64,000 nucleotides of DNA, taken from NCBI GenBank assembly GCA_022829145.1, contig CM040748.1, forward strand, positions 24,932,501-24,996,500, given 5' to 3'. Positions 1 to 64,000 of the stretch are shown one piece after another. The position numbers and the translations under genes are program-made. Position 1 is the stretch's first letter, and every line of letters begins with the position of its first letter. Source of the stretch: Albula goreensis. Taxonomy: Eukaryota > Chordata > Actinopteri > Albuliformes > Albulidae. The notes below the pieces were generated by a model, which saw only the letters and a list, made by a program, of their open reading frames with translations, had not been told where the DNA came from and did not search any database.

Positions 1-939
1 ATTGTAGGCTATGTGTGCTGGCTAGACTATCCGATATTCTCCAGTTTATACGAGTTTAGGACAAGGTTTAACTGTTGCATTAGTAAATGACAGGTATTTA
101 ATTAGCCAACGAAGACATGTCCTAACAATTTTGAGCACGTAGCGGAGAATCTCCATAACTTATTTTACGTGTTATATAGGGAATTTGGGTTGCTCGAGGC
201 TTTGTAAGCAAGTAAGCTATGCCATTGATTAGCCTACCTTCGCTAATTCGTCAGTGACTCGCAGCCTACCTGTAAGTTGATCTATCTAAAAAAAAATCAC
301 GGTCATTGCCACCTTGGTAGATTAAGTTACAGCAAGTGATATGACCGCACTGCCAAACGGGTTAAGCATTTCGTTTCCATCGCTCTCCAGAAATCTCTTG
401 ACTCGTTATTAGTACAATGTGTAATAGTTTTAACTTAACACTGTTAATGCAGAACAATTTGTTTCATGCCTCTGGTTGGAAATTGGCTCGACATTACCTT
501 AGAACGCCAGGACAGGGTCAATTATTCGAACAACTTAGATTAATATTTAGGGATTGATCTTTGATAGGGAGGACGAGTTACTGACACACTGCCATACGGT
601 TATTGGCAGTTGTTCCACAAGAGCGTGCAACCATCCTACAAGAATTAACTAAACATGTAATAGCCTATTTATATGGTCAAACATCCACTTTTAACAACCA
701 GGTTTTCATCATTGGCGTAACTTCCTCTTAAAAAGCCCCTCCTCCCAACTTAGCAACCCAGAACACGTAGCAACAGCTGAACCAATAGAATTCTTTTAAA
801 CGGTTCCACCGACAGTGGTGCCTGGCAACACATTAAAAACGTGATGACGTTTTTGCTGGGTTATGAGTATTATGGGCTGCCTGGAATTCACCAGCTAGCT
901 AGTGGAGAGAAAAATATCTAACGGTAGATAGAAGTAAAC
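1..939 (+). promoter_or_regulatory. cbx8 upstream region and 5' UTR
   Basis: No coding exon is seen here. A pyrimidine-rich aagcccctcctccc stretch lies near 736. A palindromic AAAACGT-gatg-ACGTTTT at 836-853 contains a CRE half-site (TGACG), about 90 bases upstream of the start codon. I infer that transcription starts between about 780 and 930; no TATA box is evident. The rest is unremarkable AT-rich DNA. Confidence 0.4.
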
Positions 940-1008
940 ATGGAGCTGTCGGCTGTTGGAGAGAGGGTGTTCGCGGCCGAATCCATCATCAAACGGCGTA
1001 TAAGAAGA
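940..1008 (+). CDS. cbx8: cbx8 coding exon 1
   Basis: Starts at ATG 940 and encodes residues 1-23, including cage residue F11. The donor is gtatgt at 1009, phase 0. Confidence 0.93.
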
Positions 1009-4000
1009 GTATGTACAAACATCTGACGGACTTTTATTGTCATCACAAACGCATACATTTACATATCGAAACAATGACATTGCTGCCTTGCTAACGAAGT
1101 GTTTTTTTTTTCTATGTCTAATTACACTTGCAGGGTCGAATGGAATATCTTGTGAAATGGAAGGGCTGGTCTCCGAAGTGAGTAGAGTGCCATTTGAACC
1201 TCCCTAGCTGGGTTTTAGTTAGTGTATCTACAACCAAACAAGCTATCTCACGGTCAGCAGTTTAGTTAGCTAGTAATTTGCCCAGCTAGCAAGTTGCATA
1301 TCTAGCTAGCTCTCTTGTTGTTTGTGATTTGCTCGCTAGCCAGATTGCTCGCTGTGTAACGCTGGGTAGGTTACTAGCTAAACTATTCGCTTATGATTCT
1401 CAGTGAACAAATTCTCTGTGTGCCGTAAATGTTAGCTGCTAGCTTGCAAGCTAATCCCACACTATTCAATGTCATTACTCCTTTCTAGATATAGCACCTG
1501 GGAACCAGAGGAAAATATATTGGACTCCCGCCTCTTTGCCGCTTTCGAAGAGAGGTAAGCAGCCAACAGAAGGCCTGTGTAGCAGGCAAGCGGTGGCTAG
1601 AATGCAGTGCTGAATATGTCTAGCTTGGTAGCTGTGTTCCAGCACAGGCGTGCATTTTACTTCGCCTTGCAGACTTGCATGTGCAAAATGGATATCCGTG
1701 TGTTGTTGCAGAGAACGTGAGAGGGAGCTGTTCGGGCCTAAAAAAAGGGGACCAAAACCGAAGACGTTCCTTCTAAGGGTGGGTAAAATGAGTTAAGATA
1801 ATGTCCTCAGTTGACGGAGATTGTGGTGTAATCAACAAAATCAGGTTTCCCGTGTCGGCCAACGTGTCAGGCATGTGTCATATAAACAAACCTCTGACTG
1901 TCTCCACCCACTTTGACTTATTGGGCTATTCAGTCTGTCCGCAAGGGGTTTCATCATAGCTTTCACAGCCAATTTAAGGGTTTCGTTTATTCATGTGTAT
2001 TTGTGAATTTTGTTTTGTCGTATGCGTCTACACAAGGACAGTGCTTTGTAGTAATTATTTGGGAATGATCCGTGAAATATTACAGAATATTTCGGGAACT
2101 TAAAACCCAGAGTGAAGGAATTATCAAATTAAAATGATTTTAATGTCCTGAAATTATCGAAAAAATCCCGTGCATAATTTGAGATTAATAAATGTATATT
2201 AAGTGTGTGACGCTTAATCATGATTTCTCATGGATGCATTTTCAATAGCCGTTGTTTTGTTTCGTTTGTAGTGTAGTGGTATACAAAATTGGTCGTTTGG
2301 AATGGGAAAATAGAAAACATGACATTTGGAATAGGAAACATGACTAGTCTATACTCACCATTAATACAAATTCGTTAAAATGCACTTTACTAATGCTGGT
2401 TCATGTAACATTATTCCTGCTACGGGAAAGGAATTTGTTAAATCAAAAAATAAATAGCAAGAAAAATGTGTTTTTATTATAGTGCGGTATGTGCTTGTGA
2501 TCTGCATAGTCCATATCAGGACAATATAAACTTAGGTTGTGAATGCCGTTAAGTCAGATTTGAAAGTGTGGATTTTAGAAACGTATGTGAAGTATAAAGA
2601 CACTTAAGAAGCCTGATTAGTGACACATTCAGAATCTTACGTTTTTGTGTCAAAAGACATTTCAGTTTGTGGTTTGTTTCGTAAAGCTCTGGTTATCAGC
2701 ATCTTGTTAACTTTACCATTTGGAATGCCAGCACAGTTTTAGTTGTGTATTTAAACCCCTCTTGTGCAAAAATGTAGACCTATAAATGACAATATGGGAA
2801 TTGCCATTTTTCATATTGTTAATTCATAGGATTAAGACTTTTTATGATAAGTGTTCAGTGTCATTGGGTAATTTCTAGATGAATCTGTGTTATATACCAC
2901 TTAGAAAGGCTATGGTAAGATGACAATATGGTTACACTGAACTGAATTGAACATTGTACTGAGTGCTTTCAATGTATACACTCTGGCTTGGATTCAGTCA
3001 TACATACTTAGTCTCTTTAAGGGCAAATTCTGTCAAACCAGACTTTATTAGTGGAAACTTTTTCTTTTGAGTTATCTGTTATTTGAAATATGTGTTCTGT
3101 TCATCTTAGAATAAAAGAACATATACCCTTAGAGAGACTAAATCCATTTTCATTGAATTGCATGTGCCATTACAAGGACTAAGACTGGGTTGCATGCACA
3201 AGGATTAAGCTTTATTTGAATGTACCTTCTGTGTTTCACCAAGTCGTTTGAGATTGAGAACTTTGGTAAGCCATTATTTCAGAGATAATTTTGAATAATA
3301 CAATGCTAAATATGAGAAGAAGTATTGTAAATGTATGTATTCAGTTATAATCAGTTTTTTCTGTGCTGATATTGTACTTAAAAATGGTTATAGTTGGTTT
3401 TGTAACCAGCAGCTCTTCATGACAGCTCTCCATATTTGATAAACCATTTCTAACAATTTATATTTTAACACTGTACCTCTGTTTCTGCACTCATAGGCTC
3501 AAGCTAAAGCTAAAGCCAAAACATATGAATTCCGGAGTGAAGCAGCAAGGGGGATTCGGGTTTCGTTTCCCAATCCAGAGCCTGTCATTACCCCAAGAGC
3601 TCGGGAGGGGCTACGAGCCATTGTGCCCACCATTTTCCCACCCAGCACTGTCAACAGGGGGGAGAGTGTGCGCATCAGACCTCTGGAGCCAGCTCGGGAG
3701 CACAGACCCTCTGGACTGCATAGGTCCACTGGTGACGGATTAGTCTCCATTCCCAAGAAGAGAGGGCCGAAGCCAAAGCTGCGCTTTAATGACAACCTGA
3801 ACAGTGGGCCAGTCCAAGAGCCTGTGAAGAGACGGTCAGAAGAACAGTTGACTTATGGGCCAGTCAAACTGACAAAGCACAGTCCTCCTGAGGGGGAGAA
3901 GGCCAGCTCTGAGATGAGGGTTATTAAATTGGCACGGAGGCACCAGGAGGATCCCAGTTATGCCCAGAAACAGTCACGGGCCATGCCCAGTGCAAGCCTC

Positions 4001-4348
4001 CACCACTTTGGCTTAGAGAGGAATGTGCACACACATAGAGCAGGGTTGGACATTCAGAACTGCAGGACTAAGGAGTGCTCAGGTGGCATGTCCTCTCCAC
4101 AACCCAAGCTAAAGCATTTGTCAAAAAATAGTATATACCAACCAGACAGTCCCCCACTGAGGGATCAGCCCTCTCTTGTTGCCAAAATCCAAGTTTCCAG
4201 GATTCTGGGAGAACCAGATGAAGATTCCTGGAGCCCTTGCCTGAATAACGTGGAGAAGGTGGTGGTGACAGACGTGACCACAAACTTTTTAACTGTGACC
4301 ATTAAAGAGAGCAGCACAGATCAAGGCTTCTTCAAAGATAAAAGATGA
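940..4348 (+). CDS. cbx8: Chromobox protein 8, Polycomb PRC1 subunit (5 exons)
   Basis: Joined exons 940-1008, 1134-1177, 1489-1554, 1712-1778 and 3497-4348 give an uninterrupted 365-aa protein; human CBX8 is about 389 aa. The N-terminal chromodomain (about residues 8-60) begins [15 protein letters not shown] and keeps the aromatic cage F11, W32 and W35 that reads H3K27me3. It is followed by the basic KKRGPKPK motif (residues 70-77), repeated at 169-176, and by an AKAKAKAK stretch. The C-terminal Polycomb repressor box (from about residue 309: VARILGxPxEDSWSP-like, then [18 protein letters not shown] and GFFKDKR) is the part that binds RING1/RNF2. The C-terminus matches CBX8 rather than CBX2, 4, 6 or 7. 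The role known for the family is nuclear: a canonical PRC1 subunit that compacts and represses H3K27me3-marked developmental genes. The teleost a or b copy cannot be decided here. Confidence 0.95.
1134..1177 (+). CDS. cbx8: cbx8 coding exon 2
   Basis: Acceptor ttgcag, donor gtgagt. Encodes the chromodomain core [15 protein letters not shown] with cage residues W32 and W35. The Lys38 codon is split across the intron. Confidence 0.93.
1489..1554 (+). CDS. cbx8: cbx8 coding exon 3
   Basis: Acceptor tttctag, donor gtaagc. Encodes [21 protein letters not shown], the end of the chromodomain and its C-terminal helix. Confidence 0.93.
1712..1778 (+). CDS. cbx8: cbx8 coding exon 4
   Basis: Acceptor ttgcag, donor gtgggt. 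Encodes residues 61-82 with the basic [11 protein letters not shown] motif. Ends in phase 0. Confidence 0.92.
1779..3496 (+). other. cbx8 intron 4
   Basis: AT-rich intron of about 1.7 kb between the basic-motif exon and the terminal exon. I see no second gene and no clear repeat in it. Confidence 0.7.
3497..4348 (+). CDS. cbx8: cbx8 coding exon 5 (terminal)
   Basis: Acceptor ctcatag at 3490-3496. 283 codons run from [12 protein letters not shown] to GFFKDKR and a TGA at 4346-4348. It carries the variable linker, the second KKRGPKPK motif and the C-terminal repressor box. The large last exon is typical of Pc-class CBX genes. Confidence 0.94.
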   Translation, partial: AQAKAKAKTYEFRSEAARGIRVSFPNPEPVITPRAREGLRAIVPTIFPPSTVNRGESVRIRPLEPAREHRPSGLHRSTGDGLVSIPKKRGPKPKLRFNDNLNSGPVQEPVKRRSEEQLTYGPVKLTKHSPPEGEKASSEMRVIKLARRHQEDPSYAQKQSRAMPSASLHHFGLERNVHTHRAGLDIQNCRTKECSGGMSSPQPKLKHLSKNSIYQPDSPPLRDQPSLVAKIQVSRILGEPDEDSWSPCLNNVEKVVVTDVTTNFLTVTIKESSTDQGFFKDKR

Positions 4349-5520
4349 TTTTTCTGATTTTGTTTGTCTTTGTTTCAAAGACTTTCAAATTATTTTCTCT
4401 GAAAAAAAAAAGAAAAAAACATTTAACATTTCAAAAGTTTCTACATGTATAACTGTACAGGAAAAGATAATCAGATTCTATATTAATTTGTGTGTGTAAA
4501 TGTTAGGCGTGTATTTAATGTAAAGACCAAATGAAATGAAGTCCTTAGACTGTATATATGCCCAGCATAGATCTTTTGTGAAGGATTGCATGTTAAACAT
4601 GTTGAGCTTTATGCGAATCTGTATGTGCCCACAAATGCAGATACTGTATTATGAATGCTGTTAAAAGGAAGGAAAATGATCAAATAAGCTTTCTGTATAG
4701 AATGAAAACCTTGATTTGGTCAGTTGAAGGGGAAGCTTTGAGGAAACGGAAGTATGAAGGGGATCATTACCTTCTCCATATCAGTATGTATAGTTATTTT
4801 AGGAAAATTGTATGACCTAAAGGCTGTTCATTAGAGAAATGACCAAGGATTCCTGTTTCATTTGACTGTGGTTTAACATCTTTAAAGATGTCACTCTTAG
4901 TGGTACACACAAAATTGTCGAGACAAACAGATTTGAAAATAGTATTGCTTACTCAGACACTGAGTATTTTAGGTATTTACTATATTATAGAAAAGGTTTG
5001 TTAAAACATAATCTCAGTATCAAGGGTAATTACAAATTTCAGAGTTATATATTTTGAGTCTTTGTTATATATCATCAAGCACTTGTCCTTAGAATAAAAC
5101 AGTAGAAGTACCTGTTTTTCTTAATTACTACCGCTTGATGAAATGTGCATTCGTGGTTCCTAACTCTCTTTAAATGCTTAAATCAGCGTCTGTATCTCAT
5201 TCGACTGCTTGCAGCGCGGCTCTGAAACGCAGATAGATGTAAACAGCTGTAATTTTGCTTATGGACCACGTTGTAGTAAATATTTCTGCAAATATGCTGT
5301 GTAGTTAATTCGTGTTTTGTTAAGACTTAAAAATGATCAATTTCCTGAGAAGATGCAGAGTTACATTCACCGCTTTTTATTTTTGAACATATATGTTGAC
5401 CATAAAATTTTATTTCCTTTACGGAGCACCTCAGTGATTTGTCATTGCGTTTTATTTGGAGTATTAATGTGTCCTGGGGTATTCTTCAGGGTTGGAATAA
5501 AATGGTAACTTAGACATGTG
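4349..5520 (+). other. cbx8 3' UTR (inferred)
   Basis: AT-rich sequence after the stop codon with AATAAA polyadenylation hexamers at 5093-5098 and 5496-5501. The transcript probably ends about 20 bases after one of them. No coding signal is seen. Confidence 0.55.
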
Positions 5521-8500
5521 TATTGAATCACTTTAATGACTGAAAATGGCCCAAAATATGTCAGTCAAAATTATGTTCTCCCGCATTATAGGACGTTCGA
5601 AGTATTTCAGTTCTCATCAAACTGGCATGAATAATTATTTGACATTCCCATTATAAACAAACTACTTCTACCATGGACCATCGTAGCAAGAAAGGGTCCT
5701 ACTTAAGATACCTGCTAAATATTTTCTTTATCGAAAACTGGATCATGACAACTTTCGTCTGGAAGGATTTTCAGTCATTACGGAAGACTATCTGTGCTCA
5801 GAATTGAATGGTACTAGCATGGCACGTAGATAATGCAGGCATATTAATTGCAAGTTGAGCTCAGTTCCAATGTTATAATACACCTCGATTCCACGCAGGA
5901 TTTTTACACATTAACAAGTTTATTAGCAAGGGGGGGGGGGTAATTACAGGTCTTAAAAATTAGCTACTGCCTTGCCCTAGCACACATTAAGTAGACTTTT
6001 AGCTTATCTTATTCCATCGTGCGGCTTACCCTTCTTCCACAGTACTATGATTTACTTATGAACCGATTCATCAGTGGCTTGATCGAAATTCAAACATGCA
6101 ACAATTTGCATAAACAGATATGGTGTATATTTGCAAGGGAATTTATGTACTTTATAGTATAGAGTCTTAGTATTGTGAACAAAGTCGTTTTTGAACTTTG
6201 GCTGTTTATGACCTATACAGTCATATTACCCGTCAACAGTAATTTAGAAGATCTGTTCATATCACAAGGAAGTTCCAGGGCAAATGCGCAGTTTCCCTTG
6301 TGCAGTCAGGCTCGAAGGAAGTCAGTTCAGGCTATTAAGGCTATTGCTTACACTCAAAACTACAACCGTGATTAATGGTTCGCCTTTTTGTTATATGCCC
6401 CTAGTATACAATTGGTAGCTAAACATAATCGGCAAGTTCGTCCCAATGATGTGGAGTCGATTCAACCATTAGTTCCAATAAAATTACAATATTTGGTTCG
6501 GTGTCATTAATCTTCTGGGAAAATGATCAAACTAAAGAACAGCGATGAAGCCATGATTAAGATTTGTGTCACGTGCAAATGTGGAATTCTTGCTATTGAA
6601 TTCATGGAATCCAAGCGGTGAATCTTGCACTATGACATGTAGTTGAACAGTTTTGCTGTGATTGTGCTTCTCTATTATAGCCTATATAACGACTCCACAT
6701 TTTAAAACCACTCTGGAGACTACTCTGTGAAATTGGTTAAATATTAAATGTGTTTTTAAAAAGCAAGCTCTTAAGACCTTTTGTTTGTAGTTTGGGGACA
6801 TTTTCTCATTTGTAAGCTCGTGTTTATCTGGAGGAAATGTGATTTGTGGGGTATTGTTTAAGCACACGAAAGACCCTGAATTGCAGCAATGTCCTCGTGC
6901 ATTTTTCTAGGTTGGCACACAATAGATAGGGCTCATACGTAGGCGGAATGACATAGAAGCTACATTTTAATTGAGTGTGATTGATAGAAGCAACTGAAAT
7001 GGCTTCAAGAACACTCATACAGAAAAAGTGAGTACTTTGAATGTTCATCAGTTGACTGAAAGACCATATAACCTTGGTCAAATGGTTGAAAAGTGTGCGG
7101 CTCATTGTTACACTCTTAGTAGCATATTCAATTTGTTGAAGCTGATTAAAAAATCGTTATCAAACACATATGTACATATTCTAGCCGATATGAGAACGCC
7201 ATGGTATTTTTTATAACATATTTGAACATTTAAATGCCATACCGTTTGCACTAAGAATAAGAATTGATTTCATGGGCATTTTGCAAGTGCTGCCAAGGAT
7301 TCGCTGTGTCAAAAAGAACGTCCGATTATTTACGCAATCACAGGCAACAAGCAAACATAGGCCTATGAGATCTTAACATGCCCCATAGGTGAGTTAGCAC
7401 GGTATTGCAATACAGAAACAGAAATTTATAAATCATCCGGTGACCCAAAATGCAAATCTTTTGATGAGTCATAAGCGGTTTTTGTGTGTGTAAGTTAATT
7501 TGTGTGTCATTGTGCCTCACATGACGTGCTATTCATTTCCTTTTTAAATGTTCCTGGGCTTTGAATATTTGGAGTAATCTCCACGGTCTCCCCAGGGAAT
7601 TGGAGAAAATCCATAACTGTCTAATTATTCTAAGCGGAACAGTGTCTAATAGAAAATGCAACGAAAAACACTGTAGGCTACCTCTCAGCATCGAGGATGT
7701 CATTTGACATTGTGCGTGTAGCCTATATGTTCGGGTTTTGGCTAGCCAGATCCCATTACACAATAAATTATTACTGCTATACGTTCAGGGAGGTAGAAAA
7801 TAATTTATTTTGGTTATTTGACAGCCGCAAGGTGATAGACTGCCACAGACTGGTTAAACGGTGCTAATACCCACTGCTGAAGTTCGCCTGATATTTGCTA
7901 GATGTCCGGTCCTCGCATGCAACTTAAGTGTCGAATTAACCAGTTGTATGTTTCTTTAAACTGAGAAGCCCATGTTGAACTGTATATTAATATATATTTT
8001 ATTTTAATTATTATTTACTTGCATTTTTATTTATTTATTCAAACATACACATTTTTGTGGGTTTGGATTTGGGGTTGGGCCGAATTCGAGTCTAAGCCGT
8101 AGTATTACAGAATTCTCCAAGGCCTCTGTCAAATCCATTGCTATATTTAAAATACATTTTTATAAATATTGTTGAAAATGAAAAGTTAAACAAATAGTCT
8201 AAGAAGTACACACACATTGTTACTTAGACAATGCCAAGGCAAACATTGTATTATTATCTTGACGTTTGAAATGTATCCTAACTTTCCATTTGGCCAGTTT
8301 AAGTGTTGATGAAATGTTTGCTGACTTACAATGAAGAAATGTCATAAAAAGGGAGTTGCCTTATGCGTGTTTATTTCGTTATTTCATATTGGGCTGTTAA
8401 TACCAAGAACTGTTGCTGCCTGTGTGAGAAAAAGTCGCTATTTTATATTACCTAATCATGTAGCGGAAGTTTTCAGGTCTGACACTGGAGAATGAAGTAT

Positions 8501-9114
8501 GCTACAACAATACGACATTCAGTTGCAGGAGGTTACGCCTTCAGTAAGTGCAGGATTGAGATCGACAACTTGCCGTCCTGTCCCTGACCGCTCGAGGGAC
8601 ATAGTTGCGTGGTCCTTGCTGGCTACTCAGTTGATTACACACCAAACTGCATTTTTGTCAGTAAGGTTAACGTGTGAAATTCCATTGCTCTTAAGTGCAG
8701 CACAGGGCGCATCATTTAAAATGGTTTAGTGCCCAATCCTGCAAGACTGCCGTGGACGCAAACGGTGTGTTTCATAGGTAAACTCTATTCATAACCTCAA
8801 ACGTGTGTTATGCAGAATGTCACCTCCTCGTTGAATTACCACGTACGTGTAGAGCAACACTGGGGACAACCAGCGGTAGCGCTTTTCTAAAAGGGCATCA
8901 CAAAGCTTCTGATCCTCTCTGCGTTAATACTGGGCGTCACATTTGATCCCTCAGTTCTGACAACTCTCAAACATTGACCGGACCTACTTTGTCCAATTCC
9001 ACATTTTCCCTAGTCAGATTTTTTCTTTCTTACTTTACCAAATGTAAAATGTTTCAATGCAGATTTCATGTTCTCCATTTCTAGTGACGATGCAAATGTA
9101 AGGAGGAAACAAAC
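5521..9114. other. Intergenic region between cbx8 and the C17orf67-like gene
   Basis: Convergent intergenic DNA. Short open frames exist on both strands, but none shows a recognisable protein, splice context or composition different from the surroundings. A run of 11 G occurs at 5930-5940, and an AT-rich block lies around 7985-8040. Confidence 0.6.
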
Positions 9115-10116
9115 CGCCATCATCAGAAGCATTTTATTGGTGTATTTTAAATGCATTTGCATATAGATTTAATATATTAAACATTGTAAAATACATTGCT
9201 GCTTCTATATTTCAGCAGAATCTCAACCGGCCTCAAGGTGACAGTTAACAAGGAAATGCATTTATGATTCTACTTGTGCTCTATACTATCCCAAAGCAAA
9301 AGCTGATGATTTGTTAGATGAAAGGCTTCTATAAATGGCTTGGCAGTATCTATGCTCTGGTCACAATAGCAGACATATTTATGGATGGAGAGAGACAGAA
9401 GGGGGCTGCACACATATGAATACATCATATCTACAGCATAACCAAAAATGAGGGGCAGTCTTTGTTGCTTTCAGCTCCATCGTGCGATCTTCGGCATGCC
9501 TGTGTTGACACTGTGGAGAGAGGGCATTTGTGAAACTCAGCATTGAAAATGGGTAATTTTGAGTTATGAGTTACGTTACTACATCATTTACCTGTTAGCT
9601 GATTTTCATGTCTCATATTTGAAATATTACTATGTATATTACAGTTTATATGTTAAATTTACATTGTTCAACAGGGCCCATGACATTTCAGAAACACCTC
9701 ATGTTATCCACTACTTTATTTACATATTTATTTGTTGAACAGATGCTCAAATCCAGAGCAACTTAATAGATCCAATTTTACATACTGTCCTTTTATAACA
9801 CATTTATGTTTTACTGCAGAAATTCATTTAAAATTTTTTGTTGCGTGGAGAGCGTGCGTTCATTGTTAATTAACAGTAACTTCATTGAAACCATTGGTGG
9901 ACTTACAGCATGCAAATTGCAGTATCCTTTAGTGTGCACAACAGCTAATGGGTATTCAGAGAGGTGACAGAGGTAGAGGTTTCTGGGTGAGCAAGCAGGG
10001 GAAAGACTGAATGTGTCAAGTTAAGGTGAAATTGATGAGAAAGAAGAGCCAATGATGCCGCAGTTTGTCACTGGGCTGGATAGGTGGGGAGAGACCTGGA
10101 CATGGCTGTGGGCTGG
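9115..10116 (-). other. C17orf67-like 3' UTR (inferred), with a degraded repeat
   Basis: Non-coding sequence downstream of the stop on the minus strand. A minus-strand AATAAA lies at about 9133-9138 and would end the message near 9115. At about 9735-9775 the plus strand reads gaacagatgctcaaatccag, resembling the widespread teleost repeat core that normally reads roughly cagacgcttttatccaaagc. Confidence 0.45.
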
Positions 10117-10233
10117 TTACACAGGGTGGCCGTAGTTCCTGTTACAGTGAGGGTAGCAGTGAGGGTTGAGCCAGTGCTCCAGGTTGGTCTCACGGGCCCT
10201 CTGCTCCAGACGTTGCATCTGCAGCATGTGTTC
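10117..10233 (-). CDS. c17orf67: C17orf67-like coding exon 3
   Basis: Acceptor CTCCTGCAG. Encodes E52 to V89, ending NRNYGHPV and TAA at 10119-10117. It contains LEHWLNPHCYPHC, the most diagnostic part of the family. Confidence 0.87.
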   Translation of the reverse strand, partial: EHMLQMQRLEQRARETNLEHWLNPHCYPHCNRNYGHPV

Positions 10234-12694
10234 CTGCAGGAGACAGGAGAGAGGGGCAGAACAGAGCGGGCAGGCACAGAGGGAAACTTGTTAAAAAACA
10301 TTTGGAGAGCAGCTCTTACTTCTGGGAGACGTACATTTGCCGTTGAAAAAAAGAGCACTTCCCATTACTTATCTAATTATTTACACATTTTCAAACACAG
10401 TTACCAGATGTTACTCTAATAGTTTTTCTGAAGGTTGAAAGCTTCATATTCTTTAGGTTCTCAAACTTGAAGGACTTTTGTTGACCAACAAATGCTATTT
10501 ATAAGTTCAGATTTATGGTATTCTCAAGTGATGAAAGCAAAATTTTAAAAATGGAGGAAAGACAGTAATGGAATGATCAGGAGAAAGAGGAAAGTTAAGA
10601 AAGGTAAACTACTGGGAAGAGTTTTCAGTGGTTAGCCATTTACTATCACATAATTTTACTCATTCTTAATTTAATTACAGACCTAAGAGGTGGCAGAGCT
10701 CCTTAAAGCTTTTGTTATAGGCTTAATGACCTTAAGATACTTACCCTCATTGGCTCATCTGGATGTCCAGCCTTACTGGGTCGGTCCCTCTTGCTTCGGA
10801 GAAGCTGTTTGGCTAAGTTCTCTCTGATGATGGGTGAGGCATCTACCGATAGAGGGAGACATGCTATGTATAGATTTAGCCAGCTATGTTTGCTTAACAG
10901 TCCACGGCAAACCCGCTCACCTTCACCTGCATCACATGACCAATCTCAAACCAAAGTGAGCAAGAGCTCTGAGGATTGACTGTGTTCAGGAAAGCATGAC
11001 AAATGAGCTTTTATGGCAGGGTACTTTAGAAAGAGAAACAAGTGTGAACTGTGGAAAAGACTGAAAAGACAGCAAGCTTAAAAAAGTAGAGAAAGTTGTT
11101 TAACTCTTATTTACTTTTTTGATATGAATCGTCTACATTGTTTCTCAAAGATCAGGGAAGTGGTTCAAATTTAAGAGATTACTTTCAAGACTAAAAGGAT
11201 ATTGGTCTGAACCATTCATTTTTAAAAGAATCTATTATTCAATATTTCATGAAGCACTTTGTGAATCTAAGACCATCTGTTGTATATCTGAAAATGAGCA
11301 CAGTCTGGCCATTGTACAGTTTTTTATTTTTGATTATGATCAGCAGTACCGGCTCATACATCAACAAAATAAGACAAGGTCGTTTAATAATACAGAGCTC
11401 TTCTGATGATAAAATGAAAATCATTCAAATTCAAAGAAATTGTTCTTTTCCATGTATTTCTTAATCAGATATACTCAAAAAGGTTTACTGAGGATAGTGA
11501 AGTTACTCCATGTTAAAAAAAGAGAAAGGAGAAAGAATCATTCCAAAAAAATGAACCTGTAAACAAAATGGTTGAATCACGCTGATCTGTCTTTAAGTTC
11601 TGGTAATGCACATAATATAAAAACATTCTTCTGCAGGCACTTATTATTATCATTTTGTTTGTTGTAATAGTGACATAAAGCTGTGGTAATTGTTTTTTTC
11701 TGTAGTTTTACAAACTGATTCTTTAAAAAAAAAACACAAGTCTGGAGGACTGGCCTCCCCGTTAGTGGAATTCACTCCCTTCTCAGAGGAGAATGCCATT
11801 AGAAGTTGTTTTTGGTGGAGCAACAAAGTGCCCATTCATCTCCCTCTCCCCCTGGGGATGTGGGCTGTGGGAGCACGTGACCTAAGGCCAACCTGTGAGG
11901 GGGAATGGAAATGAACCTGCCTCTGTAAACAGAGCTGGGCTCAGAGCAACGTGGCACGCAGCACTGAAGATCCACTCTGAGGACAGCCCAGTGTATGGAC
12001 CCAGGACTCTGGAAGAGTGTTTACACAGGCTCTAATGTACAGCATGGTGTAAAAAAGATGCCACTTTACATCGTCAAATGAATCTGGTAGACAGCATTAC
12101 AGTTGGGCATGAAACAAACTGTGTCATATTGAAATCATACTTTAAATACTTAAATTGTACTTTTCCAAAAAATGTCAAATCGTGACAACAGGAATGTGGA
12201 TTGGGGTATCATTGAATCTTCCAAAATGCAGTTATTTTTATTTATTAGAAATTTCAAAATGTTTAGAAAAATTACATTGAAGCAGTATACATCATGCATT
12301 GCATTTTCTATTTATTTATTTATTTTTGGAAAACCAATGTGAAATATTTGGGAAAGTTGCCATTTGTAAGGAAATACGTATATATTATGGACTCTGGATT
12401 TAATGATAAATGTTTGTTTAAAGGCATTCATTTTGTACTCCTTGACCATGGGATTAGCAATATAGAAATTGCCATGCACTCACTTTAACTACATACATAC
12501 TAAATATTCGAAGCATCACTAAAACTGCAAATTTGTTTACATTTATATAAATTGTATTGCTTGCATTAGGTGTTAGCGCAGAGGATAAGGAAATAAATAG
12601 TAAGAGTGCATAAAAACATGCAGTGTGCTTTTCGCCTACCTGTTAGGACGGCCAGCAGGACCAAACAGAGGAAAAACGCAACGAACTTCTTCAT
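10117..12694 (-). CDS. c17orf67: Small secreted precursor protein, C17orf67 family (3 exons)
   Basis: Joined minus-strand exons 12694-12640, 10842-10745 and 10233-10117 give an 89-aa protein; the human protein, recalled from memory, is 91 aa. Residues 1-18 (MKKFVAFFLCLVLLAVLT) are a textbook signal peptide, so the product should enter the secretory pathway. A furin-type RSKR site (34-37) follows SPIIRENLAKQLL; cleavage would release a 52-aa peptide (38-89). The most conserved parts are DRPSKAGHPDEPMRE and the tail LEHWLNPHCYPHC, which has the only two cysteines outside the signal peptide (C77, C81) spaced with histidines. The family has no established function that I know of. The neighbouring trim25 fits the human 17q22 gene order. 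Receptor or peptide-hormone activity would be inference only. Confidence 0.85.
10745..10842 (-). CDS. c17orf67: C17orf67-like coding exon 2
   Basis: Acceptor GGTAG, donor GTAAGT. Encodes D19 to R51, including the RSKR processing site and the RPSKAGHPDEPMR block. Confidence 0.85.
10843..12639 (-). other. C17orf67-like intron 1
   Basis: Intron of about 1.8 kb. It has a short run of tatt units near 12308-12327 and otherwise plain AT-rich sequence. Confidence 0.6.
12640..12694 (-). CDS. c17orf67: C17orf67-like coding exon 1 (signal peptide)
   Basis: ATG at 12694-12692 with donor GTAGGC after 12640, phase 1. The exon probably extends upstream as 5' UTR to an acceptor (CACAG) ending at 12744, which implies a non-coding first exon further upstream that I could not place. 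Confidence 0.85.
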
Positions 12695-12744
12695 TTTCGA
12701 CTTAGTTCTTCACTGCTCGTCGTTCTAGAACTGAAACAAATTCC

Positions 12745-13400
12745 TGTGAAAGTGAGAGGAAGGTTAAGTTCTGTTGTTACGTCACAGTACATTTCAATCT
12801 GGCACATGGCTGTTAAAAATAAGTAATATTTACACTATTCCTACAGTTCGCAAACAGAGCAGATGGAATCTGCTACAGTAGCATTTTTTAGTTATTTATA
12901 CATTGCAGTTGAATATTGCTTTGAATCACTGTAAGTAATATAAGTACGAGAAATAGTTAACTTATATTGCTTAACATTTGTATCTAGTTGTAATATAGAA
13001 TACTATGCAGCATTTCTCATTTCCAATAGATGGCGATCTAGGCTCGTTTTTCGCTGAACCCATTCCTTATTACTACTGTGGAACTGTGCGATATAGCTAT
13101 GTCTTAAGGGACGCAAGGGTTAAATATGTAGTAATACCGTGCTTATATGTCCGCTTTACGTTGTACTTTAAATACGCGTGACTTAACTTGTGTTACACCT
13201 TTTCCTGAATTTTTACTACATTCATTTCATTATTACATTTACCATCAGGGAACTATCCATTTTAACTTTAGAACTTATGTTTGACTAAAAATGACTTTTT
13301 TGTGCCACATAATAGTAAAGAACAATAACGTTACGCAGATGCACAAAAAATCACCCTTTGTAATGTTTATGTGTATTATGTAATCATTTAATAATACAAA
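12745..13400. promoter_or_regulatory. Region upstream of the C17orf67-like gene
   Basis: AT-rich spacer between the C17orf67-like gene and the 3' end of trim25. It should hold the promoter and the inferred non-coding first exon. No dgke exon is visible here, although DGKE separates the two genes in human. Confidence 0.35.
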
Positions 13401-16400
13401 TAACTGTCAAATGGTAACACCGTCAATTTTTATTGAGTTTTATACATCACCATCCATCAAAGCTTATCATCAACATGTAAATTTACAGCAGTAGATTGAC
13501 AGAAGAAGCAAAGAGAGTTATTGTTATATGCCAGCAATCACATATTGTAAAACCTTTATTAAATCCGGTCAAACACAAATTAAGTATTATTCATAACAAA
13601 ATGCATGAATGATACAGAACCAATATCCCCAGCAATATTACAAATTCAAAAGACCCACCGTGCATGTTGAGCTGGTGGTCCATATACATGTAAAAGACAC
13701 CAAGGTCAGGGTTTTTGTATGTTTTGTATGTATTTATACATTTGTCCAGTGGAACAAGGTTTATTTACTTCCAGGCAACTCACATCCCTTTAATTCTCTA
13801 TTTGCAACCACTTGGATGATAAAGACACTGCAATACTGAAAGAACTCCAGAGCTAAAAGGTTTTCTGCTAGCAGTAACATGACCTTAGCTCAACTAACAC
13901 TGAGGGAAAGACCAGTGACCCCAGCAACCCTTGAGCCCAGTGAGAGCTCCTCAGGTAGAAGGAACAGCCGTATCACAAGGGCTGCCATGACAATGCACGA
14001 CATGGAATAGCTATATCCCAAGGCCTCGCTGCTGTGATAACACATGCTGTGGATCAGCATGGCAGACGGGGCACTAGTTCTGTCTGTAAACAGACAAGAG
14101 TGATCCAGAGGCATAAGGCTGAATGAGATAACCAGACAGGTTGCAAATGTGCTCATTATCTCCAGGGATGCAACTGAAACAAGCTTTTCACTTTTGCTCA
14201 TTATCTCAAGCTGTGCAGAGTTATAAAACTCTGCCAGGCAGGGAAAATACCGATCCCTGCACTGCACCTGCATGTGAGTAAAACCCCTATTTCATAAAGC
14301 CTCTTTGCACTTCCTTCCAAAAACAGCCCTCATGCAAATCGAAAACTTTAAAGGCTACAGGGGGATTACAATGTTACTTCCCATCAACAACCAGCATTCA
14401 GCACACGTCCTAAAGATCATGGAACAATTTTGCACCAAAGCTTTTGAGACTCATCTTTGCTCAAAACTGATTTCACATCTAGCAGCTTTTTGCACTCAAC
14501 ATTACACTCACATTTACCAACAATACCCAGAAGAAACCTAGAGCTCTCTAAATTAGGACTGTTCACAAGCAGAACACCTGAGAGAAAAGAGCACAAAAGA
14601 ACAGAAAACAAACTCCTTCAATCCATTTTATATTGTGTTGTTGATACTGTACCCAAAGTTCTTTCACTAAATCAAACAGATTGTACAGGCAATGATATAT
14701 TTCCTCCAAATTCCATTTTTTATAATTTAATCGTATCTTTACCTCAGTCCCAGTTTGCTTTTAGGTAAATAATAATCCTTTGTGAGTGAAGGCAGACTCT
14801 AGGAGAGAAAACTCTGTGTATCATCAACACTTGAGCATTTGCAGAGTGAGGACTATTCCAGTCTAAACTCACATCAGAATGAGGCAATGGAAATGGACCA
14901 AAGAAGTCCTGGATATTGAAGTGCTGTTGTGATTGACTGGGCAACACACATACTGGTCATGAACTTGAAATTAACTCAGCTGATAAAATGGCTGCACAAC
15001 TGATAAATGTGAAATGACAGCGGCCAGGATTCGATCAATGTTCATCCTTAACTGTCACAAGCGTTGATTTTTATCTTCATTGACACAGTTTGGTGAGAGC
15101 AGCAATAATGGAAATTAGCTGACCTAACTGTTCTTGTGGGGCAAAAGCATCACACTTCTATTCAATAGTGAGTAAAAGGACGAATGATTTAAGGACAAAT
15201 GTCCACTGTACCCCAGCCAGCCTTTTGCACAACAGGCCCAGCCTTAGAGGGGTGTTAATATCTTTCCCCCAAAAACTGGATGTGCCTGTGCAGTGATGGG
15301 CTGCACATAAATCAACAAAATGTGCAAGCCACTGTTTCTTTTTCACCAAATGTATTACTGTCTTATTTAGAATTGCGAGTCCAAAGGAATCTCTCAATAT
15401 CAGTTTCCCACGACATATCAAAAAGAGAATCAATCTGCTGTTCTATTAAAACAGCACATTTTTGGTGATTTAAAGCCTCCAGGAGATGCAATTACAAACC
15501 TGCATTTTAGCTTTAAATTTACCATGGTGGGATTGTGTGAAACTATGGCTTATATAGTCAAATCTACAAACATAAACAATCAAACTGAATACGTCTGTAC
15601 TTCTGACCATACATTTGCCATAAACTGGATTAAAATAAAACCACCTGTTCCAACTGTTTTTGTTTTCAACAAACGCAAAATGAAAAAAAAAAATGCATCC
15701 ACAAATACCCAATGTACATAGCAATTGATGTTTTGTTACCGTTATCATTTTGTCACCTGACATACTATGAATAAAATATTCACACCATAGCGAACCATCT
15801 GTTGCTGTGTAAGATCTTTCATACATTCAAGATGCTTTACCGTATCAGCAATAAAAAGCACACTGAACATCTGAACATGGGTCAATGTGTTCGTAGGTGA
15901 ACAGTTCAGTTTTAACCAATTATCTGTGGTTATACTGTATTGCTTTTATATTTGTAATAATATGTCAATTTCTTGCCGCTATCATTCTACCAATCAAGGG
16001 ACTGCTCATGGAAATTAGCTTTGGCTATGAACACACGTATGTTGCATCACATTTATATTTGTACTCTGTATTTTGTACTTGTCCCCAACAAATAAACCAT
16101 TGCAAAATAATCAAATATTTAACTGAATATCCCATATATAACTGAACCACTACCACAATCACAATGTACTTTGTACTTCATTCAGAATAAATAAAGCTAA
16201 AACCAAAGAATCAAGAAACTAAGGGAACAATAGTATGTATTGCAATTATACGATCACTACCAATACTTATTTTCATTATTACAACTACTGATACCAATAT
16301 TCATTTAAATTGCCAGTGCTAGTATTCCCAACTATAATTCATAAAGCCACGAATGATGAATGATGAAAGCCATTTTATTACTAGTTGTTACTATAGTGAT

Positions 16401-16814
16401 CTGAGACCAAAGTCCAATATATGCTGTTGCAAGTCACATAGTTATACTGTGGCAATTTACTGATAATAGACTGTGATTAAACTGAGATGATACAAAGTAT
16501 CATGGCACTCTATACCAAAGAATGATTTTTGCAAGCTCATGCTGGGCTTTTTTTAGTCACTGTGCCTGTGAATCAGAAATGGTTAACATTTCATTAATCA
16601 ATGTATCCAATATAGTTGTTTACTCAGTAAAATGGCTCACAAACTTGGTACTTGCCAGATGGTAAGATCTTGGAACAGGTCAAAGCTAATCTGTGTTGTG
16701 TGATTCATACTCTATTAATCATTTCTAACAGGGAGGAGGTGTATGCTATGAGCAGGAGAGGGAGGCAGGGATGGCAGCAGAGCCAGGGGGTGGTGGGAGG
16801 AGAGTTGCGAGCCG
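13401..16814 (-). other. trim25 3' UTR (inferred, probably several poly(A) sites)
   Basis: Non-coding, AT-rich. Minus-strand AATAAA hexamers lie at 16374-16379 (proximal, about 440 nt after the stop), 13555-13560 and 13429-13434 (distal). A 127-codon open frame at 13890-14273 on this strand lacks homology I recognise and is treated as chance. The distal end is uncertain. Confidence 0.45.
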
Positions 16815-17347
16815 TCAGATGGTCAGCTTGCAGAGGGTGATGGACGTGCCACTGGAGAAGATCCAGACAGCAGGGTAGACAGCCTCGGAGAAGGGTAGGA
16901 GAAAAGTGTGGAAGGGGTAGGCCCGGTCGGCCACGTTGTAGAAGGTGGCGGTGCCCTCGTCGCAGTTGAGCAGTACCCCAACACGGCTGGGGCTGGGGTT
17001 CACCAGGACGGTCTCGCTGCTGGCGTGCCAGGCTGACAGCTTGACGTTGAACCACTCCACACACCAGGACTGGCTGTTGCGGCCTAGGCGGCTGGCGGGG
17101 CCCTTGCGGTCAATGCTGCTGTAGGCCAGGCCCACGCCGCAGAAGTTGTTGCTTGACATCTTCACTTCCCAGTAGTGGCGGCCCTGGGAAAAGCCCTTGG
17201 TGCACAGGACCTGGGAGCACACGGAGAAGCGGCCAGGGGTGTCTGGGTATGGTGTCGGCTCATCAGACACGGTCGCCTTGGTGAAATTCTCGGATATGGC
17301 AATACGCTTATGTGCCGTTCTTTGGTCGAAGGTGAGCACGGTACCAT
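16815..17347 (-). CDS. trim25: trim25 exon 9 (PRY-SPRY domain)
   Basis: Acceptor TGTGATTTATAG. 177 codons run from DGTVLTFDQRTAHKRIAISE to ITLCKLTI and TGA at 16817-16815. A single exon for the whole B30.2 domain is the normal TRIM arrangement. The sequence is markedly GC-richer than its surroundings. Confidence 0.95.
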
Positions 17348-20300
17348 CTATAAATCACACAGACGGCATAAAGCAGTCAACACACATGTGAGGTTTGCAC
17401 TATCGCAGGGTTCCTCTACTCCTTGACAGCCTCAGGGTTTGTGGGTTTTCTCTGTCATTCTGAAATTAATGAATCTGTTGCACAGAGTTGATAGCAGTTT
17501 ATTGGAACGAGGCTAGTAGCTGATTTAAGTTAAAAACAAAACACTTCAGCTCTCAAGAGCTGGAGTTTAGAACCTCTCAGCTTTTGCCATGATAAAAACT
17601 GCCAACCGAAAAACCAGCTCAATTAGCAGTACAACAACAAGGAACCATCAACAAACCAAACCAACCATCAAGAACCTGAGGGGAGAGAAAGAGGAAAGCC
17701 AGAGGCATGTCTGCATACAGACACAGAGAACAAGTTGGAAGCAGGATCAGCTGCTTTTGGACAACCAGAATACACAGTACAATTCATTAATCTATTTTCT
17801 GTTTCAAGTATTCAGGATTCATCAATCCATCCATACTATGTATGCTTTCAGTTTTATGATCTTCATTGTATTTACTTTCATTATAGTACTAATGAACTTA
17901 CACTTAAGAAGGTCAGCTCTTTTAGCTGCAGAGCTGATGCTTGGGGGCAAGTCCAGTGGTGCTGTATGAGAAAGGAGACAAAGATAGTTTGGCTTACTAT
18001 AGCAATTAAACTTAAATGAGTTTAAATGTACTGCACTCTAGAAAACCAAAACACTCACATCCTGGAATGCGTAATGCATAAGGTGTGCCTAGTGTGACAA
18101 AAGCATGCAGGGGAAACCACAGCAAAAAGTGACACACAGTTCTGATTTTGACAGGACAAGGTGTGGTGCAGACATTAATCACAGAGGAATGGGGAAAGAC
18201 AATCGGGTGGATGCACAGCAGAGCTTACAGGAAAACAAAACATAGAAAATACTGCTATGGAATCGCCAGTCTAAATTCATGGTAGATTACTAACTGGCAC
18301 CATTACTAATGCAATTATTAAATGACTGAACGTGACTGAAGACAAGATATCAATGGTAGATGGCAGACTGAATCAAAGTGACTAAACCTCCAAAGGGAAA
18401 GTAGACGGAATTGATTTTTGTATTAGAGGTTATTAATGTTGCAATGTTGTTACAAATGATAAAACATACTTCATGGTATGTCTAGAGACAGCAAGCAACA
18501 CAGTATTAATATACAGATAAAAGAATAAATGTCGCCTCACCTGCTTTTTGACTAGGCCCTGCTCCAGACACAGAAACATTTTTAACCTCTTCCTTCAGCT
18601 TTGCAATGGCTGCTTCTAACTCTTTGCTAGGATTTGGGTGTTTCTTTGAAGCTTCTTGAAGAAAAACAGAATACAGTTAATTCAATTTACATGATTTGGT
18701 TTCTCATTTCATTGTATCATTTCATCAGATTATTACATAAGCAATTCTACTTCATTATGAGGGTGGCCATTGCTTTTCTTCAGTTTACATATCGGCGATA
18801 GGTAGTCTGCCTATGACATTTGCCTATGACATTTCTAACATATGTACACAAGTTGACTGTAATATCTGCTTTTCATTCATTCTGAATTGCACACACAAAC
18901 ACTTTTCCCAAAATTTCTTTTGGATTTAACAATCACAGTATATGTGCTGAAATAATGTATTTGCATTACCTCCTCTCACAGTTTTGTCAACTAACATATA
19001 GATGTCCAATTTTACATATTCAATCAAGTTAAGATGTGTTTTTGAACACCCAAATCAAAGGTAACTTGAGCCCTGGATGAGTTATGTTTTCTATTTTTGA
19101 TAAATATATGATTTATATACATCGTTTAAGCATTGTCGCTGTTGATACTCTGCTACTGATACCCCTACTATATATTACAAATCTTTTAAGCTGAATCATA
19201 AATAAAGGTTTGTGGAGAATGCAAATGCTTCAGGTGTTCGGACTGGAAATTAAGGTCTCTTACTGTCTCCCTTGCTTTCCTTCTGATCAGGTTTTTTGGC
19301 TGAAACAGAGAAATTGGGTTTTAGCAAAAAAAAATGTCAAGATTCCACACCCCATAGAGGAGTACCAGTCTTTCTAGTCAGGGGTGGGAAAAGATCTTAG
19401 TTTTAGATCTGTTTGAATTAACTTTGGTTTAAGTTTTCCTGAATTCTGAGCATTATTTCTGGGTCAACTACACTTTTCTCTTAAACAAATTTGTATGCAC
19501 AACAAGAGACACAAATGTGATTTCAATACAAAAAGAAATTCAGCCCAGACCATCCATCATTTGGTAGAGACCAAACTACAATGGCCCAGTGAATATAAGT
19601 TCTTCTTTGCAAATTCAGATAAATAACTGTAAATTTGAAATATAAATTAAAACTAGTCAGCAGGACACAGGGCCATGCTATATTATGAGTGCAGTCAAAG
19701 TTAAAGAATGTCATTAGGTATAATATTTAGGCAGCATGCCTGAAACTCCTTTAACAGACACAATCTGACACAGTCATATTTAATAAAAGATATTTAATAC
19801 CAAGGACCCACTCTGCCACTACCTAACATTACTATTCCCACTGATGGTGTGACACCTAACTCTTCAGATGGCTTACATTTTATTGCTGTTAATTTGGCCA
19901 TTTTGGTTTACTGTGTATGCATGAAAGATCTGCCCCATTTTGCCAAGCTCTGGTATAATATCAAAACCCAATCCACTTAGGAATAGTAGGGAGAACTAGG
20001 GAGAACTGGAGGGTGTTCTCTGTTCAAGCAATTCAGTCACTCTAGTTTTTTTTTCGCAGGGATTTGAACTTTGGCTTACAAATCAGTATGCAAGACCAGA
20101 ACTATCCATTTCAGAAAATAAGGACCTACCTGCTTGGGGTTTCTTCTTCTGGCCTGTCTTTGTTGATGGACAGGGTCCAGAACTTGCAGAGTTAAGGGGT
20201 CCTTAAAAAGAACACAAATGTTACACAATTAAATTTAGCGTAATCATAAATTAATACAAGCATGAATCTACACCTTATCTGGCATCGAAAATGTAACAAA

Positions 20301-23300
20301 CACCCCTGACAGCAGATGCTTTCAGCTGTCAATCCACAGCGCTAATTTTACAACACATCTGACAGGATCATTCTCCCGAATGACTTGATGAAGTTAAAAT
20401 ATATATACAAAACACGCTCACAGCATCTGCGCCAATAATACCATATATAAAGGATTGAGGCAAAACCTGCCGTACCGGACCAAGATGATGCAGAAACATT
20501 CACACATATTCACCTGCTTCATGTGGATTGGGCAGCAGTGGAGGTGCAACTACCTTTTCAGCTACAAAAAATTAAACCAGAACAGACTGAGTGCAATGGT
20601 TCTTCTAACATCCAGGCATTTAGCATTTAAAGTGAGGTAACGTTCAGAATCATGTAGAATGCCAGAGCAGACCCTCACACCCAGAATAACATGTTGTGTC
20701 AGAGAGTATGAAAGTGCCATTATTTATCATGGTGTGGGAAACATGACTCTGGGTCTGAAGAGCCACAGTAAAGTGTTAGCTCCAACTCAGCTAGGAACTC
20801 AAATTCAGGAACTTCATTCACCCAATCATTGACTTGCATATAGCAGTTCAGTCACATTGCCTGCTTAATAAAATTTGTCTATTATAAAGCTAGAAAGTCT
20901 GGCATATTAGTGTGGCCTTCAAAACTCAGAGTCCAGTGGTGCTCATCCAGATTTCAGATTTGGTTAGACCTGTGTTCATTTTTTTCTATTTCACTCAGTG
21001 CTAACACTCACCATTATCTGACATGCTCCTCCAAATCTCTGTGGGATATAACAATGTTTTAACTGTCCATGTGACACTAAAAATGACCACTCCTAAAATA
21101 TATATGCACATAAGCACAGTGATGTGGTGCAGAATTTTCACATTTACATTGGCAGTACCAATAAAGGTGTTTTCAAAACCTGGTGCAGACTGTCAAGAAC
21201 ATATTACATCTGTAATTTTGAATGCCCCAGTATATGATAATTCCAGTATAGTGGCCAACCAACACAACACACAGGTACTTTACTTATGATAACCATGGTG
21301 ACAGAATCAGTTCGGGGTTGGCAAGGAGTGAGTCATAACAACAGACACACTTGCACAAAACGTAATTACCTGGTTTGAGCAGTAAAACTCTTCTGTCCAC
21401 GGGTTGCTTCATTAGGTTTCCCAGATACTCCTTCAGTGCGGCAGCAGCCTCAAGGTGGGGACGTTTGGGGTTGATATTGAGTCGAGGCGTACATGGGTCG
21501 AAGCCCACAGCCGAAGGCATGTCTACAGTAGCCTGTGATGCAATGGGTTGGTTTTATTCTGCCGGCTGGGCAATTGCATATCGATCACAGAAACAAGTGA
21601 GAACCTACTGTAATGCTACCTGAAATCCCTTATGTGGCTAGATGACAAGGAAATGCAAAACATTTGACCTGACATACATTCTCTTAGATAGGTATAACTT
21701 ATTGCAGTCTGTGCGTTATGTGGAGGACTCATATTTAGATATTCTCCACTTGAAAAATGATAAGGTTTTTGAGCTTCATATGTGTGGTTGCTCAGGTCAT
21801 TCATAGTATATATTAACAGCAGATTATAGCAGAGCATCACCTGCAGGAAAGCCAGTGACTGACTCTGGGCCAGCAGGCTGTTAATGTGGTCTTTTGCCCC
21901 CCTCATCTCCACCACGTTCTGATCAAACTTCTTCATCAAGGTCTGAAGCCTGGACAGGGCAGTCTCTTGCTCCTTGTCCACACTCTTCATGGCCTCCTGC
22001 TCATCCTTGTCAATCATCTCCCTGATCAGCTTATACTCCAACTCCAGCTCCCTCTTCCGACTGGCTGCCGAGTCCTGAATGGCAAGCACATGATCATCAT
22101 AGTACTGCATAGTGAAAGTATACAATACACTGTGGACAATTTAAACTAACCAAAGTGAATTTAAAAAGGATAAGTAATATATAGGTTTGCCAACAGACAC
22201 TTCCAGCCAGGAAGAACTGTATGTCTGTACAAAGCTGCATTTCAGGAAGTGCTGTGTTTTCTGTTCAAAAATAAAAGTTTTACTTCCACATGATTTTTTC
22301 CAGTTCTATATCCTGCAATGAAAACTCCTGTGGGAGCATTAACACCACACATTTACTCAGCTTATCACAGTGAGACAGAGCACATTTACAATGTTTTTGT
22401 TCACAATGTCTCTTATTATTCACTTTTGAATATTATGTTAATTTTCCCCTGCCTCTTCAACAAAATCCAGCCAACTATTTGGCAGCTTAGTATCCATTGT
22501 TAAATGTCTTTCACAAACCCAAGCCAGCAGCACAAGCCAAAGATTATCAGGCCTTGCTAATTAGCAAAATACAGAATATGTTCCATGTTGCAAATTATGG
22601 GGACTGACAGAGATAAAAATATAAACAATAGATATCTACAGAATTTATAATTCATTACAGGTACAAAGGGAGTAAAATAAGTCGCTGAAAAAAGATACAC
22701 TCAATGCGACCACAGTGGTTTTTGCAGTATGTGCTTGTTGCATTGAGTTTTTTTCAGTAGATAGGTGTTATTTTACTTGCACTGATTTCTAAGTGTGGAT
22801 GTTATATATAAGTTCTGCAAGCAATTAACTACAACCATAAGACAGGTGTTGGTGAAGGTGTAGAAATAAGCAGATTGAGTACATGACTGCAGTAAACTAC
22901 TTCATGACCCATCACAATTAACAACAAATGGTAAAATACTGCACAAAATTTTAGATGGGGTGTGTGAAGAATGAGCATACTAAACACATGTAATAACTAT
23001 GATGTTGTAAGAAAATATTAAACTTTAAAATAGACTTACTTTCAGTACACATTGCTGTTCCTTCATCTGGGAAACGGTCATGTGGGTCTTCTCAATTTTT
23101 CCATCCAGCAGAGATAACTTATTCCTTAAATCAGACTACAGAAAACAAACATATGCTGTATAAACACAGGCTATACTGCCAAATGTTAAACAACCCACTG
23201 ATCTTATTGACCAATCAAAATAGACGGGGAATTTACAGACCTCTTGCTGACCCCGTCGCTCATCCGGTGTACAGAATGAGCAGCCCTTGTGGGTTTGCTG

Positions 23301-23843
23301 CAGACAGAAGCTGCAAATAGGTCGACAGTGCTGGACGCAGAAGAACTCCATCATTTTGTAGTGGTCAGAGCAGATTCGCTCGCGGAGGTCTGCCAACGGC
23401 TCGTGGAGCTGGTGCGCCGCAAAAACAGGGTTCTCCTGATGCGGTTTCACGTGCTCCACGCAGTAAGATGCCATGCAGGTGAGGCAGGTCTTAAACGCCT
23501 TCGCCTCCATGCAGTTATCGCACAAAATTGCCGGAACTTCTGGCTGCGTCTTCACGGTCACATCGCAGAAGCTGTCAGCCTTAGTCTTTAATCTGAACTT
23601 GTCCACCACAGCGTCGAGTACCGTGTTCTTCTTCAGCGCGGGTTTGGTGTAGAAGTGTGTCCTGCACTGTGGACAGTTGTAGCCCAGAGCCACCTGTTCG
23701 CTCTCGCGCCAGGTCAGATCCAGGCAGCCTTGACAGAAATTATGACCACACGGAGTGGTCACAGGACTATCAAAAGGACTGAGGCAGATACTGCAGGTCA
23801 GCTCTTCTTCGAGACTCAACAGAGAAGGCATCTCGTCAGCCAT
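16815..23843 (-). CDS. trim25: Tripartite motif protein 25, E3 ubiquitin/ISG15 ligase (9 exons)
   Basis: Minus-strand exons 23843-23241, 23135-23040, 22104-21841, 21532-21370, 20561-20514, 20201-20130, 19299-19264, 18654-18541 and 17347-16815 join in frame to about 642 aa; human TRIM25 is 630. The RING is complete C3HC4 (C17, C20, C32, H34, C37, C40, C57, C60). Two B-boxes follow (about 108-147 and 158-191), then a coiled coil (about 202-330), a Lys/Pro/Ser-rich linker and a C-terminal PRY-SPRY (about 466-642) with the TRIM25-like SNNFCGVG and GPASRLGRNSQSWCVEWFN. The 96-nt second exon is the classic TRIM size. In the known family it is a cytoplasmic, interferon-induced ligase that promotes RIG-I signalling and binds RNA through linker and SPRY. 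An ISRE lies just upstream. The gene looks intact. Confidence 0.95.
17348..18540 (-). other. trim25 intron 8
   Basis: Intron before the SPRY exon. It contains a candidate 24-nt mini-exon (17902-17925), described among the findings, and otherwise no feature I can support. Confidence 0.6.
18541..18654 (-). CDS. trim25: trim25 exon 8 (linker) with tandem acceptor
   Basis: Encodes SKKHPNPSKELEAAIAKLKE and on to GPSQKA, donor GTGAGG, phase 1. The acceptor reads CAAGAAG, so splicing at either AG keeps the frame: 114 nt from 18654 or 111 nt from 18651. The first gives D-K-A-S, the second D-T-S at the junction. Confidence 0.82.
19264..19299 (-). CDS. trim25: trim25 exon 7 (linker mini-exon)
   Basis: 36 nt, phase 1 at both ends, acceptor TCTGTTTCAG, donor GTAAGA. 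Encodes AKKPDQKESKGD, again lysine-rich. Confidence 0.8.
20130..20201 (-). CDS. trim25: trim25 exon 6 (linker mini-exon)
   Basis: 72 nt, phase 1 at both ends, acceptor CTTTTTAAG, donor GTAGGT. Encodes GPLNSASSGPCPSTKTGQKKKPQA, a basic segment comparable in position to the lysine-rich linker of mammalian TRIM25. Confidence 0.8.
20514..20561 (-). CDS. trim25: trim25 exon 5 (linker mini-exon)
   Basis: 48 nt, phase 1 at both ends, acceptor TTTTTTGTAG, donor GTGAAT. Encodes AEKVVAPPLLPNPHEA. Assigned because it joins neighbouring exons in frame and has good splice sites. Confidence 0.75.
21370..21532 (-). CDS. trim25: trim25 exon 4 (end of coiled coil, linker start)
   Basis: Acceptor CATCACAG, donor GTAATT, leaving phase 1. 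Encodes ATVDMPSAVGFDPCTPRLNI through VDRRVLLLKP. The frame joins exons 3 and 5. Confidence 0.87.
21841..22104 (-). CDS. trim25: trim25 exon 3 (coiled coil)
   Basis: Acceptor CACTATGCAG, donor GTGATG. 264 nt encode a highly charged helix with repeated E/K/D heptads (YKLIREMIDKDEQEAMKSVD) that ends SLAFLQ. Confidence 0.9.
22105..23039 (-). other. trim25 intron 2
   Basis: AT-rich intron of about 0.9 kb. It holds an imperfect inverted repeat (22685-22707 against 22740-22757) and no other feature I can support. Confidence 0.6.
23040..23135 (-). CDS. trim25: trim25 exon 2 (start of coiled coil)
   Basis: Acceptor TTTTCTGTAG, donor GTAAGT. Exactly 96 nt, the conserved TRIM exon-2 length. Encodes SDLRNKLSLLDGKIEKTHMT and onward, with heptad-like leucines. 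Confidence 0.92.
23241..23843 (-). CDS. trim25: trim25 exon 1 (RING and B-boxes)
   Basis: ATG at 23843-23841, 201 codons ending RRGQQE, donor GTCTGT, phase 0. The reading frame stays open for a further 35 codons past the donor, but exon 2 continues the coiled coil. All eight RING zinc ligands are in this exon. Confidence 0.94.
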
Positions 23844-23899
23844 GTTGAGATGGCTATTGGACTGTGCTGCGACCTCAGCTGCAACAACAAGGCGGGGAA

Positions 23900-23934
23900 G
23901 AAACGAAACTTAAGCAATAAACGAAACCGAAACT
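23900..23934 (-). promoter_or_regulatory. ISRE / IRF-binding element of trim25
   Basis: GAAACCGAAACT at 23923-23934 fits the ISRE core GAAANNGAAANN exactly, and a second GAAAC-GAAACT half-site pair lies at 23900-23910. They are 57-91 bases upstream of the trim25 ATG. TRIM25 is a known interferon-stimulated gene, so IRF/ISGF3 control is the natural reading. Confidence 0.75.
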
Positions 23935-24117
23935 AACTTTTTCTTAGAACCGTAGTTGTATGGCTAAATGCTCAACAACTTATAGCGTAGCAACGTTGTT
24001 GACGTTTAACGAAAACATAAAATATAAATATTTAGTTGCAGTATACTGACTATTTAACTTAATGTTTGTTGGATACACAATCCTGTGACTCGAATAGGGT
24101 TTTCCGTGATTGATAAC

Positions 24118-24125
24118 TGACGTCA
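24118..24125. promoter_or_regulatory. Perfect palindromic CRE (TGACGTCA)
   Basis: The full 8-base CREB/ATF site lies about 275 bases upstream of the trim25 start codon, in the probable promoter. CpG-containing full sites are rare in such AT-rich DNA. Confidence 0.55.
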
Positions 24126-25033
24126 AACATGGCAGTCAAAATATTACAATTATTAGTACTTAGTTATTCGACTAAATGCTACTTACCAGTGCTCGCGCGT
24201 ACCAGACAAACGGACACTGAGTCTGTGTTCACTCGATCAGCTGGCCTGCTTGTGATACTTCCTGTTCGAGCTGAATACAGTCAACACCTCTCGGTGTACT
24301 TAAAAGAAGTGTTATCAGGGCGCAGGCATGCAAGTCTGTGGACATCGAGTTTGCGCACAATGGACCTTCATAACTAGTTTAAGAGATACGTGGCGTTCTT
24401 TAATATTTCCGTGTGGACAATGTAACAATTTAACCAACACTTTAATATCTATCCCTGCAAAGAAAAGCAGATATGTACATTACGTTTAACCAGGTGTAAT
24501 ATAAATTAATAATAATTAAATAAAATCAAATCCAGAGCTAAGCGCTAAAAACTAAACTGAAAACTAAAATGGAGAGATGTTCACAGTCTCAGCCATATCA
24601 GATCCTATACCTCCTTTTTAACCAATATCTCACTGAAAATGCTGCCTGTGTTGCTCCTATATTTTTTATATAAAATAAAAAAAGATTTTCTCCCTTTACA
24701 TCTATGTTTTCTGCATCATAAAATGTTCCAGGTCTGTTTTGCACTGTCACACCCTTCAACACAAAACATGTGATGCCTAGTCATGAGTCAGAGGAGCACT
24801 GCTGAGCAAGCTGGAGTAGATTTTTGAAATTCAAAATAACACCAAGCAATAAAGAACAAAGCTCAAAGGCCATTTGCAATACCATCCTTTACTCTTCTCG
24901 TTCCAAACAACTATGGGGATTCCAAACAACCAATGTGGGATTGGTTAATAATTTCATGGGACACCTCCTTTATTGAAGACCATATTACTGTTGGGTCAGG
25001 TGTTGATGGACATGTAGTGGGGTGCTCTTTCCT

Positions 25034-25224
25034 CAGAACAGAGGTGTCCAACTCAGGTCCTAGAGGGTCACAATGTCTGTTGGTTTGTGATGTGCTTCAG
25101 CACGTAATTTATTAATTGAAATCACTGGTGGACCACAGATTCCACAGCTTATTTCCAAGGCATAAAATGGAAACATCAAAAACCATCAATTGTGTTGGCC
25201 CTCCAGTTTGACACCCCTGCTCTG
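25034..25224. repeat. Short palindromic repeat (MITE-like)
   Basis: About 190 bp with terminal inverted repeats. The first 20 bases (CAGAACAGAGGTGTCCAACT) match the reverse complement of the last 20 at 17 positions. The motif 'ggtgtc-aact-aggtcct-gagggcc' is one I recall as common in teleost genomes. No target-site duplication is obvious. Confidence 0.65.
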
Positions 25225-25519
25225 GACCAAAAATATCCAGTTCCCAGTAATGCGTTGTATGATGTAGATGTGCTGTAGATAGTGCCAGACCCCCCCATTA
25301 ACCTGAGATTCTGACACCCTGTGGACATTAAAGTTCCCATAAAGCTTTTCAAGAGTATAGGCGTATCCTTGGAGTCTGAGCCAATTTCCCACAAGACTGG
25401 CTAATTTAGTTAAAGTGTCAGATTATACAAATAATTTGGACTAATTACATAATGAAGAGCACCAGTTGCAATGAAATCAATAAGTAGGTATAAAAGTCAT
25501 TTATCATCTCTGTTCGAGA

Positions 25520-25620
25520 CCAATGGTTCCCAATGCTGATCCTGGAGTACCCCTGTGTGTACTGGTGTTTAGACCAGCCAGTCCATCTCTGAATTGTGTT
25601 TGTTGAAAACACATGTTTAA
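25520..25620. repeat. Teleost dispersed repeat fragment
   Basis: The stretch 'ggttcccaatgctgatcctg' then 'gagtacccctgtgtgtactg' resembles a repeat seen often in fish DNA. Recognised from memory; boundaries are uncertain. Confidence 0.45.
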
Positions 25621-27479
25621 GTTATGTCATTTTATGCTCAATCAAGAGAAGACAATTAAGGTTTGGCTTGTAATTACAATCATCTTGGCCTTTAGATCGT
25701 CTAAATTTTCAAGTGTTCACATGTTCAGTGTTTAGGACTTTCAGTTATAGTTGAATACAAAATGAAACCTCTTCAAAAGGGATTATTTGCCACAGAACAT
25801 TGCAAAAGGGTAAGCATTACTTTTGTCACAGCTTAACTGGTTCAGTAAAATTCAGATCAGGTGGGATGAAACATGGATTTGTGGAACCACAACGACCAAA
25901 TCCAAAATTGGTAAGTCGTTGAAAGCTGAGCCTTCATGAGTGTACCTGCTCTGTTTCTGCACAGCTTCCTCTGAGACTGGAATTGCATGAATGTGTTGTG
26001 TTATTTCTGGACTTTTAAACTGACTTTTTTTGGAAGCCTTTGTATTTTAACAAGGTAAAAGCTTTACAGCATATACTACACACTTTTACAGAGACTACTG
26101 GACTTTATCTAAAAAATAGTACATTGTTTATTTACTGCCCTCTAGTGTATTGTATCTGTAATAATCCCTCTGTACACCTGAATGATAATGTACTTTGAGT
26201 GCAATATAAATGAGAGCACTTTCATTAATAACTCCATTGGGAGTTACCCCTCCAGAATAGTGCATAGTCAAAAACTGTGCTAAATTTAATCAACTGTTAA
26301 AGTGCTTTTCATTTCATCATTTGATTTGTTCCATGGCTCAGTTCTGACTTGGACATAGAAGCACTTTATGGTAAAGGAATAATAAATACACATGGGATTA
26401 CATTTTTCCCATGTTTTCCATGTTTCTCTTAATTTTCAAAATGGCATGTGATTTGTAACATTTCATCCCTGATTTCAGAACAAGGCTTCATATCAGCTTC
26501 ACATATGGAATGTCGCTGACACATTTTGATTTAGACGTCAGAGAGATTAGTATTGTGAACAAAGTCCATGCATTTTAGCCTGCCTGTTATACATCTGAAA
26601 AACTGTTTAATCAACGATTGAATCAATAAATGAATTAACTATTAATGTATTTAAATTACAGAACAGTTTTTCAATTTTATTTCCTCACATTATTGGATTC
26701 AAGAGAACAGCTTATAAATTCATTAATTGCTGCCTTACCATAAAACTTAAAATTGAATTGAAAAAGTGGAAGTACAACCCCATAGCGTTATTCATCAGAC
26801 ATGTGGCATTCTCTTTTGCGCAGACTTGGCGCTTACAGACCCGTGGGAGAATGATTTGTAGACCTGGGTCTCTGTGGAAAGAATGGGATGAACAGCTGGC
26901 AAATGTAGACTGGCGCCGGGTATGGTATGCTGAAGTGTGTATCGGCTGCAGACTGCCTTGTGGAGGGATGTATTTGTTATTGATATTTTTTCGAACTGAA
27001 ATGTTAATAGTGTTTGTTTTTAAAAGCAAGGAACTGTATTCTTAAATTTTCACATTGTTCGTTTGTTCAAATGTTCACAAATGTTCGTTCATGAATTTCA
27101 TATTTAAAAAATTGGGTATCAGCCATAGATCATTGGCTATGTCAGCACGAGACTTTTGTTTTAAACCATACTTATTCACACTGACCAAAACTGATTGAGT
27201 TTATTCTGTCGAAAATATGTTAAACGTTATATGATTTGACTTCAACCAGATATTTTACTTTTTTGTTTACAATGATGCATCTTGCTATGTTCAATACAAC
27301 AATACGGTGTATGCTTTATTTTCGAAGCACTTCAGATTACATTTACATGTAAGATTTAAGATTGTTAATGTTCCCAGCGTTTGAGGAACTGAGAGTTCTG
27401 ATTCCATCTTGTTCAAAAAATGGTCGGAAAGCTGTAATATTTCTCTTAGAACGTGATATATATTATTGCGTTTACTGTG

Positions 27480-27671
27480 TCTGTGTCGTTCTTGGGTTCA
27501 CGCACTTCTCCCCACCTCTCGTTTTCTCATCCAGTGGTCCTTTCCGTTTGCCAAGTGATGCTCGTGATGTCACGGACTGTTTTCGAGCGGAGCGGCGGAG
27601 GACAGTGATGGCGCCCGCTTAGCGGGTCCCGTACTCACTTTAAGATCAGTCCCAGTGACCCCCAAATAAGT
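27480..27671 (+). promoter_or_regulatory. rab11fip4 5' leader with two overlapping upstream ORFs
   Basis: A CpG-containing, GC-richer stretch before the start codon. It has a 16-codon upstream ORF at 27558-27608 whose TGA overlaps the ATG of a 4-codon upstream ORF (27608-27622). Whether both lie in the mRNA depends on the transcription start, which I cannot see. Confidence 0.45.
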
Positions 27672-27824
27672 ATGGAAGGGAATGTCTCTCTCGACCAAGA
27701 GCAGCTCCTGCTATTTTTAAAGAAGCTCAAAGAAGTATTCGATGTTTGCGACGATGATGCGGACGGCTACATTAGCGTTGAGCATTTCGTGGATCTTGGT
27801 TTGCAGTTCGGGCAAGGAGATGAG
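27672..27824 (+). CDS. rab11fip4: rab11fip4 coding exon 1
   Basis: ATG at 27672, 51 codons (MEGNVSLDQEQ to FGQGDE), donor gtaaga. It carries the first EF-hand-like loop. Followed by an 11.4-kb intron. Confidence 0.9.
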
Positions 27825-30800
27825 GTAAGATATCAGAGTAAGATATCTGAGTAAGAATCAGAAGCTGTTTTCAGTAGCTGTTTAACGCATTTTAGCGGAG
27901 GACAACATACCTAATATGTTTCATAGTTTGTTGTTATTGGCTAACAATGACATTAAAGCATTTATATCAAACAGAACCGCTGGGAACGAATTGAAGCTAA
28001 TTGACTGCATTAAATGAGACAAACAGGTAGACTATGGACAATCTAGGCAATGGCAATGTTGTTTTTCAGTGCCCGATATGATAAGCGCAAATCATTCTAT
28101 AAAAACAAAGTAGCCTATGTATGGCTATGATGTATAGCACATTCCCAGATCCTTATTGGAAACAAATAAACAGATTGTAAATGTTTGATAATGACTGAAA
28201 ACATATCACAGAAACAGAGTTGCAAAGTGTTAGGGTATTACTACATTGCATTTATTTAAATGCCGTTTTATGTAGAGGGAAAGTGCTCTCTGTTGTTTTC
28301 TACCCTTGGAAAACTAGTTAGCTTGCAATACATATACTTTCTGGAAGTATTTTGTTGTGGCATGGAGACTAGAGAGCAGTGAGCACTAATTACTATCAAA
28401 CTGGCTGAAATTAGAAAATTCCTTAATTCACAGGCCTAATTTACATTCATGTTAAGTAATGGAATTGACATTTGATAATTTGTAGATTATACCTGTTTAA
28501 ATACCTTTGAAAGTACCCATTTTAAAATATTTTAAATTTGGCATGCATTAATTTACATAACATTAACACAGAAAGTGAGGTAGACTGCTTCAATTTTTTT
28601 AGTTAGTGTTTTTCTTAAATACAGACCATTGCCCATTGAACATCTGAAATCACAGTTCAATGACTCTCGGTTATAATGCAGGGTTATAGCATTGAATATG
28701 TTTACAGAACAACTGTTCCGGGTGGGTTCTCCTCTTGCTCGCACAGACAAAGCAGAGGAAAGGAGAGGAGTGTGCTGACAACAGAGCGGCTTGCCGCTGG
28801 GATTCTTCCTTTGAATCTGTGAGGCAGCATCCGCGCTGCATCCAGCTGTTTGGTAAAGCGCATCAGCTCCCCAATGTAACAGGCTTTTCCGCTTGGTGTG
28901 GCTCTCCTCGGAGGCAGCATTCGCACTGGTTCCTCCAGCTGTGAGACTTTATGAAAAGGAAGCGGGTGGTGTTCTTTTCACAGGTTCATTAACGGGCCCT
29001 AAGTCTTTAAGCTGACCAGCTCCCTCCTCCCCACTGGTCTTCACAAAACTAATATCCTAATCAGTGTGACAAAGAGAGGCAAAACTCTGCCCAGTGTCAG
29101 TCATAAACATGAAATTGTTATTGATTCATGTTTGTATGGGCTTCAATGGAATTAGTTGAATTGTTTCAGGCTGTACTTACAAGGCACATTGTAATTCAGC
29201 ATTTTTGTTGCTTTTTCAGTTGATAAACACACATTTTTGGTGAAATTAGAGAAATGGATTCTAATTGTCTGTAGTTTGAAAGCTTGTGCTTGTCATTTTT
29301 ATCGATTAACACAAAGGGATGGAGCCACTGAAAAAGAGAATGAGGCTTTGTGAATTAAACATCTCATCTTGCTTGTGAACAGAAAGTTTAGCCATGGTTT
29401 GGTCTATATGGGTAGTTTTCTGCATGGAGGCAGGTGATGTGCATTGTTTGACACTAGTCCAGATGCTTCCAGAGGAAGCACTAGTCAAGAGGCGGTGGTG
29501 TGTTGGCCCAAGCATGTAATGGAATGTGGTCTGCATCACCAGTGTTGGTGTATTGACAGTTGGCACAACATGCCCATCTTAGGAGTAAAATGATTTCAGT
29601 CTGTCAGCGATTACCATCTGTTCTGCAATGTCTGCAGTATACCTTGGGCTAAGATGTTAATCCTGAACACCAGATTTTATTCCTGGTCTTTTTTCCTTTA
29701 ATCGGTGTCGGCATTACCCTGTCTCTCATCTGATGATACTGTATGACTTTGCTTACAGTTTGAGTAAATGCAGTCTGTCATCCCACTGGGGGTTGGGAGT
29801 GTTATAATGCAGGCTTTGATGATATTGGTCCATCAGATCAGTTAATGTCCTCAGAAGATCAGCATTAGTGCTTATGATTTAGAGCCTGAAACAGACTTGG
29901 TGGGACAACAATCTGGATTAAAAAAACAAATAATCATTATTGCGCCTCTTGGATTTAACAACCTTCTACAATTGTTCCCTTGAGTTTTAACAGTCTCTGT
30001 TTTGTTTTTACAGAAGGGCTTTCAAAGTAGTTGTTTCACTGATCGATGATTGGTTATGATTATTCTCCATCTGATGGTGTCCTGCCAGAACTGTGATTTC
30101 TGTGGTCATTAAGACCAGAGAATGCGCTGCCACTAGTGGAAAGTGGCTTCTCTCCCCCTTTCTGCTGCCAGGTTTGAAAATATGCACAGCTCAGCTCGGA
30201 CCTCTAGTGTAGCCATGGTGACCATAACAACCTGCAAAGGTAATGATGGGACTACTGGGTGCCATCTACAGCCAATGAGATGGCACATGGCACTGAGATA
30301 GATCTTAATGATCAATGTGCACACTAATTGTGGGCTATGGGCTATAACTTTGTAGTGTTAACACAAGGTCTATATGGGCCAGTGGTTCAATATCCATTTG
30401 AGAGAAAGTTTCATATTAACATTTAGTATGAAATGCTTTTTCACGTGAATTCACAATTAAGTAAAATGCTCTAGAAAGAGAACTCGGATGTGCAAACTTT
30501 GTACACATTTGCGAGCATTTTTTGTTTTACAAAATCACCAAAACTGCATTGTGAATCCCGCCTTCAGAAAGTTTTCTTGCCCATAATGATTTCAGTGACT
30601 CTTGTGAAATCTGTCCCTGACTCATTAATTTAAAAAGCCTGCTCGCTGTGTGATTAATGTGGCTGACAGGGTGTCCAGGTGGAGAGAGGGCGAAGACTGA
30701 CAGCGTGATTCATTCTCCCCAGGTGGAGACCCCTGCCCCCCGGTGGCCCTGTGACTGGGGCCCTGGAAGGCCTCTGCTGGTCCACCCTCAGTGATTTAGT

Positions 30801-33800
30801 GAAACTGAGCAAGGCTAGAGAAAAATGTGGGAGAAAAAAAACAATTGGATAGAGAGAGAAATGGAAAAATTCCCCTCCCTGTTCCCCAATCCATCTGCCC
30901 TGTGTAATCTTAGTCGTAATTAGCCCCTGTAATTGATTGGGCCCTGCATTTCATATCGACGATTAAAGCTTTTAACAGGCCCTTGGTACGTGTGTAATTT
31001 AGTCTGATAATGAATTGCAGAGCCTGAGGGCTTTTTACTATTGAAAATTAGTCACAATGGCCTTTTCGAGAAGGAATTAGTCGAAAATAACCACGTTTTC
31101 CTGAATCTCTCTGTCAAAAAAATCTCACCAGAGACATCAAGGTGAAAAATGTCAGGACAGCTGATTCCTGTTAGATCAAATAGGTCAAATGCTAATCTTC
31201 TTTCCTCTGGGTTTTATAATCTGTGATTAGGGTAAGTGCATTCTGACTTTCTGGAGTCCTTGGAGGTGCTGGTTCTGTAGACAATGGCATAGCTAGTACT
31301 GGACTGATTTATTTACATCCCAGATGTCTCTATCAATCTTTTTTTCTCTGCTATGTGCTAATCAAATTGGCCACACTTGCCCATAACCAGAGAGTCTGAG
31401 GTGACAGTGGTAGACACAAGTCCATTGCAAAACAAGCGGTTTTCCAGCTTCATCTCCCATTTTACTTACTGTGTTGTTGTGCATCTGTAAGATTATCTTT
31501 GGTTCAGGTGGGTCCTAAGCAACATGTGCAGCAGAGGCACTAGGGCTGGTTATTGCCAGGAACATCATAATACGATGTTATCACGATACTTCTGTCATGA
31601 TACACTAGCATTGCAATTCTAAAAACATTGCAGTTTGGTACAACAATGTATCTCTGTCAAATATTGTGGGAAATATATATCTATTTTATTTGATTTTTAG
31701 AAACAGTAACATTGTTTTTAAAGACCTAAATTCCATCAAAACCTCTTAAAAATGTCATTTGAAGTTACACAGATTTTTGTCATTCACAGATGTAGTAATC
31801 CTTCCATCTGTGATTGCTGCAGCCCTTTTGTATGTGAAAAATAATATTGTGATGCTGAACTGTATTGATTTTCCCCCCCACATCTATGAGCACTTGCCCT
31901 TAGCACGGTGTGTGTCCCAAATGTCTGATCCAGTCCTGACTGGACCAGTGGAGACTGAGGACTGTGGGTGGGTGCCTTACCAACCATACAATCTCCCAGG
32001 AAAAGAGGGCTTCTTCAAGTAATAATTACACAGCCCAGACTGCAGAGCTTCAGAGTATACGCCTGCAGTTTTGAGGAAGTGCATGGCAGTGTGCAAGCTC
32101 CCTAACTAATGAAGGAAGTTACAGTAGAATGAGAAATTACAGTTTCAATTAGGAAGGCTCGACTGACAGAAAACACAGGGAACAAAAGCTGAATAAAAAG
32201 ATTAAGAATTAGGGGTGCACTTTTGTAAGTAATTTAGGATTAGAACAGCTATTTTATGCTGTTATTCTGAGGTTAGAATGTCTTTCCTTTAGAAGCACTG
32301 AGTTACAGAGCTGACCTGGATTGTTGTTGTTACAAACTTGCATGAACTCCACTGTTATGTTAAAATTATCTGACAGCAAGCTGAATTGAGCCTGTCCTTT
32401 CAGTTTGAATCTAATGGCAGCCTGTATACAGCCCTGCTTGGGCAGGGAGAGAAAATGATGTGCTAAAGCAGGGGTCTTCAGCCTTTTCCATTTGCTTGGA
32501 ATCCTACCTGGATAGAGGGTCAAACCAGGAGCCCCTGCTCGATTTCAACTCCTTCAATATCAATTTTTAATGCCAATTTTTTGCATTGAGTCTATGCTTA
32601 TTGTTGCAAACTCCTCATAATGATGGGTCTGGTTGATATAACACTAACTGAAAGGATTAGACATAGTGAGATGGTCCTGGTGAGAGTAGTTCTATTCTGG
32701 GGGAGATGGAGGATGACAGGCAGATCACTCTCTGACTGCAGTAAACCCATACTTCAAGAATATTTCCCTGAATTCTCCTTTGATGATAACACAATAGTAA
32801 TTTCCAGCACATCATGCATACTTGCACATCATTTTGTAGTTTCCATTGTCATATTTTATATAATTGCCAATGTCTATATAATTTACTATGTGTCTATTAC
32901 CAAAGAGCATTTTCCAAAAATCCAGATCTGTGACTCCTTTCTGTGGTTTATTCAGGTATCCAGGAGATGACAGATCACAAATTTCTGCAATGCAGCTGAA
33001 TATATCAGGTGGAAATGAGGCCTCTGAGTTCACAGGCTCCCAGTACTGGTCCTTAATGACTTGTTTACCTCTGAAGTTGGTTTCGTGGTGTTCTACTCTG
33101 CTGGAACATTAGTTTTGATGAGTCTTTTGGGAGCTATGTGTTAAGATTGTGGGCAGTCTGAGTAAAAAGCTTCCATTGTTACACTTATTTGTTTTTCCAG
33201 TGACTGTTCATTCACTAAGATTTTAGTATAAATAAATGTCAGGCTTAACTTTAAATGATATGTTATACCCTGCAAAATGTTGCAGATTTTAGTTGTATCC
33301 CAGCAAGAGTGTATCAGGCTGTACCCTGGAGTGGAGGTGGCCACCGATGATGAGGCTACTGAGTGTGGGGGTGGGCATGGGGCAGCCGGGGCTGTCTTTG
33401 GTCTGTTGGCTGAAAGGATCCATAAGTAGACTTAACTCAGCTGGCAGAGATGGATCTGAATGTGATGCTGGGCGCGGAGCTGATGGTGATAGCTGTTCGA
33501 AGCATGACCAAGGCCATGTCACAATGGACTGTTTGTCTTCAAGATAGTGTTTGTCATTTAAATTTTGATTATTTGTTCTACCTGAAATAGCAAACTGATA
33601 TTTTCATTGTGAGAAGGTATTAGGCTCTATTACAGCAAGACCTCTTTCCCATACAGTCATTTTTTAAATGTCTGTACTTTTTAAATGTCCCTAAGTTCTG
33701 TCAAAGTCACAGTAAAGAAAAACTAAATTAATCAGTTAAAGAACCCTCAAATGTGGGATTATGTAACAGATTGATCTGATGCAGTGTTGAAAAAATTACA

Positions 33801-34367
33801 GTGATGTTTAGCAGACTTCTATTTTGTGTGTATATGTGTGTTTCAGTAGCGATATTTGGAAAGCATAAATTTGGATCAAACATGCAGCAAACACTGGAGA
33901 TATCAAACCAAGCTGGTTTTTGGGCTAGGCCAAGGAGACTCACAGCACTGTGTGAAAGTATTAATAGCAGCTCAGACGAACACGCACATGTGTTTGCACA
34001 TGCGAATATGTGGTCATGCAGAACTCATCGGCCCATCTTTTGCACTGCCGGGCTGGTGGTGAGTATTTCAAGCTGCTTATGTAATTCAGCATATAGGCTT
34101 GATTAATAATGAAAGACAGAGGGAACTGGATGGGGAAGCCAGAAATCCTCTAAGGCTGTCACTCTGATGCACACGTGAGCTGGTGTATGGGGCGTGTGGG
34201 TCCCTGGTGAGCATGCTCACACTCACACTGTGCCCAGAGCTGTTTGGGAGGGCTGTCTGCTCAGCAGGTGCTCCAGCCAAGATGGTCACACAATCACATG
34301 CAGTCCTCACATGTAGGGGCCACCTGTCATTTGCAAGCAGACAGGCAGCCCATATAACCACAGATGC

Positions 34368-34406
<39 letters not shown>

Positions 34407-37400
34407 GCAAAGATTAAGCCCTCTTTCATAACTATATAAATAGTTACGCACTTAATTATGAATTATGTATATGAATTTATATGAACATGAAAGACACCCT
34501 GTTGTACAGAGTAAAGGATGCACAAAACAATTGAAAGCAATGACTGAAAGCTACAAAATCAACAACAGTAACATCCAACTCACAAAACAAGATAATAAAA
34601 TCAACAGTCATTGCCAAAGGTTTAAAACTGAATACAGCATTTAAACCTTCCCCTCAAAGGCTCTTTAAACAGGCATGTTTGAGGTGCAGCCTTAATGGTG
34701 TTTGAGGTTGGTAGATCCCTGAGGGAGCTAGGTAGAAGGAGAACTGCACAGCAGAGAACTTTTCCCTTTATGATGCAGTAATGGCGGTGACAGGGTTAGT
34801 GTGGCCCCACCCAAACTGTGCATACCAAAGAATCAGGCTGCATGCTTTGGTGTCACTGAAGACTCTGGAGTCAGTAATGCAATCATAATGAGCAGGTCTC
34901 ATTATTTTAACTGGGTCACCTCTTCTCATCACGCTGTCACCTTGTATAATAGACTCTGTCTGTGAGTCTTGCTCAGTGGTGCCCCTAGAAATTTTTCATT
35001 GGGGTGGCCAGATGGGGCCACTGGAAATCTTGGGGTGACAAACCAAAACCAAAAGCCAAAGCTGAATTTCAGGTGTTCTATTATGCTCTTGTAGTATATA
35101 GGCTTGTTGAAAACTATGTCAATATGAGAGTTAAGGAATTGCATACTGACTCTCTTAATGTATTATCTGTAAACCAGTAAGATATGGGGCTCCTTTCTAA
35201 AGTTGATTATTAATGTTTATAAAAGGGTTCAGTGAATTGGCCAAATACCAAGGTTGCAGCTAGTATAATTCTGTCACAAGAAATGGCAGTCAGGATAACT
35301 ATAGGTAAAGAATTTGAAATCAGAACTGTTATTTTTGATTTAAGTTGTACTCAGCCTCCCCCATTCCACACTTCAGTACTTCCCTCTTGTAATATGTTTA
35401 TATTTATATTTCAAAATTATTACCATAACTCAGTCACTCTCCACAGTTTAATTTTAGTTTTGGTGAGGAACCAGCAGGTTTTTGGTGTCAGTGATTGTGA
35501 GTCCTGTCATTCCCGTTCCTCACAGCTCCAGGCTCGGGCCGTGTGAAATGTGCTTCTAAATCCAGAGGCTTTGCTCACATCTCCCTCCTCATCCCCCTTA
35601 CGCTCCTCTCTCTGACACCAGCACTTGGCACCTCACAGCTGTACTGCAAAATATGGCTATTTTTACACTGCTTTGGTGAATCACACTCATTCTTTCCCAA
35701 GAAAAAAGTATTTGTGTTCTGTTGACTGACTGTTGCAGTGATGTTGCAGGCTCCCATAGAGAGGCGGGTGGGTTTTGAATGGGTGTCTTGCGGAGGGCTC
35801 TGTGCTGTCAGGGAGCTGCACTTCCTGATGTCAATAGGATGAGATCATCTGTGCCGAGTTTGACGAATGCACTGACACTGCGTCAGTTTGTCTGTTGGCA
35901 TCACACAGCAGGGGGTGGGACTTTACACAACAATTTGCACTGTGTATGCAAATTGGACTCTTTATTCTGTATGTGTTTTGCATGCCACATTGATGTTCCT
36001 TTTGTCTTGCCTTTGCAGATATATTTAGCTCCATAATTTTATCCAGGACAATACAATCTATCCAGTGCTTGAATTAAAGGCCCTCTGATTCAAACCACAC
36101 TAATTATTTTGCCCCTTTCCTGAGGAAGACATATCTCACAGAAGTAACGCCCCTTCATTTTTTCAGAACAGGATAGCTACATCACATCTGAAATATATGT
36201 GAGGATGTGTGATTTATACATGAAAAATGTCTGGATGAATCAAGTGGGACTTTTCCATCATGCACAAGAAGCATTTTCAGTTATGTTTTCCCACCTGAAA
36301 CATCCAGATATTGGAAATGAGCATAAATGACATTCAGAGGGATCAAGCATGATCCATATCTGAAAGCTGCAGTGTCACATCATGACAAAATAACAAATAC
36401 TCTTCAAAATGGTCACTAGGCCTATTTTGAGCATATCATAAACACAGTAAGTAAAGACGCCCAAGGAGATTGACGATTTTCATCCAAAGGCGGTTCATCA
36501 CATCCTCCTGAGATGCTACATGTGTGGCTCGCAGTGAGAACCAAGGGCACAGATCACATTAGCTATGGTTTATGCTGTATTCAGGAGTTTTAGTCTTTTT
36601 ACTATTGTTTGTAGGCAGTTTGTATTTAGTCCCTAGGGTCAGATGGAGACCCTGGTCACAGATCTGGTTTGAGAAAAAGTTTGTCATATGAGTGGGTGAT
36701 CAAAAACACCAATGACATTCTGTGGTTAGTAAATTTAGTGTATCAAAAACATGTTACACAAAATGTCTCCTGCTGACAGAAGAGAGCACTGAGGAGTTAA
36801 CACACACTGCCTGAGAAAGGGAACCTACTACCATATGTGTCTATAATAGGAGTCCCTTCCCTGGAATTCAGATAGAGCTGACTACCTGAATTTCACAGAA
36901 AGTAATGGCCACTTAAAGTTACCATTGCTGAATTGCTGGCATCCTTTCTCTTTTTTTTTTATTCAGTTGATGACAATCTCCTTGGTAGGTGGACCCTAAT
37001 CTTCAATTGTAACAATATGCTGATCTTCTAACACGCAAATGCTCTTTCAGTGAATTTTCAGAATTGCAAATTGAACAATGACAAATAACAAGAACATGAA
37101 TGAAACTCACAGCGAGAGAAAATGAACTTTGTTTCAATAATAGATATTTAATTATTTTCTGAAGTGGGGTAGAAAAGGCAGAACATTAGCAAAGCAAAAA
37201 GGTCACAAAAAAGTCACAAACATTTTAGTTTCACCCTCACCAGAGCTTGTACAGACATGAGATGAGTCTCTCTATGCAACGGTACAGCTATCCTGCATGG
37301 GCGCTAGCTTCAGTCTGCACCTGGCATGGTTCAGATTTGTTAGCAGACCATGGGGCCCATCCACACCCTGAAAGTGTACCTAAACAGGATGAGCCACCAT

Positions 37401-40400
37401 GCAGCCCCATGGGTTCCAGGTTTGAAAAAAATATATTTATATATGTGTCATGCATTACCTCCTCAGCCTGTGGGTTATTATTAGAGTCGGCTGGGTCATT
37501 CACCCTGCCCTGCTTTTTTGCTCACTGTCTGTCATTGAGATTAAGCAGTCTCTGTGTGGCTGTCTCCATGCGTGGCCCGCTGACTGCCCAGCGCCCTCCT
37601 TTCAGGACTGCTGCATTCACCCGGTATCTCTCTGTGTGGGGTTTGCCAGCAGTGGCTATTGACACGGACCACCAGAAACGTAGATGATAATCCCTCCAGT
37701 TTGGAGCAAATACTCTGACGGCCTTATTTTTTCACTCCTGGGCATTCTTTGAAATGCTCCAAAGCTGTGACTGTGACCCAGTTTTCACCGGTGGCAGGAG
37801 GTCGGCGTTTGAACGGAGGTGTTGTGGCGGATGGTGGGCTTAGGTGGCAGGGCAGGGAGGCACATCTGCCAGTCAGAGCTCTGACAGTTGGAGCCACAGA
37901 CAGCACAGACCCCATCCTCACCCTGCTGCCCCACCACACAGACAGATGCCACTGATGTGCTGCATTTCCCTAAGCTTATTCATCCTGCCTGGCAACAGCA
38001 GTGAATTCCAGCAAGGGAAATGTATGTAACTCGCATTGTTTAAAAACATAAATATGTCCATATTTTTTTTTTCATTTTTAAACTTTTTTGAGCTTACTGT
38101 GGAGATGAAAGGTTTTTTACAGTTCTGTCAAAATGCTTCTTGTGGTAGAAGTTAAATATAAATTAATTATACACAGTGATGTATTACACAACACAAATCA
38201 AAATAAAGATGACAACACAAATCGGTTGGGCACAGTGAGACAGTTTATAAAAATTAAGTTGACTCTAAATCAGTTACAAGCATTGTAGTGTGTCACAAAC
38301 AAGTGTACATCATCAGACCATTTTATCCTGTGCAAGCTCCCTGTCGCCTTCTCCAAAATAAATCATAAAGGAACCTGATTTTAAATCGATGGCATGGACT
38401 GCATAGCCCCAGCATATCCTCTGTTATAGCCGCAGCATGCAAGTTTGTCAGTGGTGTAAAACCGCCTGTGAAGGGTGTGCTTTAACAAGTGCAGAGCAGA
38501 ATCGTTCATGAGCACACTGAGCCGCTGGTTATCGTAGTTATTCTCTCTGAGAGAAGCACTTATTCCCACAGGCTTGCAGCACAGTGTTCTCCCAGCACAT
38601 TTAATCATTAGTGAGGGACCGAATGTGGGTCTTTATTGGGCCTTTTTCCGGTGTGTGTCAGGAGGTTGTGGGTTGCTCTCTGGAATTGGCAACCCTTAGA
38701 TGTGATGTGCTCAATTTCTGCACTGAGATTTTATTGAAATCCAGGGTGTAATTTAAGCAGAAATGCAGAAATGTAAGATGTAAAATGGACTGATGAGTAA
38801 AATTAAAAATGACCTCTTTACTGGGCTTTTCTGCACTGGAGGAGCTCCTGTGTGTGTTCGTGTGTGTGTTTATATATATAAATAAATAAAACACACACAC
38901 CTGTTTTTCAGTTGCAAAATGTCTGTCTGGGTCAGATTAATAAACATTTAATATTTCTCTATTTTGTGTGTCCATGTGTCCATGGTTTAAGCATGGTTTA
39001 AAAAAACTCATATACCTTAACTTGTTCTATAGTGAGTAATTCAACTGTATCATGATCCTCTAAACTTTATGAAAGAGAGAAGTGTCCTCTTGACAGAAAG
39101 CCTTTTCATTCCATATGTATGTCAGGGCACCTTGTATCATCACCATGGAGATGTTCTGTACCTGGGGTTATTGGATGTGTGCTTCTTTCTCACATTGGTC
39201 CTGCCTTCCAGGTGAAGAAGTTGGCCAGATACCTCGACCCCAATGCACAGGGCCGGATCAACTTCAAAGATTTCTGCCATGGAGTGTTCGCCATCAAAGG
39301 TTAGTTCAGTTTTTATGTAAAATACTGTGTTCTGATCTTGCTTGTGGAATCTTGCTTCTTGCTTCCTCTGCTCCTGATGGCAGGCCTGCCAAACTGCCCC
39401 TGCTGTCTGTGCACTGCTGAGATAGACTGTGTGCATTGGATGGACATGTATTTCTTCGTACTTTTGCATGGGATTGTTTAAGTGTGAGTGTGTGTGTGTG
39501 TGCTCTTGCAGAGGAGTAAAGACTGGAGCCAAATTCCCACCACTATTAGAGACACGTGGGCAGTGCAAGGTCTTCTGCTTGGTTACCATGCTGTTACCAT
39601 GGTCCTACTACAAATATTTTAAAGGAGCACTGCACTACAGCACACATTGTTATGTAGCTGGCTGTATGATGTGGCAAGGAATATACTGAAATGCATGCGC
39701 ATTATTTAGATGTATGTACTGCCTAAAATTAGAGGAGAGCGATGATTAAATTCAGCTCTATTGGTCTGACACTGCACAAACTCACTGCACTTAGCGAGAC
39801 ATCTTGAATTCATACAGCTGGCTCAACTTCAAACTCACATTTTAAACATCTAGCCAACAGAATTACCCAGAGCAACTTACACAACTTGTACATTGCTCTC
39901 CATTTTTGAGGTTGGATCTTCACTGAAGCAAGTTAAGTACCTAGCACAGCACTGACTTGTTAATGGAACTTGATCCAAAAAGATCAAGCCAAGTGCACTA
40001 ACTGTTGCCCATGGAGACTGCAATAAATACCTTTGGCAAACAGTAAAATAAGTGCTCAGGATGCTTCAAATACAGTGTGTGCAGGTGTTTTATGGTGGAA
40101 AGGAAAATTCATGCACAGTTATCTGAAAAAAGAAAGTGCAGAAGTGGGTTATCGTTATATTAGCAAATTTACTTTCTGATGAGTATGTGGTTTTGATATG
40201 TTCTAATATATACAGTGCATTTGTTTTCCTTGTGCTTAGTGCACTTGGTACCTCTTATAGGCCAACGTGACTCATCCTGGCACTTTACAACTGAGTATTG
40301 AACAGTAGTTTGAAAATGGCATGGATGAATGTCAGGATAAATGTATTAGTATCCTGACAAAGAAAGTCACTTTACTGACCTTCTCCCACACCAGTTTCAC

Positions 40401-43400
40401 ACATACCATGACATATGTTTTTGCATATATATAGAAGATTTGGTGCTGCTATCTCCTTCAGAAATTCACTTAGCAAATAGCCAGTAACATTTTCATCTGT
40501 TCCTACATCATCACTGTCTGGCTCAGTTTTATGAGTTTTCTCCTGGTAAAATCAGAAAGTGAATTTAGCTAGAATGGGTCTTTAAAGTTAGGGTGGGTAA
40601 TTACATCTGGGTCAAGCATGTGATGGAAAACGGAAATAGGCCAGCCGAGTGGGCCTGGGTGAAATCTCTCACAGATGTCAATAAATCTGATAATCTACCC
40701 CCAATTAAGAGAGGATCAAAGATGTGTGCTTTGCAGTGTGGCCCTGGTGGTTGAGTTCAGAAATGATGCACAGATATTTCCATTGCAATTTCACTAGAGG
40801 TGGTAACCATAGCAATTTACATGCATAGTTGAGGATAATCCCTGTATCATAGATATATGGCTACCACCAGCACTCGGTGTTGTTAAGAGTATTTTTAGTG
40901 CTGAGCTCTGCTTCAGCAGTCCTACGCTGGCCATGAAACTCCAGTACTTAATCACAGACTTGGCTTTTTCATTTAGAAATCAATAACACAACCCTGCTGA
41001 TCTGTCTTGGGTTGTAAATTGTGTGCTCCAAAAATCTTGTGAACAAGCAAAACGAGGCGATCTCCTGCATGTTTCCCAAGACATCCCATTGCTCTGGTTT
41101 TGTGTCATGTGCAGTCATAGGGAGATGTCTTTGCACATTAAAAAGAGTAATCGACAGAGCAGCTCTTTGCTGCTGTAGGAGATTGATTTGACCTATTTGG
41201 GAGCCTAACAGAGTATAACTTGGTAAAAGTGCACTGCAGCCAGAGATATTGGAGCTGATTTCCATTATTAATACTGCCTTCTGGAGTAAACAGCTCAGCC
41301 AGAGAGCTCAGCACCCCTGTCTCAGGCAGCAGAGTAGCTGGAGTGATTACTGTGCTGCTCTCTGTGGAGGTCAGAGAGCTCTGGACATGCTGGAATAACT
41401 GTGGGGCATCAGTTCTGTCTGGGGCGAGGGGGGGTGGGGCGCAGAGCACAGCCACCAGATCCCTCTCATCCTGTCAGTCAGGTCAGCTCAGCACATCTGG
41501 CTGTCTCGCTCGCAGACTGTGTGTGTGTGTGTGTGTGTGTGCGTGCGTGTGTGTGTGTGCGCGCATTTGTGTGAATGTGTGTGTGTTGGTGCCAGTGTGT
41601 GTACAAATGCATGCACATGCGTTTGTGAGACCACAAAATGGAGCAGTTCAAAACCCTTGCGTGATGCACAGCCATATCAGACACTATACGGGTGGGGTCA
41701 TGAGGTGACTTAGGCCATGATTGTAATAGAAATTGAGTGTCTAACACTGTGAAAGCACAGGGGCTGAAAGGACTTGCTTGGCCTGATGATGGATTTATTC
41801 CTGGTTCCTTCTGTTACATGCTCAGCTTTGTTCAGTATGCTTCTTTGTTTGGATTGCCTCTTGCAGCACACTGTTTAATAAAGGGTAATGCTGGAAAGCG
41901 TAACACTTCTCTAATACCTTTGTTCAGTTTCTAAAGCGTACTGTGCCACTATATATGCTACTATATGTCTAGGATTATGAGCATTTTGCCAGGTAAAGCA
42001 CTGTTGACCAAATGGTTAAACTACTTGAGTGTGTTTGTTCTTTTAAGCTGTAAGAAACAATAACTCAAACATCAAAGAAGACAAAGAGCAGCGGAATAGA
42101 TAACAATCACAGTTCGGTGCAGATTTAAGATTAAGGCTGGTGAGGAGATCTCTGGATTTGGCCTTTAGCAGCTCTGCGCAGTCATAGATGAGATCCTGAG
42201 CCTCTCGATAATCGCCTCCGCAGGCATCACATCCCAGTGTTGACCAGGCTTTCTCCATGCCACAATTTTGCTCCAGTAAATGGTAGTGGTTGCCACAAAT
42301 TTGGAAAGCCGTTGCCTCTCCATGCCAGTATCTCCCAGGTGTTGGCAGGGGAAGTGCCAGCATATACGCGGGTTCTGTGTGTACCTCTGCCAGAGCACAG
42401 CCGGGGGCTAAACAGAACTGGCACTGCCCAGGCAGTGACGGGCAATGTTCCCACATGCCCATGCGGTGCCCGCTGAGACAGACCCGTCTCATTGTAGCCT
42501 GGGTGTGGGCTAATGAAGTACAGACTGTGGAGGGAAGGAGGGAGGGTTCGCCTATCACCTCATAATGACTTTCTCCCTCATTATCGCATTAATGAGAGCT
42601 ATGGAACTTATGATTCTCAAACTCTTGGGAGTTTGAGAATCATGAACTGAGTACTCATGTCATTGCAGTCAGGTCATTGTTTGCACACACATTATGTACA
42701 CATACTATTTTAATGCACTTGACTGTTTCTCACAGAATTCCTGGAACATTGGCAGGATAAACTTTTTTTACTTGTTTGGAATATGAAATATATTCTAAGA
42801 ATGTTTATAAGACTTTTTAGGTAAGGTTCTCATCACAGTGTTATCTTAACAAAACCTTCATTGTTGCTCTTGAAGCATGTAGCCTTAGCTGAGTGCATAG
42901 TTGTTGAGGGTAAATGTTTCTTGAAGGCCACAAAAACACAGTCTACATAAGAGTGCTGAGTTCTTGCCTCCATTCCCCTGCAGGTGGGGGAGATGCCTCT
43001 CTCCTTCTCTGGTCCCCTTCCTCTTCAGGCATTACTAATTCATGCAGTTTCACTTATTTAGCCTTCTTGTCATGGTTTTTTTCCTCCCTGTGTGTGTGGG
43101 TGTGTGGCTGAGAGCCAATGAATAATGAACATGCAGGAATATAAACATCAGAGAGAGAAACAGAAGTCTGTAACAAAATGGAAGAACGTTTGCAGGGTCG
43201 AACAATTTAGGTATATCTATCCCAGTTTGCCCACAAACGGGCTGTCAATGCTCCACCGAGTGTCCTTGGAAATGTCTCCACTCTTGATTAAGTGGAATTT
43301 TTCCATTCGCAATTTCAGTCTAAGCCTGGGAGGTCATGGTGATGAATTTCAAAGCAGAATTGTGTAAATGATTCATGCATGCTGGGTTTTACATGGTGGA

Positions 43401-44587
43401 GATGTGCAGCGGTAGCTTTATCAGGGAAGAGCATGAGAGGACACAAAGGGTGAGCTTATTTTTTGTTCGCTTTTATATAGGGACGTGAAATCAAAGCAGA
43501 CAAGGCGGACAACATCTACCTTGCCAATATCCAGCAAAAATTAATTTTTAAAAATTGCTTATGATTGTTCATTTCGACTTCTATTCAAAACCCCTAAATG
43601 AGTTTGTGCATATGACTATCAGCTAGGAGTGAGGAGCTTCTGGACCAGAAGACATTGTGCAAGCCTGGCCCCTAAGGCAGAGAGGATTTGTGTCTTCCAA
43701 TGAGCTTTAGAATGGTGTTTTTTTGTACACATTTTTTTTGATATACAATATTTTTACAATATGTTCTGTGTGCTAAAACAGGTGGCGCAGCAAAGGCAGT
43801 GAAACCCTGTGCTTGCTTAGCCTGCTTTGACCACATGTTTCCTGCCGTTAGATGTCTCCAGACCATTCAACTGTGCAGCTGCGTCTCTCACTTTCTGTTA
43901 ACTGTACTCATACTGTGTTTCTAACACCCCTTTGGTATTGATGCTCAATTGCTTGACCATTTTGACATATTCTGACACCATCTAATTGCAGTTATCTAAC
44001 AAATATGTGCTCTGTTACAGCCCCCAATAACTTATTAATGCTTCTCTTTGAGGATGATCAAGTGACTTTTCTTCCCTCTTATGTTAAAAACTCTACAGTT
44101 TTCAATGTCATTTTCTCTATATCACAATGTGGTTTGCATGCAGAAATGTGTTGTAGCTCTTAAATTATATGTTGGCACTATTGGTGGTATTTTCTGCTTT
44201 TTATTATATATTTATTGTACTCCAGACAAGTACTACCCATGGGTCTGCTAAGATGATTAAATTAAGATATATATGGAAAGTAAATGTATTACTCTGTAAT
44301 ATATCCACAGGCTTGGTGTTAATAGCTTAGTGATTAACACGTTCAAAGATTTACCAAAATGCAGGTTATTAGCTTACATTTAACATTACATTGCTTTAGT
44401 GTAAGGAAACAGGCTGTACATTTTGTAATGAGGTTATAATACACACACAGAAATGCTAAAATATTTTTTATGATGTCTGACTCTTTCACATCTTGTTTTA
44501 GGCTGTGAGGAGATCCTCAAGACTGCTCTGGGAGTTCCCAACATTGGCCGCCGATCCTACGAGACGGACAATGGATACTACTATCAG
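27672..44587 (+). CDS. rab11fip4: Rab11 family-interacting protein 4, N-terminal part (first 3 coding exons; continues past the window)
   Basis: Exons 27672-27824, 39212-39299 and 44502-44587 join to 109 codons ending in phase 0 at a good donor; the rest of the gene lies beyond base 64000. The N-terminus holds two EF-hand-like loops. The first (residues 27-38, DDDADGYISVEH) has acidic residues at positions 1, 3 and 5 and Gly at 6, but His at position 12, so calcium binding may be weak. The second is LDPNAQGRINFKDF (59-72). The block INFKDFCHGVFAIKGCEE is nearly identical to human RAB11FIP4 and is more like FIP4 than FIP3. Known family role: class II Rab11/Arf6 effector on recycling endosomes, through coiled coils and a C-terminal Rab-binding domain not in this window. 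The teleost a or b copy is unresolved. Confidence 0.9.
31538..31640. repeat. Dispersed repeat fragment
   Basis: 'gggctggttattgccagg' followed by 'gatgttatcacgatact' resembles a common fish element that usually starts 'agggctgggcgatat' and has 'atcacgata'. Recognised from memory; boundaries approximate. Confidence 0.4.
32467..32540. repeat. Dispersed repeat fragment
   Basis: 'agcaggggtcttcagccttt' at the left and 'ggagcccctgctc' at the right form a weak inverted pair (gcagggg against cccctgc). This resembles a frequent short fish element. Confidence 0.35.
34368..34406. repeat. Trinucleotide microsatellite (ATA/TAA)n
   Basis: About 13 uninterrupted TAA units in intron 1 of rab11fip4. Confidence 0.95.
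34978..35042. repeat. Dispersed repeat fragment
   Basis: 'ggtgcccctagaaatttttc' then 'attggggtggccagatgggg' is a phrase I recall as widespread in fish genomes, probably part of a transposable element. Confidence 0.45.
39212..39299 (+). CDS. rab11fip4: rab11fip4 coding exon 2
   Basis: Acceptor ctgccttccag, donor gttagt, phase 1. Encodes VKKLARYLDPNAQGRINFKD and FCHGVFAIK, the second EF-hand-like loop. Confidence 0.92.
41519..41600. repeat. TG-rich microsatellite, interrupted
   Basis: TG/CG dinucleotides run from 41519 with a few substitutions, followed by more imperfect TG units. Confidence 0.9.
42610..42643. other. Perfect 15-bp hairpin with 4-base loop
   Basis: ATGATTCTCAAACTC at 42610-42624 and its exact reverse complement at 42629-42643 are separated by ttgg, in intron 2 of rab11fip4. 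It is too short for a typical pre-miRNA and there is no T-run to make it a terminator. Confidence 0.8.
44502..44587 (+). CDS. rab11fip4: rab11fip4 coding exon 3
   Basis: Acceptor tcttgttttag, donor gtactg, phase 0. Encodes CEEILKTALGVPNIGRRSYE and TDNGYYYQ. Followed by an intron that runs at least to the window end. Confidence 0.9.
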
Positions 44588-47500
44588 GTACTGGGGTGCA
44601 ATGGGAGCCCCCCACCCTCATAGATAGAGTCACATCAACACAGTGACCCAGGGACTGAGAGGTTTAAGTCCAGTCTTTTAATTTCATATTTTTTGTTCAA
44701 AGATGTGTATAAGAATTCAAGCTGATGCACTTTTCAGGAGAGTAATTCAAACCCAAATTTTTGCTGCTGTTTACAGCTCTACCAGTACCCAAAGTAGGAC
44801 ACCAGGCAGAGTCATCTGCTCAGCCTGCTCCATGTAGGCACTATGTGTAACACACTGTAGTAGCAGACACTCTCATTTACAGCAACACAGAACGTGGAAA
44901 ATGACTGCATTCCCTTTATTACCTCGAGCAGTGGTACCAGACCTGGCCAGCAACAATTTGCAGTGATAGTGCAGTGATTATAAGTGTCTGATGGACTATA
45001 GGACGAATCTATGTTAACTGCAAACTAGAACTAAAAATACAAAGTAAAGATAGTACTTTAAAAATAAACCCTTAGATTTGCTGATCACATTTGTGGGGTT
45101 CAAAGAAGGGGATTGGGAATGAGGAGTTCAACATTCTGCCCAATACTGTACTGAACATTAACAATGGGCTGCATATTAATTGGCAATTAGTTTGGGTAAG
45201 GAGGCAAGCGATGGCTCAGTCAGAACGCTAGCATGCTAGCAGTGAATGGAGGCAGTGAATGGAATCATGGGTACAGGAAGACAGCCCTGCAGTGGCTTAA
45301 GTGAAGGAGACATAATCACTATTGCTCTGCCTGGGTGATTTCCTTCTCACTGTGGAGCCTTTTACAGGTGATGCAGATGTCATTGTGGTTGTGTAGTAAA
45401 AAGAGGGAGTGTCCCATCAATTTACCACCCAGTAATTTATTTCTTACATCTCATTAATGTGATGTGAATTAGCCCAACAGAACAGACACCAGTAAACGCG
45501 TCTCCTTGGAACTTGCATGTATGTGCGCCTGTGTGTGTGTGATTTCAGCACATTCAGAATATGTTCATTTCCCCATACCCTTTGACTTTGATAAGAAAGG
45601 TTAATGGAATTCAGTAGACTAGACTATTGATTCCTTCTCTGAGGTTGATTTACTCCTGGGTGAATGAAACATAGTATGTAAGCAGGTTTGTTTGTGCAGT
45701 TTCATTGATTCCTCGGTTTTAATGGTCCGGGAGAGTTAGCCAACACTTGTTGGTGGAGTTGGTTTACTTTCAGACCCATGAGGTATGTATATTGCACTTC
45801 CTTCGGTTTATGTTGTGTTATGTTATGATTCATAATGCCAAATGTTGTCTGGTGCTAATATGCATTATTTAACAGATTATAATTTTACTAAAATAGATCT
45901 TGTCTGAATTTATATTTTTGTTTCCTATTTACTGTATGTTGACACACTTTTCCTGGCTACAAAAAGGTCTTACAAGTCATATTGTGCATAAATTATGATG
46001 TATTCGCAAGCTCAGCACTTATACCATAAAGATTACCACAGCCAGAGATAGCTAGACTGAAGCTCACATTGCATGTAGTGTTTATATTTCTTTAGTTGAA
46101 GAAACATACTGTAAATTTTGGATTTATGTTTGCAGTTTGAATACATGTGAAAGTATTTTTTATCATGGTAGCACTCAACAGTTTGAATGCATGTGCAGAG
46201 ACACCATTTTTTATGATGCCAGTACTTATCAGATTGAAATATCAGCCCTTCATCCTAAAATTAAATCCACTGTGTGTTTAAAACCCTAGGGTCCATCATC
46301 TCCTGCCTCTCCAATTAAGTATAAACATGGATTATGACAAATGAGAATGACTAAAATAAATGCAAGGTTTAGTCACAATAAGGTGAAATATCCACGCACA
46401 TGATATATAGTCTAGATGTACCTGACACAGAAAATGTGTATAAAAATTCCCTGAAGTTTGAGCATAATCAAAAAAGGGCCTATGCAGTGCTTCCCAGTGC
46501 TCGGTAGAGGGCAGTATTTGACAATAATCAACATAAAGCGCACCACATGGAAGTTCCTGTGGGCTGAGATTAATTATCATAAAATTCTTATTATTTATAT
46601 CAGTTTAGTTTCAGAGAAAAACATTCTCATTAATTATTCAGCTTCTCAAACTGCCTACTACTTGTCAACTAACTGTATGCTAAATGTTGAATAACATTTG
46701 CTGAAGAAATTCATTGTACAAAGTGTGGAGTTTGTCCCATAAATAGAATCAGCAAATTATTTCACTTCTTTACTTTGCCTTTTTGTTATCCCCTTGTTTA
46801 CATGTTTGTTGTGCGTTTAAAAAAAATACAGTCATCCACTCCAGTTTGAGTGCTTCCCCTTCTAAACAGATGGTGGTGCTTTTCACCCACGCTGTTCTCT
46901 TGGTAAGTGTAGAATGTGGAGTGCTTGTCTCAGAACCTGCAGCTGTTCCTGTGATTGCAGATGGCCTCTCTGTGCTATTCAGGCTCACTCCAGACAAAAT
47001 ACTGAACAGCCAAAATTCATTCCTGTTCATTATGTTAAAATTAGTGTGCAATCATAAAAAAGCTCAGTAAGACGCAGGGCCTGTTTTAATGGTACAAACG
47101 CATATCACAGTGTTATTAAGAGCATGTGGTTAACATGAAATGGTTAATGACGAGCACAGGCCATTCAGCACATATAGGCTCCACCTTGTTTAGTCTCTGC
47201 ACAAAGCAATCTATTAGGGGAACTGGAATGGCCAGACCTATTGATAAGTACATAACTTGTCATCGGCCTTTGAGTCCAACACACGGTACCACAGCACAGG
47301 CCCTTATCATTTCTGTATGCACATAATAAATATATATAATTTAATAATATATACAATTATAAAATATATAATTTTATAATAATAATAACATTATTCAATC
47401 TACGTCTCACTTGTCACAGGCTACACTGTCAACCTGTTGCTCAAGAATGCAGTTTCAGGGCCCTCTTTCAGGAGGACGCACAGAACCAAAGTCTCATTGT

Positions 47501-48829
47501 GCAAATGGAGAGGTGCTCTTGAAATATTCACTAGGGCTGGAACTCTACACTAACCCTCTTAAGGCGGCCAGAATGAAACTACTTGTAAAGTGACTCTGAC
47601 CTCTTAAAATGTGATTCTATTTCAGTGGATAAATTCTCTAGCGACAACACCAGTGAGTTCCTTAGAATGTGGAGAATGTACATTACTGGGGATGTGATCA
47701 GATTCTGTTATGTTCTCAAAATGGCGTAAGCTCGTGATTTTATAAACTGGATTTTATTCTGTTCTCAGTTCACGATTAGCTCTCTGTTTTCTGTATTCCT
47801 TACCTATATATTGAGGTAAAGTGACTCATTAATAATGAGATGTGATGGAATTTGAGGTAGGTGGAGTGGTGAAATTTATACTGGCTTGAGAAGCACACAA
47901 AGGAGATCCAGCTGCTTTTTCAGAACTTCAGATTCCAGATCAGTATTCGGTCGGGTTTCGCTCATAGTGTAATCCAAAACCAAATTTCGTTGCCATGGTG
48001 ATAGAGAGGTAAAATTTCCTTGCTGGTGTTTGTGCCATTTTTGCAGAGGGAATCACAACTTCCTCTTCAAACCTTGTAGACTGTTCCAATCATTCAGAAT
48101 TGGATCCTATTGTTTGATAATTTAAAAGATTTAATCTCTTCTTCCTGCTACAGTGTGCCTTTCCAAGATCAGTGAAATAGAGTCGAGGGTGCCTTACAAA
48201 CCTTGCTGTGCTGTGGAAAAGCCTCACAGAAAGAGTTTAGAGGAAGGAAGCTGGCTCTCTTCCCTTTACGCTGATACACTGCCTGTCTCTTTGGCTGACA
48301 CAAGGCCAACCTGCAGGCTCTAATGCATTATTGATCGCCAGACCGGAGTTTGTCCCACCCCTGATATCAACCTGTAGGAAAGTTTAGAAGCTGGCAGGTG
48401 TCTTGTTAGCTCCAGAGCATGCAAGAGCTGCATATTATCACAGAAACAAGTTTTAGCCTCTGCTTGTCAAACCCAGCCTTTCCCCTGAGGAACAGAGCCT
48501 GACTGCTTGATACTTACAATGTTGTGAGAATCGCGCACTTCCGTTGACTATTTTACCACAGGAGGTGATTGGAACAAAGAGGACTGTTTGGGGAATTGAC
48601 TGGCTGGACCTGTGCTGTGTGGTGATAGTGACTGTGTGGAAAGGATTCTTGCTGTTTGGTTCTTAAAAAGCAGTTTGCAGCTGAAGAATCTGTTGCCATA
48701 GTGAGAAGTAGAATTACTCTGCTGCCTGACTGTTCATCTGTGAAGCCTCTGTTCCTGGCCTGAGAGAGGTGAGTGCAAGTGTAACACTGTCTGGGAAAAG
48801 AGGTCTAAGCTTTTAAACAAACACACATT

Positions 48830-49020
48830 TGTTTAAAATGTACAGTACAGACTCACTCACACACTTACAGTACACACTCATACTCATGCTCATACATTCA
48901 CAGGGACACTCATGAACACACTTGCATATACTTGTAAATACAGACATATGCCAATAGGTGTGCACTAATGTACATGCCCACACACGCACACTCACTCACA
49001 CACACACACATACAGATGAG
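48830..49020. repeat. CA-rich imperfect repeat
   Basis: Interrupted (CA)n with variants such as acact and catac over about 190 bp. Confidence 0.75.
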
Positions 49021-50339
49021 AATCATACAGATGCTCCTTTTGGTACATAAAATCATACAAACAAATATAAACAGTACACAAACACTCTTGCAAACATATG
49101 CACACAAACAGGACCCAAAATAATCATTCCCTTCCCTCTCTCTCCTGTCTGCAGTTCCTGGTTGAAACTGTATTTCTGTAGATTTCTGTGGTTTGAGTTT
49201 CCCATCCCTGCTGTGCCCTAATTGGGAAAGCAGAACCAGAATCACAGCTCAGGAAGTAGAGATCTGTGTGGTCAACCTCCGGCGTGAGCGAAAGATCTCA
49301 CAGTAATGTTCAGCACATAGCTGTGCTCCCATTCCAGGTGCTTTCGCAGCCTCAGAGATCCCAGTGTTCATTTTAGGGAGTCCCATACATTACAGCTGTG
49401 CAGCACTTACTCTTATCAGGATAAACTTAAAGTCTGGGAGAATATAAGTGCATTCACCTGATTAATATAAGAAATTTGTAAATTCACAGCTTGTATAGTA
49501 ATACAGATGAATTTTGAGTTGTCATGTAGAGTCCATTGACTTCCTGATGTGGAAATGCTATGGCTGCATCTTAAGATGGACAGCGGTAATGCAGCATGTA
49601 CTGCGGAGTAGCAGAAACACTTGTCTGTAATGTGGTACAAGTCCAACTACATGTACACTCTGCTTTAGACAAGCGCATATTTATAGAACAGTCTAGTATT
49701 TCAGCCATCACTTTGCCTCACCTGGGTCACTGTGTCAAGAAGAAAAATGACAAAAAAATTGTGTACTGAAAAAGAGACAAAAAACAGAGAGAGCATCAGT
49801 GCCTGTGCATCAGCGGGTGATGGGAAAAAAGCTCATGTTTCACCTGTGTGTTTCCTGTGGGGTCTGATCCAGGAAAGGAGATGGGTAACGTTCCAGCAGG
49901 GGAGATGAATGAGCCAAACGCAGCAGGAAAAGCATAGGGAAGCATGGCTGGCCTAGATCGGGCCCAGATGCTGGAGATAGAGGGAGAGGGAGGAGACGAG
50001 GAATTATAAAATTGGTATGCGTGATTAGTAAAAGGAGGTCATGACTGTAAAAAAAATATGTAAACCTCTAAGCACTTTGACCCTGATATGAAAAATCACT
50101 CTGTCAGGCACACCAGCTTTTAACATAAGTGGTAATTAGCACTCCTCATTTTAGTGGACATGGGTAAGTGGAGCTGTGCAGATTTAGCAGCACCCGTAAT
50201 GGTGCTAAGATGGCAAAATTCACGCGGGTCAGTTATTAATTGGAGCAGACTGACGCTAACAGGAGCTGATGGTGGTGATTGGTGACGGCTGTGGTGCTTT
50301 GATGAGCCACTGATTGGTTTTCCCTGCTTCTGTATTACA

Positions 50340-50545
50340 CAAAACCACTGGCCACATAAATACACACTCGCACATAATGTTCCAGACTCACACACAACCG
50401 CACACACACTCTCTCCCTTTCCTGCGCTTTCTGTCTCTCTCTCCACACACACATTCTCACATACTGTACAGCACATGGATATATAATACACGCACTCACA
50501 CACATAACTTAATGCACACACACATACACACATACAAGACCATGA
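50340..50545. repeat. CA- and CT-rich imperfect repeat
   Basis: Interrupted (CA)n with a central pyrimidine tract (ctctctc, about 50410-50443). Confidence 0.75.
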
Positions 50546-53500
50546 CTGACACTGCACTCTGCATTCCTTGCTCCAAACCAAGTTAACACCACCAGACCCC
50601 CCAGGCCCTCAGTCCATTCACGTATCAGCGCTGACATTTGCTTAGTTACCACAAGAGGCTTACTTCTCATCAGGTCATTTGGATAAGTCATCCCAGTGAT
50701 GAGATCAGGAACCCAGACTGAGAAGCCACACAAGTGGAAATCATGTAAAAATACACAATGGGTTGTGTTTATATTTTTTCTTAGTGTCAATGTATGATAA
50801 ATGCTGCCTTATTAGTTATCGTGCAAAGGCCAAGAATCAACCATTGCTAACTGGCCAAATCAAGAATCAAGGACAAAAGCCATGGGCTCTTTTCCCAGAA
50901 ACAAGGACATGGCACTTTTCATCTGAACTCTCCTACCTCTGTAAAGCAACAACCCTGAACTTTTTTGTTTTGTCTGACAGCAGGGTCAGTCTCACCAAGG
51001 GGGGATTAGTGTAATTATTGCTTGTTTCTTTCATCATTTCTTTTCTTCTCATGTTCCTCTATCCCTCCCTGCTCTGTAATCTCAGGCCCTCACCCATCCA
51101 CAGAGATAGCTGTCACTGGAGAAAGTGAAAATGAGCTTTAAATCGTGCTGTATAATCCCCTCCTTCTCCTGTCAGACCAGAAAATGAGCTCCCTCTCTCC
51201 CTTTCTATCTTTCTCACTCTGTCTCTCAATCGCTCTCTCTCTACATTAGCACTTCAAATGCACAGCAATGACACACAGCCCAGCACTGCAGTCACACTCC
51301 CATGCAGGCATTTCATGCTTTGATTTAGGAGAAGGGAATGGAATATTTATGGTGTGGGCCACTGAAGCACTCTGTACAAAAATGAAAAAGAGGCGAAAGA
51401 CTGAAGTTATTCTACATGTATTCCCCTGGATAGTCATGGCAGAATAAGGTTTCATGATGCAGCAAATGGGAGGAGCAACCATATGTGACCAGTAGTTGAG
51501 CGAGTTGAAGCACTCATTGCACTTTGATGTGATATGCAAAATCCTTTGGATTGGTTCAGCAAAGTCATTGATTGACAGCTCATTGTAGCATCACCTGTGG
51601 GTCCATGACGCCTCATCCTCATTCTGCCATCCCTACCCCTGGGTCAGTTAAACAGGCTTTTTGATGTAACGAGTCAATTTATATACAGGTAGACAGGCCT
51701 AGAGGGAATGTGATGGATAGGAGTCTTTGCATATTGCAGTCCACAAGCTGAGCTCACACAGACACAAGTCAGAGGAGGAAACTTCATGTGCAGATTGGGT
51801 AGGCAGTCTTTGGGCTCCAGAATTTTTGGGGTTGATGGGAAACAGTCCTTGCCATCCCTCCTTGGATGACCCTAAGGCCAATATTACACTACCTGGTGGA
51901 GGTGCAACTCTTTGCACTGGCATAGTTCATCACTTAGGGTGATCAGAGGCAAGGCTCCTGTGTGCTTTTGATAGTCCAGCCTCATGGCACAGTGGTTCAC
52001 ATTAACTGTATTTCCTTGTGTAATTGTTGTATTTCAAATGGTTACATTCCAAACTGCTATAAAGTGACCTTTCTTCTGGCACAGACATCAGACAAAACAC
52101 AGTAAGTACACGCCAAATTATCAGTACAAAATGGTATCTTGTTAGCATTGTGGAAAATGTTTGGACCGTCAAAATAGAGCTCTCAGTCTCTGACAGAGAC
52201 TGTTAGCTTTGTTGTTAGGTTTGTTGACTTTTCTGGCCCAGGCTTCCTGCAACCAGATTGGTCCCAGCAAGATATCTCATTGGAGTGTCTTAGGTGATTT
52301 AGGAGGTTTATCATTTCACACACTCACCCCGTCGAGACTCATGATTTGTGGGAGCGGAGCGGATTAACTGGCCATTGGTTTATAAGCAAAACACACACCC
52401 AGAGTTTTAGCAGTGTTATTTACCGAGGGCCTTAGGGCCGTGCTAAACTGCTTAGCGGTGTGTCCTGCAGGCCAGTGATGTAGTGCCTTTGGGCCCGTCA
52501 GCCACCACATTACCCAGTATTCTCAGATGGTTGTTGAACAAATGGGCAATCAATAGTATCGATCAGGGTTGGTGAGGAATCTGTGCGGAGGTGGGTGCCT
52601 GTCTGTTTGCTGTGTTTTATGAGGACATGCTTCTCTACAGGTGGCTGACTCGCGAATGCTACTTTTACATGCCCGTGAAGCCAGCTCTGGCCTCCTTCAC
52701 TCTCTCTCTCTTTTCTCTTGTTTCTTTTCCACACTGTGTGCCAGTTGCTCTTCCAAATTATAACAATAATCTCTATTAAAAGATTCAGTTCAACAGTATT
52801 TCTGAATACTGAAGAGGTTTACATGCCCCCTAGTGGGCCTGACTCTTTTTTACATATTTTTCTCAACTGCTTGTTGGACAATAGAAAAACATAGGTTTGT
52901 CCTATTTGGTACTCTCCGCATAACCATGATGTTCTCATAATCCTACTCTGGGACGAAACGGCAGAGATTTAGAGAATTTTGTCCTGTATTGCATTCTCAC
53001 CTGCTGATAAAGGTGATTGTTTTTCTCGGTAAATCTGTTTTAGGAAATGCAGTTTCCCGGGGGGCGACATATTTAATAGTTGGATACTGATTTGGGATTT
53101 GTTGTGGAATGTGCGATCAGAGCAGTGGATGGCCAGATGCTGTTTTGATGATATCCAGATTCGCCATATGCTCAAGTACTGTTCTTCTGTCTGAAGTAGC
53201 TGTAAAATGTGCTCTTACTAGATGAGCAGTGCTCCTGGGCTTCCAGTCCTGCCACCCAGAAAACGGCTGTGCTCCGCCACCCCTCTTCATTCCTGTACGT
53301 GGGAGGCATGTTATCTCCTCTTCTGTGGTCTCCTTGTGAGAGCGGATAACAAGGTAATTGGATCACACATTGACTTAAGTGGTCTGATTCAACTCACCCA
53401 GCAAAGCTCCTGCCTTTGAGGGTTTTATGTAAGTCCCCCATAGCGCGCCGTCCCTCCAGCCTGAAGGGAAGTCGCTCCCTGGCCAGTTGGATGAGAGGAC

Positions 53501-54689
53501 AACACCAACACTGCTACCACAGTCCGACCACGTCCTGCACCCCCCACCCACCCTCCCTGGGGCAAGCGTGAGGTGACAGCGTGTGGCGGTGATGATAGTG
53601 CAGCCTCTCTCCTTTGTGGTAGAGACGTTCAGGAGGAAAGCACTGCCACTGCTGCTGGCCTGCCATCTGACAGCACTGGGCATGTGGGCGGTGTCTGTAG
53701 CTCTGGAGCATCATGATACATGTGCCACCATTAGCCTTGAAACATAGCACAGGCACCCTCCCTCAGCCAATTACCACCACTGTACAGACACACCTCTCTG
53801 CTAAGTAATGTCCTTGACTGATGGCTGTGACTAGAATACAGAAGCACCATACTATATGTGCCATTATCCCCTGAAACATTGTAAACCCCCCAACCCCCCA
53901 CAGTCAATCACCCCCTTCACGCAGACACAGCCCTCCCCTAAATAATGTCACTATGTGGAGGCTGTGAATGGAATGCAAGAGCATGTGCCACCATTTGCCC
54001 TGAAACACAGTATGCTCCCCCAACCCAGCCACACAGTAAGATCTGTCACTGTATGGACACATCCCTCTCCACAGTAAGATCTCTGTCTCTGCACTGTGCT
54101 CCACTGATACTGTTTGAGCCACTTTGTAAAGCACTTACTGCTTATCGATTGATAGTTGATACATTTTGAAAATGTGCTCCACTTATTGGATGTTTTGACA
54201 TTGAAAATAAAACACAGTAATTGCACTAAGCAATTACATAATTAATCTGAACACATACACTAAAATAGAGCTAATATTGCAAATTTTGTTCTATTTCTCC
54301 CTCACTGTTTATTAATCACTGTACATGTTACATGAATATGAAAGTCAAGTGGATGCATCTGTGAGTGTTTTAGAGGGTTAAGAATTTCAAATCTTGTGAG
54401 CAGGAAAGTGAACACTGTACCATGTAGTGATATATCTAGCATGGGTTTTATTGCCATGATTAAGCATTCCTTTCAACTTAGTTTCTCAGCAGGTTATGAT
54501 GCAGCATGTGCCTTTGGAGCAGATGCCGCTTTAGCGTAAATATTGACTGTCTTTAAAGTGTCAGCCTAATTTTCCAGCAGTGTGCCGATGAATTAAAGAT
54601 TACACACGGCACGGGACCGCACTAATGAGGCCTGTCAGAGTGATTACAGTGATTGAGTGATAACCAGAACACTTAAGTCCCTGAGGAAC

Positions 54690-54770
54690 ACCCAGAAAGA
54701 GAGAGCGACAGAGGGACAGGGATAAGGAGATAGCAAGAGGGGAGAGATAGGGAGAGAGAGGTGGGGAGGG
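54690..54770. repeat. GA-rich (purine) tract
   Basis: Purine-rich imperfect GA/GGA repeats on the plus strand. Confidence 0.75.
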
Positions 54771-54959
54771 ATTTGTCTCCTTTATTTGTCTCTCCTTTAT
54801 TTGACAATGAAAAATCATCCTCAGACTGTATTTTTTCATCACAGAGAAAAACAGCTAAACAAAAATAACTGGGACAAAAACCAGCCAACACCACCAAAGT
54901 CATAATGAAAACAAAACAACTACAAAAAATGCAAGAGGACTTCTGTCTCAGGGTACTTT

Positions 54960-55030
54960 CATCCCAAGCAAAGAGAAAGACAGAGAGAGAAAGAGGCAGA
55001 GAGATAGAGAGACATAGAGGGAGATATCCC
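54960..55030. repeat. GA-rich (purine) tract
   Basis: A second purine tract (agacagagagag type), about 200 bases after the first and in the same orientation. Confidence 0.75.
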
Positions 55031-57156
55031 ATACCCAATTCTCCAGCTTCCATATTCATCAGTTTGTTCTGCCCATTTTACCATGTCAAATTGATGCAAG
55101 AGCCATGCGTCTCACCTCTAGTCTGTACTGGGACAGGGAATGGGTAAATAAAACATCAGTACTGGCAGTGACTACACCTCAAATCTGATCCCTTGCTTTT
55201 ACCACAAATCTCTCCATCTCCACTGCTGTCTCTTGGTGGCCCCTGGCTCAGGTTTTATGTGTTGCACTGTCTAGGCCAGTATCAGGTCATACAGAAGATA
55301 ACTCCATCACAGTGCCTGTTTACCATTTGCCTGTGTAACAGTATAATCAGTTACCTGACCCTGTGAAAGAGCATGCAGTTTCTGGTGTAATGTCATTCTG
55401 ATGAGAGAATATTGTGTTTTCCAGCCTTACTGACATAAACAGTGATAGAAAAGCACTGTCCTTGTCATGCAAAAACTTTGTATGTTAATTTTCTGTCATG
55501 TTTTTATATAGATACCCAATTTAGTGTATTTCAAAGGTCTCATAATTTAGCAATGAATAAAATAATTTTTTTGTGATGCCAATGATACATTTAATTGTCA
55601 GACAACTGCAGGAAAGGTGTGTGTACTGTGTGCTACACGAAATGCAGTCAAATTTAGACATTATGAGCTACAGCTCTTTTTACTTCGGGTGTCAAAATGC
55701 TGGGTACATCTTTTTTAAATTAATGGGCATCAAAGGTGATCCATATTCCACATAACCATCTCTTTGATGTTCTAAATGCTTTGTAGCACAATCTGAACAC
55801 AGTAGGTTTGTCATTGAATATTTGCTGAGTGCTGGCCTCTTCAGTGTAATGGATGTAATGCAGTATATCATTAATGAATGCTGTTGTCTAATATCCTTAC
55901 TGTGTTGTGATTGTGGTGGATTTTGATTTGTTGTTGCTTTGTTAAGGCGCTTTGAATGAATAATTAAGAAGCACAAGAAAGCTTTGCTATCTGCCACCAG
56001 AAGGGAGAGAATAGTATCACATTTTTAGTAGCCTCCTCTTGTTCCATGTTCATTTCTGCTTCCCCTTTTTGCTGGAACAGAGCTCTCTCTGCATGTGCCT
56101 GATGTGAATATTTCAGCCGGTTTATATCAGATATGTCCTCCATTTTGCTCTATGTATCCAGATTTCAACCATTTATGATATGTACAGAGTGTACAGGTGG
56201 CTCCAACCATGTCTGCCATTAATCTTATATATGAATTGTCTTGTGTTTGATATTTCTCTTTACATCAACTCCAAGAAGGTCTGTGTGTTACCTTATGTAC
56301 CTCAGAGTCATTTGGTCATAGAAATGACTGAGTATATCCAGGGGAATGCAGGGATAATACATGCCTGAAAATTAAAAATAGATTTTTCATGTTGTAACAT
56401 CAGTGTATTTCTACATAATTACAGATATGTTTTCACAGTGATCAAGGTATTTTAGATTTTTAGCATGTATAAAAAGGGTGTCAAGTAAAGAGGTGCTTTG
56501 CTCTATTTTCTGGACCGGTTCTGTTTCTCTGCACCCAGCCTCATGGCAGCTCACTGCGTAGGCAGGCGATTCACATAAGCCTGACTTCCTCAATGACAGA
56601 TAAGGACGCTCTGGTTAGCACCACTGAGCCACGACTGAAACAGACAGCTCTAAATGACCATGACCAGTCACTGCCTTACTCTTTTCTCCATTGTGGAGGC
56701 CATGCTACAGTGAGCCAGTGTGGCATTCTGCCTGAGTACAGTGTGTGGGGGTTTTATGCATCTCTGTAAATATGCAAAACAGGATAGCACCAGAACGTAA
56801 ATGACCACACTCTGAAATCCTCTCATGAGGAGAAGTGGAAGATGGAATGCTTTCTCTGTGCTTTTGTTTCTTCTTTCATTTAATGGTGTGGCCATCATAA
56901 TGGTAGCACAGTTTTAAAGTTTATACTGAGCCGTTAGTTTATATGGGTTGCTTAGAGTGGCTCGGGAACTGCTCTGTTTGCCAGATCGCCCTTGGCTGTC
57001 ATTGAGAAGGTTGGGTGAGTGTGGAGCTCCTATCCAGACTGTGGGCTGCTGTGCTGCAGAGTCCAGGCAGGATGAAGGACAGGGCTGAGGTCAGCCCCCT
57101 GCCAGGGGCATCTGGACTGAGCTCAGATGCACAGATCTTGTGAAGCTCTTAATCAA

Positions 57157-57157
<1 letters not shown>

Positions 57158-57187
<30 letters not shown>

Positions 57188-57400
57188 TATTCACATACAA
57201 ACTCACACACAGAGGAACAGCATGCACTCACAAACAGGCACATACCCACACACTCAGATACAACATTTTATCTTCCTGTCCATATTCTCTTTCATTTGGT
57301 CTAATCGAAACACCCATATGCACCCTCACTCTCTTGTTCACACAACCTCACCAGTGAACGGAGTCAAATTCACACAGAAACACACACACACACAGATGCT
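57158..57400. repeat. CA-rich microsatellite region
   Basis: A clean (AC)n run of about 28 bases starts near 57160, then interrupted CA repeats continue to about 57400. Confidence 0.8.
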
Positions 57401-57629
57401 CTCTTTGTGCCCCCTGCCCCTTAACAAGTACACTTGCTGGCCCTGTTGCTAAGCTGTGCTGGGGGAAGAATGTGCTCTCTCTCGGGTACCTGCTGCTGAG
57501 CCAGAGGGAGAGACAGAGCCTCGCAGGAGGCCGTGGGCTGGGACTCCTGCCAAAATTTCAAGCCCCTGCGATGGGGAATGCAGGGATAGCTGCTATGCAA
57601 CTGCTCTCACTTCAGGGTACTTCAGCAAT

Positions 57630-57631
<2 letters not shown>

Positions 57632-57700
<69 letters not shown>
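57632..57700. repeat. (GT)34 microsatellite
   Basis: Uninterrupted GT dinucleotides over 69 bases, the longest perfect simple repeat in the window. Confidence 0.97.
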
Positions 57701-57711
<11 letters not shown>

Positions 57712-58369
57712 AAGAGCCATTGTAAACAGCTCACACTATTCTCCCTCACCAATGTTTTACCATGAATTCTCTGCTTTGCCATCATTTTCTTGTGTATATG
57801 GCTGTTTTCAGTTTACTGTTCTCCAACTTGTTTCCAATAACAAACTTTTATAATGGCTTTGGCAAATATATTGCAGCAGGATGACATTGGGTTACAACAA
57901 TAAAGTCGCCATCAAACTGTCAGAGATGGGAATAAACCTGCTGTCACTGTGGTGGGTCCCCACTTTAAGAGGAGAAGGGGCCAGGGTCAGAGATCACATT
58001 GTGGATTTAGGCTTCATTGCTGAGCTTGGTGACAAGGTCTGCTGCACTCCTTCTGTCTGTCCTCCACTCACACTGGGTTTACTGGCTCATTCCCTCATCA
58101 TGCTGACCTACTGTCAACCACAGGCTGGTGTCCAGGCAGGTCAGTAGGAAAAGAAACCAGCGTGATTTTCTATTGACTTACCTTATCTGAACGTTTTATA
58201 GCAGTTGACGAGTCCAGTAAATGGGTGCATGCTGGCTAGTTGTAGCTGTCTGAATCGAAGTCACTACAATGCTTTTGAGGGGATAATATTAAATGCTTGT
58301 GGCAGCCCTATTACCTCCTCAATTCTGAGCCAGCAGTTCTCACATTCCTGCTGGGGTTGGCTCAAGCAC

Positions 58370-58485
58370 CCACCCCTCCCCCCTTTCCTCACACTACCCC
58401 CTCTCTCTTTCCCTCTCATTCTCAACTCCCCTTTCCCCCAGCTCTCCCTTTCTCCCCACCTTCCTTCTCTCTCTCTCTGGCAGTT
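58370..58485. repeat. CT-rich (pyrimidine) tract
   Basis: Over 100 bases almost free of G on the plus strand, made of C-runs and CT repeats. Confidence 0.8.
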
Positions 58486-58764
58486 TAATTAGGTCGCTGA
58501 TTGTCCTGTGATGTTGAGGTTGAATGGAGAAGCTGTCACATTAGCTCAGTTCTGACCCACTGCCTCCCTCCCCACACACTTTAAACCCCACAGCCCTGCC
58601 TGAGTGCCTGGCTGTGGCCCTAAGGGCAGTGGACCTGCTCTGTCTGAGAGACAGCAGGATCCCTACGGTCCAGAGTGAAGAACAGTTTTCATTACCACAA
58701 AGCTGATATTCTTTTTTCCCTCAGCTGGGGGGTGTTGGTTGTTGGGGCCTCTGTCAGCAGGAGC

Positions 58765-58930
58765 CAGGGCCTGTATTCAGAAACCATCTCAGGGTAGGAC
58801 TGCTGATCCTGGATCAATTTAGCTTTTTACATTACATTGGAGTCACTTAGGTTGGTTGGGATATGGCCTAAGGAAACATGATATTAGATCAGCACTTCTA
58901 CCCTGAGATGTTTTATGAATAAAGGCCCTG
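58765..58930. repeat. MITE-like element with long terminal inverted repeats
   Basis: 166 bp starting CAGGGCCTGTATTCAGAAAC and ending with its imperfect complement AATAAAGGCCCTG. The outer 44 bases pair with about five mismatches (shared CATCTCAGGGTAG and TGCTGATC). I recall similar palindromes from salmonid and other fish DNA. No transposase is present, so it would be non-autonomous. No clear target-site duplication. Confidence 0.75.
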
Positions 58931-59244
58931 ATTTCATATTGTTGGACTCACAGTGGAGGGAGGTGGGGGGTGGGGGCATTTGTGGAGCCAGTATTGACAT
59001 CACAAGCTACGGCACATAAATTTTCCCTGCCAGAGGTCCTTTTGTCAGGCCAGCTGGCTGAGGGCCGACACCCGGCTGGGAGCTCTGGTTTAACCAGGGC
59101 AAGTGGGCTGACCCTCCCAGCAAAGAAGCACAGAGTCAGCAGAGATCACCTGAGGAGCAGCCAATGAAGACCAAGGCCACCAACCTCTACAGGAAGGCAG
59201 GAATATCAACAGCTTGTAGCTTACATCCTTCCTATAGCAACCAT

Positions 59245-59405
59245 CAGGTTCCATATTCATAAATCACCATAGAATATTAGCATTGATCTAGGATCAGTAA
59301 TTTTTTTAAACTTGCAAAAGTTTGGGTGTAAGGTTAGGAAATGGACAGGGAAAGCCTGATCCAAGATCAGTAGTCCTACTGTGTGGCACTGTAAATACTG
59401 GTCCA
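59245..59405. repeat. Degraded relative of the 58765 element
   Basis: Left arm 'atattcataaatcaccat' and 'ttgatctaggatcag', right arm 'ctgatccaagatcagtagtc', again inverted about 100 bases apart. More diverged than the neighbouring copy. Confidence 0.45.
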
Positions 59406-61244
59406 GAGGAGGCCAAAATGAGCTCCTTGCATCGACGCTCGAGACGCTCATTCTTATACATTTAGAATAGACAGCAAGGGCTTTATGCACAATAAAACTT
59501 AGCTGTAATTTGTGGTACCTTCTTAGTATGATCAAACATTCTGTTGATGTTTTCTTGAATGCTCGTAATTCAGGAGTTACGATGGGTTATTTAGTCTGAT
59601 GGCACTCATAACACTTCTCAGACGTGTGTAGACCTGCATGTAAAATTAAATTGTCAATTTGAGGATGTGCCTTAACCACAGGAAGAAGTTATGTGTTGTG
59701 TAAATGCAGAAACCCTGTCATCAGTAGCAGTTGCACAAAGCGCAGACTTTTTCATCTGTACTGCAACAGGAAGTAGGTTTGTTTGGGTCTGTTTTCTTCA
59801 TATCTCATCCTTTATGTTGCAACTGCAATGGAAACCATTTCACAAACACAGGTACTGATTCTGGCAACAAGGTTGTATCTAGCAGTTGAGTGTGGCAACT
59901 GACCAAATAACACAGAAAAAGGAAGAGGAAACCCATCAAGCTTTCACATGTCAATGTCTGTGGAATGTGACGTTTATCACACGGATTATGGGTCCACTCC
60001 AGCTGGACTTGCTGATTTTACTAAAAGAAATAGGCTACCCATAAAACAGAAGCAGGGTATACTGAGTTTGAAATGTATTCTGAGGTTTGAGTAACAAGCA
60101 AATGCACATTGAGATGTCAGTTTTCTGGTGCAGACTATATGACCGTGAGCAGCCCCTACAATCAACAGAGATTCTTGTATCATGCACTGATCCAATAAGC
60201 CATTTGTTAGAAATACATAAATAAATCTAACCTATAATAAATGTGAAGTCATCTTCACAACAACTATTTATACAACATCCACAAAGGTCACAACACATGC
60301 AGGATGCCATTCAGTGTCATTCAGTGACATTAGACATAGTGTATAGCATTTAGAGCTAACCATTGGAGGGAACTCTTTTGCAGCATCACCATTTGTTCAG
60401 CACATTGGTAATTTTCTCTGCTTTTAGTCTAATTCCTCTCAAGGTTTTATTTGAGGTACTGTGGATGTGAACATTGGAAGTATATAATGTTTCACAGTCA
60501 CCGTTGGTCTGTCATTGCTAAGAGTAAAAGCCAAATGAATGACACAGTGCTTGAGAATGAATTTAACAGCCCAGTGTTTGCTGAAGATGACAAGATGCTC
60601 TTTATAGTCCCTCCTCAGCCCAGTGCGCACAGGTGACCCTGCAGTCATGGGATGGAAACCCGCTGCACCGACCAGCTCAACATACAGGAAGCTAGGTAGG
60701 GGAAAGTGAGAGTCAAAATCAAATGGATATCTGCTACCTTTATGACACTGAGCTTCACTCTGGCTTTTCCCATGTGATCTATGCCAAGCCACACCAGTAG
60801 TGTCAACAATAACCCCTGACCTCAGTAACTGGCTCTGTGTGCAGATTTGCTTGCTTGTTTTTGCCTGATCTGCACCCAGGTTTCACCTGTGGATATGCCT
60901 CAATCAGTCAGACAGTAATGAGAGGAAAAAAGACCAGTTTCCCTTTTATTTCTGATCGATCCACCATCACACTCCTTTCACGGTTCCATTGAAAAGAGAG
61001 ATTGATTGCTGAAAGATTGATTGTAGGCCTTTGATCTGCTGTCACACCAGAGTTCAGTTAGCAGAGGCTTTCACCAGTTCCAGGGAGGGAGAGGTAGACA
61101 GATTTCACACACGGGCAGTAGCAATGCACAGGAACTGCGCAGCACCTCTATGCTAAAATGGCACTAAATACAGATAACCTGAGCGTTCAGCTAGAATTAT
61201 CCACATAGGAAGATATATGGGATATTGGTGTGATGTTTTCTGTC

Positions 61245-61435
61245 ATTATATTTATGCAAAGCAACTCACACTTGCTTAGGCTAACCAAGGGCCTATCCCC
61301 CCTGGGAGCAATGTGGGGTTAAGGGGCTTGCTCAAGGGCCCAACAGCAAGAGTGTTCTTCCTGTGGCTAGAACCACAAACCTCAGGGGTCCCAGTCATGC
61401 GCCTTTGCCACGAGACTACAGGTATTTAGTGGCAC
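61245..61435. repeat. SINE-like dispersed repeat
   Basis: 'atgcaaagcaactcacactt', then 'ggggcttgctcaagggccca' and 'gagactaca' follow the layout of a widespread teleost repeat (core 'tccaaagcgacttaca', 'ttgctcaagggcccaacag', 'accactgagctac'). Identified from memory. Confidence 0.5.
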
Positions 61436-64000
61436 AGGTGGCACAGCACCTCATACCTGTAGCATCTCTGCTACAATTCCAGTCCAGTTCCATAATCACT
61501 ACATAGTGCTGTTCCACCCAACACACGCACACAAAAGCACTCTGTCCTGGAATCTAAGTATGACAACATATACAATTACTTGTAAGCTGGCACCAAAAGA
61601 TTTGTACTATTTCACAATATGCTGTAGAGTTATGAAGGCTCTTGAGGACAGAGGTAGCAATGATAATGTGCAATGAAAATCAATACAGTGGCGTAGCTCA
61701 TCGTGATACTGCCCTAAGGGATGCACTAGCCTAGTAGCCTGATTTTTACATAGTGATTTACAATGGCATTCCAGAGGTATTGTTCTGGTGATATCCTTGG
61801 TGTTTTGTTATGGAATAGGTCACTCACTTCTCCAGAATGTGGGTAGAAGGCTACAGAATTCCCAGTGGTGGCTAGCAAAGCAATCGCTTATTGTATCACA
61901 AAACCCGAACTACCTTCACTTTCATTTGTCACAGGTTCCCTCAGAAATATTATCAAAGAAACTATGAATTCCTCTCTGCAGTGCAGTGGAAGTTTTGATG
62001 TCGTAGCCTTGGGCAAATGGTGCAGTCAAATGAGATGTGAATTGGGTTGTAGGACTCTGTAAGAGATCACAGTTAGCTGGATCCGTTACACATGGGAGAC
62101 AGCTAGGCCCTGCTGCATTTTTCATTGCAGATGCAATATAGTCATCCCATCACGTCTCATTGTGTCCACAGGTAATTCTGCCTGGGCTGGCGGGGAGAGC
62201 TCTGACAGAAAACCTTTAAAGGCATTCAGAGGAGGATTGATTTTGCTCATCATTGGAAAGGAGAGGCAAGGGATTGTTTGGTGCTGAAATCTGTGTATAC
62301 CCTTGAGAGGACTGAGGAAGAGGCTGCTTTACTTCATACAAGTGCTCTTTCAGTGGACTGTGAGGTATAGTTGTGAACAGGGCTTCTGTACAGCAGGTGA
62401 TCGACTCTAACACAGTGGTGTATCATTATGGTCTTCACCCATTTTCTCACTGATAGTTCTCTGAGTCTGCCATACCTGCGTACACCACCCCCCTCTCTTA
62501 GCAGGATGGTTGTGTGTGCTGCCTAATGGGTGGATACATTAAAGCAGTAAACACGCATCAACAACAGTTGCTCCTCTGCAACAGTTGTGTTTTGTTTCCG
62601 TTAAGAAATTAGAATTGGTTTGTGTAACACCAACACTGCCCTCCCTGCCGTGTGAGGTGAGGTGTGGTCCGTTTTTGAGCTGCTGTGGGGCTACTTTGCA
62701 ACCTCGGGACACTCACTCAGGTTTGTCAGCCTCAGAACGGCTTACCGGGGTCAAAATGGAGCCACTTAAAAAGACAGGATCACAGTCACCCTGTTTGTGT
62801 TCTTATGCTGTTGGCATGCGCTGTCTGAACACAGTTTAATCTACAGTTGTGGTACTTTGTGTGTGCTCAATGGTGGTAGTGCTATTGCAAAACCTGAGTG
62901 AGTCACTTGTTTGCTAGGCCTTTCCAGGGACTGTGGATTTGCACAGGAATACAGCAATAAACACAGTCTGGGCTGGAGGCAGTCCACACTCAGCAGGTGG
63001 TAATGCTACATTTGCCGTCCTCCAGTAAAGCCGCTGAAAAAAGATACATATTATGGAAATACTGTGTAAAGTCAATTGTTTTTTAATATATTTTTTAATA
63101 TGTTTAAGTTTTCGGACAATTATTTTTTCAAAAACCAAATCAGTTTTTTTAACGTCCCACTATTTGTACTATAGTTTGTAGCACTTTAACATTGGCTCCA
63201 GTGATTCAGTAATTACTCATGAAGTGTGTAGCTCAAGGGCAGAAAATGATAAACCACTTCATTGTAATAAACCAAAAAGGCTACCATCCATATGCTAAAT
63301 ATAAAAGTGCACCCAAATACAAATATGGAGAGTTGTGTAACATTAGGAGCAAAAACTGTACAATAATGACCTAACTGCAGTCTCTGCAAAAAATGTAAAA
63401 TACCTCTACCATCTCTGCTCGATGTAAGAAATGCATTTATTTCACAGCTTTGCAGTCGGCCAGCATGAGGTTTCAGCGGTAAAGCAGGCCCAGCCCTGGC
63501 ACACGTAATGCGGTTCATTTACCTTGTAACACATTTTAATTCCCTTCATTGTGCATGTTTGGTGGCACAGTTACTCAATTAACAGTTATATTTCTATGAA
63601 ATTCATTTTAACACCCACTGCAGCACTCAGAGCAAAAAATAAAGAACAGCCAAGCAATCATATGTAGAGTTAGGACACTCACTAAGAAACTGAGGCCAGA
63701 CATGTGGTTTTTGTTCTATTGCTAATGACTTTCAGTGTGTTGCAGTGTGGGACTCTCATCTGTAGAAGTCAATAGAGAAGAGGAAGCATGAGGAATTGTG
63801 TAGCAAAGTAATCAATCCATCTCATTTTGTAGAAAGTCAATGGAAGCCAATGGGGACAGAGAACAGGTCCACTGGACTGAAATGCATTTACCAGACTTGC
63901 AAAATTTGGTACATTGGGTACATTTTGTTGTGGTTATCAGCATGTGTGGTATAGTGGGTCTTGGTAATGGCCAGAGACCAAAACAGAATTCTTAGACAAA

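Follow-up and report, generated by a model that had tools for sequence, protein, structure and literature searches.

C17orf67 of Albula goreensis: structure and conservation of a precursor from an orphan secreted-protein family, with a hint of a vitamin K carboxylation signal in its propeptide

C17orf67 is predicted to be secreted (PMC10298883). In mouse, Gm525 is given as a marker of cochlear fibrocytes (PMC10718637) and is reported from middle-ear and lung lymphatic endothelium (PMC7174727, PMC10962217), while a salmon table lists gm525 as the C17orf67 homolog (PMC10900267). In chicken femoral-head separation, C17orf67 is lowered along with DPT, OLFML1, ABI3BP, FAM180A and ELN in one top-10 table (PMC6937697). 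The height SNP rs4794665 (PMC2646138) and the osteoarthritis SNP rs9908159, which adjoins a NOG signal (PMC8459317), have been assigned near the gene, and both signals may belong to the neighbouring NOG. In a family whose deletion removes one copy of each of 13 genes, C17orf67 and NOG included, the symptoms described are of the NOG type only (PMC4376726). Conservation of C17orf67 extends from sharks to mammals. The literature found, as far as its text was available, assigns the protein no function and describes no experiment on its secretion, cleavage, disulfide or binding.

Two further systems resemble C17orf67 in build. A review that counts 14 human vitamin K-dependent proteins also reports carboxylation of UCMA (PMC8430550, available text). 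UCMA (PF17085) and C17orf67 have in common a signal peptide, an aromatic/aliphatic-x5-A-x3-L propeptide with a furin-type site, a Glu-rich mature part and secretion in connective tissue, whereas the Glu-rich stretch of UCMA is longer and its mature part is without cysteine; this likeness is one of layout and does not imply kinship. Osteocalcin (BGP), on the other hand, is like C17orf67 a mature Glu/Cys peptide of about 50 residues in which E-x3-E is followed by a cysteine. Its two cysteines have 5 residues between them whereas those of C17orf67 have 3, it has E-x3-E-x-C where C17orf67 has E-x3-E-x-W, its docking propeptide is known whereas that of C17orf67 is suspected, and no profile match joins the two. 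The E-x3-E-x-W-L-N-P-x-C stretch of C17orf67 is reminiscent of E17/E21/C23-C29 in human osteocalcin.

Gene structure, family and conservation

In the window, by which we mean the whole 64,000-nucleotide stretch of Albula goreensis DNA that was analysed, the C17orf67 coding sequence is formed by three minus-strand exons with canonical splice sites (55+98+117 = 270 bases, 89 amino acids). The features are as follows.

12694-12640, minus strand: coding part of exon 1, with ATG at 12694-12692, GT donor, phase 1; signal peptide residues 1-18 and the first base of codon 19
10842-10745, minus strand: exon 2, with AG acceptor, GT donor, phase 0 at the 3' end; residues 19-51
10837-10787, minus strand: propeptide S21-R37, with the candidate docking core I23-x5-A29-x3-L33 and the furin-type site R34-S-K-R37 (coordinates counted from exon 2)
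10233-10117, minus strand: exon 3, residues 52-89, with the TAA stop at 10119-10117; carries E52, E66, E70 and the LNPHCYPHC tail
10170-10144, minus strand: LNPHCYPHC, residues 73-81, with C77 and C81 (coordinates counted from exon 3)

Exon 2 encodes the end of the signal peptide, the propeptide with RSKR and the start of the mature peptide including E48. The precursor consists of the signal peptide MKKFVAFFLCLVLLAVLTDA, the propeptide SPIIRENLAKQLLRSKR and the mature peptide DRPSKAGHPDEPMREHMLQMQRLEQRARETNLEHWLNPHCYPHCNRNYGHPV, with cleavage of the first placed after A20, between A and S of T-D-A-S, by the (-3,-1) rule alone. The mature part of 52 residues has C77 and C81 as its only cysteines, and C10 lies within the signal peptide. 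The initial annotation had described the same gene and layout (89 residues, RSKR at 34-37, a 52-residue mature part, two cysteines), which were found again on re-reading the sequence, and the signal peptide it proposed is supported by the same rule.

The window protein matches Pfam DUF4543 (PF15076) with E 3.9e-43 and 145.9 bits against a gathering score of 27, and 123 of 125 candidates match it at E<=10 in the protein search, so its identification as C17orf67 is not due to chance. PF15076 is present in all 120 homologues among the matches listed, which are 51-100% identical to the window protein over the aligned part; the Albula glossodonta protein is identical across 79% of the query. Orthologues were found in chimaera, sharks, lungfish, coelacanth, ray-finned fishes, an amphibian, sauropsids and mammals, and among 70 candidates of a search with the chimaera query none was a lamprey by name. 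Both the C17orf67 identity and the orphan status claimed earlier are borne out, the latter by Pfam, which describes DUF4543 as a 'domain of unknown function', and by the literature search, which returned no paper naming the domain. On sequence grounds the window gene is the Albula orthologue of C17orf67, an ordinary and already catalogued member of a known orphan secreted-protein family, with which it has in common the layout, the furin-type site, both cysteines and four glutamates. There is no essential difference from the family; residue 80 is His here and Arg in many other rows.

A VMAP-M4 match in Pfam (19.3 bits, cut-off 27) and a PDB match to DHP1 (E 5.1) were taken as chance, and the Rfam scan of the window (gathering score) and the prokaryotic NCBIfam library each gave 0 matches. 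The listed homologues are named C17orf67 homolog, Si:dkey-31g6.6, hypothetical or alike. One of them, P0063 (Gambusia affinis C17orf67), is called 'Gla-rich protein' in UniRef, which is another name for UCMA; this protein has about 30 additional residues between its exon 2 and exon 3 parts.

Conservation was read from an alignment of 121 rows (the window protein and its homologues among the matches listed) and from the same alignment enlarged to 150 rows by the chimaera-query search. Among the matches listed, R-x-[KR]-R follows the signal peptide in 149 of the 150 rows, from shark to mammal: R34 is found in 150/150, [KR]36 and R37 in 149/150 each. A29, G44 and D47 are present in all 150 of these listed rows, and the glutamates are near-invariant in the same set (E48 149/150, E52 142/149, E66 141/149, E70 145/147), as are C77 (142/145) and C81 (140/144). 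The orthologue alignment proposed in the initial annotation therefore upholds both the RSKR site and the cysteines. Its 'conserved HC-x2-HC tail' stands for the cysteines and mostly for H76 (135/145 listed rows) and falls for position 80, with H in 71 and R in 69 of 144, so that the tail motif is really HC-x-P-[HR]C.

In the 121-row set of listed matches, A29, Q31, R34, R37, G44, D47, E48, E52, E66, E70, N74, P75, C77 and P79 are invariant, C81 is kept in 119/120 and H76 in 119/121, and position 80 is R in 69 and H in 51 of 120. E61 is variable in these rows (E in 68, D in 49 of 121).

Isoform-like and low-quality models were kept in the 150-row counts, and the rows with exceptional Glu positions, among the exceptions whose sequences were viewed, are such models, which differ by an insert or in their 3' end (among P0257-P0269). 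An exception of more weight is P0248, a dogfish model that carries the label partial and is without one of the two cysteines. Several mammal models (P0261-P0269) keep the signal peptide, propeptide, RSRR and DEP stretch and continue into unrelated 3' sequence; these are either isoforms spliced from the first two exons or errors in the models.

Proposed processing and site of action

The explanation we prefer, to which we give a probability of roughly 55% as a whole, is that of a secreted, cleaved and locally acting matrix peptide. The 20-residue signal peptide would take C17orf67 into the secretory pathway, and secretion is almost certain from this layout. A furin/PC-type protease would very probably cut after R37 and release the 52-residue peptide. 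This would consist of a flexible linker, a single helix spanning about residues 47-73 and bearing an acidic stripe of E48, E52, E66 and E70, and a tail in which a disulfide between C77 and C81 probably makes a small C-x3-C loop. The likeliest place of action is the matrix that surrounds fibroblasts and lymphatic endothelium, although the chances for and against such a local role are evenly balanced. The acidic face would bind calcium or mineral, or a basic partner, either in the matrix or a receptor.

The AlphaFold model of the eel orthologue P0003 (46 rows; eel numbering = window +1) has helices at 2-17, 26-39 and 48-74 and no ordered tail; it is of poor quality, with a mean pLDDT of 69.3, a pTM of 0.29 and residues 87-90 below 50. 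On an ideal helix, E48, E52, E66 and E70 fall at 0, 40, 0 and 40 degrees, forming the acidic stripe, and M50, M54, M57, L60, A64 and W72 fall at 120-240 degrees. This helix is not cleanly amphipathic, with L55 and L73 (340 degrees) and L69 (300 degrees) near the stripe. Such a modelled stripe suits binding of calcium, mineral or a basic partner, whether carboxylated or not.

Candidate carboxylation and other readings

What is new here, in a gene already catalogued, is a testable carboxylation hypothesis. C17orf67 may be a vitamin K-dependent Gla peptide, whose propeptide would dock on gamma-glutamyl carboxylase (GGCX) in the ER, whose E48, E52, E66 and E70 would become Gla, and which, after removal of the propeptide by furin, would bind calcium or mineral like osteocalcin, MGP and UCMA. 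It would then be an unrecognised member of the vitamin K-dependent proteins with an osteocalcin-like build and a separate origin. We regard this as a tentative and rather unlikely proposal. If true, a small calcium- or mineral-binding Gla peptide of connective tissue and lymphatics would be added, and the warfarin and GGCX phenotypes of soft tissue, vessels and skeleton would be affected by a new vitamin K-dependent protein that fibrocytes and lymphatic endothelium make.

In its favour, the 17-residue propeptide directly follows the signal peptide and its core, [I/V/L]23-x5-A29-x3-L33, has the GGCX-docking spacing, and the four near-invariant glutamates lie on one face of the predicted helix. 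In the factor IX-GGCX structure, as described in the available text, a hydrophobic pocket holds F31, while L41, ten residues on, touches the other lobe, and F31G and L41W weaken GGCX binding more than 10-fold (PMC12589487). The window propeptide has the aliphatic Ile at position 23 instead of the strongly conserved Phe of the F-x5-A-x3-L docking core, which counts against the proposal, as does the post hoc selection of the motif after the sequence had been viewed.

A docking matrix was built from the 11-residue cores of human prothrombin, factors IX and X, protein C, protein S and osteocalcin, whose letters match PDB chains (protein S over the 26 residues present in the chain). Left out in turn, these six classical substrates score 10.5-24.8, and UCMA, held out, has a median of 6.8 (113 of the 120 among the matches listed were scorable). 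Among the matches listed, the C17orf67 family has a median of 3.0 (n=120), with 4.9 for the window, and teleosts have a median of 2.3 (n=70, window included), below UCMA. The medians of non-teleost ray-fins (9.0, n=5), sauropsids (8.4, n=12) and mammals (9.0, n=30), again among the matches listed and with the gapped row P0089 dropped from group scoring, are above that of UCMA, and single sequences of chimaera (12.2), coelacanth (8.6) and salamander (14.0) were also scored. Most C17orf67 scores are thus below the classical substrates, whose range is entered, among the best rows listed, by the salamander, the chimaera and one mammal (10.9) alone.

Against i.i.d. random residues the P value is 0.0046 at the window score of 4.9, 0.0006 at 8.6 and 0.00006 at 12.2, whereas a null that keeps the hydrophobic/polar pattern gives 0.088, 0.023 and 0.005. 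Shuffling of the own propeptide gives P of 0.018 for the window, 0.0005 for chimaera, 0.0012 for turtle and 0.054 for teleosts. Other 11-mers of the family reach 8.6 in 2 of 9968 cases, and the five non-Gla sites that could be scored range from -4.0 to -14.3. An 18-position propeptide HMM gave nothing significant (the window reaches -0.6 bits and the highest row 5.8 bits, with E 200 in a PDB-sized set); mammalian C17orf67 has a median of 2.4 bits (n=24), near the 2 bits that 15 of 810 shuffled proteins reach, 4 of 810 attaining at least 6 bits. As UCMA, an accepted substrate, also fails here (median -0.8, maximum 4.8 bits), the HMM test is without power.

The Pfam Gla domain is not matched at E<=10 by the window protein, and UCMA, an accepted Gla protein, is likewise without a Pfam Gla match. 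The classical Gla motif E-x2-[ERK]-E-x-C is absent from the window protein, where E-x3-E-x-W is found instead. The family profile and the propeptide profile have 11 and 2 weak PDB matches respectively, none of them a Gla protein, and the literature search gave no paper combining C17orf67 and 'vitamin K'. Judged on its letters, the C17orf67 propeptide carries a hint of a vitamin K carboxylation signal.

A processed peptide hormone or growth-factor-like ligand, acting at a distance on a cell-surface receptor, would equally have a signal peptide, a furin-type site and a conserved 52-residue mature peptide with two cysteines. In many hormone precursors the propeptide drifts, and conservation is unusual for such a spacer. 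The propeptide of C17orf67 does not drift: 4 of its 17 positions are invariant against 10 of 52 in the mature part (121 rows, matches listed), so the two are about equally conserved. With no amidation signal, and with expression that the available text of the literature places in fibrocytes and lymphatic endothelium rather than in endocrine cells, we consider a hormone quite improbable.

Metal binding through the His/Cys tail would agree with the conservation of C77, C81 and mostly H76, but the second His, which the initial annotation had counted in the site, is replaced by R in 69/144 rows, and two cysteines in an oxidising compartment favour a disulfide; this reading is very improbable, and a zinc-binding HC-x2-HC was rejected on the unconserved H80.

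UCMA was represented by a mammalian set (human sequence as query, 373 of 455 candidates matched, 120 among the matches listed), of which 19 listed proteins, mammals only, were aligned as a profile. Despite the common layout and the short likeness near the C-terminus raised in the initial annotation, descent of C17orf67 as a diverged paralogue of UCMA is hardly credible and homology is not supported against this mammalian set, since hhalign gives a probability of 0.4-0.7%, its score with sparse columns removed is equalled by 43/300 full-length and 95/300 mature-part column shuffles, the best such alignment pairs the signal peptides, BLASTP of shark C17orf67 with platypus UCMA gives E 6.9, and Pfam UCMA (PF17085) has no match at E<=10 in four C17orf67 proteins.

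Genomic neighbourhood and further copies

Two other genes of the window flank C17orf67.

16815-17339, 21616-22125 and 23136-23843, minus strand: exons of the TRIM25 orthologue, with PRY-SPRY (16815-17339), RING, B-box and coiled-coil
3623-4348, plus strand: a Polycomb CBX gene exon that encodes the C-terminal CBX motif PF17218 (E 1.1e-14)

The PRY-SPRY exon scores 207 bits to TRIM25 and 97 bits to the best non-TRIM25 protein, and the TRIM25 gene is about 4-11 kb from C17orf67, with the CBX-type gene on the opposite side. In human 17q22, C17orf67, DGKE and TRIM25 are described as neighbours (PMC4376726, available text), and the C17orf67-TRIM25 neighbourhood is also found in the window. In lamprey, C17ORF67 is placed beside NogginA in the text available (PMC7483449).

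A DUF4543 search of the own genome returned two true exons and 7 matches below the cut-off, of which five resemble noise. The other two, L006 (C7:20279126-20279185) and L007 (C7:20273840-20273899), lie about 5.3 kb from each other and are near-identical, decayed versions of the exon 3 tail (INPHCYPCCYRNYG...); they may stem from a degenerate genome-duplication copy that was later tandemly duplicated.
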